From Anaerolineae bacterium (GTDB lineage Bacteria > Chloroflexota > Anaerolineae > Anaerolineales > Villigracilaceae): a stretch of DNA of 43,679 nucleotides. The stretch lies in the NCBI GenBank assembly GCA_018648685.1, contig JABGQT010000162.1:1-43679 (forward strand). Reading direction: 5' to 3'. The notes beneath the pieces were generated by a model. It made no database searches. It was given only the letters and a program-made list of their open reading frames with translations, and was not told where the DNA came from. The position numbers and the translations under genes are program-made. This document shows positions 1 through 43,679 of the stretch, one piece after another (position 1 is the stretch's first letter; each line of letters starts with the position of its first letter).

Positions 1-35
1 TCGCATCAAATTACACCGCTTATATCCGACAATAA

Positions 36-218
36 ATCTTGGCTGAACTACTAGCTTATAGGAATATTCCCGTTATCGCAGTGACAGCAAATGTAATGCA
101 CGGTGATAAAGAACGTTCTCTTGAAGCAGGGTGCGATGGCTATATTCAGAAGCCCATTGATATTGACATATTAACTGAGCAAATTGAACGTTATCGGCAA
201 AGAAAAGCACAGTCCTAA
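36..218 (+). pseudogene. Response-regulator receiver C-terminal remnant, interrupted by a stop
   Basis: Frame 3 from about base 36 to the TAA at 216-218 encodes the second half of a CheY-like receiver. It has the beta-4 strand and switch Thr (IPVIAVTAN), the helix that follows, and the GYIQKPI motif with the conserved Lys of beta-5. An in-frame TAA at 33-35 precedes it, and no frame upstream encodes the expected Asp-bearing first half, although only 35 bases are visible. It may be a broken gene, a frameshifted gene or an assembly-edge artefact. The next gene is another receiver on the same strand, so an intact ancestor would have been part of the same signalling operon. Confidence 0.5.
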
Positions 219-241
219 AAAACTACTCGAGATACTTACCT

Positions 242-676
242 ATGACTCAAAACCCTGACTCCCCCCGCAAAATACTTGATATAAAAGACGCTACAGTTCT
301 TGTTGTGGAAGACAATGTTTCAAATTTTGTCTTGATCGCCCGAATGCTAGGCTATCTTGGCATACATTGCGAATGGAAAACATCTGGTTATGAAGTTGTC
401 GAATATGCCGATACACTCCCCCGCCTCGACTTGATCCTGATGGACATTCGCCTTCCTTATGAAGATGGTTATGGGGCGCTTAAAAAAATAAGGGCTTCTG
501 AACGATTGAAAGAAACGCCCATTATTGCAGTCACCGCTGAAGCCAGCCCTGAGCAGATCAAAAAAGCGCGCGCTTCAGGCTTCGATGGTTTTCTTGGTAA
601 ACCACTTGACCCTGACCGTTTTCCTGAACAAATTCGACGCATCCTCAACGGAGAACCTGTTTGGGAACTCCAATAA
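242..676 (+). CDS. Single-domain response regulator (CheY-like receiver)
   Basis: This 144-residue protein is a stand-alone receiver. After about 17 variable residues come the beta-1 strand and acidic pair (VVEDN, E23 and D24), the phospho-acceptor D68 in LILMDIRLP, the switch residue T98 in IIAVTAE, and K120 in GFLGKPL. There is no DNA-binding or enzymatic output domain, so it should act as a phosphate shuttle or by protein-protein contact. It lies 13 nt upstream of the first large GAF sensor, in the same operon as the hybrid histidine kinase at 19060, its most likely phosphodonor (inferred). The domain identity is clear; the partner is not. Confidence 0.9.
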   Translation: MTQNPDSPRKILDIKDATVLVVEDNVSNFVLIARMLGYLGIHCEWKTSGYEVVEYADTLPRLDLILMDIRLPYEDGYGALKKIRASERLKETPIIAVTAEASPEQIKKARASGFDGFLGKPLDPDRFPEQIRRILNGEPVWELQ

Positions 677-689
677 TCCGGTATAGTAA

Positions 690-3600
690 ATGACCGATCA
701 GATAAGCCCGATTACGCCAACGATCTCAAAAGCGCCCAGATTTCGAAATAGACTAGCGCGCTCTATGGTTGTGGCTTTGCTCACCTTTGCCGTGATCCCT
801 GTCTCGGTTATGGGATTGGCAGGATATTTACGCGCTCGTAGTTTATTACAAGAACAAGTTGCTTCTCAACTGCATACTATTTCTGAAATTCAGGTAGATG
901 CTTTAGATCAATCTATGCGTACTAAAGAAATCCGTCTTAGCCGCATTGGTCGACGCCCTGCTTTTCTTGATGCGGTAGAAAAACTTCACCGGTTTTATTC
1001 AGCTGAATATTCTGAACAGCTTTTAGCTGAGTTTGATATTGTTAATCGTCCAGATGGTATCCCTGTTTTCCAGAATTTCTTTGTTATCAATCACGATGGG
1101 CAGATATTTGCTGCCTCTAAAAACGAATGGATTGGACTATCGCTAGCGGATGCACCTTATTATTCTCAACTCGGCGAGGAAGTAGGCACAACAGGAATTT
1201 ATGATTTTTCTCCCATTTACTCGCAACAATTTTCTATTTTTTCAAAAATAAAATTATTTACAGAAAGCGGAGAATACTTGGGTATCTTGGTGGGGGTCAC
1301 TGAAAGCGAAACGATCAGGAGTTATCTCAATAATATAACTGCCTCAAACCCATCTACTTCTGCGTATTTTATTTCATCGAATGATGTTTATATTGGTATT
1401 GATCCATACACTAAAGCGCTGACGAGTTTTGAGCCAGATGCTGAGCAAAAGCAGATTCTCAGTGAGTATCTAGCAGACCCACTACTCGGGGAAACAGTGG
1501 TCGAATTTGAAGACCATGAAGATATTTCTGTTGTGGCACATGCTCACTCAGTTGATCGGATCAATAGCGACCTTGTTATTGGCATACCGCGTGATATTGC
1601 TTTTGGGCAATTAGGAAGCCTGGCGCCTTTTTCAATATTCCTTTTTTTCATAACACTGCTTGTGATGGGTGTAGTTCTTTGGATGGCAACCAATAGAGTG
1701 GTAAACCCTCTACTTGAACTAGCAACAACAACCCATAATTTTGCCGAAGGAAACTGGGAATCCCGCTCCCCCATTAAACGTGATGATGAGATCGGTGCAT
1801 TAGCACATTCATTCAACCAAATGGCAGATGAGCTAACCACACTATATACATCCCTAAGTAATCAAGTTGATGAACGCACTGAATATATTCGCACAGCAGC
1901 TGAGGTTGCACAGAATATTGTTTCCACATTTAATTTCGATGAACTTCTCCAAAAAACAGCACGCTTGATCGTAAAACGGTTTGGTTACTACCATGCCGGC
2001 ATTTTTATGGTCGAACGTTCGGGTAAGGTTGCCATTTTGCGTGCAGCGCACGGACCGTCGGCGGAGACAATGTTGGAAAGAGGGCATCGTCTTGATGTGG
2101 GGTCAGCGTCTATCGTTGGTTGGGTCACAGAGAACAATCGTCCACGCGCAGCATCTGATGTTGGTGACGATCCCGTTCACTTCAAGAATGAACTCCTGCC
2201 CGAAACGCGTGCGGAAGTAGGTATCCCAATTGCGATCGGGGATACAGTCCTCGGCGTGCTTGATGTCCAAAGTACTTCTCCTGAAGCTTTTGATGAAGCC
2301 ACAATTGCCGTTCTCGTAACGCTCTCCAATCAAATTGCTACCGCTATTCAAAACGTTAATCTCTTTGAATCATCCGACGTTAACTTGCACGAACTTGAAC
2401 GTCTTTATCGCGCTAGCAAAGAAATCGCACAAGAAAAAACGCTTACAGGATTGCTTGAAGCAACAAGCCATATCTTGCACGATGCCCCCTTTGTTTCCGC
2501 AATTTTCACACCAAAAGGAAAAGGCATAGGCGTCTTTTCCTTTTCCGACCCAGACCGAGTAATTCTGCATAATTCACTGCCCGAATTTATTGATGTTTCT
2601 CTCGACAAACTTGTCAGTCAAACGCAATCTGACCTTGAGATATATACCCTGCGTTCGCTACAGAAGCTTCCAAAAACATTTACTGACATTCCTCGAAAAA
2701 TCGGCTGTACCACGATTTCGCTTCTGCCCATTCTAAGCGGTGAAAAGCTGGAAGCTGTCATCATGATCGGCTCTCTAAAGCAAGAGAAGCTCACGCTGGC
2801 AGCTTTGCAACCTTATGTAAACCTTATTGATATGGTCGCAGTTACGCTCGACAAAATTCAGGCATCTGAGCTAACCACGCGGCGACTTTCTGAGCTGGAA
2901 GCCATCTCAATCATGAACCAGACCACGGCAACTGCTGAAGATCTCGATGCGCTATATCCTGCATTGCACGAGCAGATCCGTCAAATTCTGGGAGACTACT
3001 CCTTCGTAGTTGCGTTATATGATGATGTGAGCGATACGATTCAAGTTCCTTATCTTTACGAAAACGGCGAAGTTGCCAGCTTAACCCCTTTCCCGCTTGG
3101 CGAAGGTTTAACATCGATCATTATTCATACAGGGCAGCCACTAATGATCGTGGAAGATACAGAAAAGCGCTCGGCTGCACTCGGAGCAAAATTAGTCGGG
3201 AAACCAGCAAAATCGTGGCTCGGCTCCCCGCTTCATATTGGCGGCAAAGTGATCGGCGCGCTCATCGTGCAAGACCTTGAAAATGAACGAAGTTTTGATG
3301 AGAACTCTCTGCGCTTTGTGAATACCCTGGCATCTCAAGTTTCTGGTGCAATTCACAATATCCGCCTGCTTGAAGATAGCCGTCAACGTGCTATTCAGCT
3401 CGAAAGTGCTGCTGAGATCGCGCGAGATATTAGTAGCTCTCTCCACCTTGACGATTTACTTAACCGCGCGGTCAATATGATCCGTGATCGCTTTAGTTTC
3501 TATCACGCATCCGTATTTCTGATCGACCACTTGGGTGAATATGCCATCATTCGTGAGTCCACTGGTGAGGCAGGCACACAACTGAAAAGAAAGGGACATA

Positions 3601-4565
3601 AGCTGGGGGTTGGCTCCAAGTCCATTGTTGGGTATGTCTCCAGTCGTGGCGAAAACCTGATCATCGAAAACACAGATAGAGACGCAACTTACTACGCCAA
3701 TCCGCTCCTCCCAGATACACGCGCAGAAGCAGCATTACCTCTCAAGGTCGGCGAGCGTATTCTTGGCGTTTTGGATATTCAAAGCACCAAACCCTATGTC
3801 TTCCCTGAAGAGGTTTTGCAAATTCTGACAATTATTGCAGATCAATTAGCCGTCGCTGTTATCAACACAGAGCTCTTTGCAGACACACAAGAGCATCTCT
3901 CACAGCATCGCCTACTCCACCACATCACCACATCAGCCGCATCAGGCACAACACTGGAAGAAGCTCTTCACGGAGCGGTGCAAGGTTTGCAAGTCACTAT
4001 GGGCGGCGACCGTGTTGCCATTCTTCTTGTAAACGAAAAAGAAAAAAGTTTGAAGATCGGCGCAGCAATTGGTTACTCAGAAGACGACCTTGCCAACATT
4101 AATATTCCCATCGGAAGCGGCATAACAGGTTGGGCAGCACGAAACAAAAAGACCGTTCGCATCGACAATGCACCCGAAGATCCCCGCTACATCTCCGTCA
4201 GTACGAATACACGTTCAGAGTTAGCAGTCCCCCTCCTCTTTAGAAATGAGCTTCTTGGCGTGTTGAATGCAGAGAGTGAAAGAGTTGGTGCATATAGCAA
4301 AGAGACGGAAGAAATGCTCGGAACGCTCGCCGGGAGTCTTGCTGCCATTATCGCAAACGCCCGCCTGCTTCAACAGGTTCGCCGTCAAGCCGAACGCGAG
4401 AGAATGCTTTACGAAGTCACAAGTAAGATACGCCGTTCGACAAATATCCAAACCATCCTTACAACAACAGCGGATGAGCTAACTAAAGCACTTGGCGCGC
4501 AGCACACGCAAGTCAAAATTGCTGTTGAAAATCAACCTGAAACAGAGACTGACAATGAGCAATAA
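690..4565 (+). CDS. Membrane sensor protein, Cache-HAMP-five GAF, no kinase domain
   Basis: A 1291-residue protein with two membrane helices (about 25-47 and 314-336) flanking an extracytoplasmic domain of Cache type (48-310). A HAMP domain follows (about 337-390, ending in the DDEIGALAHSFNQMA motif), then five GAF-like units at about 400-560, 560-727 (degenerate), 727-897, 897-1067 and 1067-1230. Units 1 and 4 carry the family signature (FGYYHAGIF; NPLLPDTRAE; GVLDIQST). The C-terminal 60 residues (RRQAERERMLYEVTSKIR onward) are the half-GAF tail shared with the next six genes. No HisKA, HATPase, GGDEF or methyl-accepting domain is present, so it must signal through a partner, which I infer to be the hybrid kinase at 19060. 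It is the longest sensor of the set and lacks the W...GY central unit of the others. Confidence 0.88.
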   Translation: MTDQISPITPTISKAPRFRNRLARSMVVALLTFAVIPVSVMGLAGYLRARSLLQEQVASQLHTISEIQVDALDQSMRTKEIRLSRIGRRPAFLDAVEKLHRFYSAEYSEQLLAEFDIVNRPDGIPVFQNFFVINHDGQIFAASKNEWIGLSLADAPYYSQLGEEVGTTGIYDFSPIYSQQFSIFSKIKLFTESGEYLGILVGVTESETIRSYLNNITASNPSTSAYFISSNDVYIGIDPYTKALTSFEPDAEQKQILSEYLADPLLGETVVEFEDHEDISVVAHAHSVDRINSDLVIGIPRDIAFGQLGSLAPFSIFLFFITLLVMGVVLWMATNRVVNPLLELATTTHNFAEGNWESRSPIKRDDEIGALAHSFNQMADELTTLYTSLSNQVDERTEYIRTAAEVAQNIVSTFNFDELLQKTARLIVKRFGYYHAGIFMVERSGKVAILRAAHGPSAETMLERGHRLDVGSASIVGWVTENNRPRAASDVGDDPVHFKNELLPETRAEVGIPIAIGDTVLGVLDVQSTSPEAFDEATIAVLVTLSNQIATAIQNVNLFESSDVNLHELERLYRASKEIAQEKTLTGLLEATSHILHDAPFVSAIFTPKGKGIGVFSFSDPDRVILHNSLPEFIDVSLDKLVSQTQSDLEIYTLRSLQKLPKTFTDIPRKIGCTTISLLPILSGEKLEAVIMIGSLKQEKLTLAALQPYVNLIDMVAVTLDKIQASELTTRRLSELEAISIMNQTTATAEDLDALYPALHEQIRQILGDYSFVVALYDDVSDTIQVPYLYENGEVASLTPFPLGEGLTSIIIHTGQPLMIVEDTEKRSAALGAKLVGKPAKSWLGSPLHIGGKVIGALIVQDLENERSFDENSLRFVNTLASQVSGAIHNIRLLEDSRQRAIQLESAAEIARDISSSLHLDDLLNRAVNMIRDRFSFYHASVFLIDHLGEYAIIRESTGEAGTQLKRKGHKLGVGSKSIVGYVSSRGENLIIENTDRDATYYANPLLPDTRAEAALPLKVGERILGVLDIQSTKPYVFPEEVLQILTIIADQLAVAVINTELFADTQEHLSQHRLLHHITTSAASGTTLEEALHGAVQGLQVTMGGDRVAILLVNEKEKSLKIGAAIGYSEDDLANINIPIGSGITGWAARNKKTVRIDNAPEDPRYISVSTNTRSELAVPLLFRNELLGVLNAESERVGAYSKETEEMLGTLAGSLAAIIANARLLQQVRRQAERERMLYEVTSKIRRSTNIQTILTTTADELTKALGAQHTQVKIAVENQPETETDNEQ

Positions 4566-6516
4566 TCCTGTAGAAAAAACAACCTTTCTTCAACGCGTAT
4601 TACAAAGAACCGGTGGATGGTATCCAACGATAGCCGTCTTTGTTACGCAGATTTTTGCCAGCTTAGGTGTTGTTGCCGCAGATTATTCGATTCAGGTAAA
4701 TGCAGAGTTTTCACGACACGAATTAACATCTTTGCTTAGAATTTCTTCTGTTGCAATACTTGCTACCAATACTTTATTAATTCTCTTTGTATATCTAGCC
4801 TATAAAGAAATACGGACGGGGCTTGGCCTTTGGAAGAAAAATTCAAGCCAGGACAAGGGAAATATCGACCTTAAAGCCTGGCAACAGATCACGTCTTTGT
4901 CTTGGCGTTACAGTGCTATACTTTTTGCTGTTGATCTTTTTCTAGTAGAGATTCCGATTCTTGTTTTTCAGGCTGTCTCCCTAAATGTAACAATTAACCA
5001 AATAATCTATACTGCTTTAGGCCTTTTTGCAGCAACATTGGGTGCTGTATCTATATCCCTCCTTTTGCTCGAATATCTATTAAAGCCGGCGCGCGAAGCA
5101 CTGCTCCCTCCCCGTTTCGAAGATCAACTTTCAGGGGATCACGGCTTTCAACTTTCTTATAAATTGCAATTTATCATCTTTGTCTTGATTTTAACAAGTA
5201 TTTTGCTGGTCGCGCCAATTGGATATCATCAGATGAGCAAAGCTCTAGAAACGGGTGACATTACAGTACTTAGCACCATGCAAGTGCAGTCAATTGTCGT
5301 TTCATTATTGACAATATTTTTTGGTTTGATCCTGGCTAGCTTATTTAGCCGTTCCATCTCTCTACCACTTAATGAAATTCTCGACACTTTTTCAAAAATT
5401 GAATCGGGAGATTTGAAAGAAAGAGCAACAGTAACAGACTCAGATGAAATAGGTAGATTAGCGATCAACTTTAACAGAATGATTACTCGCCTTGATAGTC
5501 TCCAAGGCGACCTCGAGGGTCAAATTGCAATGCGCACAGACCAACTAAGAGCAACCTCCGAAGTTGGTCGTGTTGCTAGCTCCATTCTGGACCCTGATGA
5601 GCTTATTGAGAAAGTAGTCAATCTTATTACAGAGCGTTTGGGGTATTACTATGCGGCAATTTTCATTATATCGCCCGATGGGTATTGGGCAGAACTACGA
5701 AGTGCCACTGGAGATGCTGGCAAAAAACTAAAAGATAGAAAGCATCGTCTTGCGGTTGGCGGAAAAAGCATGGTTGGCTCTGCTATCAATCTAAGACAAG
5801 CTCGTATTGCCCATGATGTCGGGCTTGAGGCTGTTCGCTTTGATAATCCCCTTCTTCCTGACACACGCTCTGAAATTGCGCTTCCGCTGGTCGTTGGTGG
5901 TCGCGTTTTAGGTGCTTTAGATGCTCAGTCAACGGAAGAAAATGCCTTTGATGAAGAAAATACAGAAACACTACAAGGGATGGCAAATCAAGTGGCTATT
6001 GCTCTTGAGAATGCGCGTCTCTTCCGCGAAACGCAAGTTGCCCTTCGAGAAGTTCGTGCAAATCAACAAACCCAATTATCCCAAGCATGGTCGGATGTGT
6101 TAGATACAGAAGGTAATCTTGAGTTTTCTGTGGGTGAAAAACTGCCATCAGAGATTGAAAGTACAAGTGCTCTAAATATTCCCTTAGCGTTGCGTGACCA
6201 AATTATCGGAGAAATATCACTTGAAAGCAACTCTGACTGGGCTGCCGATGATCAAAGCTGGGTTGAAGCAGTGGCTACACAAGCAGCATTGGCAATTGAA
6301 AATGCGCGCCTCTTGGAGGAAAGTCAACAAGTTGCCCTACAAGAACGGCTCGTTGCTGAAATTACGGGAAAGATCTGGTCATCCACCACAATCGATGGGA
6401 TTTTGCAAGTCGCCATCGCTGAGTTAGGACGCACACTCAGCGCAAGCGAAGCTAAAATAGAATTAAAGCTAGATTCTAACCCGCTTCAGCGCCCCACAGA
6501 AGAAGAGGAAGGCTAA
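4555..6516 (+). CDS. Membrane sensor protein, 6TM-HAMP-GAF, no kinase domain
   Basis: A 653-residue protein. I start it at ATG 4555, which overlaps the preceding stop by 11 nt. An upstream TTG at 4492 is in frame, but it would add 21 residues encoded inside the previous gene. Six hydrophobic helices lie at about 24-42, 62-83, 120-142, 152-178, 204-224 and 246-268. HAMP follows (about 262-318, DSDEIGRLAINFNRM), then a full GAF (325-495, LGYYYAAIF, NPLLPDTRSEIALPL). A shortened GAF-like unit (495-588) starts with an SQAWSDVLD motif, and the half-GAF tail (590-653, ERLVAEITGKIWSS) ends the protein. The multi-helix input has only short loops, so it may sense a membrane or bioenergetic signal (inferred). 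No output domain is visible. Confidence 0.87.
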   Translation: MSNNPVEKTTFLQRVLQRTGGWYPTIAVFVTQIFASLGVVAADYSIQVNAEFSRHELTSLLRISSVAILATNTLLILFVYLAYKEIRTGLGLWKKNSSQDKGNIDLKAWQQITSLSWRYSAILFAVDLFLVEIPILVFQAVSLNVTINQIIYTALGLFAATLGAVSISLLLLEYLLKPAREALLPPRFEDQLSGDHGFQLSYKLQFIIFVLILTSILLVAPIGYHQMSKALETGDITVLSTMQVQSIVVSLLTIFFGLILASLFSRSISLPLNEILDTFSKIESGDLKERATVTDSDEIGRLAINFNRMITRLDSLQGDLEGQIAMRTDQLRATSEVGRVASSILDPDELIEKVVNLITERLGYYYAAIFIISPDGYWAELRSATGDAGKKLKDRKHRLAVGGKSMVGSAINLRQARIAHDVGLEAVRFDNPLLPDTRSEIALPLVVGGRVLGALDAQSTEENAFDEENTETLQGMANQVAIALENARLFRETQVALREVRANQQTQLSQAWSDVLDTEGNLEFSVGEKLPSEIESTSALNIPLALRDQIIGEISLESNSDWAADDQSWVEAVATQAALAIENARLLEESQQVALQERLVAEITGKIWSSTTIDGILQVAIAELGRTLSASEAKIELKLDSNPLQRPTEEEEG

Positions 6517-6521
6517 ACTTT

Positions 6522-8663
6522 ATGATGCCAACTCTTCTCTCCCCCATTGACTACCAATCATTATTTTGGGTTTTAGCGTTAGCGCTTTTTACAATTGGAT
6601 TATTTGTTCTTGTTAATAACAAAACAACTCAGAATCGCTTGCTTGGGTTTACTTTTTGGAGTTTTGCGCTCAACTCTTTCTCTGCTGGCTTATTAGTTAC
6701 TGAATCCAGCTCTCGAGGGGCTACTCTACCTGTTATTCTGATTTGGCTTACGATGATCTCAATGCAACCTCTTTTGGCCCTAACTTCTCTTTCACTGCTT
6801 GGCGAAAAGCTATTGCTGGATAACTCAAGAGTAAAGTTTTTCAGGGGGCTCCTCGGTCTCTTATTCTTCCTGCCCATTACTATCACGCTAGTTGATCTTC
6901 TTTTCAACACGAACCTTCTTTTTTCTGGCTTGGCAAGCGACTATAACGGAGGCTTCATTGCCCAAAGCGGCTATATTAGAGGCGTGCTGACCTTTCCAGT
7001 TCGACTCCTTTCATTGTACATCCCCGCAGGCATTCACTTCTTCCTGTTACTTGGACTATCGCTATACAAAAAAGCTGTATCACCAACAAGGAAAAAAATT
7101 CTAAGCGCCCTTCTCTTTTCACAGATATTATTCCTTTTGATTAATGTCCTCGCCCCTCGTCTAAACATCGTAACGGCTACTTTTATATTAGGGATAACAG
7201 CAACGGTTATATATGCTTATGTTGGATTTGTTTATTTGATGGGATCTCAGTCAAGACGAGGGGAGTCAATCAGTAGACGTTTGCACTTTTCCACGATGCT
7301 TATTCTTTTCCCATTAGTAATTGGAAGCGCCCTCATTTTTGGAGAACGCTCTGCGAAAATTGCTCAGTTGGGTTTGGAAACAAACTTCATCTCAATGAGT
7401 ATCACTGTCGTCCTCATCATTGGCACCTTCGCAGTCGCTCTAGGGCTTTTATCTCTCGCTTTCAACCAGTCTCTGGCCCCCCTGAAGGAGATTGATGAGG
7501 GCGTACAAGCTCTTATGGACAAAAATTATCAGTACCAAATTGAGCAGCATGGTGAAGATGAAATTAGCTCGTTGACAGGTTCATTTAATCGAGCTTTACA
7601 AAGTGTCGACGTCTCCACTAAAGATTTAGAGAGACAAATAACATTCCACTCAATGGAAGCAAATCGTCAAAGCAAAGAATTGCTTTCTATTACGAAAATT
7701 ACCAGGTTAGTGCTTGGCACTACGGATGTATCCAGTTTGCTCAATAAGGTTGTTGACCTTATTTCTGAGGAATTTGGTTTTTATCATACAGGCATCTTTT
7801 TGCTAGACGAGAAAAAAGAGATTGCTATTTTGCAAGCTGCCTCCTCTTCCGGGGGCGAAAAAATGCTGACACGCGGACATCAACTTCGGGTTGGGAGCGA
7901 GGGCATCGTAGGGGCTGCAGCAGAGGAAAAACGTCCCCGTATCGCTTTAGACGTAGGTGCAGATGCGGTCTTTTTCAATAATCCCGATCTCCCTGAAACT
8001 CGCTCGGAAATAGCGCTTCCTTTGCTTTTTCAGGATGAGGTCATTGGCGTGCTTGATATTCAGTCAGTGGATGCAGAGGCATTCATCCATCAAGATATTG
8101 AAACTTTTCAAAATATTGCCGATCAACTTGCACTTGCAGCTCAAAATGTGCGTCTGCTTGAGGAAGCAAAGATCAGCATAGCGCAATTGAACATCATCGC
8201 AGCAGAAGACGCCAGGTCAACTTGGCAGTCTTATTTAGATCGCCAGTCACATGGTTTCCTGTACACCCCCTTGGGCATTAAGCCATTGAGTGCGGAGCAA
8301 AAAAACAGAGAAAAAGAAGCTGATCAGCGCGCTGATGTACCGATTACTCTTCGAGGGAAGCGGATCGGCGATATCACCATGCAAAGGGTTTCAAGACAAT
8401 GGACAAATAAAGAAAAAACTCTTCTCGCCGATGTTGCAACTCAAGTAGGTCTGGCAATTGAAAACGCTCGCTTGCTCAACGAAACCCGTGAGCAGGCAAC
8501 ACAAGAGCAATTGATTTCAGAGGTCTCATCAAGATTACGTGAAACGCTCGATATGGATACAGTTCTTAAAACAGCAATGGAAGAGATCAAAAGAACCTTT
8601 AGCTTGAAAGAAGTTGAGGTGCGTCTGGTCACACCTAAAGAAGAAAATAAGGTGAATAATTAA
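6522..8663 (+). CDS. Membrane sensor protein, 7TM-type input, HAMP-like, GAF, no kinase domain
   Basis: A 713-residue protein five bases after the previous gene. A purine-rich GAGGAAGG sequence lies upstream of two tandem ATGs (6522 and 6525). Residues 10-240 form about seven hydrophobic helices, resembling the N-terminal seven-helix region of some histidine kinases. Two more helices (about 255-310) lead into a HAMP-like segment (about 307-370, EDEISSLTGSFNRA). The GAF domain spans 387-548 (FGFYHTGIFLLDE, NPDLPETRSEIALPL, GVLDIQS). The shortened GAF-like unit (548-650) has the W...G motif (STWQSYLD) and ends with IENARLLNE. The half-GAF tail (652-713, QLISEVSSRLRE) follows. No catalytic output domain is present. 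Homology to the neighbours is obvious in the GAF parts but absent in the input half. Confidence 0.87.
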   Translation: MMPTLLSPIDYQSLFWVLALALFTIGLFVLVNNKTTQNRLLGFTFWSFALNSFSAGLLVTESSSRGATLPVILIWLTMISMQPLLALTSLSLLGEKLLLDNSRVKFFRGLLGLLFFLPITITLVDLLFNTNLLFSGLASDYNGGFIAQSGYIRGVLTFPVRLLSLYIPAGIHFFLLLGLSLYKKAVSPTRKKILSALLFSQILFLLINVLAPRLNIVTATFILGITATVIYAYVGFVYLMGSQSRRGESISRRLHFSTMLILFPLVIGSALIFGERSAKIAQLGLETNFISMSITVVLIIGTFAVALGLLSLAFNQSLAPLKEIDEGVQALMDKNYQYQIEQHGEDEISSLTGSFNRALQSVDVSTKDLERQITFHSMEANRQSKELLSITKITRLVLGTTDVSSLLNKVVDLISEEFGFYHTGIFLLDEKKEIAILQAASSSGGEKMLTRGHQLRVGSEGIVGAAAEEKRPRIALDVGADAVFFNNPDLPETRSEIALPLLFQDEVIGVLDIQSVDAEAFIHQDIETFQNIADQLALAAQNVRLLEEAKISIAQLNIIAAEDARSTWQSYLDRQSHGFLYTPLGIKPLSAEQKNREKEADQRADVPITLRGKRIGDITMQRVSRQWTNKEKTLLADVATQVGLAIENARLLNETREQATQEQLISEVSSRLRETLDMDTVLKTAMEEIKRTFSLKEVEVRLVTPKEENKVNN

Positions 8664-8667
8664 TATT

Positions 8668-11598
8668 ATGGCGAAACAAAATCTAAACCGATCTTCTTCT
8701 GAAGAATCCACAATTAGCAGACAAGCACGAAATGCTTTTCTGACTACTGTAATCTTTGTTTTTGCAGCGGTAGCGAATTTTTTTGCATCTCTAAGGATAA
8801 GTTTAGCAACAGGACATTGGGCTTCTTTTGGAGGCACAGCAGTCGTTTTTATCTTTGTAATTATTTCAGTTTTTAGTGCAATGCTGGTTCGAAAAGGTCA
8901 AAAGGAAAGAGGCATATGGCTATTGCTAATTTCTTTCGTCATAGTTTCTGCTATCCGCAATGCACTAAACGAAGGACTTGGCGCATCTTTTGGTCTTCTG
9001 GCAGCTACGCTGATTCCGGCTGTTGGCTTGCTGACACTAAGGCCGAAGTTTTTTAACAGAACGCTCGCTCTAGGCATCATCTCTGGTGCTTTTTATCTTA
9101 TCTTTGATATTTTTATTTCTCGCTACTTGCCACCCTACCGCCAGACCTTAGAAAATACTGCGTCAATGGCAAGAATGATCACTTTTTTTGTGACTGTAAT
9201 TACAATAGGCTACATCTTCATGCTGATCAGGCAAAATCGTTTTTTGCTTCTTTCATCAAAGCTCACTTTGGCAATGGTACTTATTGTTATTGGCCCATTA
9301 ATTGCGCTTAGTTTTGCAGGTGCTATTTCTCTCGAAAATACTCTCGCCCCCAGGCAGAATGAAGTAATGCAATCAAAGGCGCTTTTCCTTGCCCAGCATA
9401 TAAATGATTTTATTCATTCCAATAAAAACCTTCTGCAGGCAGAAGCGCAAACACCAGCTCTGATAGAGTATCTCATTAACAAAGGTGAAAATAGCGCCGG
9501 ATCAGAAGATTTAGCCAGATTGAGGGAATTAGCCATTGAGAATTTGCGCTCTTTTAGGCGCAAAGATATCCTGGCAATCAAATCTTATGCCATACTAGAT
9601 GCTTCAGGGAAAAACATTCTTGACACTACATTGAACAATATCGGGCTAAATGAGGCTGAGACTGATTATTTCACGCATGCATTTCAGGAAAATCTTCCCT
9701 ATATCTCTAATATCGTACGGTCTCAACTATCAAACGAATACTCTTTCTACATTAGCGCGCCGATCAATGCAAAAAATGGGGAAAGACTTGGTGTTCTCAG
9801 AGTTGAGTACAACACCGAGGCGCTCGAAACGCATGTCAGTGAGTTTGCCAGTGCTGAAAGCGCAGGCGACAAGGAAGTCTTTGCCGCCCTCCTTGTCACA
9901 ATCCCTGTAGAGCAGATTGCTCCGGAAGACCCCTCTTCTGTATTTCTAATACTCGCAAACGCAAAAGACCCCGATTTGAATTTCATGTCTGCTACACCAC
10001 TAACTGCGAATGTATTTACTTCACTACAAATGAGCCATGTATTCCCCGTAGGGAGCACATTCCACTTTACAGCAGATATCCCCGGATTAGACCAAGGGTT
10101 GCGAAATCGCGCAACAGCGCCCGTTTTTGAAGCGCAGGCCTTTCCAAGACCAACTACAACCGTGCGCCCACTAGATATTGTCGCCAGCGCAGAAATTGAA
10201 GCAGAAAGAACGCTGCAATGGTTTGTGATTGTCTCACAAGACCTTCGATCCTATAATGCGCCTTTCCAGCAACAAAGTGAAACGTCAATACTTATCACGG
10301 TCCTTATTTCTATAGGTGCAGCAATTCTGGCATATAGCGGCAGTCGCTACCTTATCCAGCCAATTATTAATCTAACGACCGTTGCTGAAGAAATTGCCAG
10401 AGGTGACCTTTCTACGCGTGCCCATATTAAGACGGAAGATGAAATCGGCACACTGGGAAAAGCCTTTAATAGTATGACACACCAACTTCAAAGCTCAATT
10501 ACAACACTTGAAGATCGTGTTGCTGACCGCACGCAAGACCTGGAACGACAAGCTCAGCAACTGCGCGCTGCGGTAGATGTTGGAAAAATTGCTGTATCCC
10601 TGCGCAATCTGGATAGTTTGCTTATTCAAGCAACAGAATTGATTAGCCAGCGTTTTGGTTTTTATCATGTCGGAATATTTCTTCTGGATGAACAGAAAGA
10701 ATACGCTGTTTTACGGGCTGCCAACAGCACAGGTGGTGCAAGGATGCTTGCAAGGAACCACAAACTCCAAGTCGGACAAGTTGGTATCGTAGGATATGTA
10801 ACGAATACAGGAAAAGCCCGTATCGCTCTTGACGTTGGGCAGGATGCCGCTTATTTTGATAATCCCGATCTTCCACAGACACGCTCCGAAATGGCGCTTG
10901 CACTTATTGCCGGTGGTGAAATTCTCGGCGCCCTCGATATTCAGAGCACCGCAGAAAAGGCTTTTACTGAAGCCGATATAGCCACCTTGCAAGTTTTGGC
11001 AGATCAAATTGCTGTTTCAATTGAAAATGCGCGTCTCTTTGAACAAAATCAGAATGCTCTTCAAGCAATTCGTCGGGCATACGGCGAGCAAAGCCACCTT
11101 GGTTGGGATGAACTTGCTTTTCGAAAGAAGAGCTATGGATATAAGAACAAAAGTGATGGGATCGTATTACCACTCGGCGAAGGTACTGATGCGCAATTTG
11201 AGCAAGTTATTACAAAAGATAAAATTATTCTGGACGAAAAGAAATTAGTCGCCAATATCCCCATCTCTGTTCGCGGGAAGCCCATCGGCGCAATGCGTCT
11301 TTCAAAACCAGATAGTGCGCAACCCTGGAAAGAAAACGAGTTGGAATTAGCCAAAACGATTGCCGCAGAATTAAGTGGAGCAATGGACAGCGCACGTCTT
11401 TTTGATGAAACAAGAAAACAAGCTGAGCGCGAACGTATCGTTGGTGAAATTACTACTCGAATGCGCGAGACCATGAGCGTTGACGCTGTTATGCAAACAG
11501 CCGCAGATGAAATCTACAAGCTACTTGAATTAGAGCATATAGCGATCCGATTTACACCTGAAGATGGCAGCAAGGCCCAAAAGGAGGAGGAAGTATGA
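8668..11598 (+). CDS. Membrane sensor protein, 6TM plus Cache, HAMP, GAF, no kinase domain
   Basis: A 976-residue protein. Six hydrophobic helices occupy about residues 25-195. A seventh (about 205-228) begins an extracytoplasmic Cache-type domain (230-545, with SYAILDASGKNILDT and SAPINAKNGERLGVLRVEY). A last helix (about 540-562) leads into HAMP (561-612, EDEIGTLGKAFNSM), GAF (631-792, FGFYHVGIFLLDE, NPDLPQTRSEMALAL), the W...GY unit (794-912, GWDELAFRKKSYGYK) and the half-GAF tail (912-976, RIVGEITTRMRE). The extracytoplasmic part is clearly homologous to that of the gene at 13269, so the two are paralogous small-molecule sensors. The stop overlaps the next start by four bases. There is no kinase or cyclase domain. 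Confidence 0.87.
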   Translation: MAKQNLNRSSSEESTISRQARNAFLTTVIFVFAAVANFFASLRISLATGHWASFGGTAVVFIFVIISVFSAMLVRKGQKERGIWLLLISFVIVSAIRNALNEGLGASFGLLAATLIPAVGLLTLRPKFFNRTLALGIISGAFYLIFDIFISRYLPPYRQTLENTASMARMITFFVTVITIGYIFMLIRQNRFLLLSSKLTLAMVLIVIGPLIALSFAGAISLENTLAPRQNEVMQSKALFLAQHINDFIHSNKNLLQAEAQTPALIEYLINKGENSAGSEDLARLRELAIENLRSFRRKDILAIKSYAILDASGKNILDTTLNNIGLNEAETDYFTHAFQENLPYISNIVRSQLSNEYSFYISAPINAKNGERLGVLRVEYNTEALETHVSEFASAESAGDKEVFAALLVTIPVEQIAPEDPSSVFLILANAKDPDLNFMSATPLTANVFTSLQMSHVFPVGSTFHFTADIPGLDQGLRNRATAPVFEAQAFPRPTTTVRPLDIVASAEIEAERTLQWFVIVSQDLRSYNAPFQQQSETSILITVLISIGAAILAYSGSRYLIQPIINLTTVAEEIARGDLSTRAHIKTEDEIGTLGKAFNSMTHQLQSSITTLEDRVADRTQDLERQAQQLRAAVDVGKIAVSLRNLDSLLIQATELISQRFGFYHVGIFLLDEQKEYAVLRAANSTGGARMLARNHKLQVGQVGIVGYVTNTGKARIALDVGQDAAYFDNPDLPQTRSEMALALIAGGEILGALDIQSTAEKAFTEADIATLQVLADQIAVSIENARLFEQNQNALQAIRRAYGEQSHLGWDELAFRKKSYGYKNKSDGIVLPLGEGTDAQFEQVITKDKIILDEKKLVANIPISVRGKPIGAMRLSKPDSAQPWKENELELAKTIAAELSGAMDSARLFDETRKQAERERIVGEITTRMRETMSVDAVMQTAADEIYKLLELEHIAIRFTPEDGSKAQKEEEV

Positions 11599-13247
11599 TC
11601 TCCCCTGCCCCTGAAAACAAAAATATTTTAGAAATCTGGAGAGCAACTGTCTTCAACAACATTATTAGAGGTGTTGCTGTAGCAGGAATAGTAGCCTATG
11701 TTTTTGGTGTGGGTTTAGCATACAAAAACTTAACGTTAGAGTTTTTTATAAGTTATACTTTCGCCTTTTTGTGGGTCATACTCACGGCATTTATGACACG
11801 CATCCCCACGGTTTACAGGGCATATAGCTTTACAATTATCCTTTTTGTTTTAGGCGTTCTAACTTCAATTGAGCGGGCTGCAATTGGCGACGGACGTATT
11901 TGGTTATTCTTGTCTGTTGTTTTCGCGTCCATATTTTTAGGGCGCAGAGCTAGCTGGGTCTTTACAATTCTTGCTGTTTTTGTATGGGGGATGATCGGTT
12001 ATTTTTTTAATACATCACTTCTCACAGTTCCTGAAATAAACCAAATATCTTTTTCCATTTGGAGCGGAACAACACTTACTTTGCTCATTGCAGGCGCTAT
12101 AACGATCCTGACAATGGGAGCATTGCTTTCTAACTTGGGTAAAACAATCAGCGAAAGCTATTTCTTAGCAAGAAAGTCAGAAGAACAAAATGAAGAACTT
12201 AAGCAACAGCGTCAATCTCTTGAAAAATATTCAAGTGCTCTGGAAGCATCTGTAATCATCAGCCGTCACCTTTCTACGCTCGCTACCGTTCAGGAAATTT
12301 TCAGTGAGGCTCCCGAGCTCCTTCAAGAGGGGTATGCGCTTAATTGTGCAGCCATCTTTGTTTTGGAAGAAGATCGTTTGCTTCGCCTGGAATCCAGTAT
12401 TGGATGGAAAGAGCAAGCCTTTCTCACGGATGAGTACGTGCTATCTGTTGATGAGGGGATAACGGGTTTAGCAGTTCGGGAGGGAAAGGCTTATTCAAAC
12501 TCTACCAGCACAGAGAGATTGAGAACCACTTTAGCGGAAACTCGTTCGTTTGCTGCTATCCCATTACATGGACGTAATGCAATAACAGGGGTTATCGTTT
12601 TTCAAAGCCTTGAACTTGATGATTTTGATGCAAAGAAGCTAACAACCATACAGTCGCTTGCAGATCAAATAGCAGTTTTGCTAGAAAACGCTAATTTACT
12701 TGCAGAAAAAGAAAGTGCGCTTGAGGCAGAGCGCCGCGCCTATGGTGAAATTACACAAACAGCGTGGGATGCTTTTTTGAAATCACAGAACTTTGGAGGC
12801 TATCAGCGAGACAAAGATGGTCTGTCGTTGGTTGCAGCTAAAGCATTTTACCCCTCTGAAAAGCATCAAGAGTTTGAACAAGTGCCAATAAAAATTCGTG
12901 GCAAAGTTATTGGATATATTGATGCACAAAAACCAGATAAACGAGCCTGGACTGTCTCTGAAAAAGAGTTGCTGGGGACTTTGGCTGCTCGTTTGGAAAA
13001 TGCTCTGGACAGTGCCCGTCTATACGAGGAAACACAGCGTCGTGCTGCTAATGAGCGTTTGATTAGCCAGGCATCTTCACGCATGAGAGAAAGATTGAAT
13101 ATTGAAGCCGTTTTGCAGGCTGCGGTTCAAGAACTACATAATGCGATCGGTGATGCTGCTGAAACTGAAGTTTGGATATCTCCAGATCAAAACACTGGCG
13201 ATTCTGAAGGCGAGAATATTAGCGATGATACTTCAAAAGGTGCTTAG
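11595..13247 (+). CDS. Membrane sensor protein, 5-6TM, coiled coil, GAF, no kinase domain
   Basis: A 550-residue protein whose ATG overlaps the preceding TGA (ATGA). It has the best ribosome-binding site of the operon, AAGGAGGAGG at 11581-11590. Five or six hydrophobic helices fill about residues 16-182. A charged coiled coil (182-215, KQQRQSLEKYSSALEAS) replaces HAMP. A GAF domain (about 212-372) is more divergent than in its neighbours: the FGFYH signature is missing and the domain resembles the fifth GAF of the first sensor (DEGITGLAVREGK). The W...GY unit (374-477, TAWDAFLK then GGY) and the half-GAF tail (about 478-535, RLISQASSRMRE) follow, with a short acidic end. It is the smallest of the seven sensors and the only one with membrane helices but no HAMP. 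Confidence 0.86.
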   Translation: MISPAPENKNILEIWRATVFNNIIRGVAVAGIVAYVFGVGLAYKNLTLEFFISYTFAFLWVILTAFMTRIPTVYRAYSFTIILFVLGVLTSIERAAIGDGRIWLFLSVVFASIFLGRRASWVFTILAVFVWGMIGYFFNTSLLTVPEINQISFSIWSGTTLTLLIAGAITILTMGALLSNLGKTISESYFLARKSEEQNEELKQQRQSLEKYSSALEASVIISRHLSTLATVQEIFSEAPELLQEGYALNCAAIFVLEEDRLLRLESSIGWKEQAFLTDEYVLSVDEGITGLAVREGKAYSNSTSTERLRTTLAETRSFAAIPLHGRNAITGVIVFQSLELDDFDAKKLTTIQSLADQIAVLLENANLLAEKESALEAERRAYGEITQTAWDAFLKSQNFGGYQRDKDGLSLVAAKAFYPSEKHQEFEQVPIKIRGKVIGYIDAQKPDKRAWTVSEKELLGTLAARLENALDSARLYEETQRRAANERLISQASSRMRERLNIEAVLQAAVQELHNAIGDAAETEVWISPDQNTGDSEGENISDDTSKGA

Positions 13248-13268
13248 TTGGTAAGCCAAGGCGATCTT

Positions 13269-16034
13269 ATGAAAGAAAATACGATAATCGAAAATATGGA
13301 AGAAACTCAAAAAGCAACTTTGGCTTTTCGCGTTTTATTGGCGATTTTTATCTTTACTGCAAGTGTAGGGACTTATTTTACGCTTTTACTGTCGAAATCT
13401 GGAGAGCCGCTTTATTTTTATATGCCTAATGTGCAGGCATTTATTATTGCTGTAGCAAGTCTGGTGGCGATGCTCCTTGCGCGCTTTAAGCGCACCAAGC
13501 CAGCAATGCTCCTGCTTTTGGTTGTATTTTCTTTTAGCTTGATTATCATCGCCCTCTTCAATGGCGGGATTGATGTTATTCTCGGATTTCTGGCACTACT
13601 TATTTATTTAAGTGTTGCAAGCATGTTTTTCTCAAAAGACGCGATGAACAACGCGCTTGCGATCAGTTTTGTTTTGGCAGGCGCTATCGCATTAGTTGGT
13701 TTTTGGGATCCTTTTGAGCGTATTTATTACGGGTCGGGTACGCTAACAGTAATTATTACAATTTTTCTAATAGTTGTTTATGGTGTATTGCTTTTACGCC
13801 AGTACCGTACATTTTCACTAAGAACAAAACTGGTTTTAGCGTTCATCTTTTTGAGCGCGGTTGGCATTAGTATTGCATTCACTTTCATAAATGCCAATGT
13901 CCGCCAAGTTCTAACAGAGAACTCTCAGCAAAGGCTGCTTGCGGGTTCATCATCAATCGCTTCGAGCGTTGATGCCTATTTACAAGCTAATTTAGATACG
14001 ATTTCGACTGCTGCTACATATCTGGATGTGCGGTCTTATCTTTTAGTATCACCAAGCGACAGACAGGGCACACGAATTGAAAGACAAGTACAAAATATTC
14101 TTTATGCACTAAGTAATCGAAACCCTGCTATTCTCTCTTATGGAATTCTGGACCTTGAGGGCGTGAATATTCTTGATTCCAGATCAAAGAATATCGGACA
14201 AAGCGAAAGCGATCAGGAATACTTTAACGTTCCATTCTCTGAAAATAAAGTCTATATTTCATCTGTGCTATACATTCCCGATGAAGATGAGGCGTCCTGG
14301 TTCTTAAGTGCTCCAATCTACAATGACATGGGCGGATTACTTGGCGTATTGCGAGTGCAGTATAAAGCCTCTGTATTGCAGGACTTAGTTTTGCGCCAGG
14401 AAAATATCGCTGGCGAAAAAGCATTTTCGGTTTTGGTTGATGAAAGTCATATTATTCTTGTGCATGAAAGCAATCCTGCGTTTCGCGGAAAATTACTCTC
14501 ACCAGCAAATACAGATGAACTAGAAAATCTAAAGGCGAGTTATTTGCTTCCTGCAAACATCCCAAATGACCAGCTTGTCTTGGGGCTAAGCGCTGTTGAA
14601 GACGCACTTAATAATATTAAAATTACTCCATATTTCTCTAACGTTGAAACAGCATTGGATCTCCCTGTCGTAGGCGCAATTACTCAATTAGAAAACACGC
14701 CTTGGGTTGCTATTGCTGTACAGCCCGAAGAAGTCTTTTTAGCACCGGCTCAAAGGCAAACGCAAATTGCACTGGTTACAGCAGTAGCTGTTATTGCATT
14801 GGCTGCTTTCTCAGGATTTGGGCTGGCCAACCTACTTGCAGCACCGATCCTCCGCTTACAGAGCGTTGCTCAAAAATTTGCTGAGGGCGATCTTTCTGTC
14901 AAGGCACAAATAGAGACGGAAGACGAGATCGGCGAATTAGCAACTACCTTTAATGATCTCGCCAAACGCTTGCGTCGCACCATCGGCACACTCGAAGAAC
15001 GTGTTGAGGAACGTACCAAGGATCTCGCTTTGCATTCAGCCTATCTTGAAGGAGCTGCGGAGGTAAGCCAAGCAGCAGCAACCTTTACAGATGCGGAAGA
15101 GCTTTCACGGCGCGTTGTCGATCTTATTCGGGAGCGGTTTGATCTTTATTATGTTGGGTTATTTCTGTCAGAAGGCGAATGGGCTGTTTTGCATGCCGGA
15201 ACGGGAAAAGCGGGCGAAACCATGCTTGGAAATAATCATCGGCTTCGGGTCGGCGAGGGGATGATCGGTTGGGCTGTCAAGCACGGTGAAGCGCGTATCG
15301 CTCTGGACGTAGGTGAAGATGCCGTTCGTTTTGAAAACCCTGTTTTGCCGGAAACCCGTTCTGAGGGTGCGCTCCCGCTTCGCTCTCGGGGACGCGTGCT
15401 CGGCGCACTAACAGTGCAGAGTCGGGAAGCCGCTGCTTTTACGGTTGAAATCATTGCCACTTTACAAACAATGGCCGATCAGATCGCAGCCGCCTTCGAC
15501 AATGCCGAGCTTCTCGCCAAAAGCGAGACCGCCTTAGAAGCTGAGCGTCGAGCTTACGGTGAGTTTAGTATCCAATCTTGGCAATCTCTGAAGCAGAACA
15601 AGGAAATCCCTGCCTATCGAGTAAACGCACAAGGGAACATGGAGATTCTGGACAAAGAGCATTTTGCCTCTGAGGAAGATATATCTGATGATAATGGACT
15701 TACTACAATCATCCCCTTGAAAAGCCGAGGTTATGTCATCGGCGGTATTCGTATCACAAAGAAAGAGGAGAGTGGCAAGTGGAGCAAAGAGCAGCTTGAG
15801 CTCATAGAAACAATCTCTGAGCAACTCAGTGTTGCTCTTGAGAGTGCGCGACTCTTTGAGGAAACTCAACGAAAAGCACAACGTGAATTAATTATTTCTA
15901 ATATTTCAGAAAAATTCAGTGCAACAAGAAAAATTGAAAATCTGATGCAGATTGCTGTTGGAGATCTGCGGGATGTCTTAGGGGCATCGGATGTTATTTT
16001 ACAATTAGACGAACGCCCTCCTCAAGGTCAATGA
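13269..16034 (+). CDS. Membrane sensor protein, 6TM plus Cache, HAMP, GAF, no kinase domain
   Basis: A 921-residue protein when started at ATG 13269, which has an AAGGCG ribosome-binding site about 7 nt upstream. A TTG at 13248 directly after the previous stop is in frame but has no such site. The architecture repeats that of the gene at 8668. Six N-terminal helices (about 20-180) and a further helix (about 188-210) precede an extracytoplasmic Cache-type domain (SYGILDLEGVNILDS; SAPIYNDMGGLLGVLRVQY). A helix follows (about 498-520), then HAMP (520-570, EDEIGELATTFNDLA), GAF (590-753, FDLYYVGLFLSEG, NPVLPETRSEGALPL), the W...Y unit (755-863, SWQSLKQNKEIPAY) and the half-GAF tail (865-921). It is a tandem-type paralogue with a diverged ligand domain and no output domain. 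Confidence 0.87.
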   Translation: MKENTIIENMEETQKATLAFRVLLAIFIFTASVGTYFTLLLSKSGEPLYFYMPNVQAFIIAVASLVAMLLARFKRTKPAMLLLLVVFSFSLIIIALFNGGIDVILGFLALLIYLSVASMFFSKDAMNNALAISFVLAGAIALVGFWDPFERIYYGSGTLTVIITIFLIVVYGVLLLRQYRTFSLRTKLVLAFIFLSAVGISIAFTFINANVRQVLTENSQQRLLAGSSSIASSVDAYLQANLDTISTAATYLDVRSYLLVSPSDRQGTRIERQVQNILYALSNRNPAILSYGILDLEGVNILDSRSKNIGQSESDQEYFNVPFSENKVYISSVLYIPDEDEASWFLSAPIYNDMGGLLGVLRVQYKASVLQDLVLRQENIAGEKAFSVLVDESHIILVHESNPAFRGKLLSPANTDELENLKASYLLPANIPNDQLVLGLSAVEDALNNIKITPYFSNVETALDLPVVGAITQLENTPWVAIAVQPEEVFLAPAQRQTQIALVTAVAVIALAAFSGFGLANLLAAPILRLQSVAQKFAEGDLSVKAQIETEDEIGELATTFNDLAKRLRRTIGTLEERVEERTKDLALHSAYLEGAAEVSQAAATFTDAEELSRRVVDLIRERFDLYYVGLFLSEGEWAVLHAGTGKAGETMLGNNHRLRVGEGMIGWAVKHGEARIALDVGEDAVRFENPVLPETRSEGALPLRSRGRVLGALTVQSREAAAFTVEIIATLQTMADQIAAAFDNAELLAKSETALEAERRAYGEFSIQSWQSLKQNKEIPAYRVNAQGNMEILDKEHFASEEDISDDNGLTTIIPLKSRGYVIGGIRITKKEESGKWSKEQLELIETISEQLSVALESARLFEETQRKAQRELIISNISEKFSATRKIENLMQIAVGDLRDVLGASDVILQLDERPPQGQ

Positions 16035-16035
16035 T

Positions 16036-18255
16036 ATGGCAAACCCAACAAAAAAAACTCTAAAAGGCCTTAGCCTAAGGGCAAAATCTGTATTAATTTT
16101 CAGCTTCTTAGGTCTTCTCATAGGTATTATTTCAAATCTGATCATCCAGCGCTCCTTGCAACCTATTTTGCAAGATACGCTCCCTACTATCAAAGAGGGA
16201 GAGCAAATTTTGCAAATGACTCAGCAGCTTCAAGCTGAGACTGCTTTATATTTAGCCACAGGCGACGAGATACATAAGACTCATTCTGTCAGAATAGAGG
16301 GTGAGTTGATCAGCAAACTAAATGAATATTCTCAATTTTTAGGTAATGATCCTAATGAAGTAGAGGCACTTGAGGCATTTACTCAATCTGTAAATGAGTT
16401 CACTGTTATTGGTAGGCGTACCACCGAGTCGCATTTTAAGACATTGGAGCTTCTTGACGAGCTAGAAGAGTTCGGACATGACATCACCGCATTGTCTGTT
16501 GCGGCACATGAAACTGTTAATTATGAAATCATCAGGAATAGCCAAGATGAAAATTTCGAAGAGTTAGAAGATGACGCTCTCGTAACTAAGGATCTGCTCA
16601 ATGCCTTCTTTCTTGCAACACAAGTGCTTCAGAGAGAGGCGAATGAATATATTGTATTAAGTAATGCTGACACCCTCGAAGAATTTGAAGAGACCACTGC
16701 AAGCCTTGAGGAACTACAAAAAGAACTTTCCCTTACCCTTGAAGAAAATGAATCTGGTGAATTGGCAATTCTTAATCAGATCATCGATATTCGAGAAGAG
16801 CTGGCCCCACTTTCGAGAGCTGTAATAACTTCCCACACAGAAACTTTGGCTTTAGTAGCAGAGTTAGACAACGCAGTTGCAAATTTGGAATTAGTGAGCG
16901 CAGACATAGAGAGCGCGGTCAATAAAGAAGTTGAAAACGCTTTGCAAATAAGTCGAAATTCAGTTTTTAGCTCTCTAGTAGTTGGTGCGCTGATAGCCTT
17001 GTTGGGATTTCTAATAACAAACACATTACTAGCGCCCATTTTAAAGCTAGCGGAGGTATCAAAGCTAATCTCTGCAGGAAAACTTGATTCTCGCGTAGAG
17101 GTTAAATCACGAGATGAGATAGGCTTGCTCTCTGTCGATTTCAATGAAATGGCAGAGAAAATGCAAAGCTCGCTTGGTGACCTAGAAGAGAGAGTTGTAG
17201 AGCGCACCACAGAATTAGAGAGAATTTCAACTCAAGCAGAAAAACAAGCAGCGCAACTTAAAACAATTGCCGACGTAGCTAACTCAGTCGCATCTCTACA
17301 GGGTGTAGATCAGCTTTTGCCGTATATCACTCAAGTAATTAGTGAAAGATTCGGGTTTTATCATGTAGGCATTTTCTTGTTGTCTTCAGATACAGAATAT
17401 GCTGTTCTACAAGCCAGCAATAGTGAAGGTGGACAAGCTATGCTTGCGCGAAATCACCAATTGCGCATTGACCAGGAAAGTATCGTAGGCATCACTATCG
17501 AGGAGAAGAAAACGCATATTTCTCTTGATGTAGATAAGGATGCGACTTATTTCGATAATCCTGATCTTCCTGCCACACGCTCTGAGATGGCGCTTCCCTT
17601 GGTAGCTGGTGACACGACTATCGGTGCATTAGATATTCAAAGTGAATTATCAAATGCCTTTTCGAGTGATGATATTGATGGGCTAACAACACTTGCTAAT
17701 CAGGTGGCCATTGCTATTCGAAACGCAGATCTTTTTCAGCAATCGCAAGAAGCGCTCGAAGAGCTTGATATCACCTTTCAACAGTATATTAGCGATCAGT
17801 GGAGCCGTTTTAGCAAGGCCACTGACGTCAAAGGTTATCATGCAAGCGAAGCCGGTTTAAGACCAATAAAGAAAAGCTTACAAAAGAATGACAATGTAGA
17901 AAAAGACGACACTTTATACGAAGTTCCGATTAAGCTTAGGGATGTAGTTATTGGATACCTAAACATAAATCTGGATAAACCGGTAAGTCAATATTCTGAA
18001 GATGAACTGGGCATTATTCAGGCGACGGTTGATCGCTTTGCGTTGGCAGTTGAAAATGCACGCTTGCTTGAAACAACTTCGAAGCGTGCTGCACGTGAAC
18101 GCCTGGTTTCGGAGATCACCACGAAGATGCGTAGCACCAATGAACCTGACCAAATTCTTCAGACAGCTATGGAAGAACTCAAGAAGGCTTTGGATGCAAG
18201 TAGAGTTAAGCTAGACATAATTAGCCCAGAGCAAGCGGAAGATGTATCCGACTAA
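16036..18255 (+). CDS. Membrane sensor protein, helical-bundle input, HAMP, GAF, no kinase domain
   Basis: A 739-residue protein one base after the previous stop, with a CAAGGT ribosome-binding site. The first helix (about 16-35) and second (about 312-334) bracket about 275 residues of acidic, Leu-rich helical sequence. This resembles the helical periplasmic bundles of chemoreceptor-like or CHASE3-type sensors. HAMP follows (332-382, RDEIGLLSVDFNEMAEKM), then GAF (405-572, FGFYHVGIFLLSS, NPDLPATRSEMALPL), the W...GY unit (574-677, QWSRFSKATDVKGYH) and the half-GAF tail (679-739, ERLVSEITTKMRS). It has no methyl-accepting hairpin and no kinase. The FDNPDLP and ARNH segments make its GAF closest to that of the gene at 8668. 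Confidence 0.86.
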   Translation: MANPTKKTLKGLSLRAKSVLIFSFLGLLIGIISNLIIQRSLQPILQDTLPTIKEGEQILQMTQQLQAETALYLATGDEIHKTHSVRIEGELISKLNEYSQFLGNDPNEVEALEAFTQSVNEFTVIGRRTTESHFKTLELLDELEEFGHDITALSVAAHETVNYEIIRNSQDENFEELEDDALVTKDLLNAFFLATQVLQREANEYIVLSNADTLEEFEETTASLEELQKELSLTLEENESGELAILNQIIDIREELAPLSRAVITSHTETLALVAELDNAVANLELVSADIESAVNKEVENALQISRNSVFSSLVVGALIALLGFLITNTLLAPILKLAEVSKLISAGKLDSRVEVKSRDEIGLLSVDFNEMAEKMQSSLGDLEERVVERTTELERISTQAEKQAAQLKTIADVANSVASLQGVDQLLPYITQVISERFGFYHVGIFLLSSDTEYAVLQASNSEGGQAMLARNHQLRIDQESIVGITIEEKKTHISLDVDKDATYFDNPDLPATRSEMALPLVAGDTTIGALDIQSELSNAFSSDDIDGLTTLANQVAIAIRNADLFQQSQEALEELDITFQQYISDQWSRFSKATDVKGYHASEAGLRPIKKSLQKNDNVEKDDTLYEVPIKLRDVVIGYLNINLDKPVSQYSEDELGIIQATVDRFALAVENARLLETTSKRAARERLVSEITTKMRSTNEPDQILQTAMEELKKALDASRVKLDIISPEQAEDVSD

Positions 18256-18265
18256 GAACTGTTTT

Positions 18266-18271
18266 TATAAT
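18266..18271 (+). promoter_or_regulatory. Possible internal -10 element upstream of parA
   Basis: A perfect TATAAT lies in the 50-nt gap before the ParA gene, the widest spacing in the operon. No convincing -35 element is visible 16-18 nt upstream. It could give extra transcription of parA, the hybrid kinase and the PLP-receiver gene relative to the sensors. This rests on a single hexamer. Confidence 0.3.
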
Positions 18272-18305
18272 GGTAGCAGACCTAAGGTCAAAGAGTGAGG
18301 CGAAT

Positions 18306-19091
18306 ATGACGTATGTGATCGCGGTATCAAATGAAAAAGGTGGTGTGGCAAAAACTACCACTACTTTATCCTTGGGCGCGGCTCTCGCGGAGATGAGTTA
18401 TCAAGTCCTTTTAATAGATTTGGACGCGCAAGCAAATCTAACCTTAGCTTTGGGATTTGAGCCTGGGGGCGCAGCCTTGACTTCAAGTGATGTTCTTTTG
18501 GAAAATGTGCCGCTTGAAAATGTTTGGCAAAAAAGCGAAATAGACCGCTTGGAGATTGTACCTTCAGGAAAAAAACTAGATCGTGCTGAACAACTTCTTC
18601 CCATCCACCTTAGCTATGCTACTCGCTTGGCAGACGCGATCTTTGCTTCACAGCCGATGAAATATGATTTTGTCTTGCTTGACTGCCCCCCTGCTTTGGG
18701 CGCAGTCACATTAAATGCGCTGAACGCCGCCAACCTTTTGGTGATCCCTACCCAGGCGGAATATTTTTCAGCCTACGCACTTAGAAATATGATGACGCTT
18801 GTACGGAAGGTGCGCAACGCTGAAAACCCCTCGTTAGCATATCGTATTTTGATCACTATGCTTGATCGTCGAAATCGTTCTCATCGCACGATCCAGGCAC
18901 AATTGGAAAGTACGTTTGGAGATGGTCTATTTAAAAGTGTGGTTGAAGTTGATACCAAGCTTCGTGAAAGCCCTATCCTTGGCTTGCCGATCACAGAATA
19001 TAAATCGAATACTCGCGGTGCTGAGCAGTATCGCATACTCGCGCAGGAGCTAGTTGAATATGTCAAAGAAACAAATCAACAACCGTCTTGA
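18306..19091 (+). CDS. ParA/Soj-family ATPase, orphan
   Basis: A 261-residue ParA-type ATPase. I start at ATG 18306 (MTYVIAVSNEKGG), 10 nt after a GTGAGG ribosome-binding site; an in-frame ATG at 18270 would add 12 unlikely residues. The deviant Walker A is EKGGVAKTTTT with signature lysine K11 and P-loop K16. The A' motif is LLIDLDAQAN and the Walker B motif FVLLDCPPA. The typical C-terminal segment ESPILGLPITEYKSNTRGA is present. Members form ATP-dependent dimers on DNA and place plasmids, chromosomes, chemoreceptor arrays or other cargo. No parB follows. Instead the gene overlaps the hybrid kinase by 32 nt, so cargo positioning of the signalling complex is my inference. Confidence 0.9.
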   Translation: MTYVIAVSNEKGGVAKTTTTLSLGAALAEMSYQVLLIDLDAQANLTLALGFEPGGAALTSSDVLLENVPLENVWQKSEIDRLEIVPSGKKLDRAEQLLPIHLSYATRLADAIFASQPMKYDFVLLDCPPALGAVTLNALNAANLLVIPTQAEYFSAYALRNMMTLVRKVRNAENPSLAYRILITMLDRRNRSHRTIQAQLESTFGDGLFKSVVEVDTKLRESPILGLPITEYKSNTRGAEQYRILAQELVEYVKETNQQPS

Positions 19092-22000
19092 CAAGCTCTT
19101 TGACGTCATCAAGGAAGAGGAAGCTGCTACACAAAAAGCAAATAAGTGGGAAGTACAGCGAACCTCCCATCCGGTGGTCGAGGAAGTTAGAGAAGCTACT
19201 TTGCCCGTGCAAGTCTCTGCTCAGGCAGAAGCAAAGGTAACCGGTAATCAGTCGATCTTATCTGTACCGATAAAGGTTGATAAAGAATCCTGGATGGCCT
19301 TATCGGTTTTTGATGACGACACAAATCGAGAGTGGCACGACGAGGAAAAACTACTCGCAGAACAAGTTGTTGATCAGTTGACATTAGCTCTTGAAAATGC
19401 TCACCTTTTTCAAGAAAGCCAACAACGTACGGAAGAATTGGCATTAGTCAACAAGATCGTTACAGAAATCTCAAGCAATCTTGATCTAAAGGCGAATCTG
19501 TCAATTATCGCCAGGGAAATTGCCAAAATCGCATCTGCTCTTCATGTGGGTATTACCTTGCTTAATGAGGAAAAAACGCACCTGATCCTTACAGCTGATT
19601 ATCCAAGACAAGATGAAGATTTAGGGATGCGTATCCCTTTGGAAAATAACCCCACAAGTCTTGAAGTTATTGAGAATCATCAACCAATTTCTACTCAAGA
19701 TATTCAAAATAATCCTCGCATGGCTGCGATCAAGGACGTGATGAAGCAGCGTGGCACAGAGAGCTTAGCGATCTTCCCTCTGCTCGCTGGCAAGGAAGCA
19801 ATCGGAACAGTCGGCGTTGATTTTAGCGAGCCTTTTACTTCTCTTTCAGAAGATCAAGTTAATCTTATTCAAACTATCCTTCTCCAGGCTGGCACAGCCA
19901 TTGAAACAGCGCGTCTTTTTGAGAAAACAGAGTCATCTGCATCTGAGCTTCGTGCGCTCTTCGCAGCCATGGATGATGTTATCTTTGTTGTAGATAGAGA
20001 TACGCGCTACCTGCGCGTTGCCCCGACGAACCCCGCCGGGCTTTTTCTTGCGCCAGAAGAATTGCTGGGTAAAAGAATGGACGAAATCTTACCTGAAGAA
20101 ACGCACGATCTCTTCCATCAAGCAATTGAAAAGGCACTTCAAACTGGAGAAACGATCAATATTGAGTACCCCCTTAAAATAGACGAAACCGAGACCTGGT
20201 TCTACGCCAGCCTTTCAAAATTGGATGAAGACCAAGTTTACTGGGTTGCGAGAGATATTACAGAACGCAAAGAATCTGAAAAAACGCTTCAACGCCAGAA
20301 CGACTATATGACCGCAGCGGCCGAAGTCGGACGCTTGGTCACTTCGACCCTGGACATGGATATCCTGTTCAGGCGCGCCGTTAACCTGCTTCGTGAGCAT
20401 TTCGGCTACTACCACGCCTCCATTTTCACAATTGAAGAAGCCGGTTTCGATGCTGTTGTCCGCGAAGCGACCGGTGAAGCTGGTAAAGAGATGAAAGAGC
20501 GTCAGCATTCGCTTACAGTAGGCTCAAAGTCAGTTGTCGGTACAGCCACATCCACAGGGGAACCTTTTGTTGTCAATGATGTCTCAAAAAGCCCAAATCA
20601 CCATCACAATCCGCTGCTTCCTGAAACAAAAGCGGAAGCGGCCATCCCGCTAAGGATTGGGCGCAGGATTATTGGCGCGCTCGATCTTCAGGCTACTGAA
20701 ATCAACGCCTTTACACCAGAAGACCTTATCGTTCTGCAAATTTTGGCCGACCAATTTGCAACTGCTATCGATAATGCGCGTTCTTACAAAATCGCACAGG
20801 ATGCTTTTGCAGAAATGCGCGAAATTGATAAGCTCAAAAGCCAATTCTTGGCAAATATGAGCCATGAATTACGCACGCCGCTCAACTCCATCATTGGTTT
20901 CTCACGCGTTATCCTCAAAGGGATCGACGGTCCTGTAACAGATTTACAACAACAAGACCTGAGCGCGATCTACAACTCTGGCCAACATCTCCTCGGGCTT
21001 ATTAACGATATTCTCGATCTCTCAAAGATCGAAGCAGGCAAGATGGAATTAACCTTCGATGAAGTTGATATAGAGAAACTTATCAAGAGCGTTATGTCTT
21101 CCGTTGTTGGTCTTATAAAAGATAAACCCGTACGCCTTGAAGAAGAGATAGAACCTGATTTGCCAATTGTCAAAGCTGATTCTATGCGTCTTCGCCAAAT
21201 TCTTCTTAATCTCTTCTCAAATGCCTCCAAGTTTACTGATGAAGGTACGATCAAGGTTGTAGCAAGACAAGAAAAGAATTTTGTTCATGTCAGTGTTATT
21301 GACAGCGGACCTGGGATTTCGGAAGAAGATCAAAAGAAACTTTTCCAAGCTTTCTCTCAGGTGGACGCCTCCGCAACCCGCGCAACAGGTGGCACAGGGC
21401 TAGGGCTTTCAATTTGCCAGGAATTGGTCACTATGCATGGCGGCGAGATCGGTGTTGATAGCGTGGTCGGAGAAGGTAGCACCTTCCACTTTACCCTGCC
21501 TCTCTTTTACCCGGATGTTCAATTGGAAAGCAAAGCCCAGACAACCGAAAAAGAAATACTCAATGACGATAACCTCCCGATTATCCTCTCCATCGACGAT
21601 GATGAGCAAGTCATCAGCTTGTATGAACGCTACTTAAATGCGCAAGGATATCATGTGGTTGCGCTAACAGAACCCAAAAAAGCACTTGCGCGTGTCAAAG
21701 CTATTCAGCCTCATGCCATCACATTAGACATTATGATGCCGGGCTACAATGGTTGGCAAGTCCTTGAAGACCTAAAATCAGACCCTGAAACGCAGCATAT
21801 TCCCATCATTGTTTGTAGTATTGTTGAAGATACGCAAAAGGGATACGCACTTGGCGCCACAGATTATCTTCTCAAGCCGATCATAGAGGATGATCTAATG
21901 AATGCGCTAAGTCGCATCAACGATAGCGGGGCCATACGCGAAGTTTTGATCATTGACGATGACCCCGATGATCTGCGACTGATGGAAAAGTTTTTGGTTG

Positions 22001-22335
22001 AGACGAAGAAGTACGAACCGGTACTCGCGGTAGGTGGGCTTGCTGGCTGGGACCGAATCATCACCCACCCACCCCAGGCAGTGATCCTCGACCTTTTCAT
22101 GCCAGAAATGGATGGCTTCGAGATCATTAATGCCATGCAGGCAACCAAAACTCTGAAAGATATTCCCGTTATCGTTATCAGCGGTGGCGATATTAGCGCT
22201 ACGCAACAAGAGAAGTTAACTAAGCTCAACCACGACTTGCTCCAAAAAGGCTCTCTCGATTCTCAAGAGTTACTAAGTCTGCTTGAGAAAAATCTCAACC
22301 AAATAAAGAAATCTGGCGGAAAAGGACGCAAGTAG
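19060..22335 (+). CDS. Hybrid histidine kinase, GAF-PAS-GAF-HisKA-HATPase-REC-REC
   Basis: A 1091-residue soluble hybrid kinase. I choose ATG 19060, 10 nt after AGGAG (19045-19049); a TTG lies two codons upstream. In order: a basic N-terminal peptide (MSKKQINNRLDKLF) and the second half of a GAF-like unit (about 65-120). Then a GAF (120-290), a PAS (297-407), and a second full GAF (411-580, FGYYHASIF, NPLLPETKAEAAIPL). Then HisKA with H602 in MSHELRTPLNS, and HATPase with N-box NLFSNASKF and GTGLGLSI. Two receivers end the protein, with phospho-acceptors D890 (TLDIMMPG) and D1011 (ILDLFMPEMDG). There are no membrane helices. It is the only kinase in the operon, so it is the probable common output of the seven sensors. 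No HPt domain is visible. Confidence 0.92.
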   Translation: MSKKQINNRLDKLFDVIKEEEAATQKANKWEVQRTSHPVVEEVREATLPVQVSAQAEAKVTGNQSILSVPIKVDKESWMALSVFDDDTNREWHDEEKLLAEQVVDQLTLALENAHLFQESQQRTEELALVNKIVTEISSNLDLKANLSIIAREIAKIASALHVGITLLNEEKTHLILTADYPRQDEDLGMRIPLENNPTSLEVIENHQPISTQDIQNNPRMAAIKDVMKQRGTESLAIFPLLAGKEAIGTVGVDFSEPFTSLSEDQVNLIQTILLQAGTAIETARLFEKTESSASELRALFAAMDDVIFVVDRDTRYLRVAPTNPAGLFLAPEELLGKRMDEILPEETHDLFHQAIEKALQTGETINIEYPLKIDETETWFYASLSKLDEDQVYWVARDITERKESEKTLQRQNDYMTAAAEVGRLVTSTLDMDILFRRAVNLLREHFGYYHASIFTIEEAGFDAVVREATGEAGKEMKERQHSLTVGSKSVVGTATSTGEPFVVNDVSKSPNHHHNPLLPETKAEAAIPLRIGRRIIGALDLQATEINAFTPEDLIVLQILADQFATAIDNARSYKIAQDAFAEMREIDKLKSQFLANMSHELRTPLNSIIGFSRVILKGIDGPVTDLQQQDLSAIYNSGQHLLGLINDILDLSKIEAGKMELTFDEVDIEKLIKSVMSSVVGLIKDKPVRLEEEIEPDLPIVKADSMRLRQILLNLFSNASKFTDEGTIKVVARQEKNFVHVSVIDSGPGISEEDQKKLFQAFSQVDASATRATGGTGLGLSICQELVTMHGGEIGVDSVVGEGSTFHFTLPLFYPDVQLESKAQTTEKEILNDDNLPIILSIDDDEQVISLYERYLNAQGYHVVALTEPKKALARVKAIQPHAITLDIMMPGYNGWQVLEDLKSDPETQHIPIIVCSIVEDTQKGYALGATDYLLKPIIEDDLMNALSRINDSGAIREVLIIDDDPDDLRLMEKFLVETKKYEPVLAVGGLAGWDRIITHPPQAVILDLFMPEMDGFEIINAMQATKTLKDIPVIVISGGDISATQQEKLTKLNHDLLQKGSLDSQELLSLLEKNLNQIKKSGGKGRK

Positions 22336-22339
22336 AATA

Positions 22340-24016
22340 ATGTCGTTTATCCTTCGTTGTCTAGACTGTGGGCAGAGAGCGCCTTACTACCCAACAGCAT
22401 TGAATTGCCCGGAATGTAATGGCGAGTGGCGTGAAGCGGAATACGATCTGGATACGCTTGCAAAAACCCTACCCCTGCAACTTGCCAACCGCCCCTTTGA
22501 TCTGTGGCGCTACCACGAATTATTACCCATTCGTAACCCTAATCCTACGATCTCTCTAGGCGAGGGCGGGACTCCTCTGATCCGCGCAGCTAACTTAGGC
22601 ATGATGTTGGGCTGCCCCAATATCTTCATAAAAGATGAACGTCAGGGTCCAACAGCATCCTTCAAGGATCGGCAGGCCGCAGTTTCTATTGCAGCGCTGA
22701 AAGAAGCAGGTATCACAGAAATGGTTGTTGCCTCAACAGGGAATGTTGCCATTGCCTACTCTGCTTACGCTGCTCGCGCCGGGATAAAACTTTGGGCATT
22801 TGTCACCAGCCTTGTTCCTGCTGTAAAAATGCGAGAAATTGCTCTTTATGGTAGCCAAGTCATCAAAGTGACTGGTTCCTATGATGAAGTCAAAAAAGCT
22901 GCATCAGAGTTTGCGCAACAACGAAATCTATATCAGAACAGAGGCGCGCGTTCAGTTCCCTCTGTTGAATCGATGAAAACCATTGCTTATGAAATTTCAG
23001 AGCAGCTAACAGCCTACTTTGGTGAAAATGAAACCGAAGATGAAAATAAAGCGCCCTGGCGCACACCTGATTGGTATGTTCAGGCAATCAGCGGCGGGAT
23101 GGGCCCCATAGGCGTGGCAAAAGGGTTTACTGAACTCCAGCAAATGGGGTTTATCAACAAGAAACCTGCCATCGTTGGTATCCAGTCTGCGGGATGCGCC
23201 CCAATGGTCGCAAGCTGGCAAAAAGGTTTAGAAGTAGCCGAAATTGTCGATGACCCACGCACACATATCGAAACCCTCGCAACAGGAGATCCTGGGCGTA
23301 CTTACCAACTTTTGCGCAAGGAAGTGGATGAAACAGGCGGTGCCTTTGAAAGCGTCACAGACGAAGAGGCTTTTCGCGCTATGCATGTTCTTGCAAAAAT
23401 GGAAGGGATTTCAGCCGAACCGGCAGCTGCGGTTGCCTTTGCTGGTTTATTCAAGCTGATACGCGCAGGTATCATCAAATCTGATGATACCGTGGTCGTT
23501 AATTGTACGGGGCACACTATGCCTCCTGAGAAATTCGTTCTCGGCGACAACTGGGCGCGCGATGTTGTTCTTCCAGAAAAAAAATCCAAAAAAGAGACTC
23601 CTAAAGAGGGTATCCTTGCAGCACTTAGCCATGTTGTTCCGGAACGTTTCCCACGCATCGTCATCGTAGACGATACGACTGAAGCGCGCCTTTTAATTCG
23701 ACGTATTTTACAATCTCAAGGCGATTTCACACTCTTTGAAGCAAATAATGGCAAAGAAGCTTTGCGCATCATTCGCCGAGAAACCCCAGATCTAATTATT
23801 CTTGACCTAATGATGCCTGAATTAGACGGGTTTGGCGTGCTAGATGCACTAAAATCAAATACTGAAACGGCAAATATCCCAGTAATCGTTTCGACAGCTA
23901 AAGAGCTTACAAACATAGAAAGGGAGAAGCTAAAAGGGCAGATTGAAGCTCTACTTCGAAAAGGGGACTTCATGAGTGATGAATTTCTTGATGAAGTTCA
24001 TACGATCATCCGCTAA
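22340..24016 (+). CDS. PLP-dependent threonine-synthase-like enzyme fused to a receiver domain
   Basis: A 558-residue protein four bases after the kinase gene. Residues 1-30 form a zinc ribbon (C7, C10, C23, C26). Residues 55-420 are a fold-type-II PLP enzyme of threonine-synthase type, with the PLP lysine K109 in TASFKDRQ, a phosphate-binding STGNVA loop, SGGMGPIG, and the terminal CTGHTMPPEK element. Threonine synthase makes threonine from phosphohomoserine. A linker (about 425-437, KKSKKETPKEG) joins a complete receiver (439-557) with acidic pair D444/D445, phospho-acceptor D489 (LDLMMPELDG), switch S518/T519 and K541. The reading frame is continuous. The NRGARSVPSVESMKT stretch departs from the usual threonine-synthase motif, so the substrate is uncertain. 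Control of the enzyme by phosphorylation from the neighbouring kinase is inference. Confidence 0.88.
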   Translation: MSFILRCLDCGQRAPYYPTALNCPECNGEWREAEYDLDTLAKTLPLQLANRPFDLWRYHELLPIRNPNPTISLGEGGTPLIRAANLGMMLGCPNIFIKDERQGPTASFKDRQAAVSIAALKEAGITEMVVASTGNVAIAYSAYAARAGIKLWAFVTSLVPAVKMREIALYGSQVIKVTGSYDEVKKAASEFAQQRNLYQNRGARSVPSVESMKTIAYEISEQLTAYFGENETEDENKAPWRTPDWYVQAISGGMGPIGVAKGFTELQQMGFINKKPAIVGIQSAGCAPMVASWQKGLEVAEIVDDPRTHIETLATGDPGRTYQLLRKEVDETGGAFESVTDEEAFRAMHVLAKMEGISAEPAAAVAFAGLFKLIRAGIIKSDDTVVVNCTGHTMPPEKFVLGDNWARDVVLPEKKSKKETPKEGILAALSHVVPERFPRIVIVDDTTEARLLIRRILQSQGDFTLFEANNGKEALRIIRRETPDLIILDLMMPELDGFGVLDALKSNTETANIPVIVSTAKELTNIEREKLKGQIEALLRKGDFMSDEFLDEVHTIIR

Positions 24017-24043
24017 GTTACGAGGGTTTTTTAATGTGTGACC

Positions 24044-24110
24044 GCAACTTGAATAAAAATATCAAGACGATTGAACTTCTCCTGCTATGGAAGATTCAAG
24101 TTGCTTTTTT
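24044..24110 (+). terminator. Long-loop terminator of the signalling operon
   Basis: GCAACTTGAAT (24044-24054) and ATTCAAGTTGC (24094-24104) are perfect 11-bp inverted repeats followed by six T. The 39-nt loop can itself form a small TCAA/TTGA hairpin. The position, 28 nt after the PLP-receiver stop, fits an operon terminator. It overlaps ATG 24087, which argues against that start for the next gene. Confidence 0.55.
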
Positions 24111-24128
24111 ATACAAGCGCAGCGAAGC

Positions 24129-25076
24129 ATGAAGAATTGGCAAAAAAGAGGGGTTGTCGCCGCTCTTTCCTCAGCAGCTTTCCTTGGTTTAGCTCCTGTT
24201 TTCGGGAAGCAGGCAATTTTGCTTGGCTTTTCCCCTTTCGCTGTAGTAGCCTTGCGCACAGGCATGGCAGCTATGCTTTTACTTTTACTCCTTGTTGTTT
24301 TCAAACGAGAATATTTATATGTCTTCCCTTTAGGCTTGGCAGGTTGCGCGCTTGCAGGAATAATTAATGGTGTTGGTTCCCTTTTTTACTATTTAGCGCT
24401 TGGGCGACTTACGGCGAGTATCGGACAATTGCTCTATTCTCTCTACCCCATTTTTGTTGTCGCCTGGTCTTTTCTTGATCGTCAAACGCCCAGCAAGCTT
24501 ACTATCTTGCGGATTGTTTTAGCTACAACAGCGGTCTTGCTTATTACAAATGTTAATAGCGGGGGCGTTGATATGATCGGGGTTATGTACATGTTCATTG
24601 CATCAGCCTTATATGCGCTACACCTCCCCATTAATCAACGTGTTCTTTATGAAGTACCGGCACCAACTGTGACTCTCTACACACTACTCGCGATGAGTGC
24701 TGTTGTTATTCCCGCGTACTTATTTTTTAATCCACAGTGGCCCGCAGAAAACATTTCATGGCAACCAGTAATAGGACTAACACTGGTCACATTTCTCTCA
24801 CGATTAACACTTTTCTTAGGGGTCAAGCATATTGGCGGGTTGCAAACAGCTCTTTTAGGGTTGGGGGAATTGCTTGTTACTGTTAGCCTTGGGCATCTTT
24901 GGTTGGGTGATCAACTTTCCTCACTGCAATGGGTTGGGGTACTGGGCTTGGGCGCGAGTCTTTTACTGGTGCGTTTTGAGAAAAAAACGCCAAGTAAAGG
25001 ATCAGGCGGTTGGCTTAGTTGGATCAGCCCCCCTCATCGCCTTCCGCCAGATACTCCTTGGGGACCCCATAGCTAA
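24129..25076 (+). CDS. DMT-superfamily (EamA-type) transporter
   Basis: A 315-residue integral membrane protein with about ten hydrophobic helices, arranged as two five-helix repeats as expected for EamA/RhaT-type drug-metabolite transporters. The N-terminal half has FLGLAPVFGKQAIL and a conserved YYLALGRLTASIGQLL segment; the second half has the matching LGVKHIGGLQTALLGLGE. I start at ATG 24129 (MKNWQKRG), because the alternative ATG 24087 falls inside the preceding terminator stem; neither has a clear ribosome-binding site. The substrate cannot be told from sequence. It ends three bases before the convergent response regulator gene, with no terminator between them. Confidence 0.85.
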   Translation: MKNWQKRGVVAALSSAAFLGLAPVFGKQAILLGFSPFAVVALRTGMAAMLLLLLLVVFKREYLYVFPLGLAGCALAGIINGVGSLFYYLALGRLTASIGQLLYSLYPIFVVAWSFLDRQTPSKLTILRIVLATTAVLLITNVNSGGVDMIGVMYMFIASALYALHLPINQRVLYEVPAPTVTLYTLLAMSAVVIPAYLFFNPQWPAENISWQPVIGLTLVTFLSRLTLFLGVKHIGGLQTALLGLGELLVTVSLGHLWLGDQLSSLQWVGVLGLGASLLLVRFEKKTPSKGSGGWLSWISPPHRLPPDTPWGPHS

Positions 25077-25079
25077 ACT

Positions 25080-25826
25080 TTATTTCCCGTCGGTTCTATA
25101 TTCAAAAACATAGCCTGTGCCACGCACACTAACAACTGCGCCATTCAATGCAGGGACATTCTGCAGTTTTTGGCGTAGGCGGCTAACCAAAGGGCGCAAT
25201 ATTTCAGGGGCTTCGTGCTTGGCTGTTTCGTATCCTTGCACAAGTAACACCAATTCACGGTGTGAGAAAACGCGCCCTACATTCTCGAGAAAAATCCGTA
25301 AGAGACGCCCCTCTGCCGGGGTTAGGCGTACTTCTTCATCGTTGTATTTAATTAAACGCCGCGAAAGATCAACAAGCGTACCGTCTTTTAGGGTAACGGT
25401 AGCAACCCGCTCGTCTGGGCGCGTTTCGGAGGCGAAGCCTTCCCGTGAGCGGAGTTTATCTTCACGGCGTGAAAGTCCCATGCGCACGCTTGCCAAGATC
25501 TGGGCGGGAGAGGCTGGCTTAAGCAAATAATCGTGGATGCGCAGGCGCAGTGCCTCTACAGCGCTTTCAGTGGTGCCAAATGCCGTCAGCAGAATGATCT
25601 CTGTATCGGGGGATATCTCGTTGGTAATGCGCACCACTTCAAGCCCGCCAATGCCGGGCATTCGTAAATCTACGATCATTAGGTCAACATAACGACTACG
25701 AACATAATCTACGGCAACCTGTCCATTTTTTGCAGTGATGACCGAATAACCTTCGAGTTCTAAAATATCGCCTAAAGATTTGAGAGCGATGGGTTCATCG
25801 TCGACGATGAGAATTGTAGGGGACAT
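25080..25826 (-). CDS. OmpR/PhoB-family response regulator
   Basis: A 248-residue regulator. The receiver (1-125) has D9/D10, phospho-acceptor D53 (LMIVDLRMPG), switch Thr in ILLTAFG, and Lys in YLLKPAS. The C-terminal winged helix (about 148-245) has LTPAEGRLLRIFLEN, the recognition-helix region LRPLVSRLRQKL, and the wing VRGTGYVFE typical of OmpR/PhoB DNA-binding domains. The start at 25826 overlaps the TAA of the upstream kinase by one base (TAATG) and has a GGAGGAG ribosome-binding site; an in-frame ATG 36 nt upstream is less likely. As the last gene of a kinase-kinase-regulator operon it is the probable transcriptional output of that relay. Target genes are not visible. Confidence 0.93.
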   Translation of the reverse strand: MSPTILIVDDEPIALKSLGDILELEGYSVITAKNGQVAVDYVRSRYVDLMIVDLRMPGIGGLEVVRITNEISPDTEIILLTAFGTTESAVEALRLRIHDYLLKPASPAQILASVRMGLSRREDKLRSREGFASETRPDERVATVTLKDGTLVDLSRRLIKYNDEEVRLTPAEGRLLRIFLENVGRVFSHRELVLLVQGYETAKHEAPEILRPLVSRLRQKLQNVPALNGAVVSVRGTGYVFEYRTDGK

Positions 25827-27409
25827 TATTCTCCTCCAATAGGTAGAGTAACCTGGAAGCAAGCGCCTGCCTGTCCATTTGAAATGAACGCAAGTTCGCC
25901 ACCCAGCGCGGCGATGATATTATAGCTGACGGTTAATCCCAAGCCCGTTCCCCCATCTTTTGTGCTGATAAAAGGTTCGAAAATATTTCTTTGATCTTCG
26001 TCTGAAATGCCTGTGCCGTTATCTTGAAAAGTAATTTCAACGTTTTCTTTTCTTTTTCGTGCACTTATTTCAAGCAGCCCCCCTCCAGACATTGCGTCGT
26101 AGGCATTCAGTATCAGGTTTAGAAAAACTTGTTGCAATTGTGCGCTAACGGCCAATACCGGTGGCAGGCTTTTGGGCAAAGTTCTCTTTACAATAATTTC
26201 GCGCTTTTGAAGCTGGGTTGCCATCAAACCCAAAACATGATCGAAAACCTCGGGTAAGTTTACCTTTTTGGGTTTCACTTTGCCAGGGCGATAAAAATCG
26301 AGCATTCTTTGTACGGTGGTTGTCAGGCGTTCAAGTTCTGCTTCTGCCAAAGCGAGATATTCATCTTGTTTTTCTTCAGTCAGATCATCGCGCCCAGCGA
26401 GATGCAAACAATTGCGCACCGCTTGCAAGGGGTTGTTGATCTCATGCGCAATCGAAGCTGTCAACCTCCCCGCGGCTGCCATTTTCTCAGCTTGCACTAA
26501 AGCTTTTTGCGAATCTTCAACCTGCTGAACATAATCGCGTAACTCTGCGTACAGATAGGCATTTTCAATGGCCGTTGCTGCTTGGCGTGCCAGGATCAAC
26601 AATGTGTCGAGATCGATTTCTCGAAAAGCAGGTTCATCAGCACTGCGTCCGGCATAAATAAGCGCATTGATTTCTGAATGAGAACCCGGCACAAGCAGCG
26701 CAGAACTCAAACCAAGCCGCGTTAACTCTTTTTGAAGAACAGGATGGCTCGTTCCGTTCTCATTTAATGCAACAGGAATGTCTTCCTTCTGAATAAGAGT
26801 TACCGCTTTATCGACATCTTCCGCGTCGCTCTCGGGGAAGGCTTGCCCTCGTTTCGAGAGCAGAGTCAGCCCTTCGGCTTCGTACCGATAATAAGCGGCG
26901 TTTTTGCAGCGCAAATGTTTGCAAACAGCATCCACAATAAGCTCTGGCAGACGCTCAGGGCGCGTTTCAGCGAGAAAGGCTTCTGTCACATCAAATAGTG
27001 GGCGCAAGGCTTGCATATGCGCTGCGTCGCGTTTACGCTGGTTATCAGCGAGTGCTTGTCGCGCAGCAGCGACCAACTCGTCCCCTTTTTCGAAGGGTTT
27101 AAGAATGAGCCCGTCTACGCCTTTACGGAGGGCTTTGATGGCTGTTTCAACTGTTCCAAAGCCGGTCATAACCAGAGCAGCAAGATCCGGTTGTTGTTCT
27201 TTGGCAAAGGAAACGACACCAAACCCGTCTATTTCGGGCATGCGGATATCTACAAGCAGCAGGTCTACATGTTCGTTGCGCAGGTAGTTCATGGCTTTTT
27301 TGGGTTCAGTAAATGCTAATGTACGGAAGCCAGCCCGTGTCAGGAGGCGGTCGCAGAGTCTTGCTATCCCGGGTTCATCGTCAACGATCAAAATAAAAGG
27401 GGCGCTCAT
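25826..27409 (-). CDS. Histidine kinase with N-terminal receiver, REC-GAF-HisKA-HATPase
   Basis: A 527-residue soluble kinase. An N-terminal receiver (5-120) has D10/D11, phospho-acceptor D54 (LLVDIRMPEIDG) and K104. A GAF-like region (140-290, ending TAIENAYLYAEL) and a coiled coil lead to HisKA with H322 in IAHEINNPLQA. HATPase has the N-box NLILNAYDAM, G1 motif DNGTGIS and G2 motif GGTGLGL. The HEINNPL type is common in NtrB/ZraS-like kinases. The ATG overlaps the upstream kinase stop by four bases (ATGA). The receiver in front suggests that it takes phosphate from, or is gated by, the upstream kinase and then phosphorylates the OmpR regulator. That order is inference. Confidence 0.92.
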   Translation of the reverse strand: MSAPFILIVDDEPGIARLCDRLLTRAGFRTLAFTEPKKAMNYLRNEHVDLLLVDIRMPEIDGFGVVSFAKEQQPDLAALVMTGFGTVETAIKALRKGVDGLILKPFEKGDELVAAARQALADNQRKRDAAHMQALRPLFDVTEAFLAETRPERLPELIVDAVCKHLRCKNAAYYRYEAEGLTLLSKRGQAFPESDAEDVDKAVTLIQKEDIPVALNENGTSHPVLQKELTRLGLSSALLVPGSHSEINALIYAGRSADEPAFREIDLDTLLILARQAATAIENAYLYAELRDYVQQVEDSQKALVQAEKMAAAGRLTASIAHEINNPLQAVRNCLHLAGRDDLTEEKQDEYLALAEAELERLTTTVQRMLDFYRPGKVKPKKVNLPEVFDHVLGLMATQLQKREIIVKRTLPKSLPPVLAVSAQLQQVFLNLILNAYDAMSGGGLLEISARKRKENVEITFQDNGTGISDEDQRNIFEPFISTKDGGTGLGLTVSYNIIAALGGELAFISNGQAGACFQVTLPIGGE

Positions 27410-30030
27410 TCGGGTTTATCCTCTAACGGTAACCAGACGCTAAAACAGGCGCCTTTGGTGGGCGTGCTATCCACGTCAATAAATCCATGGTGGTCAGTGA
27501 TGATCCCATAGCTGACGGCAAGCCCAAGCCCTGTGCCACCATCATCCGCTTTTGTGGTGAAGAAAGGTTCAAAAATTCTCGCAAGATCATGCGGGCTGAT
27601 TCCTTTTCCGTTATCTTGAACAGACATCACAACCCAGCATTCGTCATTTTTCTGGCGCGTTTCGGTATGCACAGAAAGTTTACCGCCCTTTGGCATGGCA
27701 TGTAGGGCATTATGTAGCAGATTTAGAACGACTTGCTTGATCTGGTCACGGTCCATCAAAACCCAGGGGAGTTTTTCTGCAAGTGTCATCTTGAATTTTA
27801 TAGCATTGGTTTCAAAAAGGTGCTTTGTCAGTGCAGCTACGTCTTCGATCACCTCGTTCAAATCTGAGCGGACGCGGACACTTTCACTTTGGCGGGCAAA
27901 ATCAAGCAGGCGGCGCACGACATTACGCGCGCGCGTTGCTTCGCGCAGAACAAGCTCCAGATCGGTGCGTTGCGGGGATTCTGGGGGGAGATCATCCAAA
28001 ACAAGTTCTGCAAAACCGGCGACTGTTGTAAGGGGGTTGTTCAGTTCATGTGCGACACCAGCCGCCATCTCGCCGACAGCAGCTAGTTTTGCTGCCTGAA
28101 TAAGTCTGTTTTCTGCATTGTGCTGCGCTTCCATTCTTTCTTGAAGTTCTTCTTGGGTGGTTTGCAGAATTTGAATGGTGTCTTGAAGCATCTGGTAGCG
28201 GTCTACGCTGGATACTGCACTCGTGAGAAAACCTGCGAGGGATTCCAGAGCAAGGAGGTCATTATGCGTAAAGGCGTTTTTCGCGCGGGCTTCAACATTT
28301 ATGATCCCCCAAATGCGATCCCCCTCCCGCAAGGCGACGCAAATTTCAGAGCCAATATCCCAACCGGGGATATGTTGATAATTGGGATCTTTGCTGGCAT
28401 CGTCGATCATCAGGCTCTCTCCGCTTGCAAAGACATAGCCTGTAATGCCGCCCTGGGTGGGGTCTTCAAATTTTTTCAAGACAATTTCCACCAAAGAGGG
28501 TGCGGCACCGCTAATTCCTTTAACGCGCAGGTGTTGTTGATGGTCTACAAGCATCACAGCCGCGAGTTCATAAGAAAAATGCTGCACAAGTAAATTGGCG
28601 GTGATTTGAGCAACTTCGTCCACGTTGGTGACACCAATTACCTGCTGAACAACTTCATGGATCAGCCCAAGATTACGCGCGCGCGCTTCTGCTTCATCGC
28701 GAAGGCGTCCATATTCAACCAGCCCAGCAAGATGGCTGGCGATCACGACAAGTAGATTTTCATCGTAGCCGCTGAAAGCGCCCACATCTTCGCTCTCTAA
28801 TGCCAAAACGCCAATGACCTCTCCGCGATATTTAAGCGGAATTGTTAGCGCTGCCTGAGCGCTTGGATTTGCCAACAAATACTCTTGTGTGGACGCGTTT
28901 TCGATGCGCACATTTTTTCCTGCGCGCACAAAGCCTGCTATAGGATGTGAATCCAGAAATTCGGTGCGCGGGGTCAATCTGCGTTCGATATTGCGATATT
29001 CACGCAATGTACGCCCATCAGAGGAGAGTAGAAAAAGTGAGATCAATTCTGTTTTAAACGTGCGCGTGAGCAAAGCAAAGACACGGCGCACGATCTGGTC
29101 GAGATTTTGGGCCGATGAAATGATCAGGGCAAAGTCATTCAGCATTGCCTGCCGCTTGAGATGGTCTGCCATCTCGGAGAAAGTTACATACATTTCAACT
29201 GAAGTAGCTGCATAATGACTGAAGCGCTGCAATTTGATCCATTCGTCTTCGCTAAAAGACTCATCGCGCCAGAGAGAGACTGCGCCAATGAGACGTTGGC
29301 CGATCATCAATGGCAATACACACCAGGCTACTGCGCTTAGCGGTGCAATTTCTTCATGGACTCTTTTCCACTGAAGGTCAGCTTTCTCAATGAGAATTGG
29401 GCTGGCGCTTTCTTTCATTTGCACAAGCAGACTTTCTTTTTTGAAGAAAAGTTCTTTCCTATATAAATCGGGGATATTTTTTTGCGCTTCAATTTTTAAT
29501 GAGTTTTGCCCATATATGGCTAACCAAGCAGCTTTTGCCGGAATATAATGAAGAATTCGCGCTAATATTCGCTTTAGGGAACTGTGAAGATCGTAAGGAG
29601 CAGAAGAATGTCCACCAAAGATAAAGGCATCTGCTGGTTGTAGAGCAGTATCTTTTACCCCAAAAACACCAGAACTGGATAATAAGCGCCACATCTTCTT
29701 GTCGTTTTTTGTGAACTCTCCCCCCGCGACGATGAGTATTTTTTCATTTTCTTCCAAAGCATAAGTATAAAGACGATCTGCCTCGGCGATACCGTTTTTC
29801 GGGAGTTTACGAGATCTCGAACGTCCACCGGCTAATCCACCACAAAGCCAGCGGTCTACATCGCTTTGGCTAAGGTAGTCATGCACCCAGCTTTTTCGCT
29901 TTTTGCTGAGACGGTAAGCATTTTCAATTGTCCACCCTGAATTATTTCGCTCTACACAAGCAGCCCAAGATGCACCCGTTAGTTGGCAAGCCTCTTTTAG
30001 CTTTTTTTCTGTAGAGTTAGGATTTGTCAT
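27406..30030 (-). CDS. Soluble histidine kinase with three GAF domains
   Basis: An 874-residue kinase without membrane helices. Residues 1-130 are an unrecognised N-terminal part. GAF-like domains lie at about 135-285, 290-445 (ending with EYGRLRDEAEARARN) and 446-610 (ITGYVFASGESLMIDDASKD). A coiled coil (610-650) leads to HisKA with H661 in GVAHELNNPLTTV. HATPase has the N-box NLLHNALHAM, DNGKGIS and GGTGLGLAV. It is the first gene of a minus-strand three-gene operon, divergent from trmFO across 84 bases. GAF domains of this type bind small ligands, chromophores or metal clusters; the ligand cannot be predicted here. Confidence 0.9.
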   Translation of the reverse strand: MTNPNSTEKKLKEACQLTGASWAACVERNNSGWTIENAYRLSKKRKSWVHDYLSQSDVDRWLCGGLAGGRSRSRKLPKNGIAEADRLYTYALEENEKILIVAGGEFTKNDKKMWRLLSSSGVFGVKDTALQPADAFIFGGHSSAPYDLHSSLKRILARILHYIPAKAAWLAIYGQNSLKIEAQKNIPDLYRKELFFKKESLLVQMKESASPILIEKADLQWKRVHEEIAPLSAVAWCVLPLMIGQRLIGAVSLWRDESFSEDEWIKLQRFSHYAATSVEMYVTFSEMADHLKRQAMLNDFALIISSAQNLDQIVRRVFALLTRTFKTELISLFLLSSDGRTLREYRNIERRLTPRTEFLDSHPIAGFVRAGKNVRIENASTQEYLLANPSAQAALTIPLKYRGEVIGVLALESEDVGAFSGYDENLLVVIASHLAGLVEYGRLRDEAEARARNLGLIHEVVQQVIGVTNVDEVAQITANLLVQHFSYELAAVMLVDHQQHLRVKGISGAAPSLVEIVLKKFEDPTQGGITGYVFASGESLMIDDASKDPNYQHIPGWDIGSEICVALREGDRIWGIINVEARAKNAFTHNDLLALESLAGFLTSAVSSVDRYQMLQDTIQILQTTQEELQERMEAQHNAENRLIQAAKLAAVGEMAAGVAHELNNPLTTVAGFAELVLDDLPPESPQRTDLELVLREATRARNVVRRLLDFARQSESVRVRSDLNEVIEDVAALTKHLFETNAIKFKMTLAEKLPWVLMDRDQIKQVVLNLLHNALHAMPKGGKLSVHTETRQKNDECWVVMSVQDNGKGISPHDLARIFEPFFTTKADDGGTGLGLAVSYGIITDHHGFIDVDSTPTKGACFSVWLPLEDKPE

Positions 30031-30071
30031 TTCGCCTATGTTCTTTCCAAAGGTTTAAAAAATCTCCCTAT

Positions 30072-30077
30072 ATTATA
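30072..30077 (-). promoter_or_regulatory. Possible -10 element for the kinase-kinase-regulator operon
   Basis: Reading the minus strand, a perfect TATAAT lies at 30077-30072, giving a leader of roughly 35 nt before ATG 30030. No consensus -35 is visible at the right distance. The 84-base gap must also hold the promoter of the divergent trmFO gene, for which I cannot name clear elements. Confidence 0.4.
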
Positions 30078-30114
30078 CAGTACCGCTGAAATATTCCGAT
30101 GATAAAATTGCATC

Positions 30115-31467
30115 ATGCAAATAATAAAAATCATTGGCGGAGGCTTGGCAGGTAGTGAAGCAGCCTGGCAAGCAGCCCAACATGGACTCCATGTAAAACT
30201 TTACGAAATGCGCCCCAAAAAAGAAACTGGCGCACATCAAAGCGGCGATTTGGCTGAGTTGATCTGCTCCAACTCTCTCGGCTCCAATCTGCCTGACCGC
30301 GCCTCGGGCTTGCTTAAAAGAGAACTCCGCATCATGGGGTCACTCTTGCTTGAGACCGCTGAAGAGAATGCTGTTCCTGCTGGCGGAGCCTTAGCGGTAG
30401 ATCGTGAAATTTTTGCAAAAGCGGTCACTGGAAAGATCGAGGCTCATCCAAATATTGAAGTGATCCGCGAGGAAGTTGCAGAAATTCCATCCGGGCCAAC
30501 GATCATCTCCTCGGGACCATTAACGTCAGATAAACTTTCGATAGCTATTGCAAAGCTAACGGGCGAGGATCATCTTTATTTCTTTGACGCTATTGCCCCG
30601 ATCGTTCATCGCGAGAGCATTAGTATGAAGGTCGCCTTTCGTGCATCAAGGTATGACCGTGGTGAAGAAAAGCAAGGTGATTATATTAATTGTCCCTTCA
30701 CAAAAGATGAGTATGATGCCTTTCTGCAAGCCCTTCTTAAAGCAGAGCGCATCCGGCTTCACTCATTTGAGTTGGCAATCGAAGAAGGTGTAAAAGCAGG
30801 TGCGCATCATTATTTTGAAGGCTGTCTTCCCGTCGAAGTAATTGCAAGTCGTGGTGAAAAATCGCTCGCCTTTGGGCCAATGCGGCCTGTTGGCTTAGTC
30901 GACCCACGCACCGATAGGCGCCCCTATGCCGTTTTACAGCTTCGCCAGGATAATCTTGCAGGCGATCTATATAACCTGGTTGGCTTTCAAACCAATCTCA
31001 AATTTCCTGAGCAGCGGCGTGTTTTTCGGATGATCCCCGGGCTAGAAAAAGTTGAATTTGCGCGTTATGGGCAAATGCACCGCAACACCTTCATCGCTTC
31101 GCCGCGCCTCTTGCGCCCAACCCTTCAGTTCGACCAACGCGAGAACCTTTTCTTTGCGGGGCAAATCACCGGTGTTGAAGGCTATATTGGCAATATTGCT
31201 ACAGGACTTCTAGCAGGACAAAATATGGTGCGCTTGCTGGCTGGCAGCCCCCTTCTCGAACTCCCTCACACAACCATGCTCGGTGCGCTTTGTCATTATA
31301 TTACCCATGCTGCCGAGAAAGATTTTCAACCCATGAAGGCAAACTTCGGCATATTCCCTGCACTTGAGGGGAATGGTGAAAAGAAGAAACGTAATAAGCG
31401 CGAACGCGCAGCGGCGTATGCGGAACGCTCCCTTTTTGATTTACAGCAATATCTGATTGAAAAATAG
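30115..31467 (+). CDS. trmFO: Methylenetetrahydrofolate-tRNA (uracil-5-)-methyltransferase
   Basis: A 450-residue TrmFO, the FAD- and folate-dependent enzyme that makes ribothymidine at position 54 of the tRNA T-loop. The N-terminal FAD fingerprint is [13 protein letters not shown] (G8, G10, G13). The conserved cysteines are C51 in [11 protein letters not shown] and C237 in FEGCLPVEV, matching the two catalytic cysteines of the family. The C-terminal segments [20 protein letters not shown] and MKANFGIFP are also characteristic. Length is typical. It uses ATG 30115 without an obvious ribosome-binding site. TrmFO replaces the SAM-dependent TrmA in Gram-positive and several other lineages, consistent with the proposed taxon. 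Confidence 0.96.
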
Positions 31468-31471
31468 ATAT

Positions 31472-32380
31472 ATGTTAATGACTACGCGCAAAAACAGTAT
31501 TTATCTAGTCTCGGGGATATTTTTTCTTGCGGGTCTCTCTCTTCTCTGGATGAGTTACTCGGATCGCCCGCAACCGGAACTTGCTCCCGTTAAATTTGAC
31601 GGTCTGCGCGCATACCAAGACGTGCTCCACCAAACCGCCCTTGGAGCGCGCCTGCCTGATTCAGAAGCACACAAGCAAGCTCGTTTATGGATACGCGCAG
31701 AGCTTGAAGCCGCAGGCTGGCAAGTCGAAGAGCAGGTTTTCGAGGCTTTGGGGCACCAGGGGTACAACATCATTGCGTACAGAGACAATGCTCCAGCCAA
31801 GATTCTGTTTGGGGCGCACTACGATAGCCGCATCTATGCCGATCACGACCCAGATGTTGACAAGCGGAAGCAAGCTGTCTTGGGCGCGAACGACGGCGCA
31901 TCCGGTGTTGCTGTCCAATTGGAGTTAGCGCGCAGCATCCCCCTTGAAAACGAGTCCGTCTGGCTGGTCTTTTTCGACCTTGAAGATAACGGCAACCTCC
32001 CCACCTGGGATTGGATATTGGGTTCACGGGCGTTCGTTGATGGCTATGCGCTTAATCCTGATGCCGTCATCATCCTGGATATGATCGGCGATGCAGACCT
32101 GAATATCTATCTTGAAAGAAATTCAAACCCAGAGCTTCGGGAAGAAATTTGGGCAGCGGCGAAAGAATTAGGATACGAAAACAACTTCATCAACACTGAG
32201 AAGTTCAGTATGCTAGACGATCATACGCCTTTTGTGGAGGCAGGCTATCCCGCTGTAGATGTGATCGATTTCGACTACCCATATTGGCATACCACGGGAG
32301 ATACCGCCGACAAAGTTTCTGCAGAAAGCTTGGGGATCGTCGGAGAAACAATGCTCGCCTGGTTGAAGAATCGGCACTAA
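31472..32380 (+). CDS. M28-family metalloenzyme, glutaminyl-cyclase-like
   Basis: A 302-residue protein with one N-terminal hydrophobic anchor (about 10-28) and an exported M28-type domain. Candidate metal and catalytic residues are H117 (GAHYDSR), D141 (GANDGASGVA), E171-D172 (FFDLEDNG), D203 (DMIGD) and H273 (YWHTTGD). The pattern WDWILGSRAF plus DDHTPF is closer to glutaminyl-peptide cyclotransferases of the M28 clan than to ordinary aminopeptidases. The usual Glu-Glu pair reads Glu-Asp here. It would act outside the membrane on peptide N-termini (inferred). The ATG at 31472 lies 4 nt after trmFO; ATG 31478 and a TTG at 31457 are alternatives. Confidence 0.85.
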   Translation: MLMTTRKNSIYLVSGIFFLAGLSLLWMSYSDRPQPELAPVKFDGLRAYQDVLHQTALGARLPDSEAHKQARLWIRAELEAAGWQVEEQVFEALGHQGYNIIAYRDNAPAKILFGAHYDSRIYADHDPDVDKRKQAVLGANDGASGVAVQLELARSIPLENESVWLVFFDLEDNGNLPTWDWILGSRAFVDGYALNPDAVIILDMIGDADLNIYLERNSNPELREEIWAAAKELGYENNFINTEKFSMLDDHTPFVEAGYPAVDVIDFDYPYWHTTGDTADKVSAESLGIVGETMLAWLKNRH

Positions 32381-32395
32381 AGGTAGTAAGCAAGG

Positions 32396-32401
32396 TATAA
32401 T
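32396..32401 (+). promoter_or_regulatory. Possible -10 element upstream of the histidine kinase gene
   Basis: TATAAT lies in the 60-base gap between the M28 gene and the kinase gene, giving a leader of about 34 nt to ATG 32441. No matching -35 element is seen. Confidence 0.3.
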
Positions 32402-32440
32402 AATTCGGAATTATCAACGCCTAGCTTGCAAAAAAAAACT

Positions 32441-33664
32441 ATGAGAATCAAAACTCTTCTTGAGAAAGTTCGTTCAGCATGGATACATCGCGTTGCGCAC
32501 GATTTGGCACGCGGTGCCGGAGTACGAGAGAATTTCGAAAAAGAACTCTCGCGCTTTTTCAGTCTTTTTGAACAAGCAGCACTCACTGGAGACCCATCCT
32601 GGCTGGACCCAATTCTCTACGACTGGGCAAATGCCCCAACAGAAACAGACATCGCTGAAGGGCAACACAATCTTTCTACGATCATGTCGAGAGCAAGTGC
32701 ACTCACTTTTGATGTTGCCAAAGAAAATCTTTCTCTTGAGGAGGCACTGGAACTTCTCAGTGCCACATCGGCACTCTTTGCTTACGCACTCTCGAAGGCA
32801 GCGCATTACGAATCAGATACGCGTGTTTCGCATATCTCTAATGAACTTGCTTCTATTCAACAAAAACTCGAGCAGCTTGACCGAAGCAAATCGAACTTTA
32901 TCTCTGTGGCTGCGCACGAATTAAAAACACCGCTCACCTTGATTGAGGGCTATACTTCAATGATGAGGGATTTACTTGATAAAGAGAATAAAAGTGCTGG
33001 GCAATTACTCGAAGGTGTGCAAAATGGTGTTCGCCGTCTACGTGAGATCGTAGATGATATGATCGATGTTTCGCTCATTGACAATAGCTTGCTCTCGCTT
33101 AATTTTCAACCGCTTTGGCTGAATAATACTTTTAGCCTTTTACAAAATGAACTTCTGGAGATTTGCAATGTTCGTCAACTCACACTAGATGTGCGCGCTT
33201 TTCTTGGCAGCGATCAGCTAATTTTTGCCGATCCCGAACGCATCTACCAAGCCTTGCGCAATGTACTCACAAACGCGATCAAATATACGCCCGACAAAGG
33301 CACGATTTCAATTGACGGGCGTCTCTTGCCTGGCTTTATCGAGATCACAGTTGCAGATACAGGCATTGGAATTTCTGATAAGGACCAATCCGTTATCTTT
33401 GACAAATTCAGACAATTAGGCGAAGCCTCTCTGCACTCCAGCGGAAAGACAAAGTTCAAAGGCGGCGGCCCCGGGCTGGGACTACCGATCACTCGCGGTA
33501 TTATCGAAGCGCACGGCGGCACAATTTGGGTTGATTCTCCAGGCTACGATGAAAAAGCTTGCCCTGGCTCAACCTTTCACATCCTTTTGCCTGATCGCAG
33601 TGAAGCAACTGACCCCAAAGTTGCCAAACTCTTTCGGGATCAAACATTACCCAACACCCCTTAA
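32441..33664 (+). CDS. Soluble sensor histidine kinase
   Basis: A 407-residue kinase starting at ATG 32441; a TTG at 32426 is in frame but would add only five residues. Residues 1-140 form a helical N-terminal region with no recognised sensor domain and no membrane helix. A coiled coil (about 130-150) leads to HisKA with H159 in VAAHELKTPLTLI, and HATPase follows (N-box LRNVLTNAIKYTP, DTGIGIS, GPGLGLPI, then AHGGTIWVDS). It resembles the kinase cores of PhoR/ResE-type enzymes. No response regulator gene is adjacent; hflX begins seven bases downstream. The partner regulator is unknown. Confidence 0.9.
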   Translation: MRIKTLLEKVRSAWIHRVAHDLARGAGVRENFEKELSRFFSLFEQAALTGDPSWLDPILYDWANAPTETDIAEGQHNLSTIMSRASALTFDVAKENLSLEEALELLSATSALFAYALSKAAHYESDTRVSHISNELASIQQKLEQLDRSKSNFISVAAHELKTPLTLIEGYTSMMRDLLDKENKSAGQLLEGVQNGVRRLREIVDDMIDVSLIDNSLLSLNFQPLWLNNTFSLLQNELLEICNVRQLTLDVRAFLGSDQLIFADPERIYQALRNVLTNAIKYTPDKGTISIDGRLLPGFIEITVADTGIGISDKDQSVIFDKFRQLGEASLHSSGKTKFKGGGPGLGLPITRGIIEAHGGTIWVDSPGYDEKACPGSTFHILLPDRSEATDPKVAKLFRDQTLPNTP

Positions 33665-33671
33665 AAGAATA

Positions 33672-35027
33672 ATGTCAAAAAAAACATCTCAACCGACAAT
33701 AACGCCACGAGAAAGAGCATTTCTCGTTGGCGTTGAAATTTTTGGTCAAGAAGGCTTACTGCCACTTGACGATTCGCTCGACGAATTGGCTTTACTTGCA
33801 GACACCGCTGGTTTGGAAGTAGTTGGTGAACTTACACAGAAATTAAGCCGTCCTCATGCGAAAACCTTTATTGGCTCGGGTAAGGTCGAAGAACTCAAGG
33901 CTTTCCTTGAAGAAACACTTGCTGAAGTTGTCATTTTTGACGATGAGCTTTCTCCTCGCCACCAACGCGAGTTGGAAAAATTACTTGGACAAAATGTACG
34001 TCTGCTTGACCGCACTTCTCTCATTCTGGATATTTTTGCCCAACATGCAAAAACAAGCGAGGGGATGCTGCAAGTAGAATTAGCACAGTACGAATACTAT
34101 CTCCCCCGCCTGACCCGCGCGTGGACACATCTTGCTCGCCAGGCAGGCGGCGGTGGCGGACGCTCTGGAGGTGTGGGCGGCGTTGGCTTGCGTGGTCCCG
34201 GCGAAACGCAACTCGAGGTCGATCGGCGCATCATCCAAAAACGGATTTCGTATCTCAAAAACGAACTTGAGAAGGTGCGCTCCCATCGTCTACGCCATCG
34301 GGATAAGAGAAAAAAATCCCGCCTACCAATTGTCGCCCTTGTTGGATACACGAATGCAGGAAAATCAACGTTGCTCAATCAATTAGCTCAAGCAGATGTT
34401 TACGTCGCGAACCAGCTTTTTGCCACGCTCGATCCGATTACACGTCGCGTTGAGTTGCCGGGCGGTTACGAGTCCCTTTTCACGGACACGGTCGGGTTCA
34501 TCCAAAAGCTGCCCACAACATTAGTAGCCGCTTTTCGCGCAACCTTGGAAGAAATTGCAGAAGCTGACCTTCTCTTGCATGTCGTAGATATTTCACACCC
34601 AAATGCGCTAAATCATTTTGAAGCCGTCGAGGCAACACTGTCTGATATTGACGCGGATCATATTCCCGTCATTACAGCCTTGAACAAGGTGGATATGCTT
34701 ACTCATCCCGAAAACGCACAACAAACGCTTGAGCATTATCCAAGAGCTATTGCAATTTCGGCAAAAAAAAGGACGGGGCTTCCAGACCTAAAGAGACTCT
34801 TGCAAGAAAGTCTTTACGAAACCTTTACGCCGATTTCTGTTCGTTTGCCCTATCAGGAAGGTAATTTAATTTCCATGTTCCACGAAGCGGGGATCATTGA
34901 GCAGATCGAGCATGAACGCGGTGGTGTCTTTATCCAGGGGCGTTTGCCTGGACGCATTGTGGCACGCTTCAGCGGCTGGGAAGCCGAAGCAAGTGACCAT
35001 GAAATTACCGAAGAGGATATTCTGTGA
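33672..35027 (+). CDS. hflX: GTPase HflX
   Basis: A 451-residue HflX, a ribosome-associated GTPase that splits stalled or hibernating 70S ribosomes. The N-terminal domain has the family's ELxGSGK-type segment (FIGSGKVEELKA) and a Gly-rich stretch (about residues 156-170) before GPGETQLEVDRR. The GTPase domain has G1 at 225-233 (GYTNAGKST), G3 around D272 (DTVGFIQKLP) and G4 N338KVD. I start at ATG 33672 (MSKKTSQ), seven bases after the kinase stop. The longer in-frame ORF from 33531 would begin inside the kinase gene and adds 47 unlikely residues. The stop overlaps the next gene's GTG by four bases. Confidence 0.95.
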   Translation: MSKKTSQPTITPRERAFLVGVEIFGQEGLLPLDDSLDELALLADTAGLEVVGELTQKLSRPHAKTFIGSGKVEELKAFLEETLAEVVIFDDELSPRHQRELEKLLGQNVRLLDRTSLILDIFAQHAKTSEGMLQVELAQYEYYLPRLTRAWTHLARQAGGGGGRSGGVGGVGLRGPGETQLEVDRRIIQKRISYLKNELEKVRSHRLRHRDKRKKSRLPIVALVGYTNAGKSTLLNQLAQADVYVANQLFATLDPITRRVELPGGYESLFTDTVGFIQKLPTTLVAAFRATLEEIAEADLLLHVVDISHPNALNHFEAVEATLSDIDADHIPVITALNKVDMLTHPENAQQTLEHYPRAIAISAKKRTGLPDLKRLLQESLYETFTPISVRLPYQEGNLISMFHEAGIIEQIEHERGGVFIQGRLPGRIVARFSGWEAEASDHEITEEDIL

Positions 35028-35236
35028 AAAAAACTCTTTCTCTTTTTCTAGATCGACTCTCTGAGTTTCTTGCCGCGCGCAAGGGATTGATCCCCTTGCT
35101 TGGCATGTTATTTATTATTACTAATTTGCTGATCCAGTTTATATTGCCTGGAAGCTGGCTCGCCAGCACAAATTTATTTTTACATATTGGTTTGCTTACC
35201 GCCATATTCGGCTTGATGCTGGCGTGGGCACTCTAA
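35024..35236 (+). CDS. Small two-helix membrane protein
   Basis: A 70-residue protein starting with GTG at 35024, overlapping the hflX TGA (GTGA), with a GAGGAT ribosome-binding sequence upstream. After a basic amphipathic start (MKKTLSLFLDRLSEFLAARK) there are two hydrophobic helices, about 22-42 and 48-68, with almost no C-terminal tail. I do not recognise a family. The coupled start, good hydrophobic organisation and position in a same-strand run between hflX and pepF support a real gene. Confidence 0.7.
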   Translation: MKKTLSLFLDRLSEFLAARKGLIPLLGMLFIITNLLIQFILPGSWLASTNLFLHIGLLTAIFGLMLAWAL

Positions 35237-35256
35237 ATTTATTACAGGAGTTTTAA

Positions 35257-37062
35257 ATGGCAAAAACACCCCCTCCCCACTGGGATCTTTCCAACGTTTA
35301 TCCCGGTCTTGATTCGGCTGAATTTAATCAGGCACTTAAAACACTGTCTTCACAGATCAATGCCTTTGAAGCCTTCTTCGCAAATAAAGTTTCCGCAAGT
35401 AGTACGCAATCATCAGCAGAGGAGCTTGGCAAACTTGCAGAAGAAGTACTTAATCGCTTCAATGAGAGTAATGATCTAGCAGAAACAATTAGCTCGTACA
35501 TATACTCGTTTATTAGCACCGATTCATTCAATCAGCTTGCGAAAAGAGTACTCTCGCAATTTGAGCAGATCGAGGTCAATTTGCGGATGTTAGGCGTGCA
35601 AGCGCAGCAATGGATCGGCTCTATTGCAGATCGCTTACCTGAAATTATGCAAGTATCTGAATTGGCGCAAGCACATGCCTTCTTTCTGCAGGAAACAGCC
35701 GAACAGAGCCGCTACCTAATGAGCGAGGCAGAAGAATCGCTGGCGGCAGCCTTGAGCCTAAGCGGAACAAGTGGCTGGGAAAAGCTACAGGGCACGGTTA
35801 CATCTCAACTGAAAATAAAGTTCGATCTGGACGGTGAAGAGCAAGAGCTTTCATCACCTGCTTTAATTAACCTGCACTCACATCCAGACGAAGATGTGCG
35901 CAAACGCGCTTACGAAGCTGAGATGGCGGCCTGGGAAGCCGTACAAGAACCCTTAGCATCATCCATGAACGGGATTAAGGGCGCAGTTAACACCCTTAAC
36001 GAACGGCGCGGACGCGAGGATGCGCTTCATGCCTCGATCGACGCTGCACGCATTGACCGCGCAACACTAAGTGCCATGCTCGAAGCAATGGAAGATTCTT
36101 TCCCTGTCTTCCAACGTTACTTTTTGGCAAAAGCAAAACGTCTCGGTAAGGAAAAATTGCCCTGGTGGGATATTTTTGCTCCAATAGGTAGCGCCGAAAA
36201 AACGTATAGCTACGCCGAAGCCAGCACATTTATTTTAGAGCAATTTGGCAGCTTCTCCCCCGAACTGAAAAATCTGGCACAACGCGCCTTCGATGGCAAC
36301 TGGATCGATGCTGAGCAGCGCGTTGGTAAACGTGGCGGGGCATTCTGCATGGGTGTGCCGAACGTTAAGGAATCACGCATCCTGTCGAATTTTGACGGGA
36401 CTTTCGACCAAGTTTCCACGCTGGCACACGAATTGGGACATGCTTTCCACAATGAGTGCATCTACAGCGCGGACAAAACAGCCCTTCAAGGCGAAACCCC
36501 GATGACCTTGGCAGAAACTGCGTCCATCATGTGCGAAACGATCGTTGTCAATGCTATCCTGGAACAGATCAGCGATCCCGATGAAGAATTAGCTATTCTC
36601 GAGACCGCGCTGATCAGCGCCAGTCAAGTTGTTGTCGATATTTATTCACGCTACCTCTTCGAGAAGGAAGTTTTTGAAAAACGCGCTGATGCCGAACTCT
36701 CGGCCGAAGAACTTTGCGAGATCATGGAAAATGCCCAGAAAGCGACTTATGGGGATGCGCTAGACGAGCAATATTTACACAAATATATGTGGACGTGGAA
36801 GCCACATTATTATTCGGCTGACCTCTCGTTTTATAATTATCCCTACACTTTTGGACTTTTATTTGCAACAGGACTATACGCGATCTACGAGCAGCGGGGC
36901 GACGAATTCATCCCCGACTATATCAACTTGCTTGCCAGCACCGGCGAAAAGCGCGCGGCTGAATTAGCCGACCGCTTCGGGATCAATATCCGCGAGAAGA
37001 AATTCTGGGAAGATAGCCTGAAGGTAATTGAGAAACAAGTAGATCGTTATTGCGAGCTTTAG
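35257..37062 (+). CDS. pepF: Oligoendopeptidase F (M3B family)
   Basis: A 601-residue cytosolic zinc peptidase that degrades oligopeptides. The zinc site is H391-E392-x-x-H395 in STLAHELGHAFHNE, with the third ligand Glu in LAETASIMCE. Other family blocks are GKRGGAFCMGVP (about residues 363-374), SNFDGTFDQV, and the C-terminal YYSADLSFYNYPYTFG. Length agrees with PepF (about 600). An AGGAG ribosome-binding site lies 8 nt before ATG 35257. It is the last gene of the + strand run and is followed by a strong terminator. Confidence 0.95.
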   Translation: MAKTPPPHWDLSNVYPGLDSAEFNQALKTLSSQINAFEAFFANKVSASSTQSSAEELGKLAEEVLNRFNESNDLAETISSYIYSFISTDSFNQLAKRVLSQFEQIEVNLRMLGVQAQQWIGSIADRLPEIMQVSELAQAHAFFLQETAEQSRYLMSEAEESLAAALSLSGTSGWEKLQGTVTSQLKIKFDLDGEEQELSSPALINLHSHPDEDVRKRAYEAEMAAWEAVQEPLASSMNGIKGAVNTLNERRGREDALHASIDAARIDRATLSAMLEAMEDSFPVFQRYFLAKAKRLGKEKLPWWDIFAPIGSAEKTYSYAEASTFILEQFGSFSPELKNLAQRAFDGNWIDAEQRVGKRGGAFCMGVPNVKESRILSNFDGTFDQVSTLAHELGHAFHNECIYSADKTALQGETPMTLAETASIMCETIVVNAILEQISDPDEELAILETALISASQVVVDIYSRYLFEKEVFEKRADAELSAEELCEIMENAQKATYGDALDEQYLHKYMWTWKPHYYSADLSFYNYPYTFGLLFATGLYAIYEQRGDEFIPDYINLLASTGEKRAAELADRFGINIREKKFWEDSLKVIEKQVDRYCEL

Positions 37063-37079
37063 CACCGCTGTTTTACATA

Positions 37080-37108
37080 AAAAAGGTCAGCGAAATGCTG
37101 ACCTTTTT
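37080..37108. terminator. Bidirectional intrinsic terminator after pepF
   Basis: A 12-bp perfect stem, AAAAAGGTCAGC (about 37080-37091) with GCTGACCTTTTT (37097-37108), encloses a 5-nt GAAAT loop and has A and T runs on both sides. It lies between convergent genes and can stop transcription from both. Confidence 0.9.
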
Positions 37109-37133
37109 CTGTTTATAGAACTATTATTCCACA

Positions 37134-38210
37134 TTACCAAACTATAGCACGCACAACTGGGATCTTTCTAAGCAAAAGAGTGATGATCAAAGAAATAAGA
37201 TATATTGCAATCACCGTAAGCGGGACAGAAAACAGAGGATTGCCCAGCTTATAACTTAAAACAAAACCAAAATACCCGTTTTCCAAAGATGTTAGCACTA
37301 TTCCATGGACTAAATAAACACCAAAACTTGTTTCCCCTAGCATCTTCACTATAGATTCCATACGTGCATTTATTATGAGCCGCTTATTTTCACCAAAATA
37401 TTGAAAGGCGATGAAGAAAGAGGCGGTCATCAAGATAACATTTGGCGCAAGGTAATCATAGAGATAAAGAAAAAGACGTACTTTCGTCGCAGAGAGATAC
37501 CACGTGCCCACCGCTGTACCAATCCCTAGCACTAGATAAGACAGAAAAAAAGAAACGATCTGTCTTTGAGTGTATGTATATTTGATAAGTAAATACCCAA
37601 GAATAAAGTAGCCGAAATACCCCGTTATAAAACCAAACTGACTAGAAATGCTGATGTCTGAAAATTTTTCTATCGTCGATATAGCAGGTCCACTAAGCAC
37701 CCACAAAATAACGAGGTACCATAATTCGCTTTTACTTGCTGCCGAGACAAATAGGCGTAAAACCGGAACAAAAACATAAATGCCTATCAGGGCATAAAAG
37801 AACCAAAGGTGCCCAAAGGTTGGCTCCGCAAGAATTTCATAAACGATTGATTCTTTTATTCCCAAAAACACGTATTCGCTTTTCAGAAAGTAGCCTTCCC
37901 ACAGCAAATAAATTATTGACCAAGCAATGAAGGGGATGAAAACTTTTTTCATTCTTTTTTTGTAGAAATTCTTCACTGACTCTTGCTTGCTAAGCAAAAG
38001 ATATCCACTGATCATAAAAAAGATCGGTACACTGATCCTGGAAAATGAATCGTACAGATTTCCTATCATGAAATCTTGAAAAGGAACCTTTTGCCACTCG
38101 TATACAATGGGGCCGGAAACATGAACGACAATAACAAGCAGAACACTCACAAAACGAAGTGCATCAATCCAATAATAATGTTCTTGTTTTTCTATTTCAT
38201 TCTTCGTCAT
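37134..38210 (-). CDS. Acyltransferase-3 family membrane protein
   Basis: A 358-residue protein with about ten hydrophobic helices. The N-terminal signature is WIDALRFVSVLLVIVVH, with the catalytic-type H30 at the end of the first helix, followed by SVPIFFMISGYLL and FGHLWFFYALIGIYVF. These are marks of the AT3 family, which transfers acetyl or other acyl groups to surface polysaccharides, peptidoglycan or lipids. The coding sequence is visibly richer in A and T than its neighbours, and it is a lone gene facing pepF across a bidirectional terminator, so recent acquisition is possible. The acceptor substrate is unknown. Confidence 0.88.
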   Translation of the reverse strand: MTKNEIEKQEHYYWIDALRFVSVLLVIVVHVSGPIVYEWQKVPFQDFMIGNLYDSFSRISVPIFFMISGYLLLSKQESVKNFYKKRMKKVFIPFIAWSIIYLLWEGYFLKSEYVFLGIKESIVYEILAEPTFGHLWFFYALIGIYVFVPVLRLFVSAASKSELWYLVILWVLSGPAISTIEKFSDISISSQFGFITGYFGYFILGYLLIKYTYTQRQIVSFFLSYLVLGIGTAVGTWYLSATKVRLFLYLYDYLAPNVILMTASFFIAFQYFGENKRLIINARMESIVKMLGETSFGVYLVHGIVLTSLENGYFGFVLSYKLGNPLFSVPLTVIAIYLISLIITLLLRKIPVVRAIVW

Positions 38211-38239
38211 TTATACAACCCAACTCCAACAAGAATGGA

Positions 38240-38269
38240 AGCTTGGTGAGCACACAACTCACCTAAGCT
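38240..38269 (-). terminator. Possible terminator hairpin after the phospholipase-D-like gene
   Basis: AGCTTGGTGAG and CTCACCTAAGCT form an 11-bp stem with one bulged base and a short loop, 22 nt past the stop of the minus-strand gene at 38291. On the minus strand it is followed only by a weak T-rich stretch, so termination efficiency is doubtful. Confidence 0.35.
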
Positions 38270-38290
38270 CCTATTCTCGCTTAGAAAAAA

Positions 38291-39559
38291 CTACTCGCAA
38301 GGAAATTTCTCTGGCTCCGGATCAGCTGCAATAGACCAAACCTTATTAACTTCCTGAATATACAGCGCTGCAATTTCTGCATTATCTACAATCAGTATAT
38401 TTTCGTCGTTGCTCTCAGTGGCATTATCAGAGAAATTAAGTGAACCGGTGATAACGATACGCTCATCAACAACAACCACTTTATGGTGCAGGAAGCTGCC
38501 ATTTCCATCACGGCGAACTTGCATGCCGGAGCAAAACATATCGCCCAGTTCGCTATACACTGTGCTACTGCCTGTTTTCTCGAAAATCCCCATCACTTCT
38601 ACGCCATTCTCATAGCGCTCCGTAATAGCATCTTCCATACCATCATGCGTGAAGGAAAACGCCATGAAGTGGATGCTGCTCTGCGCACCCTCGAGGACAG
38701 GAATAATATAAGTGTCGATTACATCATCTTCTGCTGCGAAATATGCCTGAATTTCAGTGCCATCAACGATAACGCTTTGTTCTCCAGCGGTCGAGGTTGA
38801 ACGGGGACCAAACTCACCATTCCACATTTCGTCAAACTCGCGCTCGTAAATTTCAGCTAACGCGGGTGAATGAACGACGATCACGTTATTATCTTGTTTA
38901 AAAATACCATTTTCTGTGATGTTGGTTGAGCCTGTCCAAACGATTTCGCGATCAAATATCCAAAATTTATTGTGCATAAGTGCGCCGCGTGCATCATCTT
39001 TGATCTCGATCCCTTCATCTTCAAGCATCGCAAATTGTCCGTGACCAGGTTCTTCGTCCGATTCGATACCGTGTTCATCGTCCGTGACCCAGCGCACATC
39101 CACGCCGCGATCATGTGCGCGGATAAGCGCGTCCGCAACAGGCGTCAGATCAAATTCAAAAGAGGCGATATGGATCGATTCTTGCGCAGCGTCAATTTTT
39201 TCAATAATTCTCTCTTCAATTGAGCCTGCATAATTTTCGGGGTCGTTCATGTTTTGCCAATCTGCAAAGTAGACTTCCCACCAATCGCCCTGCGTGCTTG
39301 TTTCAATCACTGGGACAGGAGCCACTGTTGGCTCTTGCTCGGGCTCTTGCGCAGGTTCTTCTTCAGGCGCTTGGGCAACAGCATCCGCACCTCCTGTCAG
39401 GGAAATGGCAACAGAAGGCACTTCCATATTTTCAAGGTCAGCAAACAAACCTAGTGGATCTTCTCCTGTCAGCATAAAATATCCCCCAAGAATAAGTAAA
39501 CCCACTAATAAAAACAATACCATCTTCGAATTGCCAGATTTTCGTTTACGCGCAGCCAT
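38291..39559 (-). CDS. Membrane-anchored phospholipase-D-like protein
   Basis: A 422-residue protein with a basic start (MAARKRKSGNSK), one membrane helix (about 13-30) and an acidic Pro/Glu/Gln-rich linker (about 65-85), so the catalytic part is predicted to be outside the cell. It has two HxKxxxxD motifs: H196/K198/D203 followed by GSTN, and H358/K360/D365 followed by GSLN, each with the downstream Asn/Glu features of the family. PLD-superfamily members are phospholipases, nucleases or transferases. The short form with two motifs and helical KIDAAQESIHIASFEF is typical of bacterial PLD-like nucleases and phosphodiesterases. A GAGGAG ribosome-binding site precedes ATG 39559. The substrate is unknown. 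Confidence 0.9.
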   Translation of the reverse strand: MAARKRKSGNSKMVLFLLVGLLILGGYFMLTGEDPLGLFADLENMEVPSVAISLTGGADAVAQAPEEEPAQEPEQEPTVAPVPVIETSTQGDWWEVYFADWQNMNDPENYAGSIEERIIEKIDAAQESIHIASFEFDLTPVADALIRAHDRGVDVRWVTDDEHGIESDEEPGHGQFAMLEDEGIEIKDDARGALMHNKFWIFDREIVWTGSTNITENGIFKQDNNVIVVHSPALAEIYEREFDEMWNGEFGPRSTSTAGEQSVIVDGTEIQAYFAAEDDVIDTYIIPVLEGAQSSIHFMAFSFTHDGMEDAITERYENGVEVMGIFEKTGSSTVYSELGDMFCSGMQVRRDGNGSFLHHKVVVVDERIVITGSLNFSDNATESNDENILIVDNAEIAALYIQEVNKVWSIAADPEPEKFPCE

Positions 39560-39613
39560 GATACTCCTCTTTCTTATAAAAAAAATTTATCTCGGGGAAT
39601 TAAAATCCCATCC

Positions 39614-40081
39614 CTAACGATTGAATAAAGAACGGAGGGAAGTTTTTTTCTCGCCTGCCCCCTTCTTTTCAAGTGAATTATTTTCCAACCAATCAAGGAG
39701 ATTTCTGATAAATTCGACAGATGTTTTACCTGTAAATTTTGTTGAAGAGGGGAGCGAAAGCGCCTCACCATAGAGAGCTTGAGCCATCTTCTCCAATTTT
39801 AACCAAAGCTGATCTTTTTCTTCCTGAGAACTTTCTTTTTCACGTTGCACCCAAACACGGATAGCACGCATTAAGCGACGAGATGCTTTCATTTTCGGGT
39901 ACATTGCTTCTTCAGCATGTTCGTCGCTTAAATCGCCAGTCTCTTCAGCAATCCGTTTTACATTCTTGATTCCCCAATCTTGCAAAAGAGCAGCCGTTGA
40001 TTCATCCAAGCCACTAACTAGTCCTTCGTTTTCCAGAACACTTTCTGCAGCTTTCTGAATGCGTTTGCTAAGTAAGTCCAT
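39614..40081 (-). CDS. Uncharacterised 155-residue protein
   Basis: A soluble, mostly helical, highly charged protein that I do not recognise. I start at ATG 40081 (MDLLSKR), 7 nt after AAGGAG; ATG 40087 is only one base from that site. The central part (DLSDEHAEEAMYPKMKASRRLMRAI, in two pieces) and the end (EFIRNLLDWLEN) suggest helical packing. No signal peptide or membrane helix is visible. It lies 54 bases upstream of the phospholipase-D-like gene on the same strand and may be co-transcribed with it. Confidence 0.75.
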   Translation of the reverse strand: MDLLSKRIQKAAESVLENEGLVSGLDESTAALLQDWGIKNVKRIAEETGDLSDEHAEEAMYPKMKASRRLMRAIRVWVQREKESSQEEKDQLWLKLEKMAQALYGEALSLPSSTKFTGKTSVEFIRNLLDWLENNSLEKKGAGEKKTSLRSLFNR

Positions 40082-40131
40082 CGACATTCTCCTTCATCTT
40101 TAATGATCAAAGCAGCTATATTTTACCAAGT

Positions 40132-40160
40132 AAAAAGAGTCTCCAGAATTGGAGACTCTT
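40132..40160 (-). terminator. Terminator of the WxL-like surface operon
   Basis: A 10-bp perfect stem, AAGAGTCTCC (40135-40144) with GGAGACTCTT (40151-40160), and a 6-nt loop. On the minus strand a T run follows (to 40132). It lies 33 nt past the stop of the DUF916-like gene. Confidence 0.85.
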
Positions 40161-40192
40161 AAATTCTCTAATAAACTCAACAGGTATCTTAT

Positions 40193-41308
40193 CTATCGTA
40201 GCACATGCCTAGACTTTTTCGCTTCTTTTTTGCCCCCAACCCAATAAATAATTCCGCCAAGAATAAAGGCGAGCACAAAAGAAGCCACTGCTATTGTGAT
40301 CCAGACCGACCCTGCCTCTTTTTCAGCATCTGCAAAAAAGACTTCTATTTCTTCAGGAGAAAAAATATTCTCGCGGACAACACCTTCTAACTCTGGTTGC
40401 CCGTTTTTTATTTTCATCCCAACGCCTTCAAGGACAACCTTTTTCCCTTCGTGTTCCAAAAAAACAGAAAGTAAATACTCTCCATCTGCAAATCGAGCTG
40501 CGCGCGGCACATAAAATGTAACTGCGTCGCCAGGCAGGATCGTATCAAACTGAAGCGGAATTGTCGTGATCAGATTCTCAGCAGTACGATCCGTGACTAC
40601 AAAAAAACCTGATGATTGCAGGAAAACATTTCCTGTATTTCTTAGATCAACTGCAAAAGTTGTTCCATCTTCCTCTTGTTGATACAGGAAAATATTATCA
40701 ATTTCCAAAGAGGATATCTGCTCACCCGGAATATCCATCACAACAGCCACGCCAACACGTCGAATGACCTTCACGTTAAATTGTGCTTCTCCATCGGCAG
40801 CGTCTGGCGAATCCAAGGTGCTTACCTCTGGGATCGCTTCAACAACCAATCCTGCAATATGCTGCCCGGCAGAAGCGTCGGCAGGGATACTAACGCGGAA
40901 TGGAATTTTCTGTTCTTCTCCTGGTGCCAAAGTGATCTCATTGACTGAAAGAGATATCCACGCATGAGACCCAAGGCTTGCTCCCGTTGAGGCTCCTCCA
41001 AATTCAGTAAAATCGGTACCGCCATTCCGAGCAGTGACCCCGTCGGCGGCATAGATTTTAAGCGTGACCGCTTCGTCGCCATCATTGAGCACCAAGGCTT
41101 CGTCATCAAAGACTGAGCCTGGAGAAACACGATATGAAAAATAAGAAAAAGTTTCTTCTTGCCCCTCCAAGGCTTTTGTCGGGCGAATGCCAAAAGATAT
41201 GCCAGTAGAAGACTGTGCGATGACAGAGTCGACAAAAGATCCTAACATTGAGCCTGCAAAAACAATAACCAGAAATATTCTTTTGGAACTTCTAAATATT
41301 TTCATCAT
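40193..41308 (-). CDS. DUF916-like (WxL-interacting type) cell-surface membrane protein
   Basis: A 371-residue exported protein. It has a signal peptide (about 1-32, ending VDSVIAQ), two beta-rich domains, a C-terminal membrane helix (about 335-360, SVWITIAVASFVLAFILGG) and a basic tail (KKEAKKSRH). The first domain has the pattern IRPTKA...YFSYRVSPGSVFDDEALVLNDGDEAV (given in parts), which matches the N-terminal domain of DUF916 proteins found with WxL surface proteins in Gram-positive bacteria. Later, FYVPRAARFADGEYLLSVF resembles the second domain of these proteins. The start ATG 41308 is 7 nt from AGGAG. The gene lies 21 nt after the second WxL-like gene. It probably anchors or presents those proteins at the surface (inferred). 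Confidence 0.78.
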   Translation of the reverse strand: MMKIFRSSKRIFLVIVFAGSMLGSFVDSVIAQSSTGISFGIRPTKALEGQEETFSYFSYRVSPGSVFDDEALVLNDGDEAVTLKIYAADGVTARNGGTDFTEFGGASTGASLGSHAWISLSVNEITLAPGEEQKIPFRVSIPADASAGQHIAGLVVEAIPEVSTLDSPDAADGEAQFNVKVIRRVGVAVVMDIPGEQISSLEIDNIFLYQQEEDGTTFAVDLRNTGNVFLQSSGFFVVTDRTAENLITTIPLQFDTILPGDAVTFYVPRAARFADGEYLLSVFLEHEGKKVVLEGVGMKIKNGQPELEGVVRENIFSPEEIEVFFADAEKEAGSVWITIAVASFVLAFILGGIIYWVGGKKEAKKSRHVLR

Positions 41309-41329
41309 CGCCTTTCTCCTTAGAAGAGT

Positions 41330-41836
41330 TTACGGGCCTGTGTTGATCGCAATTGTTATTGTATTTGTGTAAGTCCCGTAATAAGTTTCTGCCGGAACGG
41401 TTAATTGAAATTCTGGCAAAAAATCGTAAATACCATCACTTGTTCCGCTGGCCGCCGAAATGAATTTGATGGCCGTACCGCTTAATGGGACAAAGCTGGT
41501 TTGTGTTGATGTTGGCAAAACAGGGTCACCGGAAACAAGACTAATATTTGCATCCGCCAAACGAAATTCCAGATATCCAACATCAATGATCCCCCCCGCC
41601 CCATTTCCAAAATTCGTTGCCAAGATAGTTGCATGCCAACCGCCTGCTTCCCCACTCGCATCAACCTGCCACGCTGCTGTTGATCCTGCAAGAATTTGAT
41701 CGTAACCATTCAACGTAAGCCCGGGGAAATTCACAGCCGATGTAGATACAGACAAAGCAGCGGAGTGTGTAACCAATATTCCTGCGGCAAGAAAAGCCGC
41801 AAATATTGCTAAGAACACACTCCGCTTACTATTCAA
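41330..41836 (-). CDS. WxL-like secreted surface protein, second copy
   Basis: A 168-residue secreted protein with a signal peptide (about 1-27) and one beta-rich WxL-like domain, homologous to the product of the upstream gene. Shared blocks are GGWHATILATNF, LADANISL, IKFISAA and FQLTVPAETYYGTYTNTIT. The first motif is W67-H68-A69 instead of Trp-x-Leu, and the last strand (YTNTITIAINTGP) lacks the second Trp. There is no ATG: two tandem TTG codons (41839, 41836) follow AGGAG, and the second has the better 6-nt spacing. The gene lies 16 nt after the first copy, with its own ribosome-binding site in the gap. Confidence 0.78.
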   Translation of the reverse strand: MNSKRSVFLAIFAAFLAAGILVTHSAALSVSTSAVNFPGLTLNGYDQILAGSTAAWQVDASGEAGGWHATILATNFGNGAGGIIDVGYLEFRLADANISLVSGDPVLPTSTQTSFVPLSGTAIKFISAASGTSDGIYDFLPEFQLTVPAETYYGTYTNTITIAINTGP

Positions 41837-41852
41837 CAAAAACTCCTGACAA

Positions 41853-42413
41853 TTATGGTCCTGATACCGCCGTTACTGTGATCGTCGATGTATATGTTCC
41901 TGAACCAACAAAGGTCTCAGCTGGTACTTCAAGCTCAAAATTCGGGGCAATAGCATAGCTGCCCATGCCTGTATTTATTGCGGCAGAAAGGAATTTTAGC
42001 GAGCCTGTATCCGGAATCGGGGTCAGAGTTGTCACCGCCGAAACAGGCTTGGTGTTGCCGGCAGTAATCGTCACGTTCGCATCCAGCAATTGGATCTTGA
42101 ACTCAGAATCTGCTTGAGCAATATCAATGGTTTTATCTACACCGTCCGAAAAATCGGTCGCCGCAATTGTCAAATTCCAACCAGCACCAGTGCCACGTGC
42201 ATCTGTTGCTGACCAAGCGTTTGAGCCAGAAGCGCTCGTCGCAGTCTGATCTGTACCATCCAATGTTACGCCACTCAAGGTCACATTCGCTATGGTCTCA
42301 GAAAGTGTACCACCGGTAATTGTGACCGTGCCCGTTTCAGCAGCAGCTGCAATCGCACTTACTGCCAACAAGGCGAAAACTAACAAGAAAGCCAATAATC
42401 TTTTTTTCATCAT
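41853..42413 (-). CDS. WxL-like secreted surface protein, first copy
   Basis: A 186-residue secreted protein starting at ATG 42413, 6 nt after AAGGAG. A longer in-frame ORF from 42644 runs through the riboswitch leader and is not believed. The signal peptide is MMKKRLLAFLLVFALLAV to about residue 25 (IAAAA). The mature protein is Thr/Ser/Ala-rich and beta-rich. It carries W79-N80-L81 in GTGAGWNLTIAATDF, matching the first WxL motif (Trp-x-Leu after a Gly-rich turn), and ends with YTSTITVTAVSGP, where classical members have a second Trp-x-Leu. In Gram-positive bacteria WxL domains attach proteins non-covalently to the cell wall. It is the first gene of an operon with a c-di-GMP-type riboswitch in its leader. 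Confidence 0.8.
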   Translation of the reverse strand: MMKKRLLAFLLVFALLAVSAIAAAAETGTVTITGGTLSETIANVTLSGVTLDGTDQTATSASGSNAWSATDARGTGAGWNLTIAATDFSDGVDKTIDIAQADSEFKIQLLDANVTITAGNTKPVSAVTTLTPIPDTGSLKFLSAAINTGMGSYAIAPNFELEVPAETFVGSGTYTSTITVTAVSGP

Positions 42414-42482
42414 TTTATACTCCTTATATCTTTGTACAACCAGATAATTCCTATTATGTAAAGTTTCAATAAGCACCTCCAC

Positions 42483-42518
42483 AAAAAAAAGTGGTTTGAA
42501 TTTTTTATCCAAACCACT
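42483..42518 (-). terminator. Expression-platform terminator of the riboswitch
   Basis: On the minus strand AGTGGTTTGGA (42518-42508) pairs over 11 bp, with one G-U, with TTCAAACCACT (42500-42490). The loop has 7 nt, and a run of seven more T (42489-42483) follows directly. It lies between the aptamer and the ribosome-binding site of the first WxL-like gene, the usual place for a transcription-attenuating platform. Confidence 0.85.
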
Positions 42519-42532
42519 CAAGATCTTTTCCC

Positions 42533-42625
42533 TGTTAGCGGCTTGGCGATCATAGTCAAAAAAAAATCTAACCTTAGACCCATAGCTTTGCGCCCTCAAC
42601 TTTCGTTGAGTATGCCTTTTTCTAT
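42533..42625 (-). promoter_or_regulatory. Class-I cyclic-di-GMP riboswitch (GEMM-I type)
   Basis: Read on the minus strand, the leader contains the GEMM-I landmarks in order. These are AAAAAGGCATACTC; a CTCAAC-GAAA-GTTGAG hairpin with a GNRA loop (42610-42595); GGGCGCAAAGCTATGGG; TCTAAGG; a variable T-rich loop; and CTATGATCGCCAAGCCGC (ending about 42537). The CGCAAAGC and CTAAGG blocks and the GAAA loop match the conserved core of c-di-GMP-I aptamers. By eye, the G in AAGGCA aligns with the ligand-contacting G20 of the Vibrio Vc2 aptamer, which favours c-di-GMP over cGAMP. An intrinsic terminator follows, so the switch should act on transcription. I could not run a covariance model. Confidence 0.8.
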
Positions 42626-42633
42626 TCACATAC

Positions 42634-42639
42634 AGTATA
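42634..42639 (-). promoter_or_regulatory. -10 element for the riboswitch and WxL-like operon
   Basis: TATACT on the minus strand (42639-42634) would place the transcription start near 42627, just before the aptamer. A -35 hexamer is not recognisable. The placement relative to the riboswitch and the fabD stop (42670) is the main support. Confidence 0.45.
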
Positions 42640-42669
42640 GACACTTTCTACATAAACTACATTGCAGCC

Positions 42670-43626
42670 TTATAACAAAAATAACTCAGAGAATTTACTG
42701 ACATCTTTTGGCGTACCAAGCGCCACTCCTTGTAGACCTCGATCGATCCTGCGCAACAGCCCTGAAAGAACGCTACCGCTCCCTAATTCAAAAAAAGTTT
42801 CTACGCCTTGCGCCGCCATATATTGAACAGATTCTGTCCAGCGGACACGGGATGTCAACTGAGCGCCCAGATCAGATTGGATTTCAGCTACTGTCGCCAA
42901 GGGGGATGCTGTCACGTTACCGACTACAGGGATACTTGCTTCCCATATATTGGCATCTGCTAACGCCTGATCAAATTCCGCTTGAACCACGCTCATCAGC
43001 GGAGAATGTGCTGCAATGCTCACCGCCAACGGAACAGCACGCCGTGCGCCCGCTTCTTTTGCCAAGCCGAGCGCGCGCTCCAAAGCCGGTTTTGCGCCAG
43101 AGATGACCACTTGCCCGGGGCAATTATCATTTGCCACTTCGACAACATCATCACCTTCTGTGGCATCTGCGCAAATCTTCTCGAGAGCAAGGATATCCAG
43201 CCCGAGAATGGCAGCCATCCCGCCCGGAGCGAGTTCGCCCGCGCGCTGCATTAGCTCTCCACGTCGGCGCACAAGACGTAGACCGTCTGAGAAAGAGAGT
43301 GCGCCTGTAACTGCCAGCGCGCTTAACTCGCCGAGAGAATGCCCGGCCACGGAAGCAGGTTGAATTTCGGGGACGATCTCGGTCAACACTCTCCATGCTG
43401 CAAATGAGTGAACAAAGAGAGCGGGCTGCGTATTAACAGTGTCGTTCAATTGATCCGCATCTTCACCCCACATTATGGCAGAAAGTGAAAAGCCGAGAAT
43501 TTCATCTGCTTCTTCAAAGGTTTGGCGTGCAATTGAATATTCTTGAGCGATCTCATGCCCCATGCCGAGGGTTTGCGAGCCTTGACCGGGGAAAATAAAA
43601 GCTATTTTTTGCGTATTTGTATCCAT
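42670..43626 (-). CDS. fabD: Malonyl-CoA:ACP transacylase
   Basis: A 318-residue FabD, which loads malonyl groups onto acyl carrier protein for fatty-acid synthesis. The start region is IAFIFPGQGSQTLGMG, and the nucleophile Ser (S97) is in AGHSLGELSALAV. The conserved Arg is in LVRRRGELMQRA, the catalytic His in SIAAHSPLM, and the substrate-loop element VGNVTASP is present. I start at ATG 43626 (MDTNTQKIAF), which gives the usual short N-terminus; ATG 43638 would add four residues, and neither has a strong ribosome-binding site. Other fab genes may lie upstream, outside the window. Confidence 0.94.
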   Translation of the reverse strand: MDTNTQKIAFIFPGQGSQTLGMGHEIAQEYSIARQTFEEADEILGFSLSAIMWGEDADQLNDTVNTQPALFVHSFAAWRVLTEIVPEIQPASVAGHSLGELSALAVTGALSFSDGLRLVRRRGELMQRAGELAPGGMAAILGLDILALEKICADATEGDDVVEVANDNCPGQVVISGAKPALERALGLAKEAGARRAVPLAVSIAAHSPLMSVVQAEFDQALADANIWEASIPVVGNVTASPLATVAEIQSDLGAQLTSRVRWTESVQYMAAQGVETFFELGSGSVLSGLLRRIDRGLQGVALGTPKDVSKFSELFLL

Positions 43627-43679
43627 TTTTTGTATCATCTCAATAATTTGGGGTAGATGAAAAAGACCAACCCAAATTG

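Follow-up and report, generated by a model that had tools for sequence, protein, structure and literature searches.

Cyclic-di-GMP is usually expected to mean attachment. The closest described relative of the leader reported here is Cd1 of Clostridioides difficile, in front of the flgB operon, a kinetic transcriptional OFF switch whose terminator is built from strands T and H and whose antiterminator uses the aptamer strand A (available sections of PMC9262584). C. difficile has seven functional class-I switches, all of them OFF and acting by termination, and Bc2 of Bacillus thuringiensis, which controls the collagen adhesin gene cap, is an ON switch (PMC6366702, in the part available to us). 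The fold also has variants that respond to c-AMP-GMP (accessible text of PMC9481103). On the protein side, more than 91% of WxL proteins belong to Firmicutes and a WxL domain carries two WxL motifs (excerpts of PMC9772566); two WxL proteins with one WxLIP are the commonest make-up of a WxL cluster (excerpts of PMC10599100).

Here we analysed a 43,679-nucleotide stretch of Anaerolineae DNA (the window), in which a c-di-GMP riboswitch with a terminator had been proposed to control a WxL-like surface operon. We consider it likely that the leader is a class-I c-di-GMP riboswitch that acts by transcription termination, and we predict it to be an OFF switch. The aptamer match, the conserved gene order and the conserved competing pairings support this computationally. 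We infer the sign, ligand binding, the operon extent and the assignment of the surface complex to the low-c-di-GMP state, and c-di-GMP most likely represses the WxL operon. The layout is that of Cd1, but the window switch belongs to another phylum, its sign is a prediction only, and its target is a wall-bound surface complex rather than flagella. With Bc2 it shares the action of a c-di-GMP-I riboswitch on the transcription of a surface protein; however, Bc2 is ON, whereas the window switch is predicted to be OFF. The parts are known, and the pairing of the switch with a WxL operon and the predicted direction look new. As the original prediction had supposed, a literature search found no report joining WxL, c-di-GMP and a riboswitch; a search for WxL and Chloroflexi returned only off-topic work, as judged from titles and the first lines of abstracts.

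The aptamer, its leader and the WxL genes

The GEMM-I aptamer of the original prediction was borne out by an Rfam 15 scan of both strands at gathering cut-offs, in which RF01051 (c-di-GMP-I) was the sole RNA family match in the window (gathering cut-off 35 bits, E 1.9e-12, model positions 1-87). All of the proposed core motifs were found: GGCATAC, a GAAA-capped hairpin, GCGCAAAGC, TCTAAGG and ATGATCGCC. Across five copies of the aptamer, three pairs in the GAAA hairpin and two pairs in the terminal P3 change on both sides. The window copy reads GGCAUAC, with a U where all four sister copies and 30 of 30 surveyed relatives have A and read GCAAA, and this U for A in GGCAAAC may weaken ligand binding. 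Position 20, which is A in cGAMP variants, is G (GGC) in the window and the four sister copies, and c-di-GMP is therefore favoured over cGAMP as the ligand. One sister copy (G008) also scored above the cut-off for RF03167 (c-di-GMP-I-GGC). Compared with RF01051 riboswitches in general, the full-length match, the core motifs, the helix layout and the position as a 5' leader before envelope genes are the same, but one highly conserved base is off consensus and the target is a WxL-WxL-WxLIP operon.

Among the predicted surface genes, WxL1 and WxLIP are real members of the WxL and WxLIP families by their Pfam scores (Table 1). In the alignment, WxL1 keeps the first WxL motif (WNL) and has lost the second. 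WxL2 had no Pfam match, and its homology was detected by BLASTP only; its orthologues in four sister loci are 39-44% identical to the window WxL1 (E 2e-24 to 7e-32), and at the motif the window WxL2 has WHA, the five sister loci WNA or WNI. Because only the first of the two motifs is present, in WxL1, we call these proteins WxL-like. A WxLIP profile of six relatives matched EfmWxLIP1 in the PDB (E 2e-6). Pfam gave no match to the HBD (DUF3324) in WxLIP, the hydrophobic C-terminal stretch is present in the sequence, and the AlphaFold model is of low confidence (pLDDT 54.3, with 66.9 for WxL1). Foldseek with the WxL1 model found no match at E <= 0.001, and a PDB profile search with WxL found none up to E 1. 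The structure models thus contribute nothing to the assignment. As in the WxL clusters of Bacilli (small WxL, large WxL, WxLIP), there are two WxL genes and one WxLIP gene; in contrast to them, the locus lies in Anaerolineales, both WxL proteins are small, the second motif is lost, there is no Pfam HBD match and a riboswitch stands in front.

Table 1. Positions of the leader elements and genes of the WxL locus in the window
Feature	Coordinates	Strand	Evidence
PLD/NucT-like neighbour, two domains, hydrophobic N-terminal stretch	38291..39559	-	PF13091, 173.9 bits
Conserved neighbour, no assigned function	39614..40087	-	found in four loci (window, C38, G003, G004)
Terminator-like hairpin behind WxLIP, likely transcript end	40135..40160	-	terminator scan
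WxLIP, PGBD domain and hydrophobic C-terminal stretch	40193..41308	-	PF06030, 46.4 bits, cut-off 27.3
WxL2, diverged WxL paralogue, 169 aa	41330..41839	-	39% identity to WxL1
WxL1, secreted small WxL protein, 186 aa	41853..42413	-	PF13731, 40.9 bits, cut-off 25
Intrinsic terminator; 5' arm GUGGUUUGG as predicted switching strand for aptamer strand CCAAGCCGC	42489..42519	-	terminator scan, pairing, folding
c-di-GMP-I (GEMM-I) aptamer	42534..42626	-	RF01051, 72.4 bits, 87/87 positions; compensatory changes over five copies
TATACT, promoter-like -10 box between fabD and aptamer	42634..42639	-	in 6 of 6 loci
fabD, upstream neighbour	42670..43638	-	TIGR00128, 343.2 bits, cut-off 260.9

Because a terminator-like hairpin stands behind WxLIP, the regulated operon is probably limited to WxL1-WxL2-WxLIP. 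The conserved neighbour and the PLD/NucT-like gene, for which NucT models match below cut-off, probably belong to a separate transcript; an acyltransferase gene also lies behind WxLIP with them. The inclusion of the PLD and acyltransferase genes in the regulated operon was set aside in view of this hairpin, and for this reason we do not claim that dispersal is aided by a nuclease made at low c-di-GMP.

The predicted terminator after the aptamer was found as a hairpin followed by a run of eight T, with a core stem of nine Watson-Crick pairs, or 13 with G-T allowed. The terminator scan listed nine sites in 36900-42760 against 6.4 (sd 2.5) in shuffled sequences and is by itself weak evidence; the hairpin is kept in the sister loci, and this conservation is the better indication of a terminator. 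The TATACT box is likewise present in every locus compared, including one that has no aptamer (G004), which agrees with the proposed promoter. However, a sigma-70 scan called no promoter at this site and no good -35 box was seen by eye, so the promoter reading draws on conservation only. The proposed ribosome-binding site was found as AAGGAG, 6 bases 5' of the WxL1 ATG at 42413. Behind the terminator, at 42410-42469 (-), there is also a GGAGG and a 19-codon frame that begins with TTG and overlaps the WxL1 start in ATGA. Comparable short frames were seen by eye in G002 and G004 and were not seen in C38 or G008; the frame is possibly a leader peptide, or due to chance.

Conservation of the switch and the WxL genes among relatives

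The set of relatives comprised 100 genomes, with the genome of the window (G000) included and eight same-genus genomes among them. WxLIP was found in six: G000 (two loci), G002, G003, G004, G008 and the more distant G070; it was not found in four of the eight same-genus genomes (G001, G005, G006 and G007). An RF01051 aptamer precedes WxL1 in both loci of G000 (C43 and C38), which are the only two WxL places in that genome, and in G002, G003 and G008. Switch-WxL-WxL-WxLIP is thus the order at two places of the own assembly and in three of the eight same-genus genomes; the G003 contig begins just before the aptamer, so that no fabD is seen at this locus. RF01051 is common by itself, in 53 of the 100 genomes. 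Counted by PF06030 over the class, WxLIP is rare: of 396 genomes, 2 have it, the own genome and G365.

The second copy, C38 (L005:6289-12751), has the order fabD-switch-WxL1-WxL2-WxLIP-unknown-PLD-acyltransferase, with 38-88% identity per protein. A fabD gene over the cut-off was found once each in G002, G003, G004, G005 and G008 and twice in G000, with two partial matches in G001 and none in G006 and G007. The gene order of G004 is split in the own genome, with the PP2C-like side on C38 and the pepF-hflX-like side on C43 (names assigned by eye). The two locus copies and two fabD genes in the assembly may reflect a duplication or a bin of two species.

G004 (L047:5739-5906) carries fabD-WxL1-WxL2-WxLIP with the TATACT box and a hairpin whose T run is broken, and lacks the aptamer; both RF01051 places of this genome lie elsewhere. 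G004 has lost the aptamer and is a natural escape from the predicted c-di-GMP control. The more distant WxLIP carriers G070 and G365 had no RF01051 match either, which together with G004 indicates that WxL genes in general do not share this predicted control.

Competing pairings and the direction of the switch

The 5' arm of the terminator (GUGGUUUGG or GUGGCUUGG) and the P3 3' strand (CCAAGCCGC or CCAGGCCGC) are complementary, and this P3 strand was the best upstream partner of the arm in all five leaders. The observed duplex energy was reached by 3, 3, 9, 4 and 1 per 1000 dinucleotide-shuffled leaders, respectively, and by 8/1374, 66/3238, 22/1639, 36/1397 and 12/1385 of the 13-mers from flanking DNA (0.6-2.6%). 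The nine antiterminator pairs over five copies gave standard pairs in 45 of 45 cells; two of the pairs vary, each on a single side, which indicates conservation and not compensatory change. The C38 copy has a changed terminator 3' arm and an intact GUGGUUUGG, as expected if this strand has a second partner.

Folding at increasing lengths without ligand gave the window copy a P3 probe pair with a probability of 0.56-0.61 at 102-118 nt, an antiterminator at 1.0 at 130-138 nt and a terminator at 0.99 at 150 nt. Once the 5' arm has emerged but the 3' arm is still to come, the antiterminator is ahead of the aptamer by 6.0-13.6 kcal/mol in the five copies, with antiterminator probabilities of 0.99, 0.94, 0.46 (G002), 0.85 and 1.0. 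In these models the aptamer gives way to the antiterminator, and the terminator comes only afterwards. Against this stands that at aptamer length without ligand the bare aptamer is not the predicted best fold; it lies 1.6-6.5 kcal/mol above the minimum, with a P3 probability of 0.02-0.37. At full length, the aptamer plus terminator is within about 1 kcal/mol of the antiterminator in the window copy and C38, and about 8-11 kcal/mol better in G002, G003 and G008. The full-length terminator wins in these last three whatever the ligand, and the switch would therefore have to work kinetically, during transcription.

We propose that RNA polymerase would start near TATACT and make the aptamer first. 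Bound c-di-GMP would lock P3 so that CCAAGCCGC is not free, and GUGGUUUGG would then fold with its 3' partner into the terminator, turning WxL1-WxL2-WxLIP off. At low c-di-GMP, GUGGUUUGG would pull CCAAGCCGC out of P3 to form the antiterminator, the operon would be read and the WxL-WxLIP complex would be laid on the wall. The original prediction had implied that c-di-GMP promotes attachment through the WxL proteins, and this direction is not upheld, since the competing pairings make a predicted OFF switch. Its riboswitch, terminator and WxL-like operon stand, with the operon narrowed to WxL1-WxL2-WxLIP and its control by the switch a prediction.

Another reading, which we regard as rather unlikely, is that the aptamer is decaying: the window copy with GGCAUAC would no longer switch usefully, C38 would be the intact copy and the hairpin would mainly end fabD transcription. 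The off-consensus U, the second switch copy in the assembly and G004, which keeps the hairpin behind fabD without an aptamer, would fit this reading, but the window copy retains its high aptamer score, the other core motifs, the full competing pairing and an unbroken T run. It is quite unlikely that the switch is ON, with the ligand preventing the terminator and WxL made at high c-di-GMP. Such a switch would fit attachment, and Bc2 is a class-I ON switch on an adhesin (PMC6366702, in the available part). However, the published ON switch pilM has a mutually exclusive aptamer and terminator (PMC9262584, in the available part), whereas here the two are compatible and each competes with the antiterminator, as in Cd1. 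In the own genome 28 GGDEF and 2 EAL places scored over cut-off, so c-di-GMP is probably made. Control by 3',3'-cGAMP (GEMM-Ib) in place of c-di-GMP is very improbable, for although cGAMP-responsive variants of this fold exist, the G at position 20 in all five copies and the many GGDEF places speak against it.

Predicted OFF layouts and a triple-module RNA in the lineage

We surveyed 30 RF01051 loci within the order (L007-L036), one per genome and the best 30 of a longer list. Sixteen of them had a T run together with a hairpin of <= -8 kcal/mol, 3 had a weaker hairpin and 11 had none. The best partner of the 5' arm was the same P3 strand in all of the 16 terminator-bearing loci but L035, and 2 of these 15 loci are WxL loci already counted above; shuffled arms chose the P3 strand in 1685 of 4800 cases, 39 of them as strongly. 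The OFF layout is thus the rule in the terminator-bearing half of the surveyed loci. The hairpin-less loci, 8 of 11 of which precede one small exported protein family, must use another expression platform.

In 11 of the 30 loci (L009, L012, L015, L019, L022, L025, L027-L030 and L032), a BLASTP search from L009 showed the gene behind the aptamer to encode one exported family, of about 210-250 aa. One scanned member had a weak sortase-domain match (18.8 bits, cut-off 26.6), and 8 of these 11 loci have a second aptamer close by among the matches listed. Pfam on seven downstream proteins gave three matches over cut-off (GHL15; beta-helix/Pel9A-like; GH25 with LysM), one sub-threshold sortase match and three proteins without a match.

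Outside the window, the own genome carries three abutting GEMM-like modules at C26:14969-15274 (-), of which C26:14985-15270 (-) corresponds to L088:1986-2271 (-), with a promoter-like start seen by eye, a closing helix and a terminator, and with no gene behind them on the same strand within 2 kb. The third module scores well as a c-di-GMP-I aptamer in the window genus (65.5 bits), and the second is weak there (39.8 bits in one scan, 30.5 in another); the first is not listed by Rfam, which lists only the single-aptamer family there. Compensatory change was found in 15 of 95 predicted pairs over five sequences. The relatives compared were L056, L054, L052, L055, L086, L083, L084, L085 and L087, and G079, from another family, has a relative of nearly full length (positions 10-287 of 306, 69%). 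Among the matches listed, G018, G040 and G051 have abutting triples with all three modules above cut-off; G016 looks alike by eye, although only two of its modules are listed. The closing helix covaries, being retained while its sequence changes (for example AACGCUC/GAGCGUU, GCACUC/GAGUGC and UUGCUC/GAGCAA).

The triple-module RNA has no constant downstream gene. By eye, a methyltransferase or nitroreductase gene converges on it in G000, G002, G004 and G007, a large gene does so in G051, and same-strand amidohydrolase-like, response-regulator-like and RuvB-like frames lie next to it in G018, G040 and G016; in G008 a same-strand frame begins about 300 bases further on. Tandem c-di-GMP-I RNAs are known (347 doublets and 12 triplets), and tandems of c-di-GMP-II lie in front of a putative surface anchor protein (available sections of PMC9481103). 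The available text of the literature found on tandem c-di-GMP-I RNAs does not mention this RNA. We regard it as a candidate stand-alone c-di-GMP-binding RNA, possibly one that acts in trans or buffers the ligand, and it is possibly an odder find than the WxL switch.

Taken together, we tentatively suggest, as a possible reading, that c-di-GMP-I OFF switches of this lineage silence exported envelope proteins at high c-di-GMP, that the WxL-WxLIP wall complex, elsewhere mostly found in Bacilli, was recruited as a coat of the low-c-di-GMP (non-sessile or dispersal) state, and that the stand-alone triple c-di-GMP-I-like RNA may tune the regulon. The predicted sign is opposite to the usual attachment story. 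WxL complexes gain a candidate regulator that can be tested in the tube, and c-di-GMP riboswitch control would extend to a surface system for which our literature searches found no prior report. The recurrence of the OFF layout asks what the surfaces of uncultured Anaerolineales carry at low c-di-GMP. In the same genus, a further c-di-GMP-I aptamer at L053:4036-4120 (-) (G007:C137:8535-8619) lies directly before a gene that by eye is response-regulator-like.
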